Assembly: GCF_900100715.1 (NCBI RefSeq)
Contig: NZ_FNCA01000003.1
Coordinates: forward strand, 124,001 to 188,000
DNA length: 64,000 bases
Source of the DNA: Methanolobus vulcani
Lineage (GTDB): Archaea; Halobacteriota; Methanosarcinia; Methanosarcinales; Methanosarcinaceae
Direction: 5' to 3'
The notes under the pieces were generated by a model. The model did no database searches. It was given only the letters and a program-made list of their open reading frames with translations, and was not told the origin of the DNA. A program made the translations under genes and the position numbers. Numbering within the stretch: the stretch's first letter is position 1; every line of letters starts with the position of its first letter. This document shows positions 1 through 64,000 of this stretch, piece after piece.

Positions 1-254
1 ATTGATACGTTTTTTTCAACAATATCAATAATACGTCCACTAATTTCGATGCCATTTAATCCCGGAGAAAGGTCTTTGACACTTACTGTATTAGAAGATA
101 CAGAAAGATATTTGCTTTTTATCATCCGTTTGGCTTCATCCAGAGGAACCCGATATTTCAAAAGTTTACCAAGCTCTCTGCTGATCTCTTCCCTGCTAAT
201 GTTTCCAAGCGCCATGGTTAATTCATCTATATGTGGCGCGATTTTCTCGTCCAT
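1..254 (-). CDS. rpa: Replication protein A (single-stranded DNA-binding), 5' part only
   Basis: The reading frame starts at an ATG at 254 preceded by AAAGGAGA, a good ribosome binding site, and runs off the window edge, so only the first 84 residues are seen. They read MDEKIAPHIDELTMALG, then a short helical region (REEISRELGKLLKYRVPLDE), then VSVKDLSPGLNGIEISGRI, the first strand of an OB fold. This matches the N-terminus of euryarchaeal replication factor A proteins, which coat single-stranded DNA in replication and repair. The OB-fold array and any zinc finger lie outside the window. Family recognised by sequence; full architecture unknown. Confidence 0.85.
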   Translation of the reverse strand, partial: MDEKIAPHIDELTMALGNISREEISRELGKLLKYRVPLDEAKRMIKSKYLSVSSNTVSVKDLSPGLNGIEISGRIIDIVEKNVS

Positions 255-415
255 AGGGATTCTCCTTTAATTGAAGTCTCCATAATTGTATTCTCTGATT
301 GGCAATAAAGATAACCAAATGTACAATTATATTAATCAGGAATGTTTATGAACGTGTAGACCACATATTTTTAAAATGGCAGTGGAAACTGTCATAAATC
401 ATGGGGGTCAAAAAA

Positions 416-853
416 ATGCCAAAACTAGCTATAGTATACCTTAGCACCCAAGGAAGTACAAAAATGATGGCTGAAGCCATCGCAGAGGGTGCACGTGAAA
501 AGCATATAGATGTCGATATTGATAATTTTTATGAATGGGACCCGGCAGAAGTTGCAAAATACGATGCCATATGCATAGGCTCATCAACATTCTATTACAC
601 AATGCTGGAACCCATAGCTAAATTCCTGGATAAATTAATAGATATAGGAATAGAAGGTAAACTGGGTGCTGCATTTGGATCTTATGGATGGAGCGGAGAA
701 GCACCTGTCATGATTGCTGAAAAGCTCAGAAAAGCTGGGGTAGAGGTCATCGATCCGGTATTAAGAATACAATACGTACCCAATGAAAAAGATCTGGCCG
801 AATGTATCAGACTTGGAAAAGATCTGGCCATAAAGATGAAAAAGAGAGAATAA
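416..853 (+). CDS. Flavodoxin-like protein
   Basis: A 145-residue protein with the flavodoxin fold. The FMN phosphate loop is STQGSTKMMAEAI near the N-terminus, followed by the aromatic-containing flavin loops IGSSTFYY and GSYGWSGEA. It resembles the C-terminal flavodoxin domain of A-type flavoproteins but stands alone, so it probably carries electrons as a soluble FMN protein. An upstream in-frame ATG exists at 401, but GGGGGTC at 404-410 is a ribosome binding site correctly spaced for the ATG at 416, which begins MPKLAIVYLS like other family members. Partner unknown. Confidence 0.85.
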   Translation: MPKLAIVYLSTQGSTKMMAEAIAEGAREKHIDVDIDNFYEWDPAEVAKYDAICIGSSTFYYTMLEPIAKFLDKLIDIGIEGKLGAAFGSYGWSGEAPVMIAEKLRKAGVEVIDPVLRIQYVPNEKDLAECIRLGKDLAIKMKKRE

Positions 854-935
854 ATTCATATCAGTCTTACAGGAAAAATATCCAAATAACCCTGAAAAGA
901 CAAATAGGCTTGATTTGATTTGGAATTTTCTTTAA

Positions 936-950
936 AAAACTATATATAGG
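936..950 (+). promoter_or_regulatory. TATA box of the histone gene
   Basis: The A/T stretch aaaac tatatatagg is an archaeal TATA box. Transcription would start about 25 bases downstream, near 970, after the upstream TTG at 963 and before the ATG at 1017. This supports the shorter histone start. Confidence 0.6.
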
Positions 951-1016
951 TTATTTTGCTAGTTGTTAGAGAATACTAAACCAGATTCAAAATATAATTC
1001 ATATAAGAGGATATTT

Positions 1017-1229
1017 ATGACAATAATTCCATTTGCACCTATTGAGAGAGTTATAAGAAATGCCGGAGCACAGAGAGTAAGCGAATCCGCAGGAATGGCA
1101 CTCACCGCCATACTTGAAGAATACGGCCTTGAAATCTCCAGGGAAGCTATCAAACTCGCTGAGCACGCAGGACGAAAAACAGTAAAGGCTGAAGATATAA
1201 ACCTTGCAAAAGAGATGTTGGGAAAATAA
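1017..1229 (+). CDS. Archaeal histone (HMf family)
   Basis: A 70-residue single histone-fold protein: MTIIPFAPIERVIRNAGAQ, then the central long helix (SESAGMALTAILEEYG), then helix 3 ending KTVKAEDINLAKEMLGK. The length and the RVSESAG and KTVKAEDI signatures are typical of HMfA/HMfB-type histones that dimerise and wrap DNA. An in-frame TTG at 963 would add 18 residues with no counterpart in the family. The ATG at 1017 has GAGG just upstream and lies behind a clear TATA box. Monocistronic. Confidence 0.95.
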   Translation: MTIIPFAPIERVIRNAGAQRVSESAGMALTAILEEYGLEISREAIKLAEHAGRKTVKAEDINLAKEMLGK

Positions 1230-1301
1230 TCCCAAAAATCCCTACTTTTTAGATTTATTTTCTTATTAATTCTATTTTTGCAAACATCAGCAGAGTGTGT
1301 T

Positions 1302-1808
1302 TTAGCTGATGAGGTCTACCAGACTTATTCCACCTAATGTGATACTGCTTACAATTATCCCTGCGATCAGCACTCCTGCAAATATTGCCGGAAAAGCATG
1401 ACGGAACTTTATCCCGAAAACAAATGCTGCTGCACATCCGGTCCAAGCACCTGTTACTGGCAGTGGTACTGCTACAAAGAGAGTAAGGGCAAGTGTACCA
1501 TATTTCTCAAAGCTTTCCGAATGGTTACGTTGTGTTCTTCCAAAAAGCCATGAAAAGAATTTGTCAAATATGGAATAACGGCGAAGATAAGTGGAAACTG
1601 GATCGAGGAACAAGAGTAAAGGAACAACAGGAAGCATGTTACCCAAAACTGCAAAAATGAATGCCGAAGACGGACTCATCCCATATATTCCAAGTGCAAT
1701 CGGAATTGCACCCCTCAATTCAAATATCGGCAAAGCACCAATTATAATGGTTGCAAGCCAGTGGGGAAAAGAGGAAAGTAATTCCAGTACCGTTGCTTCA
1801 AGACTCAA
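1302..1808 (-). CDS. COG2426 membrane protein (putative small multidrug export family)
   Basis: A 168-residue protein with about four or five hydrophobic membrane segments. The ELRGAIPIALGIYGMSP motif after the first segment and the VAVPLPVTGAWTGCAAAFVFG motif in the middle are hallmarks of the COG2426 family, annotated as putative small multidrug exporters; the transported substrate is not established. Its start overlaps the rfcS stop by 4 bases (1805-1808), so the two are probably cotranscribed and translationally coupled. Confidence 0.8.
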   Translation of the reverse strand: MSLEATVLELLSSFPHWLATIIIGALPIFELRGAIPIALGIYGMSPSSAFIFAVLGNMLPVVPLLLFLDPVSTYLRRYSIFDKFFSWLFGRTQRNHSESFEKYGTLALTLFVAVPLPVTGAWTGCAAAFVFGIKFRHAFPAIFAGVLIAGIIVSSITLGGISLVDLIS

Positions 1809-2767
1809 TTACATTCCTTTCCTGATAATGCAAAGTGTGCCAGCAGGCATTCAAGCTGTATTCTCTCATTGGCACCTTCAGTTAACCTGAAATCGATCTC
1901 ACCGATGACATCTATCAGTTCGACCATCTTCTTTTCAGGAATATCAACGTCAAACATAGCCCTGTATATCTGGCCCACAACGTCCTCTCCGGAAAGACCC
2001 TGCTCCAGCAGAAGACTGTCCAGATGTTTTCTTGCAGCACTGAAACTTCCTTCCAGAGCAGTTGTGATTAGTTCTTTCACCTGTTCAGGGCGTGCTGTTG
2101 CGGTTATCTTGTATATTGCATCCTTGTGGATCGTGTCAGCAATAAGAGCTGCAGCCTGAAGAGCATTGATAGCTTTTCGCATATCGCCTTGTGCAACATA
2201 TTTTATAGCATCCACTCCATCGTCTGCGATATCCAGATTCTCGTTATTTGCTACAAATCTCACACGTTCTGCCACTGCATCATCAGATAACGGACGGAAC
2301 CTGTAGACCGCACATCTTGACTGGATAGGCTCAATGATCTTGGATGAATAATTACACGAAAGAATGAAACGACAGTTGTTAGTGTAACGTTCCATGGTAC
2401 GTCTGAGCGCAGATTGTGCGTCAGAGGTTAAAGCATCTGCCTCATCAAGGAAGATTATCTTGAAATCTGCACCACCAATTGGTGTTGTTTTTGCAAAGTT
2501 TTTGATCTTTGTTCTTACAACATCGATACCACGTTCATCAGAAGCATTAAGCTCGGTGAAATTCTCACGCCATGATTCCCCGAAAAGCTCACGTGCAATA
2601 GACACGGAAGTTGCAGTTTTTCCAACTCCGGGAGGACCTGAGAACAAAAGATGTGGAAGGTTTCTCGTTTTAATGTACGATTTGAGCCTTTCTACAGTCT
2701 CTTTCTGGCCGACCACGTCGTCAAGCTTAAAGGGCCTATACTTTTCAATCCATATCTCTTCTTTAAT
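1805..2767 (-). CDS. rfcS: Replication factor C small subunit
   Basis: AAA+ clamp-loader subunit that loads PCNA onto primed DNA with RfcL. Walker A is SGPPGVGKTATS, Walker B is IIFLDEADAL, sensor 1 is SCNYSSKII and the arginine-finger SRC motif is IQSRCAVYRF; the C-terminal collar follows. Homologues begin just before EEIWIEKYRP. The frame is open to an ATG at 2887 and a TTG at 2803, but neither has a ribosome binding site. GGAGGG at 2774-2779 is correctly spaced only for an in-frame ATT at 2767, giving MKEEIWIEKYRP. A possible TATA element near 2820-2830 would put the mRNA start downstream of the TTG. The ATT start is inference; the gene identity is certain. Confidence 0.95.
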   Translation of the reverse strand: MKEEIWIEKYRPFKLDDVVGQKETVERLKSYIKTRNLPHLLFSGPPGVGKTATSVSIARELFGESWRENFTELNASDERGIDVVRTKIKNFAKTTPIGGADFKIIFLDEADALTSDAQSALRRTMERYTNNCRFILSCNYSSKIIEPIQSRCAVYRFRPLSDDAVAERVRFVANNENLDIADDGVDAIKYVAQGDMRKAINALQAAALIADTIHKDAIYKITATARPEQVKELITTALEGSFSAARKHLDSLLLEQGLSGEDVVGQIYRAMFDVDIPEKKMVELIDVIGEIDFRLTEGANERIQLECLLAHFALSGKECN

Positions 2768-2889
2768 TTCAAACCCTCCGCATAAAAGTGTACATGCCTG
2801 CAATAATAGGAAGATGTAGTTTTTTAAGTTTTCGTAGATAAAAAAAGATGAGCAGGATTTAGCCTCACAGCACCCTGCTAAATTCATAT

Positions 2890-3222
2890 TTACTGATAGA
2901 TCAGCTTGTAAGCGTAACTGCCCACAAAAGGGATCTTGAGCATTAAACCCTTGTATGCCATTACGACAAGCACCAATATGAAGAATAATGCAGCAAATCC
3001 AAGGAAATCAGCTATAATCCAGCCAACGTATGGTATCCATCCCAGAATGAAGATAATAAGGGAAAGTGGGAGGAATATCAATAATGACTGCATCGCATGG
3101 AACCTGACAAACTTGTTGTCCGGCTCTATGAGCAGGAAGATTATCCCTGTGATCCAGAATCCTACATAACTAATGGCTGCCACGATATTTTCGTCCAGAC
3201 CAATCTTTGTCTTATATGTCAT
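2890..3222 (-). CDS. DUF4870-like small membrane protein at the end of the rnf operon
   Basis: A 110-residue protein with three predicted membrane segments and the pattern AISYVGFWITGIIFLLIEP ... VRFHAMQSL typical of DUF4870/Tic20-like proteins. The start at 3222 is set by CAGGTGATC, which overlaps the rnfB stop; it lies 4 bases after rnfB, so the two are translationally coupled. The M. acetivorans rnf cluster also ends in an extra membrane-protein gene, so this may be an accessory of the complex, but no function is known. An upstream in-frame extension to 3276 overlaps rnfB and is rejected. Confidence 0.75.
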   Translation of the reverse strand: MTYKTKIGLDENIVAAISYVGFWITGIIFLLIEPDNKFVRFHAMQSLLIFLPLSLIIFILGWIPYVGWIIADFLGFAALFFILVLVVMAYKGLMLKIPFVGSYAYKLIYQ

Positions 3223-3226
3223 ATGA

Positions 3227-4030
3227 TCACCTGATAGCAATTGTGTTCTGTGGGCATTTCTCCACGCATATTCCACATGCAGTACATTTCTCCTGATCTA
3301 TCTCCGCAAGGAACTTGGTTACTGTGATAGCTTCTTCCGGACAGTTCTTTTCACATATCTTACATCCAATGCAACCAACGGTACAGGATTCCTTAACTGC
3401 CTTACCTTTGTCATGTGACATACAAAGTACATGCACATTTTCAGATTCCTTTGCAAACACAAGTATATCATTTGGACAGGATGCAATACAAAGTCCACAA
3501 CTTGTACAAAGGTTCTTGTTCACATGTGGCAGGCGATCCTCACCAATGGAAAGAGCACCAAAAGGACATGCACGTACACAGGTACCTCTGCCCATACAGC
3601 CGTAATTACAGCCTTTTTCACCGTCTGACAGCATCATAACTGCCTTACAGTCCTCAAAGCCTACATACTCGAAACGGTCTACACAGTTAAGACCACCGTT
3701 ACATCTGACGAATGGGTACTGCTCTTCACCTTCTGCAACTTCCTGCCCGACAATGCCACCAATTTCCTTGGCAACATCAAAACCTCCGACAGGACAACCG
3801 TTAATTGGTGCACCTTCGTTAACCACACGCTCTGCAAAGTCTGAACAACCTGCGTAACCACATGCACCACAGTTTGCTCCTGGGAGAACTTCAACGATCT
3901 CATCTACCAGAGGATTGGTCTCTACCTTAAATTTCTTGGATGCCACGACAAGCATGACACCAACAGCCAGTCCAAGACCACCAAGAATTGCCACTGCTTC
4001 AATAAGTAAAGTGCTTAATCCTACACTCAT
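3227..4030 (-). CDS. rnfB: Rnf complex subunit B, polyferredoxin
   Basis: The cytoplasmic iron-sulfur entry subunit of the ferredoxin-oxidising Rnf complex, 267 residues. An N-terminal membrane helix (residues about 8-30) is followed by the RnfB-specific cluster GANCGACGYAGC, a cysteine-rich linker, and several ferredoxin motifs: GTCVRACP, CTSCGLCIASCP, CIGCKICEKNCP and CTACGICVEKCP. Reduced ferredoxin from methyl-group or acetyl oxidation is the known donor in Methanosarcina. It overlaps rnfA by 4 bases and precedes the DUF4870 gene. Confidence 0.97.
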   Translation of the reverse strand: MSVGLSTLLIEAVAILGGLGLAVGVMLVVASKKFKVETNPLVDEIVEVLPGANCGACGYAGCSDFAERVVNEGAPINGCPVGGFDVAKEIGGIVGQEVAEGEEQYPFVRCNGGLNCVDRFEYVGFEDCKAVMMLSDGEKGCNYGCMGRGTCVRACPFGALSIGEDRLPHVNKNLCTSCGLCIASCPNDILVFAKESENVHVLCMSHDKGKAVKESCTVGCIGCKICEKNCPEEAITVTKFLAEIDQEKCTACGICVEKCPQNTIAIR

Positions 4031-4614
4031 ATTGGAATCACCCAGAAGTAGTTAACAAAAGCCATAGAAAGCATCAGTGCTATGAAAAATGCCTGCGGGA
4101 GTCCTCTTATCGCAGATGGCACGTTCACAAATGTAGAACGTTCTCTGATACCGGACATCATTAGCATTACAATAGTATATCCAAGACCTGCTGCGATACC
4201 GAAAACAACACTCTGTATAAAGTTGTAACCAGCATTCTCATTCAGTAATACAGCACCTAGCACCGCACAGTTTGTAGTGATAAGCGGGAGATAGATACCA
4301 AGTGACCTGTAAAGGGAAGGTATGTTCTTTCTTACAACAAATTCTACCAGCTGTACAAGTGCCGCAATAACGACAATAAAGCTGATAAGGTCAAGGAATT
4401 GCATATTTGTAGGCACAAGGATGTATGTATAGATCATATATGAAACAGTGGAGGCCATAGCCATGACAAACACCACCGCTCCAGACATTCCGGCCGCACT
4501 TTTCACATCCTTGGTTACACCCACAAAGGAGCACAGTCCAAGGAACTGGATCAGCAGGAAGTTCTTGATGAAAATACCATCCATGAAAATTGAGAATAAT
4601 GCATCTTCTGCCAT
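4027..4614 (-). CDS. rnfA: Rnf complex subunit A, integral membrane
   Basis: A 195-residue, six-helix membrane protein homologous to RnfA/NqrE. The two half-repeats carry the conserved LGLCSFVG and LITTNCAVLG motifs whose cysteines, with those of RnfE, bind the intramembrane iron-sulfur centre. An upstream GTG at 4623 overlaps rnfE, but GGGTGG just before the ATG at 4614 favours the shorter form used here. It forms the core ion-pumping module with RnfE and RnfD. Confidence 0.96.
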   Translation of the reverse strand: MAEDALFSIFMDGIFIKNFLLIQFLGLCSFVGVTKDVKSAAGMSGAVVFVMAMASTVSYMIYTYILVPTNMQFLDLISFIVVIAALVQLVEFVVRKNIPSLYRSLGIYLPLITTNCAVLGAVLLNENAGYNFIQSVVFGIAAGLGYTIVMLMMSGIRERSTFVNVPSAIRGLPQAFFIALMLSMAFVNYFWVIPI

Positions 4615-4615
4615 C

Positions 4616-5230
4616 TTAACCACCCTTTGCCATCTTCTTTTCTTTCTGATAATTCACAATTGCCATCAGTGCTCCTATAGTGAGGAAAGCGCCCGGAGGC
4701 AATATCATTGTAGTTATTGAAGGATTGATCGGCAGGTTTACCAGAGTGTAACCAAAGGTCACTATCTGGCCTGTACCGAGAAGTTCCCTTATGCCCCCTA
4801 TAAGCATCAGTACCAGCAGGAAACCTGTTGAGGTACCAAGACCATCAATGAATGAGTAGAAGACATTATTCTTGTTTGCATATGCTTCAGCACGTCCGAT
4901 GATGATACAGTTTACTACAATAAGGGGAATGAAAACACCCAGAGCCGCATACATCGACGGCGAATAAGCTTCCATTATCATATCTACTATTGATACAAAA
5001 GTAGCAATAATTATGATGAAGATAGGAAGTCTTACTGTTGAAGGAATCTGTTTTCTCAGGGACGAGACAAGCATATTCGAACACACCAGTACAAATGCAG
5101 TACCAGCGGCCATACCTATGGCATTTTCCACCGATGTGGTAACTGCCAGTGTAGGACAAAGACCCAGGACAAGTCCGAAGGTCGGGTTGTCCCTTGTAAT
5201 ACCACGTATAAATTCACTTAAAGGATCCAT
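4616..5230 (-). CDS. rnfE: Rnf complex subunit E, integral membrane
   Basis: A 204-residue membrane protein, paralogue of RnfA and homologue of NqrD. LGLCPTLAVT and LIVVNCIIIGRAEAYA carry the cysteines that complete the intramembrane iron-sulfur site. The C-terminus is a short lysine-rich cytoplasmic tail (YQKEKKMAKGG). Seven bases separate it from rnfG and it abuts rnfA, as expected within one operon. Confidence 0.96.
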   Translation of the reverse strand: MDPLSEFIRGITRDNPTFGLVLGLCPTLAVTTSVENAIGMAAGTAFVLVCSNMLVSSLRKQIPSTVRLPIFIIIIATFVSIVDMIMEAYSPSMYAALGVFIPLIVVNCIIIGRAEAYANKNNVFYSFIDGLGTSTGFLLVLMLIGGIRELLGTGQIVTFGYTLVNLPINPSITTMILPPGAFLTIGALMAIVNYQKEKKMAKGG

Positions 5231-5237
5231 TTTACCA

Positions 5238-5813
5238 CTACTCCTCCGCCTGTTTTATTTCATCGATCTTAATATTAAGAGCATCTACAACCGCTGTAGA
5301 GGAAATCGTTGCACCTGTAATTGCATCAATTGAACCGCCTGACTTAGAAAGCGCAAGAGAAGCCATTGGAAGGTTTAAGAACTGGTTCTGGAACTCCGGT
5401 TGTACGATCTTTGCACCAAGACCCGGAGTCTCTTCATTACTAAGCACACTCATACCAAGAAGAGTTGTAAACGTCGGATCAACGGCTCCAGCAACGACTA
5501 TTGGTCCCTGGGCACCTGCCTGTTCCTTGAAGAAAGCATATCCCACGATATTACCTGAAGCATCTGTTGCACGATAGTAAAGGATCTCAGGGTTTCCTTC
5601 AGCATCTACAGCAGTTCCTTCAACCGCTTCAAAGGTGACATCACCGGGTATGAGTTTAGCCAAAATCTCTGTCTTTGCATTAGCCTCATTTACTTTTAGT
5701 TGTTCACTTGTCGGAACATAGGTAATCCCCAGCAACAAAGCTGCAACAACTGATATGATAACAATTTTTGCTATGACCATCATAGTATCTTTATTCGATT
5801 CAGATTCACTCAT
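5238..5813 (-). CDS. rnfG: Rnf complex subunit G, covalent-FMN subunit
   Basis: A 191-residue subunit with one N-terminal membrane anchor (residues about 12-34) and an extracytoplasmic FMN-binding domain. The flavinylation signature DAITGATISS is present near the C-terminus; the second threonine of TGAT is the residue that receives FMN through a phosphoester bond made by ApbE, which is encoded divergently at 10198. Experiments in M. acetivorans showed covalent flavin in this subunit. It overlaps rnfD by 8 bases. It would pass electrons toward the outer-face MmcA cytochrome. Confidence 0.96.
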   Translation of the reverse strand: MSESESNKDTMMVIAKIVIISVVAALLLGITYVPTSEQLKVNEANAKTEILAKLIPGDVTFEAVEGTAVDAEGNPEILYYRATDASGNIVGYAFFKEQAGAQGPIVVAGAVDPTFTTLLGMSVLSNEETPGLGAKIVQPEFQNQFLNLPMASLALSKSGGSIDAITGATISSTAVVDALNIKIDEIKQAEE

Positions 5814-6822
5814 TGTTGATCACCTCGAATTTCAGGGATGAAGGAATCTTATCCATAACACGTCTGTATGCATTTTCGGCACATGACATTGTTCCGAATG
5901 AAGCAGGCATTGTGTTGATCTCAATAAATGATGCTACACAGTTTGCAAGGAATATACCATACAGAACTCCATCAACGTAGTTTGCAAAATGACCATAGAT
6001 GAAAACTAGTACTCCGCATGTTATTCCATAAATAATTCTTCCTTTTTTGGTCACCGGAGACGTTGCAGTGTCAGTTGCCATGAAGAGTATTCCAAAGAAT
6101 ACAATCCCTATCATTGAATAAGACAACTCAGGGCTTGGACTGAAAAGTGCGAACATCTGTGACATGTACATCAGTGGGTTCAGACTGCCTTTATGTACCA
6201 GATCCATTACACCTGATATGAAAAGCAATGCTTGCGGCAGTATAATCATTGTTGCAAAGAATGAAAATGGAACTCTCCAGTCGATGTATCTCTTGTAGAT
6301 AAGATAAACACCGCCAATAAGCAATATTGGAGAAACACCTACCATAAGACCTGCGCCATGCTCAAGTATAAGATCAGAGAACTGGCCTATGTGAGGAATA
6401 GATGCGGCAGTCATATATCCAGACCAGGCGCTTCTGGTAAAGATCCATCCCACAAGAACAGGATTGAATATGTAAGAACCAATTCCACCAAACACGTGTT
6501 TACCAACAGATATTGAAAAGAAAGCTGCAAAGGCAGGAATCCATAATGGAGCTTCCGGCGGAATAAGTAATGCCAGCATGAGTCCCATCATGGCCGCATG
6601 TCCATCTGTAATTGTCACTTTCTGCTTAAAGATGCCCTGTATAGCAAATTCGGTTACCACAGCAGACACCACTGATACAACAATAATACCAAGGGCAGGG
6701 ATGCCAAAGAAGTATATTGCTGCAAGACAAAGTGGAAGCAGAGCAATTATTTTACTATAGTTTAATGTCTTGAAATCAAATTTTGTTTTCTTATGAGGAG
6801 GAGCTGAAATTGTATATGTCAT
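5806..6822 (-). CDS. rnfD: Rnf complex subunit D, integral membrane
   Basis: A 338-residue polytopic membrane protein of the RnfD/NqrB family. Conserved parts include the DGHAAMMGLMLALLIPPEAP segment, KHVFGGIGSYIFNPVLVGW and FMATDTATSPVT near the end. Bacterial RnfD usually has an S(T)GAT flavin-attachment motif; here the corresponding stretch appears to be WSGYMTAAS, which lacks it, so covalent FMN may be absent. Six bases separate it from rnfC. Confidence 0.95.
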   Translation of the reverse strand: MTYTISAPPHKKTKFDFKTLNYSKIIALLPLCLAAIYFFGIPALGIIVVSVVSAVVTEFAIQGIFKQKVTITDGHAAMMGLMLALLIPPEAPLWIPAFAAFFSISVGKHVFGGIGSYIFNPVLVGWIFTRSAWSGYMTAASIPHIGQFSDLILEHGAGLMVGVSPILLIGGVYLIYKRYIDWRVPFSFFATMIILPQALLFISGVMDLVHKGSLNPLMYMSQMFALFSPSPELSYSMIGIVFFGILFMATDTATSPVTKKGRIIYGITCGVLVFIYGHFANYVDGVLYGIFLANCVASFIEINTMPASFGTMSCAENAYRRVMDKIPSSLKFEVINNE

Positions 6823-6828
6823 TTTTAC

Positions 6829-8172
6829 TCACCCACAGCCACATCCAACTTTAAGATTGGATGATTCTTTTTCAGGCAAGTCTTCGTATGCCATCTCAAT
6901 TGCATCCTTTGCATACCTGATAAGCTGTAATATTGGTATCTTGGAAGGACAGACCGCTGCACAATCACCACATTCAATGCAGTTCTCAATGTGTATCTGC
7001 CTGCATTCGTCAAAACGACCCTGATCTGCCATGACAGCAAGACGGCTTGGTATAAGTTCTACAGGACAGACATCCACACAACGTGCACAGTGGATGCATT
7101 CTATTGCTTCATCTCTGATAACCTCTTCAGGTTTCTGGATGGTTATTCTGGTAGTTCCCTTTGTCACAGGAACCTGATCAGTATATTGTGCTACACCAGT
7201 TCTTACACCATTGGCAATGATCTTGCCAATAGCACCGGTGTAACCGAATGAATCTATTACATCCTTAAATGGCGTACCGATTCTCACAAGAATATATTCC
7301 ATCTTGTTAGAAACACCTTCAACTGAAACAACAGTATCATAGAATGGAACACCTTCATGAACAGCATCATAAAGTGCTTTTGCAGATTTTATTCCACAAA
7401 CTGCAACTCCTACATCCGTTGGGCTACATCCAATGTTGACATTTCTTCCTGTCACTCTGTAAGTGAAGAAATTAAGGATCTTCTTACCGAAGATACGTTC
7501 CTGGGAAACAATAACAATATCAGAATTATGTTCATTGAAATAATAGCCTACATTTCGGCTTCCAATGAGAGGAGAGACTTTCAGCTTTTTATTATCAACT
7601 TCAATGCCTTCAAAAGCATTTATTGACTCTTTATCATCGGTTCTTAGAACAATTGCACCCTTTTTAGCGCCGGCTGCCTTCATCAAGAGTTTTAATGCAT
7701 CGATCATCTGGGAAGCATAATCTCCCGGAGTCTTGAAAGTACCACCAATCCATTCGGATGAGGTTGCATTGATAAGTACAGTGTCAATCTTCTTACCCTT
7801 TGGCCTTAAGACTGCATGAGTTGGCATTCCATAGTGTTCTACTATACCTGATTCCTTAATGAACTGGGCAAGCTGGTCGGATTTTACATCCTTGCATGCT
7901 GAGAATTCAACACTTTCATTACTGTCTTCCGGCTGGATGATAACACTCATCACCTTGTTGCCGTCCGGATGAGGTGCCTCTTCTATGGCAATGACCTCAC
8001 CACAGACGCTTGAATGAACTGCAGAAGACTGATATTCAGCACTTTCACCTATTTTCTGTCCAATGAGAACCCTGTCGCCTTTCTTCACAAGGGGTTCACA
8101 GACAGCACCCCTGTGCTGCCTGAGCGGAATGATCATCTTTTCCGGTAATGTATCTAATTTTTTGATTTCCAC
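6829..8172 (-). CDS. rnfC: Rnf complex subunit C, iron-sulfur subunit
   Basis: A 447-residue peripheral cytoplasmic subunit. The N-terminal barrel-sandwich (GAVCEPLVKKGDRVLIGQKIG) and the SLBB-like middle domain resemble NuoF and RnfC; two [4Fe-4S] ferredoxin motifs, CIHCARCVDVCP and CIECGDCAAVCP, lie near residues 365-410, and the chain ends VGCGCG. In bacterial Rnf this subunit reduces NAD; in methanogens electrons go to MmcA and methanophenazine, so its role here may be mostly structural or electron-relaying. Follows mmcA after 12 bases. Confidence 0.96.
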   Translation of the reverse strand: MEIKKLDTLPEKMIIPLRQHRGAVCEPLVKKGDRVLIGQKIGESAEYQSSAVHSSVCGEVIAIEEAPHPDGNKVMSVIIQPEDSNESVEFSACKDVKSDQLAQFIKESGIVEHYGMPTHAVLRPKGKKIDTVLINATSSEWIGGTFKTPGDYASQMIDALKLLMKAAGAKKGAIVLRTDDKESINAFEGIEVDNKKLKVSPLIGSRNVGYYFNEHNSDIVIVSQERIFGKKILNFFTYRVTGRNVNIGCSPTDVGVAVCGIKSAKALYDAVHEGVPFYDTVVSVEGVSNKMEYILVRIGTPFKDVIDSFGYTGAIGKIIANGVRTGVAQYTDQVPVTKGTTRITIQKPEEVIRDEAIECIHCARCVDVCPVELIPSRLAVMADQGRFDECRQIHIENCIECGDCAAVCPSKIPILQLIRYAKDAIEMAYEDLPEKESSNLKVGCGCG

Positions 8173-8184
8173 ATTATCAACTCC

Positions 8185-9672
8185 TTAGAATGCAGGCTCC
8201 CTTTCGACTTCAGTTGGTTTCGCATTTGTCAGGGTCACTTCAATTGTCTTTGTACTGAAATCAGTTTGAGGATCGCTCACTGCCGGATCCTTCTCATATC
8301 CGAGAGCTGTCCAGTTGATAGCTGTTGCAGTGCTGCCGTGACAATCTGCACATACAAGAGGAGCTTCAAGACCTACACTTGAACTTACAATATTGTGGCT
8401 AACCTGGTAATACATGTCAACATTCCTGAGGACTGCATTTGGATAATCTGCATTTCCATCTGCATTTCCGTCATATGAATGGATCTCCTCTTCTGTAACA
8501 ATACCGTCACCATTTGCATCTGCCTTCAGGACTTCTGCCGGAGCTATCGGATTGCCGATTGATGAACTGTTATCCGGATCTGCAACAACTGCTGCATCAA
8601 TTCCTTCGTCCCACCAGGTACCTGTGATCACATTGAATGGTTTAAGCATGGAACCGTTGATCTGCTCCTGAGCTGTTGGCAATGCATCATAATTTACACC
8701 CGATGACCATGAGATTGTCGGAGTAAACTCGGAATCATACGTTACATCTTCACGAACACCATTCTGCCAGCTGAATGATTGCACTACAGGAGTTCCTGTA
8801 GCATCAGATCCTGGTAATGCCGGGATGTGACATGTTTCACAGCTTACTGTTTCAAGGTGACCGTCTACAACCGCACCGTGTGAGATACCCTCGTGACATC
8901 CTGATGAATCACATGCCTTTACACCAACTTCAGAGTCCATGTGTGAGGTTCCGGAAGTGTACAGGTATTCACGGCTGCTGATATTGTGATTCTCTGTCAC
9001 GTGACAGTCCTGACAGTCCACTGAAGAATGAACATCGTAAGATGCTGAATCTTCAAGGGTCCATGCAACAGCAGTTGTCTCTATGTCAGCAGAGTGACAG
9101 TTGCTACCACAAAGTGCCTTGCTTGGTGCACCGTTCACTTCATCGTGAACTTCGGTTACAAGTGGAAGTGGTGCCAGAACATCAAGCATGTAACTTGCCA
9201 TATGGAGTGTATCACTCTGTATTTCTTTACTTGATTCTGCAACTGCAGCCTTGTTTGCATTCTCGAAATCACCTGAAGCTATGCTTTCTGCGCGTGCTTC
9301 GAAGTCATAACCCACCTGATTGTGGCAGGCCATACAGTCAATGTCCACACCATAATCTGCCATGTAGCCACCGCCGGGTTGAACCTGTCCGTATGTCACA
9401 GCCATTGTGTTTTTATCAATGCTATCAACATCAACACCATAATCCATGAGTGAGGTCCATTTTTTCAGATCCTGCTGAACATGGGATGATTGTGACACTT
9501 CCTCGTATACACCTGCGTGACAACCACTGCATGAGCTGTCAGACCATTTCTGCTCGGTCATATAGTGAGCAGACATAGCTTCGTTTCCGGTGCTTCCTAC
9601 ATATGCATACACACCGGCTGCAGCGAACATCACAACGAGGATACCTATAAGAATTACATTTAATTTTGCCAT
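8185..9672 (-). CDS. mmcA: Multihaem c-type cytochrome MmcA of the Rnf complex
   Basis: A 495-residue protein with an N-terminal signal/anchor (residues about 5-25), placing it outside the membrane. Seven haem-binding sites are visible: CSGCH 48-52, CMACH 113-117, CGSNCH 188-193 (CX3CH), CQDCH 220-224, CDSSGCH 254-260 (CX4CH), CETCH 278-282 and CADCH 441-445. This combination (five CX2CH, one CX3CH, one CX4CH) is the known MmcA pattern. MmcA accepts electrons from Rnf and reduces methanophenazine or extracellular acceptors. An EF-hand-like loop (385-396, D-x-N-x-DG...E) lies between haems 6 and 7. Second gene of the operon. Confidence 0.96.
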   Translation of the reverse strand: MAKLNVILIGILVVMFAAAGVYAYVGSTGNEAMSAHYMTEQKWSDSSCSGCHAGVYEEVSQSSHVQQDLKKWTSLMDYGVDVDSIDKNTMAVTYGQVQPGGGYMADYGVDIDCMACHNQVGYDFEARAESIASGDFENANKAAVAESSKEIQSDTLHMASYMLDVLAPLPLVTEVHDEVNGAPSKALCGSNCHSADIETTAVAWTLEDSASYDVHSSVDCQDCHVTENHNISSREYLYTSGTSHMDSEVGVKACDSSGCHEGISHGAVVDGHLETVSCETCHIPALPGSDATGTPVVQSFSWQNGVREDVTYDSEFTPTISWSSGVNYDALPTAQEQINGSMLKPFNVITGTWWDEGIDAAVVADPDNSSSIGNPIAPAEVLKADANGDGIVTEEEIHSYDGNADGNADYPNAVLRNVDMYYQVSHNIVSSSVGLEAPLVCADCHGSTATAINWTALGYEKDPAVSDPQTDFSTKTIEVTLTNAKPTEVEREPAF

Positions 9673-9685
9673 AATTTACCCCGTG

Positions 9686-10090
9686 TCATTCCTCTGCAAC
9701 TTCTTCAAGTTGTTTGATTACAACCACAATGTTGTTTCTCAAGTCCTGCTCATTTGTTATTTTCAAGTCATTAGAAACGTATTTGCTTATCTCGAACGAC
9801 TTTCGCACTACTCTGACATTAAAGTCAAAAACCTTATCAAGAAGACCTTTTTGAGGAGTTACACCTAAAAAGTCTACATCCATATGATTGCCAAGTACAT
9901 TGGCTTTCAGTTCAATTTTATCAAGAGGAGAACCTGGTTTTATGTAAATAATATGATGTTTCACAAAACCAAAGTGCTTCTCTATACCTCTCCAGCCGTA
10001 TTCTTCCATTAATTGATGAAGAGCGACAACAAGGTACTTATCCTTGCTTGAACTTGTTCCCGTACCTGATCCTGTGCTGGGATTGCTCAT
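9686..10090 (-). CDS. Uncharacterised protein, first gene of the rnf operon
   Basis: A 134-residue soluble protein with a Ser/Gly/Thr-rich N-terminus (SNPSTGSGTGTSSSKDK) and a compact alpha/beta body; no membrane segment, no cysteine motif and no domain I can name. AAAGGAAG sits upstream of the ATG at 10090, and mmcA starts 13 bases after its stop, so it is the promoter-proximal gene of the transcript. It may be an assembly or regulatory factor for the Rnf/MmcA system, but this is only from position. Confidence 0.7.
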   Translation of the reverse strand: MSNPSTGSGTGTSSSKDKYLVVALHQLMEEYGWRGIEKHFGFVKHHIIYIKPGSPLDKIELKANVLGNHMDVDFLGVTPQKGLLDKVFDFNVRVVRKSFEISKYVSNDLKITNEQDLRNNIVVVIKQLEEVAEE

Positions 10091-10128
10091 TCTATTACTT
10101 CCTTTGGATGAATATAATAATTACAACA

Positions 10129-10172
10129 GAAGGAAATTAGCTTCCTTCCTATCCGCGGTACATAGGTTTAAT
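10129..10172. promoter_or_regulatory. Divergent rnf/apbE control region with inverted repeat
   Basis: Between the divergent genes lies a perfect 7-bp inverted repeat, GAAGGAA-attagc-TTCCTTC (10129-10148), and an A/T element ggtttaatatttag (10159-10172) that reads as a TATA box on both strands. On the minus strand the repeat would cover the predicted rnf transcription start near 10140; on the plus strand the TATA box lies about 28 bases before the apbE ATG. The repeat is a plausible operator controlling the complex and its flavinylating enzyme. Regulator unknown. Confidence 0.45.
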
Positions 10173-10197
10173 ATTTAGTTATATCTTTTCATACTAC

Positions 10198-11217
10198 ATG
10201 AGGTATAAAACTGTTGCCATTGTACTGATAGCGGTTTTCACAGGATTATTAATGATAAATTATGTTCAGGACATGGGTTCACATAGCCTTCCAGAACAAC
10301 AAATTTACTCACAAACCAGAAGCCTGATGGACACTACGGTAACTATCACGGTAGTAAGTTCCAACGAAACATCTGCTATAGAGATAATCGATAATGCTTT
10401 TGAAAAAATAAAATATATTGACGAATTAATGAACAACTACGATAATAGTAGTGAGATCAGCATTCTCAACAAAGATGACAAAGTAACTGATGCTGATCCC
10501 GAACTTGTCAGTGTGATAGATCGCTCTATATATTATTCTGAAAAAAGCAATGGAGCCTTTGACATATCAATTCAGCCGATTCTTGACCTCTGGGCCAGCA
10601 AGTATGCGCCAGGTGGAACAAACCAGCCTCCTACATCTGATGAAATCAATCAAACACTGAAACTTGTCAATTATTCAGCAATAATTGTAGAAGGAAACAA
10701 TGTTTCCATGAATGAAGGAATGAAAATAACTCTGGGTGGTGTCGCAAAAGGATATGCGGTTGATGTTGCTATAGAGTCTTTGAAAAGTGACGGAATAAGT
10801 TCAGGATTTGTAAATGCAGGCGGTGACGGAAGATACATTGGTACAAAGCCGGACGGCAGTCTGTGGAGAGTAGGTTTGCAGAACCCAGATAAGAGTGGAG
10901 ACGCAGTAACTATCATGAACATCCGGGATGTTGCAGTGGCAACAAGCGGAAATTATGAAAGATATTTCAGCGATGAAGCAAAGGTTTCACACATAGCAGA
11001 TCCCAGAACAGGATATCCTTCAAGTAACCTGATAAGCAGTACTGTCATTGCTAAAACTGCAATGGATGCAGATGCTCTTGCAACTTCCGTATTCATACTT
11101 GGAGAAAAGGATGGACTTGCGATGATTGAGAAACTGGACGGTGTGGAATGTCTTATCATAACTAATGACAAAAAGATAATAAGGTCTTCGGGATTCTCAT
11201 CCTACGAAAGCAATTAG
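10198..11217 (+). CDS. apbE: FAD:protein FMN transferase
   Basis: A 339-residue ApbE. An N-terminal membrane helix (residues about 5-23) puts the catalytic domain outside. Family motifs: LGGVAKGYAVDVA (FAD/Mg binding), NAGGDGRYIG, and the C-terminal ADALATSVFILG. The enzyme cleaves FAD and transfers FMN to a threonine, here most likely that of RnfG encoded on the opposite strand. The ATG follows the TATA box by about 28 bases with no ribosome binding site, so the mRNA is probably leaderless. Confidence 0.95.
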   Translation: MRYKTVAIVLIAVFTGLLMINYVQDMGSHSLPEQQIYSQTRSLMDTTVTITVVSSNETSAIEIIDNAFEKIKYIDELMNNYDNSSEISILNKDDKVTDADPELVSVIDRSIYYSEKSNGAFDISIQPILDLWASKYAPGGTNQPPTSDEINQTLKLVNYSAIIVEGNNVSMNEGMKITLGGVAKGYAVDVAIESLKSDGISSGFVNAGGDGRYIGTKPDGSLWRVGLQNPDKSGDAVTIMNIRDVAVATSGNYERYFSDEAKVSHIADPRTGYPSSNLISSTVIAKTAMDADALATSVFILGEKDGLAMIEKLDGVECLIITNDKKIIRSSGFSSYESN

Positions 11218-11236
11218 AAAATAAGTTTTGCCTGCA

Positions 11237-11779
11237 TTATTGCAGGCTGACCTCATGAAGGGTTTCATAAATAGGCCCTTTAGGGGTCAATGTACTCTTT
11301 TTTAACTTGATGGACGTTACATCCATAGAGCCGATCTCAAAATCCTTCAACTCATCAAGCAGTTCAAGGAATTCTGCTTTTTTCTTTTTAGGGAGATATT
11401 TTACTCTTGCCAGAGTGGCGTGAGCACTAAATCGGTGAAGAGTAGGCTCAAATTCAAAAGATGAGAGACTACTTTCTATCTGCTCATAAAGCGCATCAAA
11501 ATTACCTTCACATCCAAGCCAGATGACCTTGGCAAATTTTGGTTTGGGGAAAACACCAATACCTTTTACATTAGAACTGAATGCTTCACATTTCACATTG
11601 TCAAGAGCCTTTGATATATCAGGAAGCTGATTTTCTGGCACTTCACCAAGGAATTTCATGGTAACATGCACCAGACCAGGATCGACAAACTTGAATTTGA
11701 ATTCATTGAACTTCAATTGAATTTCGGTAATCTTTTCATGCAACTCCACAGGGAGATCTACCGCAACAAAAGCTCTCAC
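11237..11779 (-). CDS. thpR: RNA 2',3'-cyclic phosphodiesterase (2H family)
   Basis: A 180-residue 2H phosphoesterase with the paired catalytic motifs HVTMKFLG (HxTx, residues about 40) and SAHATLARVK (HxTx, about 125). These enzymes open 2',3'-cyclic phosphates, historically the archaeal tRNA splicing ligase. A TTG at 11794 is in frame, but GGTGAT is 7 bases before a GTG at 11779 that gives MRAFVAVDLP, the usual family start. Converges with apbE 19 bases downstream. Confidence 0.92.
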   Translation of the reverse strand: MRAFVAVDLPVELHEKITEIQLKFNEFKFKFVDPGLVHVTMKFLGEVPENQLPDISKALDNVKCEAFSSNVKGIGVFPKPKFAKVIWLGCEGNFDALYEQIESSLSSFEFEPTLHRFSAHATLARVKYLPKKKKAEFLELLDELKDFEIGSMDVTSIKLKKSTLTPKGPIYETLHEVSLQ

Positions 11780-11918
11780 CACACATATCACCAATTACCA
11801 TTTATACTGAGGACATAAATTAATATCGCTGCTAAACATGTGTTATTTATAAAATGAGCATATATAATATCTTATGTTTCAGTAGTTCTATTGTTGATAT
11901 AAAAACAGAGGGGATAAT

Positions 11919-12791
11919 TTGGACAGTGCACAGGTAGTTGTCAACACTGCTGTCAAGCTTGCAGAAGAGCTTAAGTCAACGGCGATAATCATATCAGGAG
12001 AAGCTAATTTTGAGAAGCCTGAGACAAGCATACCTGTATATTTTGCAAGCAGCAAACAAAAGAATATAATAGATCACCTGGTGGCAAGCAGCAAAACAAA
12101 GGAAGAAAAAACAAAAGAGATCCTTGATAAGATAGGTCAGCAGGCTGCCGGAAAGATCGAACAGGTGGAGAATGTCTCTGCAATCGAACTCATAATGGAA
12201 GAGATCAACGAAGGAACCATTATAGGCATAATAGAAAGTAAGGACTCTTATGCCATTGTTGTCCATAACCTTGAAGATAATGTTATTGTGAAGAAAATGA
12301 AGGAATGTGAAGAGAGGGTTGCTCCGGATGTTCTGCGCGCTGTCCTGAAAATCGCTTTTGATATATCCAACACCGGTCGTGAAGGTAAACAGATTGGTAC
12401 GGCTTTTATTATAGGTGATGTGGAAGAGGTCATGATGCGCTCACACCAGATGATCTTAAATCCCTACGCTGGCCAGGAAAACTCAGATTGCGACCTGAAA
12501 GATAGGAAGAACTGGGAATCTGTTAAAGAGTTTGCCCAGCTTGATGGTGTTTTTGTTATATCAGAAGAAGGTATTGTCGAAGCTGCCGGAAGATACCTGG
12601 ATGTTGATGCAAGAGAGATAGCCGTTGAAAAAGGTCTTGGCGGACGTCATGTATCAGCAGCGGCAATAACCAGAGATACCGTGTCCATTGCAATTACTGT
12701 TTCACAATCAGGCGGAGTCATTCACATTTATATGGATGGGAAAGAGCTCATGTATATAGAATCAACTGAAAGGGCTGTGCGCCTTCGCTAA
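11919..12791 (+). CDS. dacZ: Diadenylate cyclase (c-di-AMP synthase) DacZ
   Basis: A 290-residue archaeal DacZ. The N-terminal half (to about 150) is the archaeal-specific alpha/beta region; the C-terminal DisA_N/DAC domain holds LDGVFVISEEG (equivalent of the DGA motif) and GLGGRHVSAAAIT (equivalent of RHRxA), the ATP-binding and catalytic signatures. It condenses two ATP into c-di-AMP, an osmolyte and potassium signal in Haloferax. The start is a TTG at 11919 preceded by AGAGGGGA. Monocistronic, ending in a stem-loop at 12885. Confidence 0.92.
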   Translation: MDSAQVVVNTAVKLAEELKSTAIIISGEANFEKPETSIPVYFASSKQKNIIDHLVASSKTKEEKTKEILDKIGQQAAGKIEQVENVSAIELIMEEINEGTIIGIIESKDSYAIVVHNLEDNVIVKKMKECEERVAPDVLRAVLKIAFDISNTGREGKQIGTAFIIGDVEEVMMRSHQMILNPYAGQENSDCDLKDRKNWESVKEFAQLDGVFVISEEGIVEAAGRYLDVDAREIAVEKGLGGRHVSAAAITRDTVSIAITVSQSGGVIHIYMDGKELMYIESTERAVRLR

Positions 12792-12884
12792 TAGCTTAAA
12801 GAGTTACAGATCACAAAAATGATAGGACTTTTTACTTAAACTCTTTTTTAATTCGATTTCCTTAATCCGAGAACAACATTTCAG

Positions 12885-12904
12885 AAAAATCGGTTGGATT
12901 TTTT
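12885..12904. terminator. Bidirectional stem-loop terminator
   Basis: AAAAATC-ggttg-GATTTTTT forms a hairpin with U-runs in both directions, lying between convergent dacZ and the acetate-transporter-family gene. Likely serves both. Confidence 0.5.
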
Positions 12905-12973
12905 GAAAAAAAAATAAATTGACCGGCAGAAACTACCGATCATTTACGTAAGTCTTGTTATTTCTACTCAAAC

Positions 12974-13546
12974 TTAAATTGGCAACTTTATTCCAACTGA
13001 GTCAAATACAAGTGCAGTTGCAAGGTAAAGTGCTGCAATGCCTGTGATCAGGGTAATAATTCCTGCAATTGCCAGTGGGAACATTCCGAAGAATACAAGT
13101 GCAAGACTGAAGAATGTGAGGTCAAGCACTATGAAGACCAGAGTGATCATCTTCACACCGATCTTGAGTGTAGCAATTGTGAGTGTGGTTGCGATGAGAC
13201 CCCATACGAGTGTGAAGAATCCCATTGATGAGGCACTTGCTGCCTCTACTGGTGCACTGAAAAGTCCTGCTGGTGCAAGGTTGATGTATGAGAATGCGAA
13301 CCACCAGAGACCGAATATTGTGAATGCTGTTGCAGCAAAGGTGTCACCTTTCTGCCAGAGTTGCCATCCTGCCAATACTTCTGCGACACCACCAAGTGTT
13401 ATTGCCATTGAAATAACCATAAGGGCATCTGAAAACATGCCTGAGTTCAATAATCCTGCAAATGTTGCTGCAAAACCAAGACCGTAGAAACCTACTGCTG
13501 CCGGACTTGCTGCAGACAAATCTTTAATTGTAATTTCTCCTTCCAT
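12974..13546 (-). CDS. GPR1/FUN34/YaaH family (acetate/succinate) transporter
   Basis: A 190-residue protein with six membrane helices. Family features: SPAAVGFYGLGFA near the N-terminus (version of the NPAPLGL motif), GGVAEVLAGWQLWQKGDTFAATAFTI in the middle and a Gly/Leu-rich sixth helix. In Methanosarcina a homologue (AceP) takes up acetate; other members carry succinate or ammonia-linked acids. No RBS stronger than GGAAGTGAT upstream of the ATG at 13546. Substrate inferred. Confidence 0.85.
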   Translation of the reverse strand: MEGEITIKDLSAASPAAVGFYGLGFAATFAGLLNSGMFSDALMVISMAITLGGVAEVLAGWQLWQKGDTFAATAFTIFGLWWFAFSYINLAPAGLFSAPVEAASASSMGFFTLVWGLIATTLTIATLKIGVKMITLVFIVLDLTFFSLALVFFGMFPLAIAGIITLITGIAALYLATALVFDSVGIKLPI

Positions 13547-14040
13547 AGTTTATCACTTCCCTAAGATAAATATTGGATAAATATCAAATAATATTCAAAT
13601 TATTATAACTGTTTATGCTGACCTTAAAATTAAATGTCAGAAAGTCTTTACCATCAATTCTTGTAATACGTAACTGCTTGCTACCTCCATCAAGTGTTAC
13701 CTATTTCACCTCCTGCTAATGACTTTAAAATAGAAGTATATATCATTTTTGATTATGACAAAATAGAATACTAGATACTAGATGTTTTTTTCATGAATAA
13801 AGAAAGATAATCGATTAAAAACCAGTTTAAAATAGAATAAAGCTTTTTTTTGCTATAAAACACTAAAAAAAACCTGCAAAACTAAACTCAAATATAAAAT
13901 AAAAAATATATTATTTGAAGAGGTTTGCTGTTTGTATGTTATGCACAATACATACAACATCAACACGAAAAGTTTAAATATTAAAATATAGCATACTTTT
14001 TGCTTTTTTAAATAAGAGAAACATTGCAGATTCAGCGATC
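13547..14040. other. 494-base intergenic region, promoter of the transporter gene
   Basis: No convincing ORF. A TATA-like element gatatatact reads on the minus strand near 13735-13745, which would give the transporter mRNA a leader of about 165 bases. The rest is A/T-rich with runs of A and T; the T-runs just beyond 14040 on the minus strand can end the rqcH-pelA transcript. No stable RNA structure was recognised. Confidence 0.4.
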
Positions 14041-15084
14041 TTAAATTTTAAAACGCAGCAAAGCAGCGATACCACCAAGGGCTAGCAGCTTCTGGCCAGG
14101 TTCAAATATTGTGCTGAAAACAACTATTTTACCCTGCGAGTGCTCTACTGCTTGCAAAAATGAATCAATATCACCTTTTTCACGTTCCATCCTCAACATC
14201 TCATCAGCAACCAGAAGTGTATCAATGGAGCCATAATCCAGAGCCATCTTTACTTCCTCAAGTCCGTAGGCAACCTTGCCGTCCACAGAAATTTCCTTTA
14301 ACAGGTCATCCATTAAGCGTGACTCGCGGGCAATGCGGGACTCCTCCATGATCCGGTCCACAGCCCCACGCTTCAATACTTCCTGGAAACCGGACATTCC
14401 TATGGAAGAAGTATCCTCTGTAACAACACGGGTCGAGAAATCCGCTTCTTTTGCTCTCAGGTACTTCATGAAATCATCTTTTATGAATCCCGGACCTGCA
14501 ACAACAACAGCTTCAGACTCTGATGCTGCATGCAGCAACTGATCAATAATTTCCTGGAAAAAGACTTCCCTTAAAGTACCTTCACTCCTTTTTCCTGAAG
14601 ACTGGCTTATGTGAGAATATAACTCAATACCATAATGACGCACCAGGCCAATATCAGCATCTCCTTCCTCAATAGCAAGGATAACAACCTTCGGACGCTT
14701 GGAAGAAGCCTCAGCCTCATTTATACGTTCGATCTGGTCTTTTTTCCAGGTTTTGATTATTGAAAGATCAAGTCCTTCCTCTACATTAAAAGTATGATAG
14801 TGACCTGCATCCATACCCTGTTCTATCAGACCATGTATCCTCAATCGATTTGAGAATTTATGGAATTCAAGTTCTTCTACACGGATACCCAGTCTTACTG
14901 TTTTTTTCTCAACTTTTTCAGGTCGTAGTTTATCAGCAGAGGTATCTGCCTTTCTTTTAGTAAGAGCAAATATGAGGTCACCTTTCTCTATAATATACTT
15001 CAGGTGCCATAGATCATCCAGAGTCTCAGGAACTATCTTAATCTCACCTTCTCTGCCTTTCAAATTTCTCTTTACGACCCGCAT
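14041..15084 (-). CDS. pelA: Pelota, ribosome-rescue factor (aPelota/Dom34)
   Basis: A 347-residue Pelota with the three eRF1-like domains: an Sm-fold N-domain (MRVVKRNLKGREGEIKIVPE), a central domain without GGQ, and the C-domain (YGLEEVKMALDYGSIDTLLVADE) that binds aEF1A/ABCE1. It splits stalled ribosomes. The ATG at 15084 follows AAGGTG; a GTG two codons earlier is less well spaced. It lies immediately after rqcH (16 bases), pairing two stalled-ribosome factors in one transcript. Confidence 0.96.
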   Translation of the reverse strand: MRVVKRNLKGREGEIKIVPETLDDLWHLKYIIEKGDLIFALTKRKADTSADKLRPEKVEKKTVRLGIRVEELEFHKFSNRLRIHGLIEQGMDAGHYHTFNVEEGLDLSIIKTWKKDQIERINEAEASSKRPKVVILAIEEGDADIGLVRHYGIELYSHISQSSGKRSEGTLREVFFQEIIDQLLHAASESEAVVVAGPGFIKDDFMKYLRAKEADFSTRVVTEDTSSIGMSGFQEVLKRGAVDRIMEESRIARESRLMDDLLKEISVDGKVAYGLEEVKMALDYGSIDTLLVADEMLRMEREKGDIDSFLQAVEHSQGKIVVFSTIFEPGQKLLALGGIAALLRFKI

Positions 15085-15100
15085 ATTCACACCTTAAATT

Positions 15101-17092
15101 TCACACCTTGATATCAGATTCACCTGGTGGAAGCATCATTGCTATCTTATCAGGTGATGCGATCTGCTTTACAAAATTTGTATCTTTTAATTTCTCGACA
15201 TATATCTTGTATATCTTTTTAGCAACATCATTCTGGTTATACTTACCCGGAACAACTTCCACCACATGCTGACCATGTTTACGGACAGCAGATGTCGGGC
15301 CGCCAATGACCCTTGTACTTCCTTCAAGTTCAAGGCCAATAGCTGCAGCAACCTGAACATCCCTGAAATAGTTCCTCTCACCACGTATTACGAAGGAACC
15401 TTTCTTAAGGTATTCTCCGGTTTCAGGGGTCTTGGAAACCTGTTCAGGTTTTATCCAGTAACAATCACCGCTAAACTGGCCTGACTTCCACACACTTGAA
15501 TAAGAAACCACAAATTGAGCAGTCTCCTGCAGTGTTGATTCAGGCACATCCTTGCCTATTGTCTTGATAACTGTAATAGGAGCTCCGGGGTCCTGTGTAT
15601 GGAATACGATATCACGTTTTTCCATATATTTCTTAACAATTTCCTCATTAGTGTCGGCATCCCTGCCTGCAACCACGAGGAATCCATCAGAGGACATGAA
15701 CCACCTGAAACGTTCGTACCAGTACTTCTTATTACTGACCTTGCGCCTGTTAGAAACTTTCTTTTCACGTTTCTGCATGGCAAGTTTAGTATCTTCTATG
15801 GCTTTCAGGGCACCATCCTTCTTTTTGGTGAGCTTCTTGGCCTTATCATAATAGACCTGTGCATTCTGAGGAATTGTAAGTTTAATATCTATAGTAGCTC
15901 TTGTGCCGTCAAGATTCAGAACAATATTCCCTTCTGCTGAATTGATATTCTCGATCCATTTTGCAGCAGGAACAGTATCCTTTGCCTTTTTCACAATGGA
16001 TTTGATCTCATCCCATGAATAGCCCTTGTCACGAGCCTGTTTCAGGACGTTGATTATCTGTTCTATCTCAACATAATTTGCATAGATAACTTCTGCAATT
16101 CGAGTTTGTTTATCTGCATCCTTTCCGAATTTATCAATGGCATCTTCCTGCTTTTGCAGACGGCGGGCAAATATGTCAACCTTCTCTTTCTTGACCGCTG
16201 TGACCGCTTCCTGCACTGATTCTGCAGCAGCTTTTCCGAAGAACTCATCAAGAGCAGCGTTAAATGTAGGAAATGATTCTTTTTCAGAATCCTTGTATAT
16301 AGATAACTCAAGCGGAAGCACATCAAATGGCTTCATCTCACCCTTATCCTCTTTTTTCACAAGACAGGGTTGCAAATCACCTGATAACAGTGGTTTGAAT
16401 AATTTCTGAAGAGCAGAAATGATAGCCTCTATTCCATCGGAACCTATTTCCTTTGCTGGCTCGGACTTGTTAACTCCTGACCTTGCACATACTTCTTCCG
16501 CAAGCACTCCACCAAGGTTGAACCTTGTTGCAATGGTCCTTACAACATCAGCATCCGATGCTGCGAATACATTTTCAAGATCGTTTGCGGTGGCATCAAC
16601 CGGGCTGATCTGGGCTTCAGGGTACTGGTAAACTTCACCGCTTCGTATTCTTCTTCCCTTGAAGGTCACAGGCTTCATCGGAAGGATAATCTTTCTCTCG
16701 GAATCAAGAAGGACAATATTTCCCGGGGAGAACAGTTCCACAACAAGAACAGTGTCTACTCCGCCACGTACAACACCTATCTCAAGAATCCTGTCAAAGT
16801 CATACTGTTTAACAAAAGTGATGCGCCCTGCCATGATGTGTTTTCTGAGCATCATGGGGAATGATTGCGGTATTTTTGGGCTTGGACGGATATGCTGGCT
16901 CATATGAGCACGCTTTCCTGCCTCGATCACAAGGTTATGCCTGCCTTTTTCGTAGACAAAGAGATTTATCCTTATCTCGTCAGGTGCAGGCTGGTAAATC
17001 TTAGCGATCTTAGCATCTATTATAGATGTCTCACCTGAGCTTAGCTCAAGGGCAAGGGCAGCTACATCAGCACTCGTCATTTCCTTCTTCAT
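15101..17092 (-). CDS. rqcH: Ribosome quality control factor RqcH (NFACT family)
   Basis: A 663-residue NFACT protein. The N-terminal NFACT-N domain (TSADVAALALELSSG ... INLFVYEKGRHNLVIEAG) is followed by helix-hairpin-helix and long coiled-coil regions (VKKEKVDIFARRLQKQ) and the C-terminal NFACT-R domain (RWFMSSDGFLVVAGRDADTNE). Homologues bind the split 60S/50S subunit and direct C-terminal tailing of the stalled peptide. A 15-residue upstream extension to 17137 is open, but a TATA-like element near 17150 would place the transcript start near 17125, so the ATG at 17092 (MKKEMTSADV) is preferred. Confidence 0.93.
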   Translation of the reverse strand: MKKEMTSADVAALALELSSGETSIIDAKIAKIYQPAPDEIRINLFVYEKGRHNLVIEAGKRAHMSQHIRPSPKIPQSFPMMLRKHIMAGRITFVKQYDFDRILEIGVVRGGVDTVLVVELFSPGNIVLLDSERKIILPMKPVTFKGRRIRSGEVYQYPEAQISPVDATANDLENVFAASDADVVRTIATRFNLGGVLAEEVCARSGVNKSEPAKEIGSDGIEAIISALQKLFKPLLSGDLQPCLVKKEDKGEMKPFDVLPLELSIYKDSEKESFPTFNAALDEFFGKAAAESVQEAVTAVKKEKVDIFARRLQKQEDAIDKFGKDADKQTRIAEVIYANYVEIEQIINVLKQARDKGYSWDEIKSIVKKAKDTVPAAKWIENINSAEGNIVLNLDGTRATIDIKLTIPQNAQVYYDKAKKLTKKKDGALKAIEDTKLAMQKREKKVSNRRKVSNKKYWYERFRWFMSSDGFLVVAGRDADTNEEIVKKYMEKRDIVFHTQDPGAPITVIKTIGKDVPESTLQETAQFVVSYSSVWKSGQFSGDCYWIKPEQVSKTPETGEYLKKGSFVIRGERNYFRDVQVAAAIGLELEGSTRVIGGPTSAVRKHGQHVVEVVPGKYNQNDVAKKIYKIYVEKLKDTNFVKQIASPDKIAMMLPPGESDIKV

Positions 17093-17190
17093 GCGTGGAC
17101 TATAATGTAGACGGTGACTATAAGGTTTATGACGCATAAAGCAGATTTAATATCAAAGCGCGATTGCAAAATAGGAGCTACAGGCATAAG

Positions 17191-18363
17191 ATGGATGAAA
17201 GGACAAGACAGTTCGTGGTATCTGCTTTCCAGAACTATTATTCTACGGCAGACATAAAGTTACCACCCGAATTCACTTCAAGAGAATGGGGTTTCATTGA
17301 GTTTACCAGCAGACAGGATACTTTCATGAAAAGACACCGTGCTTTTGGTTCCGAGGGAGAACTTCACGATTACCTGCGCGGGATCGGACCTGCACATGCA
17401 TACTATTCTGTTGCATACTACAAGTATCCGGGCGCTCCTAAAATGAAGGAAAAGAACTGGCTTAAAGCCGACCTTATTTTTGATATTGATTCTGACCACC
17501 TGCCCGGAGGAATTAATTCCTACGCTGATATGCTTGAGAAAGGAAAAAAAGAAACATTGAAACTTCTGGAGTTCCTTATGGATGATTTCGGGTTCAGGGA
17601 AGAACAGGTGCATGCAGTGTTCTCAGGAGGCAGAGGATATCACTTCCACATCAGTGAGGATTCAGTACTGTCACTTGGAAGTGCGGAAAGAAGGGAGATA
17701 GTTGATTATGTCAGTTCAAAAGGACTAAATCTTGAAAGGATATTTTCCAAGAAAGACATATCCGGTGACGCTGGTGCAGAATCTGCCAAGATGTCAGTTT
17801 TCCCATCTGAAGATGATGGAGGTTGGGGGGGACGTATCAATCGTTATCTAATATCATATCTCAGTTCAATTGCAAAAGACGAAAATGCTGTTAAGATACT
17901 AAGCGGATTCAAAGGAATTGGAAAGACCACTGCAGAGAAACTTGTGGATACATTTCAGGATGAATCAAGAGTTGCTGCATTGAAAAAAGGAAAAATGGAT
18001 GCACTTGGTGGAATTAAGAAAGATATTCTTATGACCTTTATAGGTCAGGGTGTTGAGCAGATGGCAGCATGCGTTGATGAACCTGTCACTGCAGATATAA
18101 AGAGACTTATCAGGCTTCCTGGTTCGCTTCACGGGAAATCTGGAATGAAAGTCACAGCTCTTTCAATTGATGAACTTGAAACTTTTGAACCGCTGAACGA
18201 TGCAGTTGTCTTTAGCGACAAGTCGGTAAAAATAAAAGTAATAAAGCCGTTTGCTGTGCAAATGAAAGGGAAGGACCTTATGGTCGAGGAAGGCGTACAG
18301 GAAGTTCCTGAATACGCCGCAATATACCTTATGTGCAGAGGTGTTGCAGAATATGGACGGTAA
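17191..18363 (+). CDS. priS: DNA primase small (catalytic) subunit
   Basis: A 390-residue AEP-superfamily primase. Catalytic metal site LIFDIDSDHL, the SGGRGYHFHISED motif and the RLPGSLHGKSG motif are all present. It makes RNA or DNA primers with PriL. An in-frame TTG at 17164 would add nine residues; the ATG at 17191 gives MDERTRQFV. It overlaps the GINS gene by 11 bases, coupling primase to the CMG helicase factor, and diverges from rqcH. Confidence 0.96.
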   Translation: MDERTRQFVVSAFQNYYSTADIKLPPEFTSREWGFIEFTSRQDTFMKRHRAFGSEGELHDYLRGIGPAHAYYSVAYYKYPGAPKMKEKNWLKADLIFDIDSDHLPGGINSYADMLEKGKKETLKLLEFLMDDFGFREEQVHAVFSGGRGYHFHISEDSVLSLGSAERREIVDYVSSKGLNLERIFSKKDISGDAGAESAKMSVFPSEDDGGWGGRINRYLISYLSSIAKDENAVKILSGFKGIGKTTAEKLVDTFQDESRVAALKKGKMDALGGIKKDILMTFIGQGVEQMAACVDEPVTADIKRLIRLPGSLHGKSGMKVTALSIDELETFEPLNDAVVFSDKSVKIKVIKPFAVQMKGKDLMVEEGVQEVPEYAAIYLMCRGVAEYGR

Positions 18364-19051
18364 TGAGCTTAAGAATGTACTGAGAGACGAAGGTAGTTCT
18401 ACACTCAAATCACTGCACCCGGGTTTTTACAGGGATGTTGAGAAGTATCTCAAGGAGCTGGAAGAAGAACTGTCCAAAATAGACAATCCTCGCTCAGTTG
18501 AGTTTAAAATGCTTGACAACGAGTTACAAAGTGCCATTACTGACATTGAGATTATTTTCATGCGTCGTATCCGTAAAATAATAGACTATGCAAGAACGAA
18601 CGCCTTTTCCAGCATGCCACCTACCCAGGACATGAGCAAATTACTTCCGGAAGAGAAAAAAGTATATGATTCGGTGCTCACCGCAATAAATTCAGCACGC
18701 TCAGAATTGCTGATACCAATCCTTGATCCGCAGGCAGCAATCAATAAGGTTGAAAAAGAGACATCAAGAAAGATTAAAGCTGATGCTACTGAAAAAATAC
18801 CAGACACATTCAATGCCGAAAGCTCAGAACATATGAATGCGGACATGCCATCTAAGACCAGCAATAAAGATGAAATAGGCAAAAGTAATATAAATAAAGA
18901 ATTCGTTGTTGTGCGAATACTGGAGGACCTGCCTACTTTCAAGGCTATGGATAATCGCAATTACACATTACATGCCGAAGATGTTGTTGTTTTGCCTGCC
19001 CTGAATGCAAAGGGACTGATCAAACGCAACGTGGCACAAATAATCCTGTAA
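18353..19051 (+). CDS. gins51: GINS complex subunit, Gins51 type
   Basis: A 232-residue protein. N-terminal alpha domain (LHPGFYRDVEKYLKELEEEL), a variable acidic linker (residues about 140-180), and the C-terminal beta domain VRILEDLPTFKAMDNRNY ... LPALNAKGLIKR, which defines the archaeal Gins51/Gins15 type. It joins MCM and Cdc45/GAN in the replicative helicase. The ATG at 18353 is set by GAGGTG at 18339; the upstream TTG at 18341 lies inside that site. Overlap with priS is conserved in this group. Confidence 0.92.
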   Translation: MDGNELKNVLRDEGSSTLKSLHPGFYRDVEKYLKELEEELSKIDNPRSVEFKMLDNELQSAITDIEIIFMRRIRKIIDYARTNAFSSMPPTQDMSKLLPEEKKVYDSVLTAINSARSELLIPILDPQAAINKVEKETSRKIKADATEKIPDTFNAESSEHMNADMPSKTSNKDEIGKSNINKEFVVVRILEDLPTFKAMDNRNYTLHAEDVVVLPALNAKGLIKRNVAQIIL

Positions 19052-19078
19052 AATTAATAACTTATCAAGGTGAAGATA

Positions 19079-19542
<464 letters not shown>

Positions 19543-19558
19543 ATCAAAGTGATTTATA

Positions 19559-20356
19559 ATGGATGATAACAACTGGCCTGAAAGCGGGGACTTTGTTGTT
19601 TGTACCGTAAAGAACGTAACTGATTTCGGTGCATACACAACCCTTGAAGAATTCGGTGGAAAAGAAGGTTTTATCCACATATCCGAGATTAAGGCCGGAT
19701 GGGTCAAATACGTAAGAGACCATGTTCGCGAAGGGCAGAAGGTAGTCTGCAAAGTTCTGAATGTGGACCCTTCACGTCGCCACATCGACCTGTCCCTTAA
19801 AGATGTCAATGAGCACCAGAAACGTGCAAAGATCCAGGATTGGAAGAATGAGCAGAAGGCATTCAAATGGCTTCAGTTCGTTTCAGAGGAAACTGGAACC
19901 GGTGAAGATGAGATGGACAAGGTCAAGCTCAAATTGCTGGATAGTTTTGGCAGTCTTTATTCTGCATTCGAAGAAGCAGCCATGAATGGCGAGGATGCTT
20001 TTAACGATGTTAAGATGAAGAAGAAGATTGTCACAAGCATTGTAAAGGTTGCTCAAAGCAATATAAAACTGCCATTTGTAGACATTGCCGGATACATAGA
20101 CCTCAATTGTTACCTGCCTGACGGAATAGAGATCATAAAAATGGCTCTGGAAGCAGGAAATGAAATAGAGGAAGAAGGGGTAAAAGTAGACATCAGTTAC
20201 ACTGGTGCACCAAGATATAGAATCAAGGTAATTGCCCCGGATTACAAAAAAGCAGAGTCCGTGCTGAAAAAGTCTGCAAAAGCAGCCATTGATACTATTG
20301 AAAAGCTTGGTGGAAAAGGCGAATTCCACAGGCATAACGACACCGTTAAGGCGTGA
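19559..20356 (+). CDS. eif2a: Translation initiation factor aIF2 subunit alpha
   Basis: A 265-residue protein: N-terminal S1 OB domain (GDFVVCTVKNVTDFGAY ... GFIHISEI), helical domain (about 90-175), and the C-terminal alpha-beta domain that contacts the gamma subunit. With beta and gamma subunits it delivers initiator tRNA. No serine-51 regulatory loop claim is made. Starts 17 bases after S27e. Confidence 0.95.
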   Translation: MDDNNWPESGDFVVCTVKNVTDFGAYTTLEEFGGKEGFIHISEIKAGWVKYVRDHVREGQKVVCKVLNVDPSRRHIDLSLKDVNEHQKRAKIQDWKNEQKAFKWLQFVSEETGTGEDEMDKVKLKLLDSFGSLYSAFEEAAMNGEDAFNDVKMKKKIVTSIVKVAQSNIKLPFVDIAGYIDLNCYLPDGIEIIKMALEAGNEIEEEGVKVDISYTGAPRYRIKVIAPDYKKAESVLKKSAKAAIDTIEKLGGKGEFHRHNDTVKA

Positions 20357-20362
20357 GACCCT

Positions 20363-20527
20363 TTGGGACAGAAGATCTTCAAATGCAGGAATTGCGGCAG
20401 ATATACATTGGAGACTGTCTGCCCGAAATGTGGTTCGAACACATTTAGGCCACAACCTGCAAGATTTTCCCCACTGGACCCTTATGGCAAATATCGCAGG
20501 ATAGCAAGAAGAGAGGGAGACCTGTGA
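20363..20527 (+). CDS. nop10: H/ACA RNP protein Nop10
   Basis: A 54-residue protein: MGQKIFKCRNCGRYTLE, then CPKCGSNTFRPQPARFSP, ending YGKYRRIARREGDL. These are the zinc-ribbon and C-terminal tail of archaeal Nop10, which with Cbf5 makes the pseudouridylation complex. The start is a TTG at 20363 with GGCGTGA about 10 bases upstream. Its stop overlaps the next gene's GTG (GTGA at 20524-20527), so translation is coupled. Confidence 0.95.
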   Translation: MGQKIFKCRNCGRYTLETVCPKCGSNTFRPQPARFSPLDPYGKYRRIARREGDL

Positions 20528-21300
20528 AGGAAATAGAAGTAATACGCATAAAAGAGGATGTGCAGCTTAACAATCCGGTTCTTATTGTTGGACTACCGGG
20601 TGTAGGACACGTCGGAAAACTTGTTGCTGAGCATCTGGTGGAAGAGCTTGAAGCAGAGAAACTTCTGGAAATATATTCCCATCATTTCCCACCTCAGGTT
20701 CTTGTTGATGAGAACAGTGAGATACAGCTTGTGAACAACGAGATGTTTGTCTGCCACACGGAAAAACACGACATTGTTGCACTGATCGGTGACCATCAAA
20801 GTTCTTCAACTGAAGGTCATTATAAACTTTGCACACTTTACCTTGATCTTGCAATGGAATTCGGAATTGAGAGAATATACACCTTGGGCGGATTCCCAAC
20901 AGGACAACTTACTTATTCTGACGAAGTTCTTGGAGCTGTCAATAACATCGAACTTGTTGAAGAGCTAAAAGAATATGGGGTCAACTTCAAAGAGAACGAA
21001 CCCGGAGGGGGTATCGTTGGAGCGTCCGGCCTTCTGCTGGGACTCTGTAAGTTCAAGAATATAGATGCTGCCTGCCTCATGGGACTTACTTCAGGATATC
21101 TCGTAGACCCAAAGAGTGCACAGTCACTTCTTAAGGTCATATGCAAGATATTTAACATTGACATCGATGTAGGTCCACTTGAAGAGCGTGCCAAGGAAAT
21201 GGAAAAGATAGTTGCAAGGCTCAAGGAAGTTGAGCAGCAACAGAAAGGCATGCCGGAAGTGAGCCCCGTTAAAGACGATGACTTAAGATACATTGGCTAA
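20524..21300 (+). CDS. Proteasome assembly chaperone (PAC2) family protein
   Basis: A 258-residue COG2047 protein: VLIVGLPGVGHVGKLVAEHL at the N-terminus, VALIGDHQSSSTEGHY, GGFPTGQLTYS and the PGGGIVGASGLLLG loop. Archaeal relatives of PbaB/PAC2 help assemble the 20S proteasome. A C-terminal coiled coil (EERAKEMEKIVARLKEVEQQQ) follows. Start is GTG at 20524 overlapping nop10. Confidence 0.9.
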   Translation: MKEIEVIRIKEDVQLNNPVLIVGLPGVGHVGKLVAEHLVEELEAEKLLEIYSHHFPPQVLVDENSEIQLVNNEMFVCHTEKHDIVALIGDHQSSSTEGHYKLCTLYLDLAMEFGIERIYTLGGFPTGQLTYSDEVLGAVNNIELVEELKEYGVNFKENEPGGGIVGASGLLLGLCKFKNIDAACLMGLTSGYLVDPKSAQSLLKVICKIFNIDIDVGPLEERAKEMEKIVARLKEVEQQQKGMPEVSPVKDDDLRYIG

Positions 21301-21305
21301 TAAAA

Positions 21306-22526
21306 ATGCTGATCAATGCCGACCTTCACCTGCATTCCAAATATTCGATGGCTTGCTCGAATAAAATGGAACTGCCAGTAATGGCAGAAGAAGCAGCAAA
21401 AAAAGGCATAGATCTGGTTGCAACAGGGGATTGTACCCATCCACAGTGGCTCAAGGAAATAAAAAAAGCCTCAATAGATGATGAGACCATAGCCATCGGG
21501 AAAACTAATTTTATAATCACTACTGAAATAGAGGATAGCAGCCGCGTTCACCATCTTTTATTGCTACCCTCGATATCCAAGGCAGAAGAACTTGCAGAAA
21601 GAATTGGCAAATACTGTAATCTTGCAGCGGATGGCCGTCCCACTGTAAGGCTCAACGGCTGCGAGATAGCTGAGATAGCAAAGGATGTAGAAGCACTCGT
21701 CGGCCCATGCCATGCATTCACTCCGTGGACCGCACTTTATGCTTACCACGATTCACTGGAAAGCTGCTATGGAGACATGACAGGCTATATTTCATTCCTT
21801 GAACTCGGACTAAGTGCTGATAGTGACTATGCAGACAGGATAGAGGAACTTCACCGACTTACTTTTCTCTCAAATTCAGATGCACATTCACCATGGTCCA
21901 ACAAACTGGCGCGGGAATTCAACCAGATAAGTGTCCCGGAGATATCCTTTGACGGACTGCGAACAGCCATACTCAGAGAAGAAGGATACGGTGTAACATA
22001 CAATGCGGGTTTCTATCCACAGGAAGGAAAATACAACGAATCTGCATGTATCAAGTGCTACACACATTACACACTGGAACAATGCCATAGTTTGAAATGG
22101 AAGTGCAGTAATTGTGGCGGTCTTATCAAAAAAGGCGTAAAGGATAGAGTCAATGAGCTGGCTAATTTTGATACTCCAAAACACCCACAATACAGGCCTC
22201 CTTATGTTCACTTGATGCCTCTTTCTGAAATTATTATGACTGCACTTGGGCATGCCAGTATTAATACGAAAGGTGTTCACACTGCATGGAACGGCCTGAT
22301 GGAACGATATGGAAATGAACTCAACGTTCTTCTTAATGCAGAGATCAATGACATGGAATTTCTTGATGGACGTATTTCAAGTGCAATACTTGCCTTCCGG
22401 GAAAAGAGACTTATAATCCATCCGGGTGGCGGTGGACAATACGGCCATATTGAGATTCCGAAGGAAACTGATAATAAAGAAGAGATCGCTCCTAAAAAGA
22501 ACCAGAGTTCCCTTTTTGACTTTTAG
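21306..22526 (+). CDS. endoQ: Endonuclease Q (PHP-domain DNA repair nuclease)
   Basis: A 406-residue TIGR00375-type protein. N-terminal PHP metal site ADLHLHSKYSMACS, further metal ligands ATGDCTHPQW, EIEDSSRVHHL and FLSNSDAHSPWS, then the four-cysteine zinc finger CIKCYTHYTLEQC ... CSNCGG, and the Q-specific domain with GGGGQYG. EndoQ cuts 5' of deaminated or abasic bases. The last residues are NQSSLFDF, close to a PCNA-interacting PIP box, which fits the known PCNA stimulation of EndoQ. Closes the replication/translation operon. Confidence 0.9.
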   Translation: MLINADLHLHSKYSMACSNKMELPVMAEEAAKKGIDLVATGDCTHPQWLKEIKKASIDDETIAIGKTNFIITTEIEDSSRVHHLLLLPSISKAEELAERIGKYCNLAADGRPTVRLNGCEIAEIAKDVEALVGPCHAFTPWTALYAYHDSLESCYGDMTGYISFLELGLSADSDYADRIEELHRLTFLSNSDAHSPWSNKLAREFNQISVPEISFDGLRTAILREEGYGVTYNAGFYPQEGKYNESACIKCYTHYTLEQCHSLKWKCSNCGGLIKKGVKDRVNELANFDTPKHPQYRPPYVHLMPLSEIIMTALGHASINTKGVHTAWNGLMERYGNELNVLLNAEINDMEFLDGRISSAILAFREKRLIIHPGGGGQYGHIEIPKETDNKEEIAPKKNQSSLFDF

Positions 22527-22575
22527 AGTTTTCCTCGATAGCTTTTTAAGATATTACAGCCTTCAAATCCAATGT

Positions 22576-22692
22576 GCCGAGGTGGCAGAGCGGACTAATC
22601 CGGCCGGCTGAAGAGCCCCGGAGTCCAAACGCGACCGGCTCGAGACCGGTTTCTCCGGAAGGAGTGCTTGGGTTCGAATCCCAACCTCGGCG
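22576..22692 (+). tRNA. tRNA-Ser (anticodon CGA), intron-containing
   Basis: Class II tRNA. Acceptor GCCGAGG (22576-22582) pairs with CCTCGGC (22685-22691); discriminator G at 22692 is typical of serine. T arm TTGGG-ttcgaat-CCCAA; variable arm CTCC-ggaa-GGAG; anticodon arm ACCGG-ctCGAga-CCGGT gives anticodon CGA at 22641-22643. CCA is not encoded. The D loop is 30 bases too long; removing 22599-22628 leaves a normal 87-nt serine tRNA. A TATA-like element lies near 22545. Confidence 0.9.
22599..22628 (+). other. Predicted intron in the D loop of tRNA-Ser(CGA)
   Basis: Exon GGACT pairs with intron AGTCC; the unpaired AAT (5' side) and AAA (3' side) then form the two 3-base bulges of a bulge-helix-bulge target for the archaeal splicing endonuclease, with an intron hairpin CCGG/CCGG plus GGCT-GAAG-AGCC. 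Central helix is 5 bp rather than 4. Exact cuts (after AA in each bulge) are inferred. Confidence 0.7.
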
Positions 22693-22995
22693 TCATTTGC
22701 TTTTTTAAAATCAGAGAATCTAAATATTGAGTATTACCAGATAAGATGTTACTTTTTTGATTATTCAGAATACATGAGATTATGACATTTTTTGAATTAG
22801 ATGTGAACAAAGATTATAAAAAAACATATGTATGCTGCACTTCACGGCGATAACACGCTCAAAAAAACATTAGAGTATTTTTTTATATTATTGGGATTAT
22901 ACATAAAAAGAATGTTAAATGTGTAAATTGTCAACAGATGAACTGATAAACTTACTATGATATTGTGAAGTGACTTCTATTGTGTGGGATACAAA
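22693..22995. other. Intergenic region after tRNA-Ser
   Basis: A/T-rich, no ORF with coding character seen. The T-run ttgctttttt right after the tRNA is a likely terminator; several weak TATA-like stretches precede the next gene. Confidence 0.35.
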
Positions 22996-23502
22996 ATGAT
23001 AAGCAAATGTACAGAAGGAAGGATGAGGAAAATAGAGAGAATACTGGATAATAATGAAGAGATCATTGATGCAGTGTCCGGTATTGTCAATGGGAAACTG
23101 TTTGGAGAAAAAACTGAAAAGCTTGGTGGTGTACTTGCACTTACACCCCAAAGAGTACTATTCCATTATAAACGAGAGAGTGGTTATTATCGATCTAAGA
23201 TATACCCACTGGTTGAGATCAGTAATATCAACTTTGAAAAAGGAATCCTTGGAGCGGACATACAAATGCAGAACAGCATTAGTAGCCTCAAGGTCACACT
23301 TATACCTTTAAATGAGAATGCCGAAGAATTTGTCAGGAAGACAAAATTATACATAAATGAAATAATCCACAATAAAACATGCCAGGTTACAGGTAGCCAT
23401 GACATAATAGAACAGATCAAGAAGTTATCCAGCCTGAACAAACAGGGAGTTATAACAAATGAAGAATTTAGCGCAAAGAAAAAGCAACTCCTTGGAATAT
23501 AA
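22996..23502 (+). CDS. PH-like/SHOCT-domain protein
   Basis: A 168-residue soluble protein. Residues about 15-115 look like a bacterial PH (YokE-type) domain (KLGGVLALTPQRVLFHYKR ... YPLVEISNINFEKG); the C-terminus IIEQIKKLSSLNKQGVITNEEFSAKKKQLL is a SHOCT motif, a short helical pair thought to aid oligomerisation. Start unclear: GTG 22984, ATG 22996 and ATG 23023 are in frame with no strong ribosome binding site; 22996 is chosen. Function unknown. Confidence 0.75.
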   Translation: MISKCTEGRMRKIERILDNNEEIIDAVSGIVNGKLFGEKTEKLGGVLALTPQRVLFHYKRESGYYRSKIYPLVEISNINFEKGILGADIQMQNSISSLKVTLIPLNENAEEFVRKTKLYINEIIHNKTCQVTGSHDIIEQIKKLSSLNKQGVITNEEFSAKKKQLLGI

Positions 23503-23637
23503 CATAAAATTATGATATAATAAAAGCTAAATACTAAATGTCTGCCTCTTTTTTATTAACTCATTTTACAAAATACGTAAGCTGCACATAAATATTTATA
23601 TAGATAGCTCCAAGATAAAAGAGAAGATAATTAATTA

Positions 23638-23855
23638 TGGAGGGATGGCTGAGTTCGAAGAACTAAAGGGAACTTTGTAGGCATATTAATTAGCTGGGAT
23701 TGATGGGTTACAAAGAAGTAGGTAATTAATTTATATGTTCTGTGCAGGGGGTAGTATGACTGGAAAGTAGACATACTTTTATAATTGATTCAATGTCTAT
23801 GCCCTATAATTCGTCCACTGAATTAATGATAACTAGGTGGTTGAGCATCCCAGAT
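23638..23855 (+). ncRNA. Structured RNA of about 215 nt, leader or stand-alone
   Basis: Non-coding stretch closed by GGGATG (23642-23647) and CATCCC (23846-23851). Inside are a hairpin GTTC-gaa-GAAC (23653-23663), CTTTGTA/TACAAAG (23673-23679/23709-23715), ATTAATT/AATTAAT (23725-23731/23821-23827), AGGG/CCCT (23746-23749/23802-23805) and GTAGACAT/ATGTCTAT (23767-23774/23793-23800, one G-U). A TATA box (aaatatttatatag, 23590-23603) sits about 30 bases upstream. It ends 14-17 bases before the kinase start, so it could be a riboswitch-like leader or a separate RNA. I do not recognise the family. Confidence 0.55.
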
Positions 23856-23868
23856 ACAATTACTAATT

Positions 23869-25497
23869 ATGGCGGTTTCTAGGCAGATGATAGCAAAAGA
23901 AAACACATTGGGGAAAAAAAACAGGGAGCAAAATCACCATGAGTTAGTAAAAGAGCTCAATGGAAAAATTGCTGATCTTACTGCAAGATTAGAAGTTGCC
24001 GAATCAAAACTCAAAGACACAGAAGAGTTCTACTGTGAAAGACTCAATAACCTTAACGATGTCCTTTTTTCAGTAGATACAGAAGGTTTTTTCACTTATA
24101 TAAATCCGGCCATCGAAAACATAACAGGTTATTCAATAGAAGAAGTTCTGGGAACTCATTTTACAAAACATGTACATCCTGATGACATCTGTGGCCTTCT
24201 GGATGACATCGAAAAAACTGTTTCTGGTAAACATAAACCCTATATGTTCAGAATTGTAAAAAAAGATGGTGCCATAAGTTACGTGCATACCACATCCAGA
24301 CCAATAGTAATAAATGGAGAACTCAAAGGAATCAACGGTTTAATGGTTGATATTGCACGACTCAAACAGGTTGAGGTCAGACTCAAAGAAGAAAGAGACC
24401 GTGCACAGAATTATCTCGATATTGTAGGAGTAATTATACTTGCAATTGATACTGAAGGCAATATCAAACTTATAAATAAGAAAGGATGCGAAATATTCGG
24501 CAAGGAAGAATGCCACCTCATATCAAGTAACTGGTTTGACCTCGCATATCCCGATGAAGAAAAAGAAGTATGGAAAAAAGATTATAACAGTTTTATTCAG
24601 GGAAAAGAGGCATTCAAACCTTATTTTGAAGCAACCATACAAACAAAAGATGGAGAAAGGATATTTGCATGGCATAACAGATGCATCAATGATAAAGATG
24701 GAAATATAACAGGAGTACTATCATCTGGAAATGACATTACTGAAAGAAAGAAAGCAGAGCAAGCACTTGTTTTTGCCAAACTAATATCTGAAAATGCAAA
24801 CCGTACTAAAAGACAGTTCCTTTCAAATATAAGTCATGAACTGAGAACTCCCCTGAATCTTATAATTGGATACTCTGATCTTTTATACGAAGACTATGTG
24901 GGTACGACAACTAAAGAACAAAAAGAGTACCTGGAAGTCGTCAAAAGAAGTGGGAACAGATTACTTCTTTTGCTAAATTCAATGATAGAACTCTCAGCCA
25001 TTGAAGAAGGAAAAGTCGAACTGAATTTAAAAGATTTCTCAGTACCTGTTATACTCAAAGATATCAAGAACTCTACGCTTCCAATGGCAAAGAAAAAACA
25101 TATAGATCTGCAGTTCTGTATTGATGAAAATATAAAGACAATAAAAGCAGATAAGAACAAGTTCAAAACTGTACTTTACAATCTCATAAATAATGCCATT
25201 AAATTCACTAACGAATGCGGAAACATTAAAGTAGATATTACAAAAGACAGGCAGATGATAAATGTTTCAGTCAAAGATGACGGCATTGGGATCAAACAAG
25301 AGAATATCGAGAAGTTATTCCAGCCATTTTCGCAGATCGATTCTTCACTTAACCGTAAATTTGAAGGAGCAGGGCTTGGACTCAGTATTGTTAAGGAGTT
25401 CGTAGAAATGCATGGCGGGAATGTAAATGTTGAAAGCGAAATAAATAAAGGAAGTAATTTCAGCTTTACAATCCCGCTGTTAAACGAGAATAACTGA
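23869..25497 (+). CDS. Cytoplasmic PAS-PAS histidine kinase
   Basis: A 542-residue kinase with no membrane segment. Order: coiled coil (20-55), PAS 1 (about 57-165; FSVDTEGFFTYINPAIENITGY), PAS 2 (about 180-300), HisKA with the phospho-accepting SNISHELRTPLN (about 325), and HATPase_c with N box NLINNAIKFTNE, G1 DDGIGIKQENIEKLFQPF and G2 GAGLGLSIVK. No response regulator is adjacent on this strand. No ribosome binding site precedes the ATG; the structured RNA at 23638-23855 is immediately upstream. Confidence 0.93.
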   Translation: MAVSRQMIAKENTLGKKNREQNHHELVKELNGKIADLTARLEVAESKLKDTEEFYCERLNNLNDVLFSVDTEGFFTYINPAIENITGYSIEEVLGTHFTKHVHPDDICGLLDDIEKTVSGKHKPYMFRIVKKDGAISYVHTTSRPIVINGELKGINGLMVDIARLKQVEVRLKEERDRAQNYLDIVGVIILAIDTEGNIKLINKKGCEIFGKEECHLISSNWFDLAYPDEEKEVWKKDYNSFIQGKEAFKPYFEATIQTKDGERIFAWHNRCINDKDGNITGVLSSGNDITERKKAEQALVFAKLISENANRTKRQFLSNISHELRTPLNLIIGYSDLLYEDYVGTTTKEQKEYLEVVKRSGNRLLLLLNSMIELSAIEEGKVELNLKDFSVPVILKDIKNSTLPMAKKKHIDLQFCIDENIKTIKADKNKFKTVLYNLINNAIKFTNECGNIKVDITKDRQMINVSVKDDGIGIKQENIEKLFQPFSQIDSSLNRKFEGAGLGLSIVKEFVEMHGGNVNVESEINKGSNFSFTIPLLNENN

Positions 25498-25517
25498 AAC
25501 TCACAAGATCCATAATA

Positions 25518-25841
25518 TCATAGATCGACTTCGTGGATCTTCACAGCAGTTCCATATGCAAGTAATTCTGCTGCTCCTGCCATTGTCTGTGAAGTTGTGA
25601 ACCTCACATTCACAATAGCATCAGCATTTAACTGCTCTGCATTTTCTATCATGCGGTCATATGCTTCCTTTCTGGCCTGGGTTAGCATATCAGAATATCC
25701 TTTAAGCTCGCCACCTACAATATTCTTCAAGCCTGCTGCAATGTCACTGCCAATATGCTTGGCACGAACAGTGTTTCCAAAAACCACGGAAATAATCTCA
25801 AGTTCTTTTCCATCAATCCCATCTGTTGTAGTTACTATCAT
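25518..25841 (-). CDS. YbjQ/UPF0145 family protein
   Basis: A 107-residue protein with the family hallmarks GNTVRAKHIGSDIAAGLKNI, GGELKGYSDMLTQAR and NADAIVNVRFTTSQ. The family is annotated as a putative heavy-metal-binding, homopentameric domain; function unproven. GGAGAG is well spaced from the ATG. It lies 19 bases downstream of the sensor kinase below and may share its transcript. Confidence 0.88.
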   Translation of the reverse strand: MIVTTTDGIDGKELEIISVVFGNTVRAKHIGSDIAAGLKNIVGGELKGYSDMLTQARKEAYDRMIENAEQLNADAIVNVRFTTSQTMAGAAELLAYGTAVKIHEVDL

Positions 25842-25860
25842 ACATTCAACTCTCCATGAA

Positions 25861-27603
25861 TTATGCTTTAGTCAATGTAAAAATAAAAGTACTGCCTTTT
25901 CCTTGCTCACTGGTGGCAACTATACTTCCACCCTGACCTTCTATTATACCTTTCACTATGGAAAGACCAAGGCCACTTCCTCCTACCTTGCGGGTAGAAG
26001 TACTGTCTATCTGGTAGAATTTATCAAATATCTTCTCCAGCTCTTCCGGACTCATGCCTATACCATCGTCACTAACACTTATCCTCACCAGATCAGAATC
26101 ATCCTGCGCTGTTATCCGGATATTACCATTCTTTTTGCTGAATTTTGCGGCATTGTTCAGTAGATTAACAAAAACCTGAACCAGTTTGTCCCTGTCAGTA
26201 TAGACCTGGGGAAGATCATCCGGAATTTCCACCAGTATATTCATACTTTTCTCTTTGATGACAGCGGAAAGCATCTCTAGAGAAGTATTAACTGTTTCCT
26301 CAATATCCAGAGATTCTTTATGAAATTTCATGCGGTTGGATTCGATCCTTGATATATCCAGAAGATCATCCACCATTCTGGATTGTCGGTCTATATTCCT
26401 GATAATAATATCGAGCATCTGCCTTCTAACAGGAATACTACATTCATCACTTTCCCGCAAAAATTCACTGGATGTCCTCATGGCTGTAAGAGGAGTTTTA
26501 AGTTCATGTGATACAATGGACAGGAACTCAGTTTTAAGACGGTCCAGTTCTTTGAGTTTCTTATTTGCAGCCCTCAGGGATTCATTGGATTCTTTTAGTT
26601 CCTGAGTTTTTTCTCCTACTTCCTTTTCAAGACTTTTACTCCAGTTATAGAGAATGATCACTAAAAAGGAACTTACAAAAATAATGAAAAGAACTGAAAC
26701 CATTGCCACAATGAAAAGCTTAAGGTAAACTGAAACAATCAGTCGGTCAACTTCAGAGGAGGGGCTTGTCAGTGCAAGTGACCACTTCTGGTTGTACCAT
26801 TCAATCGGAGAATAGGAAACGAGTCTTTCTTCATAGATAGTTCCATTTTCAAGCAGTAAATACTTACCATTGCCTTCAGAACCATTGACCTGGTCTGCTA
26901 CAATTTCCTGTAAACCGGATGCATTGGAACCAAAAATATCAACATAAAGGGCGCCTCGCTTATAGTTATGGTCACCTTCATAAAGTATCCTGCCACGATC
27001 ATCAATAAGATATGCATAACTTGATGAATTGGATTCAACTACATACCGGTCTTTCAGATCAGACTCTTTGATAATAGCAATAAAAGCTCCCCTGAACTCA
27101 TCTCCCTCATAAACAGGAATCCAGATAAAAGCTCCATAATTTCCTTCCATGAGTTTCAAAGGATCTGTGATATAAACTTCATTGTTCGTTTTCACATATT
27201 CAAAAGCACGTGATTGATCATTCTCATAGAGGTTGAAACCTAAAGGAACGGATTCTTCCGGATAACCTGAAACTATTGTCCCATTCTCTGCAACATATTC
27301 TACCACATAGAACAATCTAGCAATTTCATAGACACTCTTTAGATCCGATTCGAAATTGTCATCGGGAACTCCTGAATCTTTTTTAGCGATGACCTCCAGA
27401 AGAGATACTCTTTCATTAAGTGTTTGTTGTATACCACCAGCAACATGCCTTGTAAGTAACAACTGCTGATTCTGATATTGTTCCTCAACAACAGACCTGA
27501 CCTCTATGTTGGTCCTCATCCAGAGAAAAAAGATGGAACTTATCAGAAGCAAAACTACTACAGCAAAGATTATGAGGTTCCATTTGCTTTTACGGTTCCA
27601 CAT
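25861..27603 (-). CDS. Membrane sensor histidine kinase with extracellular Cache-like domain
   Basis: A 580-residue kinase: transmembrane helix 1 (about 9-28), a 240-residue outer sensor region of the Cache type (ENGTIVSGYPEESVP; AYLIDDRGRILYEGDH), transmembrane helix 2 (about 290-315), coiled coil, HisKA with SIVSHELKTPLTA, N box NLLNNAAKFSKK, G1 DDGIGMSPEELEKIF and G2 GSGLGLSIVKGI. The cognate response regulator precedes it by 17 bases, forming a two-gene operon. Ligand unknown. Confidence 0.93.
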   Translation of the reverse strand: MWNRKSKWNLIIFAVVVLLLISSIFFLWMRTNIEVRSVVEEQYQNQQLLLTRHVAGGIQQTLNERVSLLEVIAKKDSGVPDDNFESDLKSVYEIARLFYVVEYVAENGTIVSGYPEESVPLGFNLYENDQSRAFEYVKTNNEVYITDPLKLMEGNYGAFIWIPVYEGDEFRGAFIAIIKESDLKDRYVVESNSSSYAYLIDDRGRILYEGDHNYKRGALYVDIFGSNASGLQEIVADQVNGSEGNGKYLLLENGTIYEERLVSYSPIEWYNQKWSLALTSPSSEVDRLIVSVYLKLFIVAMVSVLFIIFVSSFLVIILYNWSKSLEKEVGEKTQELKESNESLRAANKKLKELDRLKTEFLSIVSHELKTPLTAMRTSSEFLRESDECSIPVRRQMLDIIIRNIDRQSRMVDDLLDISRIESNRMKFHKESLDIEETVNTSLEMLSAVIKEKSMNILVEIPDDLPQVYTDRDKLVQVFVNLLNNAAKFSKKNGNIRITAQDDSDLVRISVSDDGIGMSPEELEKIFDKFYQIDSTSTRKVGGSGLGLSIVKGIIEGQGGSIVATSEQGKGSTFIFTLTKA

Positions 27604-27620
27604 AGATCATTTTAAGATAT

Positions 27621-28133
27621 TCAGATGTCCTGCCTTCGCAGGACCATTTTTACACGTGCTTTCAGTTCTTTCAGGTTAAAAGGCTTGGTAACGTAATCAT
27701 CAGCACCAAGTTCAATACCTTCTACCTTATCATCGATCTCCCCACGCGCTGTAAGCATGATGATTGGAATATGACGATACATATCATCGGATTTTAACTG
27801 GTTGCAAACCTCAAAACCATCGATTCCAGGTATCATCAGGTCAAGCAGGATCACATCCGGTTTTTCAGAATGTACTTTATCTATAGCTTCATGACCATCC
27901 TTTGCTTCAGCAACATTATAACCTTCAGCTTCAAGGACAACTTTCAGGGATAGCAGGGCATCCATCTCATCATCAACAATGAGAACCTTCTGCCTTGTAT
28001 CAGACATACTTTCCAGTGCATTTTCAACCTTGTTCACTGGCATTGATAACTTATCTGCGATCTCCTTTGCAGTTATCCCTGGATTCTCTTCCATGAGTGA
28101 AAGTATCTTTCCGCCAATATTTTCTGCTTGCAT
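27621..28133 (-). CDS. Response regulator with N-terminal helix-turn-helix-like domain
   Basis: A 170-residue protein with a short N-terminal helical domain (GKILSLMEENPGITAKEIADKLSMPVNKVENAL, residues 7-40) resembling a winged-helix half, followed by a receiver domain: acidic pair VDDE (about 54), phospho-acceptor in VILLDLM, switch Thr in IIMLTARG and Lys in YVTKPF. A DNA-binding module placed before rather than after the receiver is unusual. Partner of the kinase downstream. Confidence 0.9.
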   Translation of the reverse strand: MQAENIGGKILSLMEENPGITAKEIADKLSMPVNKVENALESMSDTRQKVLIVDDEMDALLSLKVVLEAEGYNVAEAKDGHEAIDKVHSEKPDVILLDLMIPGIDGFEVCNQLKSDDMYRHIPIIMLTARGEIDDKVEGIELGADDYVTKPFNLKELKARVKMVLRRQDI

Positions 28134-28183
28134 GATAATTCTACCTGAATGAGCTCATAAAATATAGCTGGATGATATTATTA

Positions 28184-28209
28184 AAACCTTTCTAAATATG
28201 AAAGGGTTT
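28184..28209. promoter_or_regulatory. Inverted repeat in the divergent promoter
   Basis: AAACCTTTC-taaatat-GAAAGGGTTT is a near-perfect inverted repeat (one extra G) between the response regulator and the winged-helix gene. A possible operator for either. Confidence 0.35.
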
Positions 28210-28282
28210 CTGTTTTTGTGAACAATCTGTCCGATAAAAGAAAATCTTATAAGCCATAACGGAATATTTAATTAGGATATCA

Positions 28283-28561
28283 ATGGACGCGCTGGAAGAG
28301 ATATTTGGAAAAACTGCCCAGATGACGGTATTAAAGAACCTCATTGAACATAAGGAAGAATCAACCTATCTTTCCGGCATTGCAGACGAAACCGGATTAT
28401 CACACTCCAGTGTTGCAAGGGTCATAACTCCACTTATCAAAAGTGATATTGTAATTGAAAAACCCCTTGGTAAGCAAATAAGGACTTTCAGGCTCAATCT
28501 GAATAATGAGAAAACAAAGCTAATTCTTGATTTCTATGACCGCCTGAATAATATGGATTAA
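28283..28561 (+). CDS. Winged-helix transcriptional regulator
   Basis: A 92-residue DNA-binding protein. MTVLKNLIEHKEESTYLSGIADETGLSHSSVARVITPLIKSDIV is a classic winged helix, with the wing EKPLGKQIRTFRLN. An effector domain is absent, so it may sense through dimerisation or partner binding. A TATA-like element (tcttataagc) about 30 bases before the ATG suggests a leaderless or near-leaderless mRNA. Confidence 0.85.
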   Translation: MDALEEIFGKTAQMTVLKNLIEHKEESTYLSGIADETGLSHSSVARVITPLIKSDIVIEKPLGKQIRTFRLNLNNEKTKLILDFYDRLNNMD

Positions 28562-28609
28562 TATTCACAGATTTAATTTTTAAAAAAATATGGGATTTCT
28601 ACCTTAATT

Positions 28610-29221
28610 TCATCTGTTTTCAGAACTACTTAGCATCCTTTTTGCAAAAGCACCTGACAGGCCTGCCAGTACATTCAGTACATGCAAAGACAAAAAGCCT
28701 GTAAATATGCCTGCTATTGAAACAATAATTGCTTCAAGGAGTGAACTTACTTCACTAAGACCCAATACATAGAGTACTGGAGTAAACAGCATTGCAATGG
28801 TCAGGCACAATAGCAGCGTCATTAGCACCAGTGAAAAAATTCCCAGTGGGAACTTTACCAGCAGAAATACAAGGGCTTTCCAGGTAACAGGACTTTTCAC
28901 CCTCCGCATGAACCTTTGAAGTATGCTACTATCAGAAACCGACTGCGTATTCATAGGAACAATCTCAGTCCCTAATAACCATATAGCCATCTGTCGTTCA
29001 AATGAAGCAATCTCCCACCATGCCAGGAAGATTAGTATGAGAATAGGAATACCGACCCAAATAAGCAACAGACCGAAACCAAATGAGAGACCTGTAACAA
29101 GGAATATAAAATAAGCAGTACCCAGTGGGAAAGAAAATAGCAGATACAGGATATTAAGATAAGTCTGCTTCTTAAAAGCAACCATCAAAAATTCACGAAT
29201 AGCACCATCTACCTCCGCCAT
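28610..29221 (-). CDS. Sensor-domain (PF13796-like) membrane protein
   Basis: A 203-residue protein with two pairs of hydrophobic helices built as an internal repeat: NILYLLFSFPLGTAYFIFLVTGLSFGFGLLLIWVGIP and a second copy FLLVKFPLGIFSLVLMTLLLCLTI. This is the PF13796 'putative sensor' type found in bacterial kinases and as stand-alone proteins. GAGG before the ATG at 29221 favours it over the ATG at 29236. Lies downstream of the ABC cluster on the same strand. Confidence 0.7.
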   Translation of the reverse strand: MAEVDGAIREFLMVAFKKQTYLNILYLLFSFPLGTAYFIFLVTGLSFGFGLLLIWVGIPILILIFLAWWEIASFERQMAIWLLGTEIVPMNTQSVSDSSILQRFMRRVKSPVTWKALVFLLVKFPLGIFSLVLMTLLLCLTIAMLFTPVLYVLGLSEVSSLLEAIIVSIAGIFTGFLSLHVLNVLAGLSGAFAKRMLSSSENR

Positions 29222-29327
29222 TTTTCTATTCCTCATACATCTGTTAAACTAATCATGCGTCCTCTGAAATTTATTAATATTTAATGATTCCTGAATACTG
29301 CCAGCTTTCAGAGTTACTAATCCCGAT

Positions 29328-29564
29328 TTACTTCCCATACTCCTGAATGCGTTTTGGTCTCCTGACAACAAAGTACACAAGAGCACCGATCACATGTGTG
29401 AAAACTATAACTATGATCCAGATCAGTTTGTCATTTCCCTCGGATGGTTCTTTTGTGGCACAATCAATGAGCATCCACAACCAGAACAAAGTTCCGATTA
29501 TCCCAAATCCGAAGAAAAAGATTAAAATAAAGAATGAAAATGCTATTCCAAACATATCGAACAT
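29328..29564 (-). CDS. Small membrane protein, PLDc_N type
   Basis: A 78-residue two-helix membrane protein with FWLWMLIDCATKEP ... KLIWIIVIVFTHVIGALVYFVVRRP, the phospholipase D N-terminal-like domain. AAAGGAGAT fixes the start at 29564. It follows the permease gene by 41 bases; similar small proteins often accompany membrane stress or ABC gene clusters. Function unknown. Confidence 0.8.
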   Translation of the reverse strand: MFDMFGIAFSFFILIFFFGFGIIGTLFWLWMLIDCATKEPSEGNDKLIWIIVIVFTHVIGALVYFVVRRPKRIQEYGK

Positions 29565-29605
29565 CTTAATATCTCCTTTGCTTCTCCTTTTGATCAACAA
29601 AACCT

Positions 29606-30820
29606 TTATTCATGACGCAGTGCATCTACCGGATTCATCCTTGCTGCTTTATTGGCAGGATAAATACCTGCAAGCAAACCAACTATTACTGAAACCAGCA
29701 TTCCAATAAGGATCATATCAATCGGGAACACGTATGGCAGTCCCATTGCAGTATCCGCAGCATATGCACCGATCACACCAAGCACAATACCCAGCACACC
29801 ACCAAATAGTCCTACAACTATAGATTCCACCATGAACAGTGACAGAACCTCATGGTTCTTGAAACCAAGGGACTTCATGATACCTATCTCACCTGTTCTT
29901 TCAGTTACTGTAACAAGCATTATATTCATGATACCAATGGAACCAACTATAAGTGATATCAGTGCAACCGATGTCAGGAGTGAACCAAGTGCATCGGATA
30001 ACTGGTTAACCTGTTCCAATATCTCTCCCTGATTTGTAAGTGAATATGGTTTAGCATCCTCGTTGTCCAGATCCCTGAAAGGAACTCCAAGATCCCTTGC
30101 AAGCCTCTTATCAAGCTCATCGGTAACATCATTTATAGATTCAAGACTTGTTGCGGCTGCAAAATAACCCCAGTAATAGTCCTGACCCATGATCTCATTC
30201 ATAGTTGCTATTGGAATGAATATCCTGTTGTCAGGCTCTATGCCACTCTGTACGAATGTTGTTTCTGGACTATCAACAATACCTTTTACCTTGAACTTCT
30301 GAGTTATAACTTCCCCATCAGGTCTTGTAAAACTAAGCTCGATGGTATTTTTGTCAGATATCTTGCGGTCAAACTTATCATATGCAACATCATGACCTAT
30401 GACAGCCATGTACTTGTCCTTGTCGTCAATGAAAGTGCCACTTTCCATCTGAATATTGCCAACCTGCTCATAGTCTTCGGAAACTCCCTGCACTGTAATC
30501 TGTCTTGCAGTTGAGAGATACGTAACCTCAGCAACTTCCTGACTCAAGGGAGAAACTCCAACAATACCAGGAGTATTTTTTATGATCTCCATTTCATGGT
30601 CATGAAATAAGTTTGAGGTCTTACCCTCAATTATAATGAAATTGTTACCTACAGAGCCGATCTCTTGTGTGAAATACTGGTTGAAACTGGCTCCCAGTGA
30701 TACGTTCGCAATAACCGCAGCAACACCTATGACAATTCCCAGTGTTGTCAGAGCAGACCTAAGTTTTGAGCTGCTGATGCTTCCTACAGCCATTCTGAAT
30801 GAATGTTTCAGACTCAGCAT
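29606..30820 (-). CDS. MacB-like ABC permease (FtsX domain), module 1
   Basis: A 404-residue permease: membrane helix 1 (about 18-40), an outer MacB core domain (residues about 45-260), and three C-terminal helices of the FtsX domain with VALISLIVGSIGIMNIMLVT and the end YPANKAARMNPVDALRHE. MacB-type proteins transmit ATP-driven motion across the membrane rather than form a channel. Last gene of module 1: ATPase 32107, COG1361 protein 30838, then this. Close paralogue of 32983 and 34200 (shared LRSALTTLGI and GASFNQYF). Confidence 0.93.
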   Translation of the reverse strand: MLSLKHSFRMAVGSISSSKLRSALTTLGIVIGVAAVIANVSLGASFNQYFTQEIGSVGNNFIIIEGKTSNLFHDHEMEIIKNTPGIVGVSPLSQEVAEVTYLSTARQITVQGVSEDYEQVGNIQMESGTFIDDKDKYMAVIGHDVAYDKFDRKISDKNTIELSFTRPDGEVITQKFKVKGIVDSPETTFVQSGIEPDNRIFIPIATMNEIMGQDYYWGYFAAATSLESINDVTDELDKRLARDLGVPFRDLDNEDAKPYSLTNQGEILEQVNQLSDALGSLLTSVALISLIVGSIGIMNIMLVTVTERTGEIGIMKSLGFKNHEVLSLFMVESIVVGLFGGVLGIVLGVIGAYAADTAMGLPYVFPIDMILIGMLVSVIVGLLAGIYPANKAARMNPVDALRHE

Positions 30821-30837
30821 TGTTCCACCTGTAAGCC

Positions 30838-32094
30838 TTAGTTATTGTTCTGCTTTCTGCGTTTCATGAACACAACAGCAGGAACACCCAGCATCAACAG
30901 AATTGCAACTGCTGCAGTGGCGATACCTGCACCGCTGCCTTTCTCTTCAGTATTAAGTTTCACATCACGGACAGCAACTTCAGTATCGTGTTCATTAATT
31001 CCGTTTCTGTATTCCACGGTGATGGTTACAGGAACAACTTCTTCATTAAGATCTGTTTTTGCGTCTACCTCAATGGTGAAAAGCTCGTCAGAATCCATTG
31101 CTCCAACAAAGTATTCCTCTGGAGAGAAATCAACCCCATCAGCACTCAGCTTTACACTTACAGAACTGAGTGAGTTTGGGTGCATATTGGCAACATCGAA
31201 CTCAAGAGTCCCTTCTCCGTTAGTAAGTTCCATTGGTTTTGAAGGAATGACCTTGACAGAAGCTGAATCAACTTTTACAGGAATTCTCCAGTTGTTATTA
31301 TATGAGTGAGAATTTCCCACCATAGAAAGGTCCAGATAATAAGTGCCATCGGCAGCATCATCTGCAACTTCAACGTTGTAGCTCAAAGTAATAGAATCAC
31401 CCGGACCCATTACACCTGAACCTGTATAACTTTCACTTATGACATCAATATGGTTGTCACCATGAAGTATTGCAGACTGAACACGTGCATTTGTATCATA
31501 GTCTGTACCGTCAATGGTTACAGAGCTTTCTGTTGCTGTATTGGTAAGAGTGAAACTGACTGTTCCGATATCTCCCGGCATAAATACTACAGGATCACAG
31601 GAGATATCGGTTAGTTCAATGGTTCCTTTGCTGTCAAATGTGCTGGAACCGACGTTTAGGTCAAAGGAGGACTTATACCATGATCCACCCTCATAGATCT
31701 GGTAATAGACATCAACTGAGCCTGTGCCCACCTTTGCGTTCTCGTCCACATATAGACGGTATTCGTGTACCGCCGCATCATCAGGAGATAATATTCCTAT
31801 GAATTCCACAGCATTGTTCTGGGAATCCAGTGAGAACGGATATTCAGGGTCCATCTTAATGGAAACTGCATCTGCACGTCCGAAACCTGTATTCTCAATT
31901 TTGACACTAACATCTACATACTCACCTATCTGAGCCGGGAAAGGCTCATAGTCGATTATATCGATTTTCATGTTAGGTGCCGAATCTGCTGAGACCGGCA
32001 TAATGGAAGAAGTACCTAATAAAGCTATGCAGAGTAAAATGTAAAATGATCTTTTAATCATTTCTTCAATATCTGAAAAATTAATAAGATTCAT
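30838..32094 (-). CDS. COG1361-type surface protein of ABC module 1
   Basis: A 418-residue secreted, membrane-anchored protein. A signal peptide (about 12-36) is followed by tandem immunoglobulin-like/NEW-type domains (YEPFPAQIGEYVDVSVKIENTG; FMPGDIGTVSFTLTNTA; GPGDSITLSYNVEVADDA) and a C-terminal helix with a basic end (MKRRKQNNN). GAGGGTGG before the ATG at 32094 supports this start. Sits between ATPase and permease genes and may be the adaptor that the permease moves. Near-duplicate of 35441. Confidence 0.88.
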   Translation of the reverse strand: MNLINFSDIEEMIKRSFYILLCIALLGTSSIMPVSADSAPNMKIDIIDYEPFPAQIGEYVDVSVKIENTGFGRADAVSIKMDPEYPFSLDSQNNAVEFIGILSPDDAAVHEYRLYVDENAKVGTGSVDVYYQIYEGGSWYKSSFDLNVGSSTFDSKGTIELTDISCDPVVFMPGDIGTVSFTLTNTATESSVTIDGTDYDTNARVQSAILHGDNHIDVISESYTGSGVMGPGDSITLSYNVEVADDAADGTYYLDLSMVGNSHSYNNNWRIPVKVDSASVKVIPSKPMELTNGEGTLEFDVANMHPNSLSSVSVKLSADGVDFSPEEYFVGAMDSDELFTIEVDAKTDLNEEVVPVTITVEYRNGINEHDTEVAVRDVKLNTEEKGSGAGIATAAVAILLMLGVPAVVFMKRRKQNNN

Positions 32095-32106
32095 GTAAAA
32101 CCACCC

Positions 32107-32811
32107 TCAATTGTTGCCGATATTTCCGTCCCTTATGTGGACAACTCTGTCAACATACTGCTCCATTTCAGGATCGTGAGTTATCATCACGATAGTGCGT
32201 CCTTTCTGATGTAGATCAGAAAAAATGTCCATGATCTCAACACTTGTCTTGGAATCAAGATTGCCCGTAGGTTCATCTGCAAGGATCAGTGAAGGATCGT
32301 TTATCAAAGACCTTGCAATTGCAACCCTCTGTCTTTGCCCACCTGATAATTCTGTAGGTTTGTGTTCTGTACGGTCATCAAGACCTACCAGTTTCAGCAG
32401 GTCTTGTGCCCGACCTGACGTGTCCATACCTTTTTTTGTATTGGAATAAGTTGGAAGCAGCACGTTCTCATAAGCACTGAGTCGTGGTATGAGGTTAAAA
32501 TTCTGGAAAACAAAACCAATCTCAAAACCTCTGAGCTCTGCAAGCTCGTTGTCTGTGATGGCGTTTGTATCCTTACCCATAAGCATCACCTTTCCGCTTG
32601 TAGGCCTGTCAAGACAGCCAATCATATTCATCAGAGTACTTTTCCCGGAACCGGACGGACCCATGATCGCAACAAATTCACCTTTTTTGATACACAGGTC
32701 TATTCCATGAAGTATGGGCACTTCCATATTTCCCAGGAAATAACTCTTCTTCAGCCCCTGAATATCTATTACATTGTTAGTTTCAGGGTTTTGCACATTA
32801 CAACCAGCCAT
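32107..32811 (-). CDS. ABC transporter ATPase (MacB/LolD type), module 1
   Basis: A 234-residue nucleotide-binding protein: Walker [11 protein letters not shown] loop [14 protein letters not shown], signature LSGGQRQRVAIARSL, Walker [13 protein letters not shown] and switch H in ITHDPEM. These match the MacB/LolD subfamily. First gene of module 1; its promoter lies in the 172-base gap before it. Confidence 0.94.
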   Translation of the reverse strand: MAGCNVQNPETNNVIDIQGLKKSYFLGNMEVPILHGIDLCIKKGEFVAIMGPSGSGKSTLMNMIGCLDRPTSGKVMLMGKDTNAITDNELAELRGFEIGFVFQNFNLIPRLSAYENVLLPTYSNTKKGMDTSGRAQDLLKLVGLDDRTEHKPTELSGGQRQRVAIARSLINDPSLILADEPTGNLDSKTSVEIMDIFSDLHQKGRTIVMITHDPEMEQYVDRVVHIRDGNIGNN

Positions 32812-32982
32812 AGCAATTCACCTTTGTACATCCAACTCGACTATTTATCGACAAGTCAGTCAATGCGAAGAAAATACTTAAACCTTTCCATAAATAGTCA
32901 AGTTTGATTATGTAGAATATTTAACTCTGAATTGACAGGATGAGAAAACAGAAAAAAGGAATTCAACAACTGATAATTCAGT

Positions 32983-34197
32983 TCATTCATGACGAAGTGC
33001 TTCCACAGGATTCAGTTTTGCAGCTTTGTTTGCAGGATACACACCAGCCACAAGTCCTACAAACACCGATATGAAGAAACCCAGAATTATCAGATAGAAC
33101 GGGAACACAGGAGTAATACCCAGATATACTTCTACAATATAGGAACCCACAATACCAAGAACAGTTCCCATTATACCACCTATCACACCTACAATGATGG
33201 ATTCCATGATGAAAAGTACGATAATGTCCGGTTTGGTGTAACCCAGTGATTTCAAAAGACCAATCTCACTGGTCCGTTCAGTCACCGTAACGAGCATGAT
33301 ATTCATAATTCCTATTGAACCTACTAAAAGTGCCACAGCAGCAATCATCGTGATAAGTATGGTAAAAGCATTTGTCAGGGAATCAAGCTGTTCAATAATT
33401 TCTGCCTGGTTAAATATCCGGTAAGGTTTTGCATCATCATTATCAAGGTCTCTTGTTGGAACACCAAGATCCCTCGCAAGTCTTTTATCAACTTCATCTG
33501 AAACTTCCTGTACAGATTCCGCAGAGCCGGTCTTTGCAGAGAAACCACCATAATCAGTAACGTTGAGCATCTCATTTAGTGTTACAATTGGCACATATAT
33601 TGTGACATCACGGTCAGGACCACCAGTTACGAAAGTATTATCCTCACTTGCAAGAATACCTTTTACACGGAACTTGCGGGTCACGCTTGTACCATCATCA
33701 CGTTTGATAGTGATATCTATATAATTTTTCACAGAGATATTCTTGTCAAACTTTTCAGTTGCAACCTCTTTACCAATAACGGCCACGTACTTATCCTTGT
33801 CTGTGAGAAAACTTCCCTTTTCAACCCCGAGATTAGAAATATACTGGGCATCTTCCGACACACCCTGGACATCTATCTGCCGGGTAGCTGAAAGATAAGT
33901 TACGGGTGCAGTTTGCTGGTTGAATGCTGAAGCCCCTTCTATTCCGGGAGTGTTTCTGATGATTTCAAGTTCATTGTCATAGAATATGTTGACATCCTGA
34001 CTGTAGATAATTATGAAATTCGAACCAAGAGAACCAAGCTCATCGGTGAAATACTGGTTGAAACTTGCACCGACAGATACGTTTGCAACAACAGCAGCAA
34101 CACCTATGATGATACCCAGAGCCGTTAAGGTGGAGCGAAGCTTTGCACTGCGTATGCTTCCAAATGCCAGAACAAAAGCATATCTAAGGTCTATCAT
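32983..34197 (-). CDS. MacB-like ABC permease, second of module 2
   Basis: A 404-residue permease with the same plan as 29606: one N-terminal helix, outer core domain, three C-terminal helices ending YPANKAAKLNPVEALRHE. AAGGAGTGA positions the ATG at 34197, overlapping the end of the previous permease, so the two are translated together. A tandem pair of permeases suggests a heterodimer in module 2, unlike the single permease of module 1. Confidence 0.93.
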   Translation of the reverse strand: MIDLRYAFVLAFGSIRSAKLRSTLTALGIIIGVAAVVANVSVGASFNQYFTDELGSLGSNFIIIYSQDVNIFYDNELEIIRNTPGIEGASAFNQQTAPVTYLSATRQIDVQGVSEDAQYISNLGVEKGSFLTDKDKYVAVIGKEVATEKFDKNISVKNYIDITIKRDDGTSVTRKFRVKGILASEDNTFVTGGPDRDVTIYVPIVTLNEMLNVTDYGGFSAKTGSAESVQEVSDEVDKRLARDLGVPTRDLDNDDAKPYRIFNQAEIIEQLDSLTNAFTILITMIAAVALLVGSIGIMNIMLVTVTERTSEIGLLKSLGYTKPDIIVLFIMESIIVGVIGGIMGTVLGIVGSYIVEVYLGITPVFPFYLIILGFFISVFVGLVAGVYPANKAAKLNPVEALRHE

Positions 34198-34199
34198 GT

Positions 34200-35414
34200 T
34201 CACTCCTTCCTCAAAGCTTCAACTGGATTCATACGTGCAGCTTTTCTTGCGGGGTAGACACCTGCTACAAGTCCTACCATTAATGATACAAAAAATCCAA
34301 GGAAAATCAAACTTACAGGAAAAACATCCGGTACATCAAGAAGATCATTAGCAATTGATGCAGCTCCAATTCCTGCAACCGTTCCTATTATGCCACCAAT
34401 CAGACCTACGATCATTGATTCAATTATGAAAAGTAACAGGATGTCACGCTCATTATAACCAAGGGATTTGAGAAGACCAATTTCCGGTGTCCTTTCAGCA
34501 ACTGTCACAAGCATGATGTTCATTATTCCAATGGAACCAACTATAAGAGAGATAAGAGCTACTGATGTCAGCAGTGATGTTAAAGCTGCAGAAAGCTGGT
34601 TAGTTTCTTCCAATATCTCGATTTGGTCAAAGACCACATAGGGCTTTGCATCATCGTTTTCTAGATCCCTGCTTGGAACCCCCAGGCTGCGTGCAAGTCT
34701 TTTATCGATCTCATTTGAGGTCTCGCGGACAACATCAAGACTCTCTGCTTTTATGAAAAAGCCACCATAGTCATCTTTTCCAAGAATCTCGTTCATTGTA
34801 TCTATTGGGATGAAGATACGGATCTCAGGTTCAACTCCCGTCTGAGCAAATGTTGTGTTCGGGTCCTGGATCACGCCTTTTACAATGAATGTCTGTGTGA
34901 CAACGCCACCATCCTTACGCCTAAATGTAATGTCGATTGGATTTTTTATTGATATTTTCTTATCGAATTTATCATAGGCGACTTCAGCACCTATTACTGC
35001 AACATAGCGGTCCTTGTCAGTAAGAAAAGTACCTGAATCCATCTTGAAGTTTGCAACTTCATCATAGTCCTGAGTTACACCCTGAATGTCTATCTGCCGG
35101 GAAGTTGACATATAGGTGACTTTCGCCATCTGCTGATTGATAGGGGAAACACCATCAACACCTGGAGTATTCCTGATAATTTCAAGTTCCTTGTCAAAAA
35201 AAACGTCAATATTCTGACTGTAAACCACTATGAAATTCGAACCAACTGCTCCGATCTCATCATTGAAGTACTGGTTAAAACTAGCACCAAGGGACACATT
35301 AGCTATAACTGCCGCTACACCAATGATAATTCCAAGGGTTGTAAGGGCAGACCTTAGCTTTGCACTGCCAATACTTCCCAATGCGATATTGATAGCCTGA
35401 GCCGGACTTAACAT
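34200..35414 (-). CDS. MacB-like ABC permease, first of module 2
   Basis: A 404-residue FtsX-domain permease, a clear paralogue of the two neighbours: LRSALTTLGIIIGVAAV at helix 1, outer domain with DKDRYVAVIGAEVAYDKFD, FtsX region with VALISLIVGSIGIMNIML, and end YPARKAARMNPVEALRKE. It follows the COG1361 gene by 26 bases. Confidence 0.93.
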   Translation of the reverse strand: MLSPAQAINIALGSIGSAKLRSALTTLGIIIGVAAVIANVSLGASFNQYFNDEIGAVGSNFIVVYSQNIDVFFDKELEIIRNTPGVDGVSPINQQMAKVTYMSTSRQIDIQGVTQDYDEVANFKMDSGTFLTDKDRYVAVIGAEVAYDKFDKKISIKNPIDITFRRKDGGVVTQTFIVKGVIQDPNTTFAQTGVEPEIRIFIPIDTMNEILGKDDYGGFFIKAESLDVVRETSNEIDKRLARSLGVPSRDLENDDAKPYVVFDQIEILEETNQLSAALTSLLTSVALISLIVGSIGIMNIMLVTVAERTPEIGLLKSLGYNERDILLLFIIESMIVGLIGGIIGTVAGIGAASIANDLLDVPDVFPVSLIFLGFFVSLMVGLVAGVYPARKAARMNPVEALRKE

Positions 35415-35440
35415 GAAATGTCCATCCTGGACTGCTTACT

Positions 35441-36703
35441 TTATTCTTTCACCTGCTTTTTCTTATAAAGATAGTAAGCTCCGGCTCCTACGACTACCAG
35501 TAAGAGAACTACCAGATATATTCCAGAACTGCCGCCGGATTCCACAACATGATGCTGTAGCTGACGTGTAGTGATCTCTTCTGTGTGTTCATTCAGGCCA
35601 TTCCTGTAATCTGCGACAACCACAAGATCAAGAGGGAAGATGATGTCTTTGGAAACTGCTTTTGCATTGATCTCAATGGTGAACAGCTCATCTGAGTCCA
35701 TTGAACCAATGAAGTATTCAGAAGGTGAGAACTCAATACCTTCTGCCTCAAGTTTCACACTCACAGAGGAAAGCGCATTGGGGTGAATGTTAGCGACATC
35801 GAATTCCAATGTTCCTTCTCCATTTTCAAGTGTTAATGGCTTTGAAGGTATGACCCTTACAGAAGATGAATCTACCTTGAGAGGTATTCTCCAGTTACTA
35901 TTATAAGAATGAGAACTGCCAACTATTGAGAAATCAAGATAATAGGTACCATCAGGAGTACCTTCTGCAACCTCTATATTGTAGGTAAGATAAACTGATT
36001 CTCCCGGACCGATCACACCATTTCCATAGTAAGTACCTGTTGTGACTTTAATTCCCTCAGTTCCTTCAAGAGAAGCAGACTGTATCCTGGCATTTGTGTC
36101 ATACTGCACGCCATCAATAGTTATACTATAATCTGTAGCACTGTTCTGGAGTGTAAATAAAATTGTACCTTTATCACCTGGCATGAAAACTTCCGGTTCT
36201 TTTACCGGCTCACCTAGAAGTTGTATTGTTCCTTTGCTGTCAAAGGATTCTGAACCAACCCTCAATTCAAATTCTTTCTTGAACCAGGTACCACCAGATT
36301 CTTCCTGATACCATACTTCAAATGTGCCTATTCCCTGCTTTGCAGCAGAATCCGTGTAAAGCCTGTATTCGTGGACAGCCGCATTATCTGGTGTTAGTAT
36401 CCCGACATTCACAATAGCATTCTCAGTACTGTCAACTGAGAATGGATAATCCGGCACTATTTTAATTGTAAGATCATCGGCTTTTGCATAACCCAGATTT
36501 TCCACCTTGACCCAGACACTCACATATTCACCGATCTCTGCTGGTACCGGCTCATACCTGAGTACACTTACTTTAAGATCGGCACCTTCTGCGGCAGACC
36601 CAACGGATGATAATGATATAAACAAAACCAGAATCAGCGATACTCGCAACATAAGTGATGCAGCAACTTTTAGTCCTTTTTTATTCTTCCCCAACACCAA
36701 CAT
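35441..36703 (-). CDS. COG1361-type surface protein of ABC module 2
   Basis: A 420-residue paralogue of 30838: signal peptide (SLILVLFISLSSVGSAAEG), Ig-like repeats (LRYEPVPAEIGEYVSVWVKVEN; GPGESVYLTYNIEV), membrane helix (YLVVLLLVVVGAGAYYLY) and KKKQVKE tail. GAGGGAATT places the start at 36703; a longer frame to 36769 would overlap the ATPase gene. Predicted outer-surface partner of the tandem permeases. Confidence 0.88.
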   Translation of the reverse strand: MLVLGKNKKGLKVAASLMLRVSLILVLFISLSSVGSAAEGADLKVSVLRYEPVPAEIGEYVSVWVKVENLGYAKADDLTIKIVPDYPFSVDSTENAIVNVGILTPDNAAVHEYRLYTDSAAKQGIGTFEVWYQEESGGTWFKKEFELRVGSESFDSKGTIQLLGEPVKEPEVFMPGDKGTILFTLQNSATDYSITIDGVQYDTNARIQSASLEGTEGIKVTTGTYYGNGVIGPGESVYLTYNIEVAEGTPDGTYYLDFSIVGSSHSYNSNWRIPLKVDSSSVRVIPSKPLTLENGEGTLEFDVANIHPNALSSVSVKLEAEGIEFSPSEYFIGSMDSDELFTIEINAKAVSKDIIFPLDLVVVADYRNGLNEHTEEITTRQLQHHVVESGGSSGIYLVVLLLVVVGAGAYYLYKKKQVKE

Positions 36704-36719
36704 AATAATTCCCTCATTT

Positions 36720-37433
36720 TTAATTGTTGTCAATAATTCCGTCTTTAAGATGGACAACCCTGTCTGCATATTCTGTAAGATCAGGGTCGTGTGTGATCAT
36801 AACTATTGTCCTTCCCTTTTCATGAAGATTAGAAAATATCTTCATGATCTCATCACCGGTTTTTGAATCCAGGTTACCTGTGGGTTCATCGGCAAGTATG
36901 AGTGATGGATCGTTTATCAAAGCCCTTGCAATTGCAACCCTCTGCTGCTGCCCACCCGACATTTCCGAAGGTTTGTAATTCATGCGATCCTTCAAACCAA
37001 CCATTTCCACGAGCTCCTTTGCTTTTTTTCTGGTATCTACTCCGGCTTTTTTATTAGCATAAGTAGGAAGTTCCACATTCTGGAGTGTTGTGAGTCTTGG
37101 AACAAGGTTGAAGTTCTGGAATACAAAACCAATCTCCATTCCTCTCAACTTTGCAAGTTCAGGATCAGAAAGTGTGTCAACATCTTTTCCCATCAAAAGG
37201 ACCTGTCCGCAGTTTGGCCTGTCAAGACAGCCGATCATATTCATCAATGTGCTTTTTCCAGATCCAGAAGGGCCCATGATTGCAACAAATTCTCCCGGCA
37301 TGACCTTTAGATCAATACTTTTGAGGATGGGTACATCCATATCCCCAACATGATAGCTCTTACAAATGTTGACAAGCTCAATTACAGGTGTGTATTCTCT
37401 GTTTTTCTCATCATAGGCAGCTTTTGCATCCAT
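36720..37433 (-). CDS. ABC transporter ATPase (MacB/LolD type), module 2
   Basis: A 237-residue ATPase: Walker [11 protein letters not shown] loop [11 protein letters not shown], signature [15 protein letters not shown], Walker [14 protein letters not shown] loop THDPDL. Closely similar to 32107, including the GCLDRP motif after Walker A, so the two modules arose by duplication. First gene of module 2, divergent from the Yip1 gene at 37683. Confidence 0.94.
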
Positions 37434-37682
37434 ATTAGTCCCCTATAAAGCGCACTTGAGAAGACATACTTTCTCATCGATGGAGAAATTATCCAGCACT
37501 CTAAATAATTCGGGGTTTAACTTATAAAAAGCTTATTTACAGACTATTATAAAAATATGAACAGGTAGAATATAATCAGGTTGCTAAATGTATAATGCAA
37601 AAAGATTCTGGCCATAAAAGTAAAAAAGTATAAATAATCTCAATCCTATGCTCTATTGACTAAATATCGTCAAATTTGAATA

Positions 37683-38355
37683 TTGACAAGTGGTCTTGAT
37701 GATATAATACTGGATGTGGAAAGGATGTTACAAGTATTAACTGACCCTAACGGGTTTTTCAAAAAAAGGATTAAAGAAGATATCGAGTGGAAAAATCCAC
37801 TTATAATTATGGTATTGATGGCAATAGTAGGAGCTGTCACGATCTATACCACAATGATGAGCACTCTTCAATCGGTAATGAGCCTGGATTTTCTTGAAGG
37901 TACCGGTAAAATAATAGTGATCATTTTCATGATCATTGGTTCAATGATCGGAGTATTATTTTCATGGTTACTGTATACAGTCATATTTTACATAATCTCA
38001 AATATTTAGCGGGGAAGGAGACTTCAAAAGACTTATGGAGTTTACATCCTATGGATTCATACCAAACATTGCAAGTTCATTAATATCTGCATATTATACA
38101 AACAAAGTATTTTCAAACATAGACTTTGCATCTGTTGCAGATCCGCAGGCAGTACAGGATATGATATTTGCAGACCCTTCAATGAAAATAGCAAGTATAC
38201 TGGGAATAATCTTTACGCTCTGGAGTGCAAACATCTGGATATTCGGAGTCAAGTATGCACGTGATCTTAGTCTGAGAAATGCCGTTATAACTGTGGGAAT
38301 TCCAATCGGATTGGGTTTACTTTATACCATACTGACAGTGTTCGTACTCAGATAA
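37683..38355 (+). pseudogene. Yip1-domain membrane protein, interrupted by a frameshift
   Basis: Two adjoining frames encode one protein. The first (TTG at 37683 to a TAG at 38007-38009) ends in the second of two hydrophobic helices; the second continues as GEGDFKRLMEFTSYGFIPNIASSL and three more helices to 38355. Read together they form a Yip1-type membrane protein of about 220 residues. One extra base near 38003-38006 (aatattta) accounts for the break. It may be a genuine inactivating mutation, a sequence error, or programmed slippage. A TATA box (gtataaataat) is at 37628-37638. Confidence 0.7.
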
Positions 38356-38364
38356 GGCAAAAAC

Positions 38365-39660
38365 ATGATAAAATTAATTGCTGTGGCCATGATTCTTTTG
38401 GCCACATTTTCATTTACAGGTTCTGCAACAACGGAAATCAGACCTACACTTACTCTTGATTACAGTATTGAACCGGGAGTTTTCATGCCCGGAGACGTGG
38501 GAACAATAGCCGTCACTCTGTCCAATATGGCAACCGGCGAGATATATGTCAAAGAGGATGATGAGACTCTTGACATGAATGCATATATTGCCAGCGCTAG
38601 CCTAAATGGGAACAGTGAACTGGAAATACTTGATACAAGCTATACTGACATCGGTCTTCTCGGTCCAGGAGATTCACTAAAACTCACATTCAATGTAAAA
38701 GTGCTTGACAATGCCACAACAGGAGTGCATTTCGTAGATCTGACAATAGTTGGTGGCAGTAATATGTATGATCTCAACTACCGCATTCCCATAAAAGTTG
38801 ATGACAGGAATGTAAAGGTCATAATGTCCAATTTCCCGTCAACCCTGATGAACGAGGTATCTACCATCAGTGTGGATGTCGTTAACAGAAGACCTAACGA
38901 TGTCACCAGTGTCATTGTAACTCCTTATGCCGAAGGCATGACATTCAGTCCTTCCGATTATTTTGTAGGAAGCATACCTAAAGGAAATAAATCCACAGCA
39001 ACCTTCACGTTCAATACCATGTCCAGTGAAGAAGGCAATACAGAGGTAACATTCACATCCTCATATTTTAACGGTGATAACCTCCACTATTCCAACACAG
39101 CATCCAAGGAAGTACGGATCATCAAACAATCTCCGCTTGTTTTTACCGGAATAGAGATTGAAAGTTCCGGTAACAAATACACTCTTTCAGGTGACCTGAA
39201 CAACTTTGGCATAACTGATGCAAAGAATGTGATGGTCTCAATCGAAGACACAGAAGGCATCGAACCTTTGCAACCTTATGCAAATTACTTCATAGGAACA
39301 CTGGAAGCAGATGATTTCAGTAGTTTTGAGCTGAGTGCACGTGTGACATCACAGAATGTGACATCAATTCCAATCATTATTGAATTCAGGGACCCGGATA
39401 ATGCATACACTGCAATTACCCAGGAAATATCACTTGATACAACATCAGGAGTCTCATATTCCAGTAATAATGACGAAGGTAGTTCACTTGGACTCTGGCT
39501 TGGTGCCAGCATTATTGTTATTGCAATCCTGGTAGTCATTGGATATTCCTGGAAAAAGCGAAAGGATGACGAGAACGAAGATGATCAGGGTGCTGATGAA
39601 GAGGACGAGTTACCAGACGATGTGTATGTCGACGAAGAAGATGATGAAATTATAGAATAA
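38365..39660 (+). CDS. COG1361-type surface protein of ABC module 3
   Basis: A 431-residue protein: signal peptide (residues about 2-22), Ig-like repeats (EPGVFMPGDVGTIAVTLSNMA; GPGDSLKLTFNVKV; NFGITDAKNVMVSIED), a C-terminal membrane helix (about 370-392) and a long very acidic cytoplasmic tail (about 40 residues, DDENEDDQGADEEDELPDD). Modules 1 and 2 end in short basic tails instead. Followed after 11 bases by the ATPase gene. Confidence 0.87.
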   Translation: MIKLIAVAMILLATFSFTGSATTEIRPTLTLDYSIEPGVFMPGDVGTIAVTLSNMATGEIYVKEDDETLDMNAYIASASLNGNSELEILDTSYTDIGLLGPGDSLKLTFNVKVLDNATTGVHFVDLTIVGGSNMYDLNYRIPIKVDDRNVKVIMSNFPSTLMNEVSTISVDVVNRRPNDVTSVIVTPYAEGMTFSPSDYFVGSIPKGNKSTATFTFNTMSSEEGNTEVTFTSSYFNGDNLHYSNTASKEVRIIKQSPLVFTGIEIESSGNKYTLSGDLNNFGITDAKNVMVSIEDTEGIEPLQPYANYFIGTLEADDFSSFELSARVTSQNVTSIPIIIEFRDPDNAYTAITQEISLDTTSGVSYSSNNDEGSSLGLWLGASIIVIAILVVIGYSWKKRKDDENEDDQGADEEDELPDDVYVDEEDDEIIE

Positions 39661-39671
39661 CCGGTGCTTGC

Positions 39672-40439
39672 ATGCAGCAGTCAAAATCTTCCCCGGATAT
39701 CATTAAGAAGAAAAGAAGAACATCAACTGCAGGTTCCGGTAAAATATCAAAGAAAGCCGAAACTTCGACATATCCCATTGTACAGTTGCAGAATGTAAAG
39801 CGCATTTATACCCTTGGAGAAAACAAGATCTATGCACTGAACGGTGTCAGCTTTGCAATTAAGAAAGGTGATTTTGTAACCATCATGGGTTCATCGGGTT
39901 CCGGAAAGAGTACACTTCTCAACATGATCGGTTGCCTTGATCTGCCAACATCGGGCAAAGTTAAAGTCAACAATGTAGACCTTTCAAAACTTGATGATGA
40001 CGGGCTCACTGAAATACGCAGGAACAATATAGGATTCATTTTCCAGCAGTTCAACCTCATTCCTACACTAACAGCACTGGAAAACGTGGAAATTCCAATG
40101 ATATTCAACGGTGAGTCCCCTGTCAGAAGAAGGAAAAAAGCTCTTGCTATGCTTAAAAAAGCGGACCTTCCTCTTGAATATGCTGACCATAAACCAAATG
40201 AGATGTCAGGTGGACAGCAGCAGAGGGTTGCGATTGCAAGGGCACTGGCAAACAATCCTCCAATATTACTTGCAGATGAGCCTACCGGAAACCTTGACAC
40301 TAGAACCGGTCATAATATAATGGAGCTGCTTAAGGAATTGAATGCTGCCGGAACTACAGTTATTGTTGTCACACACGATCCGAAGCTGGAAGAGTATGCA
40401 CATACGACCATCAGGATACAGGATGGAGAGATCATATAA
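39672..40439 (+). CDS. ABC transporter ATPase (MacB/LolD type), module 3
   Basis: A 255-residue ATPase with a basic 35-residue N-terminal extension (KKKRRTSTAGSGKISKKAE) before the fold. Walker A GSSGSGKST, Q loop IFQQFNLIPTL, signature [15 protein letters not shown], Walker [14 protein letters not shown] loop THDPKL. The basic extension could pair electrostatically with the acidic tail of the upstream COG1361 protein; that is inference. Its stop overlaps the permease ATG by one base. Confidence 0.93.
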   Translation: MQQSKSSPDIIKKKRRTSTAGSGKISKKAETSTYPIVQLQNVKRIYTLGENKIYALNGVSFAIKKGDFVTIMGSSGSGKSTLLNMIGCLDLPTSGKVKVNNVDLSKLDDDGLTEIRRNNIGFIFQQFNLIPTLTALENVEIPMIFNGESPVRRRKKALAMLKKADLPLEYADHKPNEMSGGQQQRVAIARALANNPPILLADEPTGNLDTRTGHNIMELLKELNAAGTTVIVVTHDPKLEEYAHTTIRIQDGEII

Positions 40440-41626
40440 TGAAATTTACGAAGAAACTCTCCGCAATGATTAGCAATAATATGTACGCAGAGTTGGCGAA
40501 ACGGAACCTGAAACGCCAATCTGTGCGTACTGTACTTGCAGCTATCGGAATTATCATTGGAGTTATTGCAATATCCTCCATGGGAATCCTCGGTAACAGC
40601 CTGAAACTCTCTGTTACAGACTCTTTTGCGGACATCGGAGACAAGCTTATAGTCTCGCCTGCACCCGGTGAAGATTACATCACCGACAAGCAGGTAGACC
40701 AGATTAGAAAAGTAAGCAACATTGAGAGCATAATACCTGTTTCTGCCAGTGGTGAAGTTATTGAGTATAAAGAAGGTGGGACTACCTACCAGTCGTACGT
40801 TTCGGTCTATGATATAAAAAAGGAAGATCTGGAGAAACTTGTAGAACTTGAAGATGGACGCTTTTTCAAACCCGGATCAACCGATTGTGTTGTTGGATAT
40901 AGTGTTGCTGAAAATATGGAACTAACCCTTGGACAGAAGATCGAAATAGATGATACTAAACTCAGGGTAGTTGGAATCTTAAAGGAAAGAGGAATGGGAT
41001 TTGATATCAGCACTGATAGCGGTGTTTTTACGTCCTCGGAAATGTACCATAAACTCTATCCGGATGAAGATGAAGGGTATAATCAGGTAATAGTCATTGT
41101 CAAAGACCTCAATGAGATAGATGCTGTTTCTGATGAGATAGATGAACGCATCAACAAGAAGGACGAACTTGTAACGGTCTTTGCCACGAATATGATTACT
41201 GAAAGCCTTGACAGTGTTTTCAGCTCAATATCGCTTTTCCTCATGGGGATTGGCTCTATTTCGTTGCTTGTTGCAGGTGTGAGCATACTGAACGTGATGC
41301 TCATGTCAACAATGGAGCGTACAAAAGAGATAGGTATCATGAAAGCCGTGGGAGCTTCAAGAAAAGATATTCTTAAGATGTTCCTGCTTGAAGCATTGTT
41401 CCTTGGCATCATTGCCAGTACAGCAGGCGCGATACTCACGATAGGCGGAAGTTATCTTATTATGGAACTGCTGGTTAAGAACGCATCATATCTGTTTACC
41501 TTTTCTAGTATGTTATATGTTGCAGAAGGATTCTTTTTCGGAATTGCCACAAGCCTTGTGGGAGGCATGTATCCTGCATGGAAGGCTTCAAGAATGAAAC
41601 CACTGGATGCACTGAGATATGAGTGA
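40439..41626 (+). CDS. MacB-like ABC permease, module 3
   Basis: A 395-residue FtsX-domain permease: helix 1 RTVLAAIGIIIGVIAISSMG, outer core domain (about 65-265), C-terminal region ISLLVAGVSILNVMLMSTMERTKEIG and end YPAWKASRMKPLDALRYE. Less similar to the module 1 and 2 permeases than those are to each other, so a separate branch. Translation coupled to the ATPase (TAATG). Confidence 0.93.
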   Translation: MKFTKKLSAMISNNMYAELAKRNLKRQSVRTVLAAIGIIIGVIAISSMGILGNSLKLSVTDSFADIGDKLIVSPAPGEDYITDKQVDQIRKVSNIESIIPVSASGEVIEYKEGGTTYQSYVSVYDIKKEDLEKLVELEDGRFFKPGSTDCVVGYSVAENMELTLGQKIEIDDTKLRVVGILKERGMGFDISTDSGVFTSSEMYHKLYPDEDEGYNQVIVIVKDLNEIDAVSDEIDERINKKDELVTVFATNMITESLDSVFSSISLFLMGIGSISLLVAGVSILNVMLMSTMERTKEIGIMKAVGASRKDILKMFLLEALFLGIIASTAGAILTIGGSYLIMELLVKNASYLFTFSSMLYVAEGFFFGIATSLVGGMYPAWKASRMKPLDALRYE

Positions 41627-41749
41627 TATCTTTTATCACTCACATGCATGCTTTTTCCAGAAGTTGTATATTATTATTCCATTCCTTTAATTAAATCTGA
41701 TCTTTAATTAGAAGCCAATTCACAAATAATGCCAACATATAGTTCTGAA

Positions 41750-41785
41750 ACTGAAAATATCATATCCCTGCTTCTTATTTTCAGT
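41750..41785. repeat. 10-bp perfect inverted repeat with 16-base loop
   Basis: ACTGAAAATA and TATTTTCAGT flank a 16-base loop about 125 bases after the permease gene and 97 before the next start. It could end the module 3 transcript or act as an operator for 41882. Confidence 0.4.
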
Positions 41786-41881
41786 GATCATATTCTGTAG
41801 TCAGTATGAAGATATTAATTGAATTTACAGATTGCTATAAATAGTATCAAAAATAACTTAATAAAATACAGGAGCCCTGAT

Positions 41882-42997
41882 ATGAGATCTGCTTTTTTGT
41901 CACTTACAGCCATAGTAATGGTAGTTTTTTTAATAATCCCTAGTTCAGCACTTGATTGTTCATCAAATGAATATAATGTGACTGTCACAGATGTCTACTC
42001 TGACCTGGAAACCTGTGATATCACACTTCACAGCTCAGAAAATGTAAGTGGACTGGAACTTGATATGGTTCTAAAACATGATGGAACTGTGCTGGACAGC
42101 AGGACTTTTACTATTGATAGCATCACACCAGACTCTGATATTACAAAGGCATTCAGATGGAATACCGATGACAAGAGTGATGGAAGATATACGGTGACAA
42201 GCAGCATATCAAAAGATGGATGCACAATCTATGAAAACACATACAATTTTGTTAACGGAAGACAGACCCTTCCAAGAATTACCGTTGATGACCTTGTACC
42301 AAATTCACAGGGATTCAGTGTGATGATAACTCCACAACAAGCAGTGGTAGTAGATGTTGAATATATGCTAATAGATGGTTCAAACGTGATATATTCAGGC
42401 ACAGAGAAAAAGGTCCCTGTAAGTACATTGCCTCTGGAAGTGAGCAAAGACTGGAACGTGTTGCTTGAGAACAATAAGAAATATAGCGCAAGGGTAAAAG
42501 TCAAATTATATTCTCCGTCTGTGAGCTACATTGCCCTTACAGAGGATTTCGTGGCACATGATGATGTTTACATAAGTGATACATATGAAGATGATGTTGG
42601 GGCGAGTGCTACTATTTACGGATTATCACAGGTACCTTTCACTGGATCTGTAAGATTCATTGTATCAAAACAGATTGGAAATATTACAACTCCGGTGGAA
42701 TCTGCCACACAGAAATCCCCTGTGATTCTCAACGGGAAGGACGAAACTGTAGAAACAATATGGAAGGAACGACTTCCTGAAGGAATGTACATGCTTGTCA
42801 TTGAGGTCATCGGAAATGAAGGAAATATACTGGATGTTGAAGAAAGTGTAATAGAATCGAGTTACCAGCCTGTGGTAAATCAGACAAATACAACGACATC
42901 ACAGACCTCAAACCAGTCACCTGGATTCATACTCCCAGGTGCGCTGGCCACCATTGGAATCGCTGCCCTCATATCAGGCAGGAAGAGAGAACACTGA
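41882..42997 (+). CDS. Secreted protein with PGF-CTERM-like anchor
   Basis: A 371-residue surface protein: signal peptide (MRSAFLSLTAIVMVVFLIIPSSA), beta-rich Ig-like repeats, an Asn/Thr linker (NQTNTTTSQTSNQSPG) with N-glycosylation sequons, and the C-terminus PGFILPGALATIGIAALISGRKREH. The PGF, hydrophobic stretch and basic end are like PGF-CTERM signals processed by archaeosortase. A longer frame from 41819 is not supported. Precedes a LolE-like permease by 12 bases, suggesting it is that permease's outer partner. Confidence 0.78.
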   Translation: MRSAFLSLTAIVMVVFLIIPSSALDCSSNEYNVTVTDVYSDLETCDITLHSSENVSGLELDMVLKHDGTVLDSRTFTIDSITPDSDITKAFRWNTDDKSDGRYTVTSSISKDGCTIYENTYNFVNGRQTLPRITVDDLVPNSQGFSVMITPQQAVVVDVEYMLIDGSNVIYSGTEKKVPVSTLPLEVSKDWNVLLENNKKYSARVKVKLYSPSVSYIALTEDFVAHDDVYISDTYEDDVGASATIYGLSQVPFTGSVRFIVSKQIGNITTPVESATQKSPVILNGKDETVETIWKERLPEGMYMLVIEVIGNEGNILDVEESVIESSYQPVVNQTNTTTSQTSNQSPGFILPGALATIGIAALISGRKREH

Positions 42998-43009
42998 AAG
43001 GTGTGTTCG

Positions 43010-44167
43010 ATGCGATATGAATTGTTCATTGCACTGCGCCATATTAAAGCAAGAAAAAGACAGACAATTCTCTCGGTTGCAGCCATTGGGATAGCCGTCA
43101 TGATCCTCATGGTATCCCAGGCTTTTATGGCAGGTTTCACACAGGAACTTTACGATAAGACTGTCAACAATCTGCCCCATGTCGTAGTTTCACCACAGAC
43201 CGGTGACGACTATATACATCTTTATAAGAATATAATCCTGAGGGTCAATAACATAGATGGTGTCATTGCATCATCCCCCCATCTTACCGGAGAGGCTTCG
43301 TTCAAATTCAAGGATAATACGAAGAATGCTGTCCTGAAGGGGATAATACCCGCACAGGAGGATGCTGTAGCCCATATAAAGAAAGATATTGTAAAGGGCA
43401 ACTTCGATGAGCTGGCCTATTCAGATAAAAGCATCGTCATAGGTCAGAAATTCGCAGATGATATGCAGCTTGAACTGGGAGACCGTGTGGAGATATCATT
43501 CCCTAACGCAAATCCGATGTCACTAAAAGTTATAGCCATATATGACACAGGAACAGCACTCGATGAAAGTATCACATATACTTCACTCCAGACAGCACAG
43601 GATTTCTACGATACAGGAGATGTGATAAATGGCATATCTCTGAGACTTGCCGACTTTAACAGGGACAGAGAGATAGCACAAATGATCAAGAATGATGGTT
43701 ACAATGCCGCAGGTTGGTCGGATACAAACCCCGAGATATTGCGGACCATTGCTATAGAAAGTGTCTCGAACAATATTACGATAGGCTTCATACTTCTCAT
43801 AGCATCTTTTGGGGTTGTAAGTACACTGAACATGGTGGTCATGGCAAAAATAAAAGAGATAGGTATACTGCTGGCAATGGGAGCCAGAAAATCCAATATC
43901 AGGTTGATATTCCTTATCGAAAGCGGCCTGCTTGGCCTTGCAGGAGCTTTACTGGGAACCGCCGCAGGTGTTGTACTGGCACTCTCTATTGGCGGATATC
44001 CGCTTCCCCAGGGAGTGTACGGCCTTACATACATACCGGTTCTTGTAAGAACCAATGATGTGATAATAATAATAACGATCGTCTTCCTGTTGAATCTCAT
44101 AGCTGGTATTTATCCTGCACAGAGGGCAGCCAGCCTTGACCCGGTGGAAGCCATATCAACAAGATAA
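43010..44167 (+). CDS. LolE/MacB-like ABC permease without adjacent ATPase
   Basis: A 385-residue FtsX-domain permease: RYELFIALRHIKARKRQTIL then helix 1, outer domain, and C-terminal helices with VSTLNMVVMAKIKEIGILLAMG and end YPAQRAASLDPVEAIS. GAAAGGTG sets the ATG at 43010. It belongs to a LolC/E branch distinct from the three-module permeases and pairs by sequence with 44804. No ATPase is adjacent; the orphan ATPase at 52098 is a candidate. Confidence 0.9.
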   Translation: MRYELFIALRHIKARKRQTILSVAAIGIAVMILMVSQAFMAGFTQELYDKTVNNLPHVVVSPQTGDDYIHLYKNIILRVNNIDGVIASSPHLTGEASFKFKDNTKNAVLKGIIPAQEDAVAHIKKDIVKGNFDELAYSDKSIVIGQKFADDMQLELGDRVEISFPNANPMSLKVIAIYDTGTALDESITYTSLQTAQDFYDTGDVINGISLRLADFNRDREIAQMIKNDGYNAAGWSDTNPEILRTIAIESVSNNITIGFILLIASFGVVSTLNMVVMAKIKEIGILLAMGARKSNIRLIFLIESGLLGLAGALLGTAAGVVLALSIGGYPLPQGVYGLTYIPVLVRTNDVIIIITIVFLLNLIAGIYPAQRAASLDPVEAISTR

Positions 44168-44175
44168 ACTTCTAT

Positions 44176-44592
44176 TCAATTTTCCGGTTCGGCGTTATAC
44201 CATACTATTCCTTCGAACCTGCAAATTGCTATCTTTCTTTTGATAATGAGATAATAGCTTACCTTGAAGATCGCGTAGAGATGAAAATATAAGTAGAATA
44301 CAGTTTTTGAAAAGAAACCCTCCTGATAGATGATCTCTTTATTATCCTCCATAGAATCATCGATGAATCTCACAACACCATCTGTTCCCGGCACATCCAT
44401 AACAGTGCCCTGAGGCATACGAGAGCCTATTACCAATACATCTTTTTCCATACCATCAGCAGCAAAGCTGCCTTCAATAAAACCGTAGTTGAATATTGTG
44501 GGTATGGGAGACAAAAATTCCCGGACAAAACAAGAGCCTTTCTTATTGTATTTGATGAAACTGTATTTGGGAGTCTCGATCACAATCTTCAT
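44176..44592 (-). CDS. Divergent family I inorganic pyrophosphatase-like protein
   Basis: A 138-residue protein. FNYGFIEGSF and DGMEKDVLVIG match the pyrophosphatase motif DGDPLDVLV with the middle aspartate and proline lost; VVRFIDDSMEDNK keeps the later metal-binding aspartates and lysine. The C-terminal third is hydrophobic (VFYLYFHLYAIFKVSYYLII) and unlike soluble enzymes. Start chosen at 44592 (MKIVIETPKYSF); the longer frame to 44715 looks non-coding. Activity is uncertain because one catalytic acid appears missing. Confidence 0.6.
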   Translation of the reverse strand: MKIVIETPKYSFIKYNKKGSCFVREFLSPIPTIFNYGFIEGSFAADGMEKDVLVIGSRMPQGTVMDVPGTDGVVRFIDDSMEDNKEIIYQEGFFSKTVFYLYFHLYAIFKVSYYLIIKRKIAICRFEGIVWYNAEPEN

Positions 44593-44803
44593 GCACTCAT
44601 ATTGGCACGCTTGATAAAAGAACATAGGGGGTGCGAACGGGCAAAGGGGGTTGAATGCACAGGTATGTGACATTGGAGTGGTTGGAGAGGTACTAAGTAA
44701 CAGACCCGTTCGCAAACATACAAACGATATTACAGAATATATACTTTTCGCATTGTTACGAACGAAATCTATGATCTGGCCTGAAGGTCAGAAATCTGAT
44801 TCC

Positions 44804-45979
44804 TCAATCATTTTCGATAGCTTCTACAGGATCAAGTGAAGCCGCACGCCTTGCCGGATAGACACCTGCAACTATATTAATAAAGAAAGAGAAGATGATA
44901 GCGTAGATATAGTTCATGGCATCTGCCTTCAGCGGAAGTGTCGACAGTCCGAAGTACATGTCCTGAGGCAGAGATATTTGGTAGGAGGCAAGAGCTGTGG
45001 AAGCCAAATACCCCAGAACACATCCGACCAACACACCCATGGTGCCCAGTATCAGTGACTCGAAAAGGAATATCATTGTTATATTTCGCTTTGAAGCTCC
45101 CATTGCCATTAACATACCTATCTCTTTTTTCTTGTCCATGACAACTGTAAAAAGGGTATTTGCGATTCCAAATCCGGCTATCATGTATATAAGGCCATAA
45201 TAGAGCCATACGATCAATACCTGACTATTGAGAAGGTTAAGGATATCACTGTTTGCCTTTATCCAGCTTACGGCCTTAAGTCCTGTTTCCTGTTCAATTG
45301 AATTGGCTATGACATCCGCCTGGAAAGGATCCATTACTCTGACATCAATCTCACTGGCAACACCATTCTTTTGGAAGAAACTAAGGGCAGAGTCAAAACG
45401 CACGTATGCAAGACTTTCGTCTTTCGGTGTTCCGGTGTTGAATATCCCTATAATCTTAAATGAAGAAGAACCAAAACCCGGCATAACAACATCCACTGTG
45501 TCCCCTGTTTTCACTTTCAGATCATCGGCAAGCTTGTAGCCTATGACAATCCCATTGTTGCTTCTGCCAAGGGCAAAGAAATTCCCAGATACGATATGAT
45601 CGGATACATGCATTACAGCATCCTCTGCAACCGGATCTATACCGTTAAGACTTACACCTTTTGCATTGTCCTTGTGACTGATGGCCGCCTGTCCGACAAA
45701 AACAGGAGATACTGCCATGACACCATCCATGCCAGCTATCTGCTCAGAGTAATAGCTGTAAAAGTGAACATAGTTCTCATTCTGTTTCTGAATCGGAGAA
45801 CTCACTACAATATGAGGCGAGTTTTCCACAGTGGTTGAAATAAGCTCATCAGTAAACCCTGTCATCATTGACATGAGAACTACAATAACAGCTATGGCCA
45901 AAGCTACCGCAAATACCGCAAAGAACGTGAGTCGCTTTCGTGCGCTTATATGCCTCAGGGCTATTCTCAGTTCGAACAT
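44804..45979 (-). CDS. LolE/MacB-like ABC permease without adjacent ATPase
   Basis: A 391-residue FtsX-domain permease, paralogue of 43010: FELRIALRHISARKRLTFFAV, an outer domain (about 45-265), IANTLFTVVMDKKKEIGMLMAMG and end YPARRAASLDPVEAIEND. It is on the opposite strand, pointing toward the pyrophosphatase-like gene, which it may precede in one transcript. A solitary ATPase at 52098 may energise it. Confidence 0.9.
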   Translation of the reverse strand: MFELRIALRHISARKRLTFFAVFAVALAIAVIVVLMSMMTGFTDELISTTVENSPHIVVSSPIQKQNENYVHFYSYYSEQIAGMDGVMAVSPVFVGQAAISHKDNAKGVSLNGIDPVAEDAVMHVSDHIVSGNFFALGRSNNGIVIGYKLADDLKVKTGDTVDVVMPGFGSSSFKIIGIFNTGTPKDESLAYVRFDSALSFFQKNGVASEIDVRVMDPFQADVIANSIEQETGLKAVSWIKANSDILNLLNSQVLIVWLYYGLIYMIAGFGIANTLFTVVMDKKKEIGMLMAMGASKRNITMIFLFESLILGTMGVLVGCVLGYLASTALASYQISLPQDMYFGLSTLPLKADAMNYIYAIIFSFFINIVAGVYPARRAASLDPVEAIEND

Positions 45980-46073
45980 TGACCAGCTTCCAATATAGAA
46001 ATGATTTGACTGTTATTATATAACTATTTATGAAGCTATAAGATAAAAAGACAAACAACAATAAAAAAAGAAA

Positions 46074-46727
46074 TTAGCGTTTTCCTGAGGCAATCAGGAA
46101 AGCCAATACTGAAATAAAAAACTTGAAACCTGGAATATCATGAGATGGTTCGGTATTATTGACACTTTCATTGATAATTTCCGGTTCATCATCAATCTCA
46201 TAATCTACTGTGCTAAATGATTCACCAACTGTTATTTCCGGGCTGTACTCAAACAGGACAGGAACATCACTGATATTATCCTTCATAGCTTCCTGGTCGA
46301 AAATTGAATAAATTTCATTGATCAGAGATTCATTTACTTCAGTGCCTTCCGGAAATTGAACTGACAAATAACCTTGATAATTATAGCCATATGACATTAC
46401 AGAACCATTTGGTCTCATATATCCTGCCGTCATTTCTTCTCTTATGCCTGCTTTAACAGTGCTTAAATAGTTAAGCCAGTTTCTTTTTCCGGAATCACTT
46501 GTTATTAAAGGAACTTCACCCTTACCTAATATGTAATTATCATCCTGTTCTTCAAGTTGTTTGAATATCTGCGGAGTGAAATCAGGAAGTTCCGGTTTTG
46601 TATCAATATCCGATTCTGTTTGATCCGCACTCATGTTTGAAACTGCAGATGCGGCAACTACCAAATTAACCAATAAGAACACTGTTACGAATATGCCCGA
46701 TACCAGTTTAAGTTTACATTTGATCAT
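46074..46727 (-). CDS. Predicted secreted protein with PGF-CTERM-like tail
   Basis: A 217-residue protein: signal peptide (MIKCKLKLVSGIFVTVFLLVNLVVAASA), an acidic mature region with no recognisable domain, several N-glycosylation sequons (NESVNNTE) and the C-terminus IPGFKFFISVLAFLIASGKR. This tail again resembles a PGF-CTERM sorting signal. Start chosen at 46727; 46742 is also possible. Function unknown. Confidence 0.65.
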   Translation of the reverse strand: MIKCKLKLVSGIFVTVFLLVNLVVAASAVSNMSADQTESDIDTKPELPDFTPQIFKQLEEQDDNYILGKGEVPLITSDSGKRNWLNYLSTVKAGIREEMTAGYMRPNGSVMSYGYNYQGYLSVQFPEGTEVNESLINEIYSIFDQEAMKDNISDVPVLFEYSPEITVGESFSTVDYEIDDEPEIINESVNNTEPSHDIPGFKFFISVLAFLIASGKR

Positions 46728-46901
46728 AAATTCCCATTCCATAATCCTTCAAAATATTTTTAACATTCTAAAATATGAATTCACTACATATAATTTTTGC
46801 AGTTAAAATACATATTAATGTTTAATGTTCCAAATATCCAGATAACGGCACTGAAGAAAATAAACGATAACTCAAAACCAAAAATAGGAGAGAGATTGAA
46901 A

Positions 46902-47528
46902 TCACTGATGTGCAAATGCAAGCTCGATCCCAATTACAGAATAAATGCCAGCCTTCGCCCAGTTGATCTTCTTACCCAAACCCGGCTTTTCCATAATCTT
47001 AGTTCCTATCATTCCGGCAAAGAATGATACTATGAAAAAGACCACAATCGCCTGCGCAAAGAACACTGCACCCAGGAATATCATTTGCAGAGGGATGCTG
47101 CCGGAATCTGCATTTATGAACTGAGGCAGGAATGCAAGGAAGAACAGGGAAACTTTAGGATTTAAAATATTCATGAAAATACCTCTTCTGTAAAGTCGTG
47201 GCAGGTTCTTTTCTCTTACAGATTCAAGTGATGTGAGGCTGCCTCTTTCACGTATTGCCTTGTAGGCAAGGTAGAGAAGATAAATTGCTCCTGCATATTT
47301 CAGAAGAGAGAACGCCACAGCAGAACTGTATAATATCGCAGAGACTCCAAGTGCTGCCGCAGTTGTATGGAACAAAAGACCGGTGCAAAGACCGGTTGCA
47401 ATTGTCATGCCTGCGGTCTTTCCCTGAGATATGCTCTGGGTGAGCACGAAGAGAATATCAGGGCCAGGCAGGAGTGTGAGAGCTAACGAGGCTGCGATGA
47501 AGTAGAATAATTGAGTGGAGTCTATCAA
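46902..47528 (-). CDS. LysE/RhtB family amino-acid exporter
   Basis: A 208-residue six-helix transporter: FIAASLALTLLPGPDILFVLTQSI, GLCTGLLFHTTAAALG, the GIFMNILNPKVSLFFLAFLPQF loop and a terminal helix. LysE-family members export lysine, homoserine, threonine or leucine; the substrate here is unknown. The TTG at 47528 follows CAGGTGA; an upstream TTG at 47561 is less likely. Confidence 0.9.
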   Translation of the reverse strand: MIDSTQLFYFIAASLALTLLPGPDILFVLTQSISQGKTAGMTIATGLCTGLLFHTTAAALGVSAILYSSAVAFSLLKYAGAIYLLYLAYKAIRERGSLTSLESVREKNLPRLYRRGIFMNILNPKVSLFFLAFLPQFINADSGSIPLQMIFLGAVFFAQAIVVFFIVSFFAGMIGTKIMEKPGLGKKINWAKAGIYSVIGIELAFAHQ

Positions 47529-47681
47529 TTTGTCACCTGTTGTCAGGAAGTTGGAACTCAAATGTTAAATTGCTGATGCCTGAATGTATAAGGTATAAGG
47601 AGCTCTTTTTGTAGCGTCCAGCCTCTGCTATTGAATGAAATTCCAATAAACCGGGATGTCTTTGACAGAACCGAACTTTGT

Positions 47682-48233
47682 TCATAGATAAATATCAGCC
47701 AGTTGGTGAAGCATTTCATCTAATTGCTTATATTTGTCCATTCCAACCTTTTCCTTTACCAGAACCTCAAATTCTTCAAATAACTCCTGGTTTTCCTTAG
47801 CTGAAAGTTTCTTTTCAGCCATTGTGAAAAGCACTTTATTTTCTTTATCAAAGTGCTGAGCCAGGAGCTTGATATAGTTCTCCCCATACTTAATTATCTT
47901 TGAACGATCCCCAGAACCTATATTTTCATGATGGGAAAGAGCTTCACCTATTGCACTTGCGTATTCACGCCCAACTTTATGCTCGGCTATTAGCACCTCT
48001 ATTAATTTCTTAGATTCCTCACCGTTTATAGATTCCAGTTTAGGGAACAAAAATTCTTCTTCCTTCCCATGATGGCAGCCATCCACAAAAACAACCATAA
48101 AGTCATTTAATTGTTTAATGTGTACAGGGTCAACATTTTCCCCAGAATCAAGTCGTTCACAAATCCTTCCCAGTACATCGAGCATCAAACTTATTTCATC
48201 GTGCTCATGTCTCAAATCCTCAATACCCATCAT
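47682..48233 (-). CDS. Hemerythrin HHE-domain protein
   Basis: A 183-residue four-helix protein. Iron-ligand pattern: LRHEHDEI, the HHGKEEEFLFPKL motif, LIAEHKVGREY and LLAQHFDKENKVLF, all as in HHE proteins binding a di-iron site, used in oxygen or nitric oxide sensing or storage. GGGAGTGAT is upstream of ATGs at 48233 and 48230; an upstream GTG (48242) lies inside it. Monocistronic. Confidence 0.9.
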   Translation of the reverse strand: MMGIEDLRHEHDEISLMLDVLGRICERLDSGENVDPVHIKQLNDFMVVFVDGCHHGKEEEFLFPKLESINGEESKKLIEVLIAEHKVGREYASAIGEALSHHENIGSGDRSKIIKYGENYIKLLAQHFDKENKVLFTMAEKKLSAKENQELFEEFEVLVKEKVGMDKYKQLDEMLHQLADIYL

Positions 48234-48440
48234 TATTATCACTCCCGATTCGTTACTTCATCCATATGTGCAATTTCATGTTAAACGTATCTATTTTCAA
48301 CAATATCCGGTATCTGTATCAGATACTTCAGGAAAACATTAGACATGTGTAAAAATAAAACTCCATTTGCAAAACTAAACTATAAATAAAGCTTCTTATT
48401 ATGAACTATCCAGTTATTGACCTTATTTGGAGGAATTTGT

Positions 48441-49691
48441 ATCAAAATACCGATACCTTATGGAAAAGAATTTGTAGACCTTGAAGTGGAAATACCCCAT
48501 GAGGTCGTGTCACCTAATTTTGTAGAAGTAGGAGCAGAGTCTGAAGTAATAGACGAGGCGCTGAACAATCCTGTTGGAATGGAATCCCTTGAGGATTTTA
48601 TGAAGAACAGCGAGAGGATATTGATCCTTGTAAATGATGCCACAAGGCCAACTCCTACTGCAAAGATCCTCCTGAAAATGCGTGATATGCTAAAGGAGCA
48701 CGGAGCCGTAAGATTCATGGTTGCTACAGGTGCTCACAGAGGACCAACAGAGGATGAATTCAGGTACATCTTCGGTGAGATATACGACGAGTTCAAAGAG
48801 AACATATTCGTACACGATGCCCGCAAGGAAGAGGATATGGAATATCTTGGCGTGTCAAGCAACGGAACCCAGATGTACCTCAACAAGATGGTGAATGAAA
48901 GCAAGAACATCATCGTCATCGGAAGTGTTGAGCCTCATTATTTCGCAGGTTATACTGGCGGAAGGAAGGCATTCCTGCCGGGAGTTGCTTCCTACAAGAC
49001 CATCGAGATGAACCACAAGCATGCACTATCAGAAGCTGCACAGCCGCTTGCCATCAAAGGAAATCCAGTTGCAGAGGACATGGAAGATGCAATGAAAGTG
49101 CTGAAAGACCTGAACGTATTCTCAATTCAGACTGTCCTCACAGCAGACCACGGACTCTATGCAACTGTTGCCGGTGACCTTTTCAAATCATTCGATATTG
49201 CAGTTGAGAGAGCAAAAGAGGTATTCTGCTCAAATTGCAGCCGCAAAGGCAATATTGTACTTACCGCTGCGCCATATCCTATGGATATCGACCTCTACCA
49301 GTCTCAGAAAGCACTTGAGAACGGCAAGCTTGCACTGGAAGATGGCGGAGTCATCATCCTTGTATCAAAATGCAGGGACGGTGTTGGAGATGACACATTC
49401 CTGAACCTGCTCTGTTCTGCGAATACATGCGATGAAGTCATGTGTAAAATCGACGAAGGCTACAAGCTTGGATACCACAAGGCTGCCAAGATGGCACAGA
49501 TAGGAGTATATGCTGAAATGTGGGCAATCTCAGACCTGCATGATGATACTATCAAAATGGCAAAGCTCCAGCCATGCATGGATATTCAGGAAACATTCAA
49601 CAGGGCTGTTGAAAAAGTGAAAGAGCAGGGCAAGGAACCATATGCTGTTATTTTACCACAGGGTAGCCTCACCGTACCGCTGCTTGAATAA
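48441..49691 (+). CDS. larA: LarA-family (nickel-pincer racemase-like) protein
   Basis: A 416-residue DUF2088/LarA protein. TGAHRGPTEDE holds the equivalent of His108; EPHYFAGYTGGRKAFLPG holds His174 and the Lys184 that carries the nickel cofactor; NHKHAL follows. LarA interconverts lactate or other 2-hydroxyacids; the substrate here is unknown and larB/C/E are not nearby. The frame is open to a TTG at 48417, but GGAGG at 48429-48433 is spaced for an ATC at 48441, giving MKIPIPYGKE, the usual LarA start. A TATA box is at 48379-48390. Confidence 0.88.
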   Translation: MKIPIPYGKEFVDLEVEIPHEVVSPNFVEVGAESEVIDEALNNPVGMESLEDFMKNSERILILVNDATRPTPTAKILLKMRDMLKEHGAVRFMVATGAHRGPTEDEFRYIFGEIYDEFKENIFVHDARKEEDMEYLGVSSNGTQMYLNKMVNESKNIIVIGSVEPHYFAGYTGGRKAFLPGVASYKTIEMNHKHALSEAAQPLAIKGNPVAEDMEDAMKVLKDLNVFSIQTVLTADHGLYATVAGDLFKSFDIAVERAKEVFCSNCSRKGNIVLTAAPYPMDIDLYQSQKALENGKLALEDGGVIILVSKCRDGVGDDTFLNLLCSANTCDEVMCKIDEGYKLGYHKAAKMAQIGVYAEMWAISDLHDDTIKMAKLQPCMDIQETFNRAVEKVKEQGKEPYAVILPQGSLTVPLLE

Positions 49692-49765
49692 CTGGACCCT
49701 TCAACCCTTTTTTTGATTAAGAAAATAAAGAAAAAGAGAAAAGCAAGTTTGAACTGTTATTCAGT

Positions 49766-51040
49766 TCAAATCTGCATATAACGTGCTGCCTCACCAAGAT
49801 CCTCTTCAATTCTGAGGAGCTGGTTGTATTTTGCAGTACGTTCGCTTCTTGCCGGTGCCCCAGTCTTGATAAGGTCAGCACCAATTGCAACTGAAATGTC
49901 AGCGATCGTTGTGTCCTCGGTCTCAGCGGAGCGGTGACTTACAACAACACTGTAACCGTTGCGATTTGCCATGTTAGCTGCATCGAATGCCTCTGAGAGG
50001 GAGCCTATCTGGTTGACCTTCAGCAGAAGTGAGTTTGCAGCACCCATTTCAACACCCTTTACAAGACGGTCTACGTTTGTAACGAAGAGGTCGTCTCCAA
50101 CAATGAATGTGTCCCATGCATCATTGGTCAGTGTTGCGAAGTCCTCAAAAGATTCCTCGTGGAATGGGTCCTCAATAAGGATGATAGGATAGGTTTCAAT
50201 AAGCTCAAGATAATAATCAATAAGCTCAGCAGGTTTTAAGAGCTTGCCATCGATAGAATAGGTTTCTCCGTCAAAGAATTCTGAAGCTGCCGCATCAAGA
50301 CCAATGCTGATCTCCGTCTCTGTGTATCCTGCTTCCTCAATAGCACTTACAAGAGCATCAAGAGCATCATGGGTCATCTCAATAGATGGTGCGTATCCGC
50401 CTTCATAACCAACATTAGTTGCCGAGCCGCCGTACTTTGCCTCGAGTATCTTACCAAGTGCATGATATGTCTCAGTACCCATGCGCAGTGCTTCGGAATA
50501 GGTGCTTGCGCCCTTTGGCTGAATCATGAACTCCTGAATGGAAAGTGCATTTCCTGCGTGTTTTCCACCGTTAAGGACATTCATTGTAGGAACTGGGAGA
50601 GTATATGCATTTATACCGCCAAGATAGCGGTACAGTGGCATATTGAGTGAATCTGCTGCTGCCCTTGCAGCCGCCATAGAAACACCAAGGATCGCGTTTG
50701 CGCCAAGTTCCATCTTGTTCTCAGTACCGTCCAGAGCAAGCATAAGACCATCGATCTCGCGCTGCTTTCTGACATCCATGCCCAGAAGCTCTGCTTCTAT
50801 AGCGGTGTTGACATTATCAACTGCGTCAAGAACACCTTTTCCAAGATAGCGTTCTTCCTTGTCGCGCAACTCAAGTGCCTCATTACTTCCTGTGGAAGCA
50901 CCGGAAGGAACACTTGCCCGGCCGAATCCGTTAGAAGTATAGACATCTACTTCAACGGTAGGGTTTCCTCTGGAGTCAAGAATCTCACGTGCGTGAATCT
51001 TTTTTATCTTATAACTTTTGTCATCATCAATATACGGCAT
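49766..51040 (-). CDS. eno: Enolase
   Basis: A 424-residue phosphopyruvate hydratase: HAREILDSRGNPTVEVDVYTSNG, GASTG, GGKHAGN, LIEDPFHEES (metal ligand Glu and Asp), GDDLFVTN, and the catalytic VVVSHRSAETED. Interconverts 2-phosphoglycerate and phosphoenolpyruvate. AAAGGTGGAAT precedes the ATG at 51040; an upstream frame to 51106 is rejected. The gene diverges from the HTH regulator at 51209. Confidence 0.97.
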   Translation of the reverse strand: MPYIDDDKSYKIKKIHAREILDSRGNPTVEVDVYTSNGFGRASVPSGASTGSNEALELRDKEERYLGKGVLDAVDNVNTAIEAELLGMDVRKQREIDGLMLALDGTENKMELGANAILGVSMAAARAAADSLNMPLYRYLGGINAYTLPVPTMNVLNGGKHAGNALSIQEFMIQPKGASTYSEALRMGTETYHALGKILEAKYGGSATNVGYEGGYAPSIEMTHDALDALVSAIEEAGYTETEISIGLDAAASEFFDGETYSIDGKLLKPAELIDYYLELIETYPIILIEDPFHEESFEDFATLTNDAWDTFIVGDDLFVTNVDRLVKGVEMGAANSLLLKVNQIGSLSEAFDAANMANRNGYSVVVSHRSAETEDTTIADISVAIGADLIKTGAPARSERTAKYNQLLRIEEDLGEAARYMQI

Positions 51041-51208
51041 CCTATTCCACCTTTGACTTGGTTTAACACCTACTTTGCAATTACCGTATATATTGTTACC
51101 GTTCACTTCTTTTCAATTCAACGCTTGAACGATAATCACAGGCATATCTGCTAAAACTAAATTATATTTACATAAATTATATAAACTTAAAAGTATTATA
51201 GTAACCAA

Positions 51209-51595
51209 ATGAAAAGCGGAGATACTGATCTTTTAAGCGGAAAAGGCTATGAAATAATCGAACTTTTACAGGGACTGGAAGTACCCAGAACCGAAGCCAT
51301 CTCTATTGCATGTCTTGTATGTGGAAATGAACTAACCTCACAGAACATTGAACAGGCATCGGGCCTCAGGCAACCGGAAGTCAGTATTGCTATGCGTCCT
51401 TTGAGAGAAAAAGGATGGATAGAAGAAAGAAGTGAAAAAAAGAATACTGACAAAGGAAGGCCTGTAAAATATTACAAACTCATTGTACCTTTTGAGGAAA
51501 TAGTCAAAACCTTTGAGTCAAAAGCTCTCAGAAAGAACATGGAAATGGTTGAAGCCCTTGAGCAACTCAAGGAACTTAGTGGTAATGGTGAGTAA
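51209..51595 (+). CDS. Winged-helix regulator divergent from enolase
   Basis: A 128-residue protein with a winged helix (GNELTSQNIEQASGLRQPEVSIAMRPLREKGWIEERSE) and a C-terminal coiled-coil helix. The Cys in SIACLVCGNEL may be a redox site. A TATA box (attatataaac) is 25-30 bases before the ATG with no ribosome binding site, so the mRNA is likely leaderless. Sharing the promoter region with eno suggests, but does not prove, control of enolase. Confidence 0.82.
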   Translation: MKSGDTDLLSGKGYEIIELLQGLEVPRTEAISIACLVCGNELTSQNIEQASGLRQPEVSIAMRPLREKGWIEERSEKKNTDKGRPVKYYKLIVPFEEIVKTFESKALRKNMEMVEALEQLKELSGNGE

Positions 51596-51623
51596 GACCT
51601 GAATTTCGCAAACTCAGAATTTT

Positions 51624-52070
51624 TCAGCTTTTATCCGAGAAACATACCGGAGCAAAGCCTTTCTCCTTATCGAAGACTCTACTTGCGGAGATGCCGGAAA
51701 TCTCCATGATGAATACCTCTACAACCATGAAAACCTCACTATTTTCACGCAGACATCCTGTTTTAGTAGATTCGCCACGGCCTGCTGCGGAATGAAGATG
51801 GATCTTAGGTTTATCATTCTCCCAAAAGATATTTCCTATTCCTATAAGTTCATGTGCATCATGGATGCGAGCCCATTGAGGATCCGGAGGTACAATATTT
51901 TCTTTAGGGCCGACAACAAGATTGGCTTCTTTCACAGCACCAAGCATCGTGAACATTGCCGACCTAATATCCTCTGAAACTGCAAGACTTTCAAGTTCCT
52001 TAAGAATGTCATCTCCATGGTCAAGACGAACAGTAAATACCCTATCTATGCTACCCTGTGAATATTCCAT
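51624..52070 (-). CDS. PPC/DUF296-domain protein
   Basis: A 148-residue protein with the plant-and-prokaryote-conserved DUF296 fold: TVRLDHGDDILKELESLA, SAMFTMLGAVKEANLVVG and the KIHLHSAAGR metal-type motif. Archaeal members form trimers and are proposed DNA-binding or metal-dependent proteins; function unproved. Possibly cotranscribed with the ATPase gene 27 bases upstream. Confidence 0.88.
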   Translation of the reverse strand: MEYSQGSIDRVFTVRLDHGDDILKELESLAVSEDIRSAMFTMLGAVKEANLVVGPKENIVPPDPQWARIHDAHELIGIGNIFWENDKPKIHLHSAAGRGESTKTGCLRENSEVFMVVEVFIMEISGISASRVFDKEKGFAPVCFSDKS

Positions 52071-52097
52071 ATGATCACCTCTCTGCCAGATACCAGA

Positions 52098-52793
52098 TCA
52101 AGCAGAATCCGATGCTATACGTCCATCTACTATTCTGACGATACGATCAGTCTTCCTGGCCATCTCCTCATCATGAGTAACAAGAATAAAGGTTTGTCCC
52201 CTGTCCCGGTTAAGCTGCCTTAGAAGTTCATATATTCTGTCGCTGGATTTAGTATCCAGATTTCCTGTAGGTTCATCACCTATGACAATCCCAGGATTAT
52301 TGGCAAGAGCTCTGGCAATGGCAACTCTCTGGGCCTGACCTCCGGAAAGCTGATTTGGAAGGTGATCCATACGGTCACCCAACCCTACATCTTCCAGAAG
52401 TTTAGCTGCGATCTTCTTTGCATCGCTGCGTTTCATTCCACCAATAAGGAGAGGCATCATCACATTTTCAAGTGCATTGAAATCAGGCATAAGATGATGA
52501 TACTGGAATATGAAACCCAGAACTTCATTACGCACCTTGGAACGCTCTTTTTCCGACATATCTGTAACGACCCTTCCATCTATGGTTATGCTACCGGAAG
52601 TAGGAGTGTCCAGAATACCAATCATATGAAGAAGAGTGCTTTTTCCCGAACCGGAAGGACCTGTTATAGAAAGGAACTCACCCTTTTTAATATCAAGGTC
52701 TACATTGTCAAGAGCATGGACTTCCACACCATCCATATATATCTTGGAGAGACCTCTTGTCCGTATAATAAAAGAACCGTCATCATCAGCCAA
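52098..52793 (-). CDS. Solitary LolD/MacB-type ABC ATPase
   Basis: A 231-residue nucleotide-binding protein: Walker [11 protein letters not shown] loop FIFQYHHLMPDFNAL, signature [15 protein letters not shown], Walker [13 protein letters not shown] (D preceded by G rather than the usual LLAD), H loop THDEEM. No permease is adjacent. It differs from the three module ATPases and could serve the two permeases at 43010 and 44804. Start TTG at 52793 behind AGAGG. Confidence 0.9.
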   Translation of the reverse strand: MADDDGSFIIRTRGLSKIYMDGVEVHALDNVDLDIKKGEFLSITGPSGSGKSTLLHMIGILDTPTSGSITIDGRVVTDMSEKERSKVRNEVLGFIFQYHHLMPDFNALENVMMPLLIGGMKRSDAKKIAAKLLEDVGLGDRMDHLPNQLSGGQAQRVAIARALANNPGIVIGDEPTGNLDTKSSDRIYELLRQLNRDRGQTFILVTHDEEMARKTDRIVRIVDGRIASDSA

Positions 52794-52901
52794 ATAAAAA
52801 CCTCTGGTAACTTTATTTGGACTTAGACTATTTCAATCTATTTGATTTATAAGGAAAAAATCAAAACGAAAATAATAATAAAAAACAAAAAGAAGAAAAG
52901 A

Positions 52902-54008
52902 TCAGTAAGACGGATCCATTCCGTCTATCTGTGAAAATGCACGATCGACTTCTTTGACAGTAGCCACACGTTCTTTCTTATCGCGTTCGTATTTAATAGC
53001 ATCAACTGCTATGGAATAAAGATTCTCAAGTTCAGATGCTGACTCCAATGTCAGTACTGCCAGAACCTGTGGAAGTTCGCCATTCCTTACAATGATACCT
53101 TTAAAGACATGACCCACTGCACTGGATAACTTCTCGACTTCCGTTGAGATCTCATCGATACTGAGACGTTCCTTGTCACCTCTGATAATAACCATGGCTC
53201 TGCTTGCTTCTTTATAGACATCACTTGAGAACAGGAGACCTGAAGGCGACAGGGCTTTCTGAATAGCACTTCTTACTGGCATATCTGTGTCCGCTTCATA
53301 GAAACCGATGGTTGCAAGTCCTGCACCACCGCTCATGACAGTCTTGAAGTCACCAAGGTCGGTCACCATCATCATTTCACTGTCAAGCGCATCAAGAAGG
53401 AAAAGAAGACGTCTGGCAACCATATCATTGATACCATTATAGGCGGATTCGACATTGCCGCCCATCTGTTTCAGGAACTGGTTATCAGCCAGTATGATAC
53501 CATCAGCACCGCTCTCGCGGATGTCTCTCAGACAGAAAGCAGCATTTTGAAGATAAAGGGTTCCTTCTTCCCTGAAAGGAAGTACAACAACTGCATAAAC
53601 AGGATAATCGTGTCTTTCTTTCAGTTCTTTCACAAGCATTGGAGTAAATGATGAACCGGTTCCACCAGATGCGGATGTTATAACAAAACATACATCAAAA
53701 TTACCTCTCTCCTCTATCTGACGCATAATATGAGTCTTGTTATCTTCAAAAACGTGTTTCCCAACATTTCTGTTAGCTCCGACACCGTGCAAATGAGGAA
53801 TGTGTATCCTGTCCTTTGCCTTTGTGAATTTCATCTCTTTGAGATCATTCACAGCAGTGTTGATGGCAATGGTCTGTACATTGCTTTTGTATTTTTGTTG
53901 AGAATAGAATTTGGCTAAACGACTTTTTTTACCGAAAGCTTCCCTGTTAATAGCATCCAGTATGCGGTTTCCGCATTGGCCGTTACCAACGATGAGTATA
54001 TTGAGCAA
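52902..54008 (-). CDS. Tubulin/FtsZ-superfamily GTPase (CetZ-like)
   Basis: A 368-residue cytoskeletal GTPase. N-terminal ILIVGNGQCGNRILDAI resembles the tubulin GQCGN loop; the GTP tubulin signature is SASGGTGSSF, and the T7 loop is VTDLGDFKTVMSGG. It lacks the FtsZ C-terminal partner-binding tail and is of the non-canonical archaeal type (CetZ group), which controls cell shape in haloarchaea. The ORF ends with DPSY. It lies 81 bases downstream of a COG1361 surface gene. Confidence 0.82.
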   Translation of the reverse strand: MLNILIVGNGQCGNRILDAINREAFGKKSRLAKFYSQQKYKSNVQTIAINTAVNDLKEMKFTKAKDRIHIPHLHGVGANRNVGKHVFEDNKTHIMRQIEERGNFDVCFVITSASGGTGSSFTPMLVKELKERHDYPVYAVVVLPFREEGTLYLQNAAFCLRDIRESGADGIILADNQFLKQMGGNVESAYNGINDMVARRLLFLLDALDSEMMMVTDLGDFKTVMSGGAGLATIGFYEADTDMPVRSAIQKALSPSGLLFSSDVYKEASRAMVIIRGDKERLSIDEISTEVEKLSSAVGHVFKGIIVRNGELPQVLAVLTLESASELENLYSIAVDAIKYERDKKERVATVKEVDRAFSQIDGMDPSY

Positions 54009-54089
54009 GTTATTCCTCCGAGTAGTAATATAATTATATATAAATAAATCTTATGATAAATCCAGTTTACATTAACTGTAACTCTTGTA

Positions 54090-55352
54090 TCAGAACTTAT
54101 ATTGTTTGTGCCTGTAATAAATCCATCCTGCAATAGCTCCAATAATTATCAGAGGCATCACATAAACATATATAGGCTGCTCGAAAAGATAATCATATTG
54201 TCCTTTGGTAACATAAATATTGTTTGTTACAGAGTCAGAAGTTACCTCTTTTAGTTGAGTATCAATACCATTCTCAAAAAGATAACTGTTCTTCATGGAA
54301 AGGGTATAAGTTCCTACTTCAATGGCCTTGAGCTTAAAATTAAACTCCTTTTCCTGCTGCACACCAAAGGATTCAAGGTAGATCTTTGGAACTCCTGATA
54401 TCACTTCGATCCCTGAACCACCTTCAAACACCAAACCATCGGGCACCTCAATATCCACTGTCACTGCTGTAGCAGGAGCATTACCTTTATTCTTTATCTT
54501 AATGGTACCCTGTATTTCATCATTACGATTTACAGTGTATTTGTCAAGAGTTGTCGTAAATTCAAGGTCCGCATTCACCAGGTCCTCACCGGCATTTACT
54601 ATGACCGTAGGAGAATTAGATGAAGACTCCGGGAAATCAAGACCTGCTGAATTAGTAAAACTGGCAGTTGTAGGATTCAGTGAAAATGTACCTGCTTCTG
54701 TGGCTTTCAGGTCATAAACATAAATCTTTTTAGGCGAGCCCCCTACGGCCACATCCATCCTTCCGGGTTCACCAAGGATATTATCGGTCAAAACGAACTT
54801 TGCCTGCTGAGGATCTGAAAAAACAACATCCACTGCAGCATCATCACCAGTATTTTCAACGGTTACCGTTACACGTACAACGTCACCAACATTGACCTCA
54901 GATTTATCCACTGATTTTACTATCTTGAGTTCTGGTGTACCTGAATATGTTGCATATTCATGCCCACCGTCAATAACGGAGCTTTCAAAAAGGTCACTTA
55001 CCCGATAGTTGTTAAGGATAATAGATACCTTTGTCACAGGAAGAGTACCACTGTACACAGATATGAGGGTCAGCTTCACCTGAGCATTATCTTCAAAATC
55101 AAATTCATAGGAATCACCTACGTTGATAAGGAAACTATCGAGCTCATCACCGTTATTGTAGATATAGAATGAAGCGGAATCAGCGCTTGGAAAAGCATCT
55201 GTCACATCAATTACATAATTGTTCAGCTGATAACCATCTCCAGCTGTAATGGAACCATTATAAATCTCTACTGCCGCAGCATTTCCTGCCAGTGCCAGAC
55301 AGAAGAAAACCATGCACAAAGAAATAACCAATAAGCGAGCAACTCGGACCAT
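54090..55352 (-). CDS. COG1361-type surface protein, stand-alone
   Basis: A 420-residue protein: signal peptide (LLVISLCMVFFCLALAGNAAA), DUF11/NEW-type beta repeats (VGDVVRVTVTVENTGDDAAVDV; NDEIQGTIKIKNKGNAPATAV) and a C-terminal membrane helix (YVYVMPLIIIGAIAGWIYY) with HKQYKF. No ABC gene is adjacent, but the solitary ATPase is 1.3 kb away. GAGGAAAAC precedes the ATG. Confidence 0.85.
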   Translation of the reverse strand: MVRVARLLVISLCMVFFCLALAGNAAAVEIYNGSITAGDGYQLNNYVIDVTDAFPSADSASFYIYNNGDELDSFLINVGDSYEFDFEDNAQVKLTLISVYSGTLPVTKVSIILNNYRVSDLFESSVIDGGHEYATYSGTPELKIVKSVDKSEVNVGDVVRVTVTVENTGDDAAVDVVFSDPQQAKFVLTDNILGEPGRMDVAVGGSPKKIYVYDLKATEAGTFSLNPTTASFTNSAGLDFPESSSNSPTVIVNAGEDLVNADLEFTTTLDKYTVNRNDEIQGTIKIKNKGNAPATAVTVDIEVPDGLVFEGGSGIEVISGVPKIYLESFGVQQEKEFNFKLKAIEVGTYTLSMKNSYLFENGIDTQLKEVTSDSVTNNIYVTKGQYDYLFEQPIYVYVMPLIIIGAIAGWIYYRHKQYKF

Positions 55353-55474
55353 GTTTTCCTCAAATAAACAGAATTTGATTTTGTTTTTCAGCTAAAATAC
55401 GCAGTTATTAATATAAACCTTATGATTATGATTGTTTTTAAAATTTATGTAAAAACAAATACAATAAATTGATT

Positions 55475-56323
55475 TTACTCCTGAACTTTAACAATTTCAA
55501 GACTGACATCTATCCATTGCGACCTGTGGATAAGGGAACCCATTGAGATGATATCAACCCCGGTCTTTGCATACCCTTCAAGGTTATCCATATTAATGCC
55601 TCCTGAAACCTCAATTATAATGTGTTCAGGGATAGAGGATCTTCTCAGGAAATCAACTGTTTTTACTACCTCTTCAGGTTCCATGTTATCCAGCATTATA
55701 ATATCTGCACCTGTCCTTGCAGCCACCAGGGCATCTGCTGATGATTCTACTTCAACCTCCATTTTCTGGGTAAAACCTGCTTTTTCCTTTGCAGACTTTA
55801 TTGCAGCTTCCACACCCATCATCTTAACATGATTATCCTTTATCATTATAGAATCTGTAAGGTTGAACCTGTGTGGATCACCGCCTCCTGCAATAACAGC
55901 CATCTTCTCATATTTGCGAAGTCCGGGTGTTGTTTTTCTTGTACATGCGATCTTTGTCCTATCGGAATACTTACGTACTATATCCACACATTTGTTCGTG
56001 TTGGTGGCAATACCACAAAGATGTCCCAGGAAGTTGAGAACCAGTCTTTCTGTCCTGAGAATTAACAGGGAACTTCCTTTCAGAGTAAATATTACATCAC
56101 CTTTCGATAATCTGTCACCATTTGAATAATCAGTAGAGTATTCGATCCCAAAGTAATCAAAAAAGGAAAGGGCAACATCGGTTCCTGCAAGAGTGCAGTC
56201 CTCTTTTGTAAAAATAATGGCTTCTACATTATGATCTGGAACAAGCTTACATGAAATATCATTATATCCAAGGTCTTCTTCCAGAAAACTTTCGATCTCG
56301 TGTGTATACATCATATTATCCAA
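55475..56323 (-). CDS. nadC: Nicotinate-nucleotide pyrophosphorylase (quinolinate phosphoribosyltransferase)
   Basis: A 282-residue enzyme: ACTRKTTPGLRKYEKMAVIAGGGDPHRFNLTDSIMIKDNH contains the catalytic RKT and Lys; later EVEVESSADA, MLDNMEP and EVSGGIN. It makes nicotinate mononucleotide from quinolinate and PRPP. Divergent from nadX-nadA over a 141-base promoter region, so all three NAD genes are together. The first Met or the second (MMYTHE) may be used. Confidence 0.97.
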   Translation of the reverse strand: MDNMMYTHEIESFLEEDLGYNDISCKLVPDHNVEAIIFTKEDCTLAGTDVALSFFDYFGIEYSTDYSNGDRLSKGDVIFTLKGSSLLILRTERLVLNFLGHLCGIATNTNKCVDIVRKYSDRTKIACTRKTTPGLRKYEKMAVIAGGGDPHRFNLTDSIMIKDNHVKMMGVEAAIKSAKEKAGFTQKMEVEVESSADALVAARTGADIIMLDNMEPEEVVKTVDFLRRSSIPEHIIIEVSGGINMDNLEGYAKTGVDIISMGSLIHRSQWIDVSLEIVKVQE

Positions 56324-56464
56324 GGATATGTATGGTAAAGTGATTTATATTCTTTCAGCATATAAGCAAAACCTACTTAACCAATCAATATAAGCAGTAA
56401 TCAACAAACTCTAAACTCTTAATATCTAACTCAAGTATTATATTTTAATTTTCAGGGATCTAAA

Positions 56465-57280
56465 ATGCTAAGTATAGGACTTATCGGCTGCGGAACAATA
56501 GGAACCAGCATATGCAAAGCCATTGATGATGGAACTATTGAAGCAGAGCTTGTAGCCATTTATGACAGGAACCTTGATGATGTGGATAAACTCTTGTCCA
56601 CTTTAAAAAGATCAAAACCTCAGGTAATGGAAGTCACTGAAATGGTCAAAAATATAGACTTGCTCGTGGAGTGCGCCTCACAGGAAGCAGTCTATGAGAT
56701 AATACCCTCAGCGCTGCATGCACATTGCGATGTCATGATCATGAGTGTTGGTGCTTTTTCTGATGAGAAACTATACAAGACCATAAAGGAACTTGCAAAG
56801 GAGAACAAATGCAAGGTATACCTTCCTTCAGGAGCCATTGTGGGCCTTGATGGTCTGAAATCTGCCTCTGCAGAGAAGATATATTCTGTTACACTCACAA
56901 CACAAAAACCGCCAAGAGGACTTGCAGGTGCTCCTTATATTATCAGGAACAAGATAGACCTAGATAAAATAACTGGAAAGACAGTAATCTTTGAAGGACC
57001 TGCCAGCGAGGCCGTAAAGGCATTTCCTGCAAATGTAAACGTTGCAGCCACCATCAGTCTTGCAGGCATTGGTTTTGAGAAAACCAAAGTGAAGATTGTA
57101 GCAAATCCGGCACTTACACGTAACATACATGAAATATCCGTGGAAGGATCCTTTGGTGAATTCACAACAAGGGTTGAGAACGTTCCATCACCTTCCAATC
57201 CAAAAAGCAGCTATCTGGCATCCCTTTCAGCTATAGCTACTCTGAGAAAACTGGCAGATCCTATCCAGACTGGCACATGA
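56465..57280 (+). CDS. nadX: L-aspartate dehydrogenase
   Basis: A 271-residue NAD(P)-binding enzyme: IGLIGCGTIGTSIC Rossmann loop, DLLVECASQEAV, PSGAIVGLDGLKSAS, and the catalytic region NVNVAATISLAG. Oxidises aspartate to iminoaspartate, replacing L-aspartate oxidase, which is an oxygen- or fumarate-dependent flavoprotein, in anaerobic archaea. NadA follows 71 bases later. Confidence 0.95.
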   Translation: MLSIGLIGCGTIGTSICKAIDDGTIEAELVAIYDRNLDDVDKLLSTLKRSKPQVMEVTEMVKNIDLLVECASQEAVYEIIPSALHAHCDVMIMSVGAFSDEKLYKTIKELAKENKCKVYLPSGAIVGLDGLKSASAEKIYSVTLTTQKPPRGLAGAPYIIRNKIDLDKITGKTVIFEGPASEAVKAFPANVNVAATISLAGIGFEKTKVKIVANPALTRNIHEISVEGSFGEFTTRVENVPSPSNPKSSYLASLSAIATLRKLADPIQTGT

Positions 57281-57351
57281 ACTAAAAAATATAAACCGGC
57301 AGGATACTTTTACTTCCCTGCACGGAAATTCAAATCTAAGGTAATGATCTC

Positions 57352-58269
57352 ATGCAGGATACCCAAAAAACCATTGAAAGGATACTGAAACTAAAAGAGG
57401 AACGCAACGCTGTTATCCTTGCTCATAATTACGAGAGAGGAGAGATACAGGACATTGCCGATTTTACAGGAGATTCACTTGGCCTGAGCATACAGGCAAC
57501 TGAACAGGAAGCCGATGTCATCGTATTCTGTGGAGTGCACTTCATGGCAGAAAGTGCTGCAATCCTCAGCCCTGAGAAAACTGTACTGTTGCCGGAGATT
57601 CATGCAGGATGCCCGATGGCTTCAATGGTGACTGCTGAAGCACTACGCGTGGAAAAGAAAAAATATCCTGATGCTGCAGTAGTCTGTTATGTGAACTCCA
57701 CAGCAGATGTAAAAGCAGAAAGTGATATCTGCTGCACTTCTGCAAATGCTGTGGAAGTTGTGAACTCCCTTGAAGAGGATAAAGTGCTTTTTGTACCGGA
57801 CAAGAATCTGGCAGACTATGTATCAAGGTTCACCAGCAAGAAAATAATCCCATGGAACGGATACTGTCCTACTCACAACCAGATACTTACAACCGACGTA
57901 ATAAAAGCAAAGAATGAACATCCTGATGCTGAACTACTTGCACACCCGGAATGCAGAAGAGATGTAATTGATCTTGCAGACAAAGTATTCAGCACTACAG
58001 GAATGGTAGAGCATGTCAAAAATGCAGGTAACGAGTTTATCATTGCAACAGAGAGAGGAATTATACACAAACTGCAGAAGGACAATCCAGGAAAGAAATT
58101 CTACAATGTATCAGAATTCACAGTCTGTCCTGAAATGAAAGCCATAGACCTTAATTCTCTATTACTTTCACTTGAGAAAATGCAGTATGAGATCACAGTC
58201 CCTGAAAATGTGAGTGCAAAAGCAAGAATAGCACTTAACAGGATGCTGGAAATCAAAAGGAACAGGTAA
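57352..58269 (+). CDS. nadA: Quinolinate synthase
   Basis: A 305-residue iron-sulfur enzyme: [62 protein letters not shown], and [10 protein letters not shown], giving the three cysteine ligands of the [4Fe-4S] cluster. Combines iminoaspartate with dihydroxyacetone phosphate. Followed by the UbiA gene after 7 bases. Confidence 0.96.
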
Positions 58270-58276
58270 GCCCTAA

Positions 58277-59146
58277 ATGCAGACATATCTGAAACTTATG
58301 CGATCAGGCAACTGCCTCATGGCAGCTATTGCCGCCCTTGTAGGAGTTTTCATTGCATATAATATAGTTTCAGCCAACATCTCACTGAATCCCTACCAGG
58401 TTACTTTATCAACTTTTCCCATTTTAGATTCGTTAAAGGTATTTCTTGTGGTATTCTTAATAACAGGCGCAGGGAACGCTATCAATGACTATTTTGATAT
58501 CGATATAGACAGGATTAACAAACCTGACAGACCAATTCCTTCCGGAAAAATCAGCCTGAGAACCGCATTGTATTTTTCACTTGCACTCTTTGCAGCAGGA
58601 AGCATAATTGCAGCATCCATTAATATGATATGTGGAGCCATCGCTGTTGTAAACTCCTTACTTCTGATATATTATGCAAGTACTCTCAAGCGTACAGCAC
58701 TACTTGGAAATATTGCCGTAGGCTATCTTACAGGTTCAACATTCCTTTTCGGTGGAGCTGTTTTCTTTGAGTACGGGGGAATTAAAGACGTTTTTGTCCT
58801 CTTTGTGCTGGCAACCATGGCAACAATTGCCCGTGAGATCGTCAAGGATATAGAGGACATAGAAGGTGACAGGGAAGACGGAGCACAAACACTGCCAATT
58901 ATAATTGGCCCTAAAAAAGCAGCATATATAGCATCACTTATCGGACTTGTTGCAGTTCTGGCAAGTCCTCTTCCATATATTCAGTCACTCATGACCGTGC
59001 GTTATCTTATACTGGTAGCTATTGCAGACACACTCTTTGCGGTGGCTGTATATGAGATACTCGGGAAAAACGATCCTGCACGTTCCTCAAAAATGTTTAA
59101 GATGGCAATGGCTTTTGCACTCATATCATTCATTGCGGGTGCATAA
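58277..59146 (+). CDS. Digeranylgeranylglyceryl phosphate synthase (UbiA family)
   Basis: A 289-residue prenyltransferase with eight membrane helices. The two aspartate-rich motifs are [21 protein letters not shown] and [12 protein letters not shown], binding the geranylgeranyl pyrophosphate. It attaches the second isoprenoid chain to glyceryl phosphate in archaeal ether lipids. Close spacing to nadA suggests one transcript. Confidence 0.95.
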
Positions 59147-59166
59147 AAGTAAATCCTCGGGACTCT

Positions 59167-59868
59167 TTATTCATCCTGTTCAGATGATTTAATTACATCG
59201 GAATGCTTCAGGTATTCCTGCAATATCATTGGAAAAGTGCTTGCAGGTACGAATCTCACTCCCAACTCTTCGGCCCATTTCTGAATTCCGAAATCACTTG
59301 CAACTACAGCAGCATCCAATTCCTTTGCAAGGATTAGAACATCGATATCAGGTGCACTGTCAAGGATACCATAGCGAAGAGCAGAGCGGTATTTGTTCCT
59401 GAACTTTCCTATATGGCTGCCTATGACCCTTCTTTCAATATCAAAGCTGATGTCTTTTTTAGACTCTGCCTTTGACTCGGTGAGAAGACATTCAGTAGAG
59501 GCATCCCATATTGTTTCCTCGGCAATTGCCATTCCCTTATTGATGCGTTCCCGCATATGTGATACATACTCATGGAAAACCTTGGAAGGGATCTGCACAT
59601 TATACCTGTCAGGAGCTTTTTTTACAAGCCATGTATCAATTTTTGCTATAACATCACTGTCACAGCCGTTATTGTGAGCAAACTCCTGCAGCTCCTTGTA
59701 AACAGATGGAAAAGGTACGTAACAACTTATACCAAGGTTTAATCTGGAACTTGCTATCAGATCAAGCACTTGCCTTATGCCATCACACATACCATCCTGT
59801 TCCAGTTTTTCTCTTACCTGAAGATCGGTCAATGCAGTAGTATCAAGAACGAAACGCTGTCTTAGCAT
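59167..59868 (-). CDS. HARP-type PIN protein (RNA ligase partner / protein-only RNase P family)
   Basis: A 233-residue PIN-domain protein: N-terminal [12 protein letters not shown] with the first catalytic aspartate, [30 protein letters not shown] with the others, and a helical insert [10 protein letters not shown]. This is the TIGR03875/UPF0278 family, which in Aquifex is a minimal protein-only RNase P; in archaea that also have the RNA enzyme it is dispensable. Converges with the UbiA gene, 20 bases apart. Confidence 0.92.
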
Positions 59869-60191
59869 AGAATTACCTCATATGTATCCGATCAACGGAC
59901 TATTCCATATATAAATGGGCAGGATGAGCTTAAAGTATTTTTGGTAGTCGATTATATGGACGTGACTATATATAGTCCAGATTGGAAGAAAGTGAACAAA
60001 TATTTTTAAATATTATGTAGATTTTCATATTATTATATATTTAATTACATATTATATCAAGGCGACTTGTAGCTTTCAAAACGATATACAAATCAAGGCC
60101 GTAATTACAATAAACATTTATCCGTACTATCTAGTGAATCAGATCAATACAAGCAAAAAAGGATAAATGACCACATTTATCGGGGAATTAA
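59869..60191. promoter_or_regulatory. Divergent promoter region with 14-bp palindrome
   Basis: GACTATATATAGTC at 59964-59977 is a perfect palindrome that is itself a TATA-like element on both strands, flanked by TGGAC and GTCCA. It lies about 95 bases before the PIN gene and 215 before the kinase. Nothing else coding was seen in this 323-base region. Confidence 0.4.
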
Positions 60192-63137
60192 ATGAAAATA
60201 AGGAATAGGGTGCTGTCAATCTTTGGGATGACATTCATACTGATGCTAATACTTTTTGCGGTTGTTACCGGGCAGATCCTGGATAATAGTTTCCATAAAC
60301 TGGAACAAAAAGAGATGGCAAAGAATCTGGAGCGTGCAGATTCTGCTATAGAATCAAATATGAATAAGCTTGAGATCACTGCTGCTGATTGGGGATACTG
60401 GGATGATTCCTATTATTTCTTACAGGGAGACGATGAATACATAACGAATAATCTCGAACCGGAATCACTCATAAACCTGCACTCAGATATGATGTTATTC
60501 TATGACAACAATGGACAATTATACTATGCAACAGGTGCTGACCCCGATACATATGAGAAAAGAGAGATTCCTGAGTCTTTAGTTTCCTACCTGGGCACTG
60601 AAAAGAGTTTATTCTCAAGCCCTGCAGACCCTGTAGAAAAAAAAGGAATTCTTCAGACTCCTCAGGGAGAAATTTTACTACTGGCCTCTAATCCTATTAC
60701 AACAAGTACAGATCATGAAAAGATAGACGGAACTCTCATTGTTGCAAAGTATGTGGATCAGGCATTTATAGAGGAACTTCAGGATCTTACCAAACTGAAA
60801 ATTGCAGTTAATGGTATCGGCGCTGAAAATGCAACCATATCACCCGATATTTCGAATGATGGCGAAATCGGAATTGAAGTTATCAACAAAGATTCCATTG
60901 TTGGTTCTAAAATACTTTCTGACATAAATGGAAACTCAACATTTGTGCTGGAAGTGGAGATGACAAGAGAAATTCACCAGCAGGGAGAGATCGCACTTAT
61001 CTACATGATCTCGGCCATCATATTGCTGGGAATCTTCTATGGATTTATTGTCATGTTTTCTATGGAAAAATACATACTTGTGCGTATATCTGATCTTAGA
61101 AAGAATCTTATTGCTATCACAAAAAGCGGTTCATTGGCATCACGTGTGGAAACGCAAGGCGATGATGAACTCACCGACCTCTCAAAGAGTATCAATGATG
61201 TTTTGACCACTCTTGAAGAAAAAGAGAATAAGATGCATGAAGAGGAATTAAAGACCCAGAAAAAGATGGAATCCATTATTGAGAATATCCTCAGTGGAGT
61301 TATCCTCATTGATGCTAAAACACATCTGATAACCGATGTAAATCCAGTAGCAGAAAAGATGATAGGACTGCCAAGAGATAAGATTGTCGGAAAGATATGC
61401 CATGAATTTATCTGTCCTGCTGAAAAAGGAAAATGTCCTATCAGCGACCTGGGAGAAACTGTAAACCGTTCTGAACGTGTTCTTATCAATAAGGAAGGAA
61501 AAAAGATACCTATTCTTAAATCCGTGGCTTCTGTAACATTGTCCGGCAGGGATTTCCTGATAGAGAGTTTTGTTGACCTGAGCAAAATAAAAGAAGCGGA
61601 GAAGGAACTTGTGCAGGCAAAGATAATAGCGGAATCTGCAAACAGGGCAAAGAGTGATTTCCTTGCAACCATGAGCCATGAACTAAGGACTCCTCTCAAT
61701 TCTATTATCGGTTTCTCGGACCTTATTCTGGAAGGCAATGCAGGAGATCTGAAAGAGAATCAGAAGAGATATATCTCAAACATATCCACAAGCGGAAAAC
61801 ATCTGCTATCCCTTATCAATAATGTACTTGACCTTTCAAAGATAGAGGCAGGAAAAATGGAGTTGCATCCGGAAGGTTTCCCGGTTGAAGAAGTAATCCT
61901 GGAAGTTAAGCAACTTATGGCAAGTCTTGCCAATAAAAAAAATATAAAAATCAACTATTCAAGTGATGAGGATGTCGGAAAAGTCTTTGCTGACAAGACA
62001 AAAATTAAGCAGATCCTGTACAACCTCCTGAGCAATGCGGTCAAATTCACACCTGAAGGTGGAACGATAGATGTGAAGGTGGAAAATGCAGGAAAGATGG
62101 TGAGGTTCTCTGTGCAGGATTCTGGCATTGGCATTTCCAGTGAGGACATGAAGAAACTATTCACTCCTTTCACTCAACTGGACTCAGCTGCAAACAGGCA
62201 ATACGAAGGAAGCGGACTTGGACTCACCCTTGTAAAGAAATTTGTTGAGCTTCACAATGGTAAACTGGAAGTTGAAAGTGAACCTGGAAAAGGTACAAAA
62301 TTCACTTTTGAACTTGCAATCAAAGAGGATCCAAAAGACATAGAAAAGAAAGATACTGCTCTAGAAAAACAGACTGTGGAAATCGATGATAAGAGCTCAT
62401 CAGCAGTTTCCACACATATAGAACCAGAGAACAGCACCGGAGATGAGGATCTTATATTAGTTGTCGAAGATGATGATGCCTCCAGAGAACTACTAGAAGA
62501 GACTTTAAAATATTCCGGGTACCGGGTAGTGTCCACATCCAGAGGAATGGAAGCAATTGAACTTGCTGAGAAGACACATCCCATCGCCATTACCCTTGAT
62601 ATAATGATGCCAGGAATGGATGGATGGGAAGTGTTGAACAAACTGAAGAATAACGAGAAAACAAAAGATATTCCAGTTATTATCACAACAATGCTTGATG
62701 AACGAAAAATAGGAACTGCACTTGGAGCCGAGGAACATTTCATTAAGCCGGTCCAGAAGAAAACACTCATAGCTACACTGGAAAGGATACGAAAGGGCAG
62801 TACAGACTCACCATTCCATCTGCTTGTTGTGGATGATGAGAAGGTTGCTGTTGAGATGATAGAAGAGATGCTTAAAGGTATGAACTTTGAAGTCACTTCG
62901 GCTTTTGGAGGAAAGGAAGCAATTGATATTGCACTGAAGAACCGCCCCGATGCTATACTACTGGACCTGATGATGCCGGAAGTCACTGGCTTTGATGTGA
63001 TCAGAACTTTGAAAAGCAAAGAAGAGAGCCGAGATATTCCTATAATAGTATGTACAGCAAAATATCTTGAAAAAGATGATCTGGAAATACTGAACAAAGA
63101 TATATCCGGAAAGGAGAGTTCAATAAGGAGAAACTGA
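60192..63137 (+). CDS. CHASE4 hybrid histidine kinase with two receiver domains
   Basis: A 981-residue membrane kinase: helix 1 (about 10-28), CHASE4 outer domain (WGYWDDSYYFLQGDDEY), helix 2 (about 275-298), HAMP, a PAS domain (about 350-460) with Cys motif CPAEKGKCPI, HisKA with TMSHELRTPLNSIIG, N box NLLSNAVKFTPE, G1 DSGIGISSEDM, G2 GSGLGLTLVKK, then receiver 1 (VVEDDDASRELL; acceptor ITLDIMMPGMDG; Lys FIKPVQ) and receiver 2 (VVDDEKVAVEM; acceptor ILLDLMMPEVTG). In receiver 2 the post-beta5 Lys appears missing (CTAKYLEKDD instead of KP), so it may be truncated. Confidence 0.92.
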   Translation: MKIRNRVLSIFGMTFILMLILFAVVTGQILDNSFHKLEQKEMAKNLERADSAIESNMNKLEITAADWGYWDDSYYFLQGDDEYITNNLEPESLINLHSDMMLFYDNNGQLYYATGADPDTYEKREIPESLVSYLGTEKSLFSSPADPVEKKGILQTPQGEILLLASNPITTSTDHEKIDGTLIVAKYVDQAFIEELQDLTKLKIAVNGIGAENATISPDISNDGEIGIEVINKDSIVGSKILSDINGNSTFVLEVEMTREIHQQGEIALIYMISAIILLGIFYGFIVMFSMEKYILVRISDLRKNLIAITKSGSLASRVETQGDDELTDLSKSINDVLTTLEEKENKMHEEELKTQKKMESIIENILSGVILIDAKTHLITDVNPVAEKMIGLPRDKIVGKICHEFICPAEKGKCPISDLGETVNRSERVLINKEGKKIPILKSVASVTLSGRDFLIESFVDLSKIKEAEKELVQAKIIAESANRAKSDFLATMSHELRTPLNSIIGFSDLILEGNAGDLKENQKRYISNISTSGKHLLSLINNVLDLSKIEAGKMELHPEGFPVEEVILEVKQLMASLANKKNIKINYSSDEDVGKVFADKTKIKQILYNLLSNAVKFTPEGGTIDVKVENAGKMVRFSVQDSGIGISSEDMKKLFTPFTQLDSAANRQYEGSGLGLTLVKKFVELHNGKLEVESEPGKGTKFTFELAIKEDPKDIEKKDTALEKQTVEIDDKSSSAVSTHIEPENSTGDEDLILVVEDDDASRELLEETLKYSGYRVVSTSRGMEAIELAEKTHPIAITLDIMMPGMDGWEVLNKLKNNEKTKDIPVIITTMLDERKIGTALGAEEHFIKPVQKKTLIATLERIRKGSTDSPFHLLVVDDEKVAVEMIEEMLKGMNFEVTSAFGGKEAIDIALKNRPDAILLDLMMPEVTGFDVIRTLKSKEESRDIPIIVCTAKYLEKDDLEILNKDISGKESSIRRN

Positions 63138-63603
63138 TCTCCCATATAAAGAACCTCCAAAAGAACAAGAAAACCAATTAAAGACCTGATAGAAATTAAA
63201 AAAGATGCAGCATGAAAAATACCATGTTGCATTTGTACTTTTTTGAAACTTATGATGTCTGAATCTTGCAGTTGCCGGTGTAGAGATCGGTTTAATTTCT
63301 GCAATTTGATGTTCAAATCATATCTATCCAATGATAATTGTTCAAAAAATAAGATTTATAAATATGCAATAATCGAATATACCTGAAAATTGCTTCAACA
63401 AAAGCTCAATTGAACAATTCAAACCGGAAATAATATTATATATATTTATCGGTTACATGGAGTTTAGAAGATATATAAAAACGAATCGGCAGGCATACAC
63501 AATATAATTAAAAATATGGCACAAAATATATATTTAAAATTCACTATTTATACTTTGTGTGACGGTGTTGCACTGTTCTAAAAAGGTAAACAAAGGAATA
63601 AAT
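63138..63603. other. 466-base intergenic region
   Basis: Non-coding and A/T-rich. Contains the stem-loop at 63205-63245 that ends the kinase gene and two TATA-like stretches, attatatatattta (about 63434-63447) and aatatatattta (about 63526-63537); the second could drive the Cache-domain gene with a transcript start near 63560. No conserved RNA fold was recognised. Confidence 0.4.
63205..63245 (+). terminator. Stem-loop terminator of the hybrid kinase
   Basis: ATGCAGCATG-aaaaatac-CATGTTGCAT forms a 10-bp stem (one G-U) followed by TTGTACTTTTTT, about 70 bases after the kinase stop. Confidence 0.5.
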
Positions 63604-64000
63604 ATGGATTTTAAAAAAATGAATATAAGAAATAGACTTCTCTTATACATCGTTACCAGTATTATTATACTGATGGCCATAAGCACCTATGTGACCGTTC
63701 AAAAAGTCACGGAACAGGAAACAACTATGGCCTTTTCTGAGGCTGAAAGCGTTGCCAAGAGCTATGCATATTACTACGATAGTGATATGCGATCTAATCA
63801 GATGCTGGCTCAGACCATGGCCACAACTATGGAAAACTATGATACAGGCAACAGGGATGAAGTAAATTCGATCCTTAAGAACCTGCTCGAAGAAAACCAG
63901 GGACTTCTGGGTACGTATGTTGCATACGAATCCAATGCATTCGATGGACAAGATTCGGAATATGTAAATGATCAGGGACATGACTCCACTGGAAGATTTA
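63604..64000 (+). CDS. Cache-domain membrane sensor (chemoreceptor or kinase), 5' part only
   Basis: The frame opens at an ATG at 63604 behind AAAGGA and continues past the window edge, 132 residues seen. After a short basic start (MDFKKMNIRNR) comes a membrane helix (LLLYIVTSIIILMAISTYV), a coiled region and the beginning of a Cache-type outer domain (GTYVAYESNAFDGQDSEYV). In Methanosarcinales this opening is typical of methyl-accepting chemotaxis proteins, but a histidine kinase output cannot be excluded without the C-terminus. Confidence 0.75.
   Translation, partial: MDFKKMNIRNRLLLYIVTSIIILMAISTYVTVQKVTEQETTMAFSEAESVAKSYAYYYDSDMRSNQMLAQTMATTMENYDTGNRDEVNSILKNLLEENQGLLGTYVAYESNAFDGQDSEYVNDQGHDSTGRF

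Follow-up and report, generated by a model that had tools for sequence, protein, structure and literature searches.

What is the non-coding stretch that stands in front of a cytoplasmic histidine kinase gene in the methanogenic archaeon Methanolobus vulcani? A sequence-only reading of the window analyzed here (64,000 nt of contig NZ_FNCA01000003.1) had proposed that positions 23638–23855 form an unrecognized, multi-branched RNA, possibly the founding member of a new family. Our best reading of this region is a genus-specific cis-regulatory 5′ untranslated region (UTR) that is recognized via sequence motifs, and not a demonstrated new family of structured RNA.

The gene downstream is indeed a PAS histidine kinase, as its Pfam domains confirmed, and its closest named relatives come from M. 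vulcani, M. profundi, and M. psychrotolerans. The ATG at 23887 was present in all 15 kinase orthologs checked, whereas the ATG at 23869 was replaced by ACG in genome G061 and by CTG in G060, and was out of frame in G063. This places the true kinase start at 23887 and assigns GGCGGTTTCTAGGCAG to the leader; this segment is conserved even though relatives interrupt the frame that begins at 23869. The same frameshifts and lost starts rule out a coding stretch, either as an upstream ORF or as a kinase N-terminus extending from 23869. No canonical Shine-Dalgarno sequence was found in front of the kinase start, in agreement with the earlier description of a gene lacking a ribosome-binding site. The limits originally given are too narrow, since the conserved leader runs from approximately 23621 to 23886 and the kinase starts at 23887 rather than at 23869. 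The features of the locus are listed in Table 1.

Table 1. Features of the kinase gene and the region preceding it (window coordinates)
Feature	Position	Strand	Basis
TATA box TTTATATA, preceded by A-rich BRE-like ACATAAATA	23595–23602	+	Direct reading; TTTATATA invariant in 7 species
Putative 5′ leader (UTR) of the kinase mRNA, approximately 265 nt	23621–23886	+	TATA spacing; homologous stretch before orthologous kinases
Block GGAGGGATG	23639–23647	+	Alignment; holds the 5′ arm of the proposed closing helix, GGGATG (23642–23647)
Block TTTGTAGGCAT	23674–23684	+	Alignment; GGCAT can pair with ATGCC approximately 115 nt downstream
Block TTAGCTGGGATTG	23690–23702	+	Alignment
Most conserved block TTCTGTGCAGGGGGTAGTATG	23738–23758	+	12-species alignment, profile matches
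CATCCC, 3′ arm of the proposed closing helix	23846–23851	+	Direct reading, complementarity
Conserved GGCGGTTTCTAGGCAG, abutting the corrected start codon	23871–23886	+	Alignment; no canonical Shine-Dalgarno
Cytoplasmic histidine kinase, PAS-PAS-HisKA-HATPase_c	23887–25497	+	Pfam; 536 aa from the corrected start; 15 orthologs

On its 5′ side, the leader is preceded by a tRNA-Ser gene and a gene for a bPH-SHOCT protein. Beyond the kinase gene lie, in convergent orientation, a YbjQ-family gene, a second kinase gene, and a response regulator gene. These three genes occupy positions 25518–28133 of the minus strand; the second kinase has a weak dCache match, the response regulator contains an HTH domain, and the YbjQ gene adjoins the kinase in most relatives. 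The tRNA-Ser(CGA) gene (22576–22692, plus strand, 117 bases), whose start is misplaced by ARAGORN, carries a D-loop insertion resembling a non-canonical archaeal intron. Its helix order (GCG, a 3-nt bulge AAA, GGACU-AGUCC, a 3-nt bulge AAU, and CCG-CGG) fits a bulge-helix-bulge splice motif. The gene was matched in 27 of 27 Methanolobus genomes, and in an alignment of 15 Methanolobus species its body was nearly invariant and the inserted loop variable.

The promoter that had been read in front of the stretch held up as a strong TATA box. In M. psychrophilus, the spacing from promoter to transcription start is 19–22 nt, and 24% of mRNAs have a 5′ UTR longer than 150 nt, so that leaders of this kind are frequent in Methanolobus (PMC5378194). 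With the transcription start set approximately 20 nt past the TATA box on the basis of this spacing, the leader would extend to the corrected kinase start. As its short motifs are conserved across related species, it is probably a genuine mRNA leader that exerts some control. The stretch had been called non-coding, and correctly so: there was no long ORF within 23638–23855, and indels in relatives rule out coding. Three loci of the more distant relatives (L040, L041, and L042) contain a AATTAATATAATAATTA-like stretch approximately 30 nt before the kinase ATG, which resembles a second, proximal TATA box and could give rise to a short alternative leader.

The earlier reading had called for an alignment of regions upstream of homologous kinases, and such regions proved to be conserved together with the kinase. 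When the DNA of 112 genomes of the family was scanned (the source genome shares the genus Methanolobus with 26 other genomes searched), strong matches occurred in the same genus only, all of them before the orthologous kinase. In at least seven species, a leader homolog precedes the orthologous PAS-PAS histidine kinase, and after orientation, seven sequences aligned from the TATA box through to the kinase start. Five more distant species retained the central motifs only. A profile built from the sequence of the core alone recovered all seven training species and also the held-out genome G042 (E = 3.6e−5), the kinase of which is only 70% identical, whereas no second convincing locus was found with the profile in the 27 Methanolobus genomes. 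The bPH-SHOCT gene had no tblastn match within approximately 1.4 kb upstream in G046 or G063, and the leader is present in both, indicating that the leader travels with the kinase. Because the leader is single copy in its own genome and in the relatives, a mobile element or MITE is ruled out, despite a direct repeat, TAATTATGG, at its ends (23630–23638 and 23863–23871); the repeat resembles a target-site duplication and is probably due to chance, given the single copy. Usable sequences numbered about a dozen, and their variable parts were prone to misalignment.

Conservation within the leader is concentrated in short blocks: GGAGGRAT, TTTGTAGGCAT, TTAGCTGGGATTG, TTCTGTGCAGGGNGTAGTATG, and GGCGGTTTC. 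The core of the most conserved block, TTYYGTGCAG, is also present in the more distant relatives. Among the ungapped columns of the seven-species alignment, 51% were invariant in the blocks, compared with 14% in the leader beyond the blocks, 24% in the leader as a whole, and 13% at the fourfold-degenerate sites of the kinase gene. Because the blocks were picked by eye for their conservation, the contrast between 51% and 13–14% is descriptive, and the independent support comes from the match to held-out G042. The overall identity of the leader among close relatives (56–81%) was only modestly above that at fourfold sites (48–64%), and this was counted against the leader reading, as were the poor conservation of 23805–23860 and the distant relatives that have only the central motifs, some of them with the TATA-like stretch near the start codon. 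Conservation is best across 23639–23800, gives way to 60 nt that are variable in both length and sequence, and then returns, reaching as far as the start codon of the kinase. An ordinary A/T-rich spacer without function, the similarity of which reflects shared descent, would accord with the pairs whose identity is near the fourfold-site level and with fold z-scores near zero (see below). This explanation is very unlikely, however, when set against block invariance approximately four times that of the fourfold sites (in blocks chosen by eye) and a core that is still recognizable in G042 beside such a diverged kinase.

A short ORF within the leader, ATGGCTGAG...TAG (23645–23680, plus strand), could specify a leader peptide, MAEFEELKGTL, coupling its own translation to that of the kinase. 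The frame is also open in the nearest relative, G046 (MAEIEEQQGTL), where three third-base changes are silent. Nevertheless, G061 and G062 lack an ATG at the corresponding position and run straight into a stop codon, and GGAGG lies just one base from the ATG, so that we consider such a peptide highly improbable.

The density of helices in the stretch had been judged unlikely to arise by chance, and a comparison with shuffled sequences had been suggested as a check. The minimum free energy of 23638–23855 was −50.9 kcal/mol, whereas 200 dinucleotide-shuffled sequences averaged −46.8 ± 4.1 (z = −1.0) and 31 of them folded equally well; in other words, the stretch is no more stable than its composition predicts. 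The opposite strand folded better (z = −2.5). Across 12 orthologous leaders, a set in which the borders of the L034 segment were misplaced through a chance motif match, the mean single-sequence z was −0.58 ± 0.32.

Comparison of the relatives revealed no conserved global fold. RNAalifold gave consensus structures no better than those of column-shuffled alignments, with z = +1.6 for four species, +1.4 for five, +0.4 for seven, and −0.9 for the closest pair. In contrast, RNase P RNA, used as a positive control with the same seven species and the same test, reached z = −4.8, although it is far more conserved (95% versus 60% identity) and hence easier to align. The covariation of helices was not significant against a tree-aware (Fitch) null with five species; with seven taxa, though not with five, one G-U-rich helix (GGGTT/GATTC) outscored 60 null alignments, and no helix showed covariation that survived both taxon sets. 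A scan of covariation between matched and mismatched window pairs gave p = 0.26, a structured model gained only 1.1 bits on held-out G042, compared with approximately 21–31 bits on the training rows, and an analysis of motif accessibility yielded no convincing structure. The relatives thus lend no support to the multi-branched fold of a new RNA family. The statement that the stretch matches no known family did stand: among the covariance models of Rfam 15, none reached its gathering threshold within the stretch, the tRNA at 22576 was the sole match, and the best sub-threshold matches reached 21.1, 14.8, and 10.6 bits where 48, 36, and 100 would have been required.

The individual helices that had been named are all present in the M. 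vulcani sequence: GGGATG/CATCCC, the GTTCGAAGAAC hairpin, CTTTGTA/TACAAAG, AAAGTA/TACTTT, and CCAC/GTGG. Most of them were disrupted in relatives. The GTTC-GAA-GAAC hairpin was broken in six of six relatives, CTTTGTA/TACAAAG was retained fully or for the most part by three of the six and lost from the remaining three, and CCAC/GTGG was limited to the nearest relative. The closing helix is the one element of the proposed structure with suggestive, borderline complementarity. It was broken in the nearest relative, G046 (TAGATG/CACCCA, four of six pairs), and was fully re-formed in G062 (GGGATT/AATCCC) and G061 (GGAATT/AATTCC), with compensatory changes that include G-C to A-U and G-C to U-A. Its summed complementarity exceeded that of shuffles (z = −5.1), and a comparison of matched with mismatched species gave p = 0.01–0.05 with L032 and 0.05–0.13 without it, values that vary with the species set and the block borders. 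For the seven-species set, the covariation component was borderline at p = 0.03–0.05 and, with this species left out, 0.09–0.13. Predicted pair probabilities were low in most species. One alignment was off by one column at the 3′ arm, so that the pair counts for this helix are understated; the complementarity tests were unaffected. Such a short closing helix might draw the leader's 5′ end close to the start of the kinase.

A second long-range pairing, GGCAT/ATGCC, was the best window pair in the complementarity scan (z = −6.0), in which 3 of 11 shuffled alignments scored better; its matched p was 0.014, and 87.5% of cells were paired. Together, the two pairings invite a rival explanation, namely, a riboswitch- or thermometer-like leader in which the pairing of a 5′ GGRAT element with ATYCC near the kinase start, and that of GGCAT with ATGCC, compete with local hairpins. 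The closing helix re-formed in G061 and G062 and the pairing statistics of both helices speak for such a leader, whereas the break in G046, the consensus folds of four, five, and seven species, the window-pair scan, which did not go beyond shuffled alignments, and the small gain on G042 speak against it, as does RNase P RNA, which passes the same consensus-fold test. We regard a structured leader of this kind as unlikely. Similarly doubtful is its extension to a new genus-specific RNA class, in which the kinase leader would switch between a long-range closing pairing (GGRAT/ATYCC or GGCAT/ATGCC) and local hairpins, and would thereby gate a start codon that lacks a Shine-Dalgarno sequence.

Archaeal intergenic small RNAs (sRNAs), such as sRNA154 of Methanosarcina mazei, resemble the kinase leader in that they are non-coding and have their own TATA box. 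The sequence-only reading had also envisaged a stand-alone regulatory RNA, and the stretch might be an sRNA of approximately 180 nt, from the TATA box to approximately 23800, that merely precedes the kinase gene. The high conservation of 23639–23800 followed by 60 variable nucleotides would suit this explanation, since a poorly conserved 23805–23860 could separate an upstream RNA from the kinase start region; furthermore, sRNAs are common in the genus, with 195 in M. psychrophilus (PMC5378194). In contrast to such sRNAs, the leader always lies beside the same kinase gene, is absent elsewhere, and has no demonstrated conserved stem-loops. A scan of 23500–23950 for terminators of the hairpin-plus-T-run type found none. 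With no such terminator, and with conservation that picks up again as far as the kinase start, an mRNA leader is the likelier of the two, and we consider a stand-alone RNA improbable.

The explanation that we favor, with moderate confidence, is that the kinase mRNA carries this stretch as a long untranslated leader at its 5′ end and that the motif blocks of the leader are probably bound by a trans-acting factor. Transcription would begin approximately 20 nt after the TATA box and continue through to the kinase start codon, so that leader and kinase would be co-transcribed. A hypothetical trans-acting factor, either an RNA-binding protein or a small RNA, would bind the short leader blocks, chiefly TTCTGTGCAGGGNGTAGTATG and the start-adjacent GGCGGTTTC, and the bound factor would set the translation or the stability of the kinase mRNA.

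The long 5′ UTRs of M. psychrophilus, a methanogen of the same genus, and of Methanosarcina mazei are similar in having a BRE/TATA promoter, a long leader, and no obvious riboswitch; those leaders were mapped by dRNA-seq (PMC5378194), whereas the kinase leader is read from sequence and has conserved motif blocks. Riboswitches and other cis-regulatory leaders in Rfam share its location between promoter and start codon and its conserved blocks. The kinase leader differs from them in having no Rfam match at the gathering score and no demonstrated conserved fold, and in being confined to part of one genus. The locus also shows how a leader may look richly folded by eye when only its primary sequence is clearly conserved. 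Little is known about the post-transcriptional control of archaeal sensor kinases, and the Methanolobus kinase leader offers a concrete test case.
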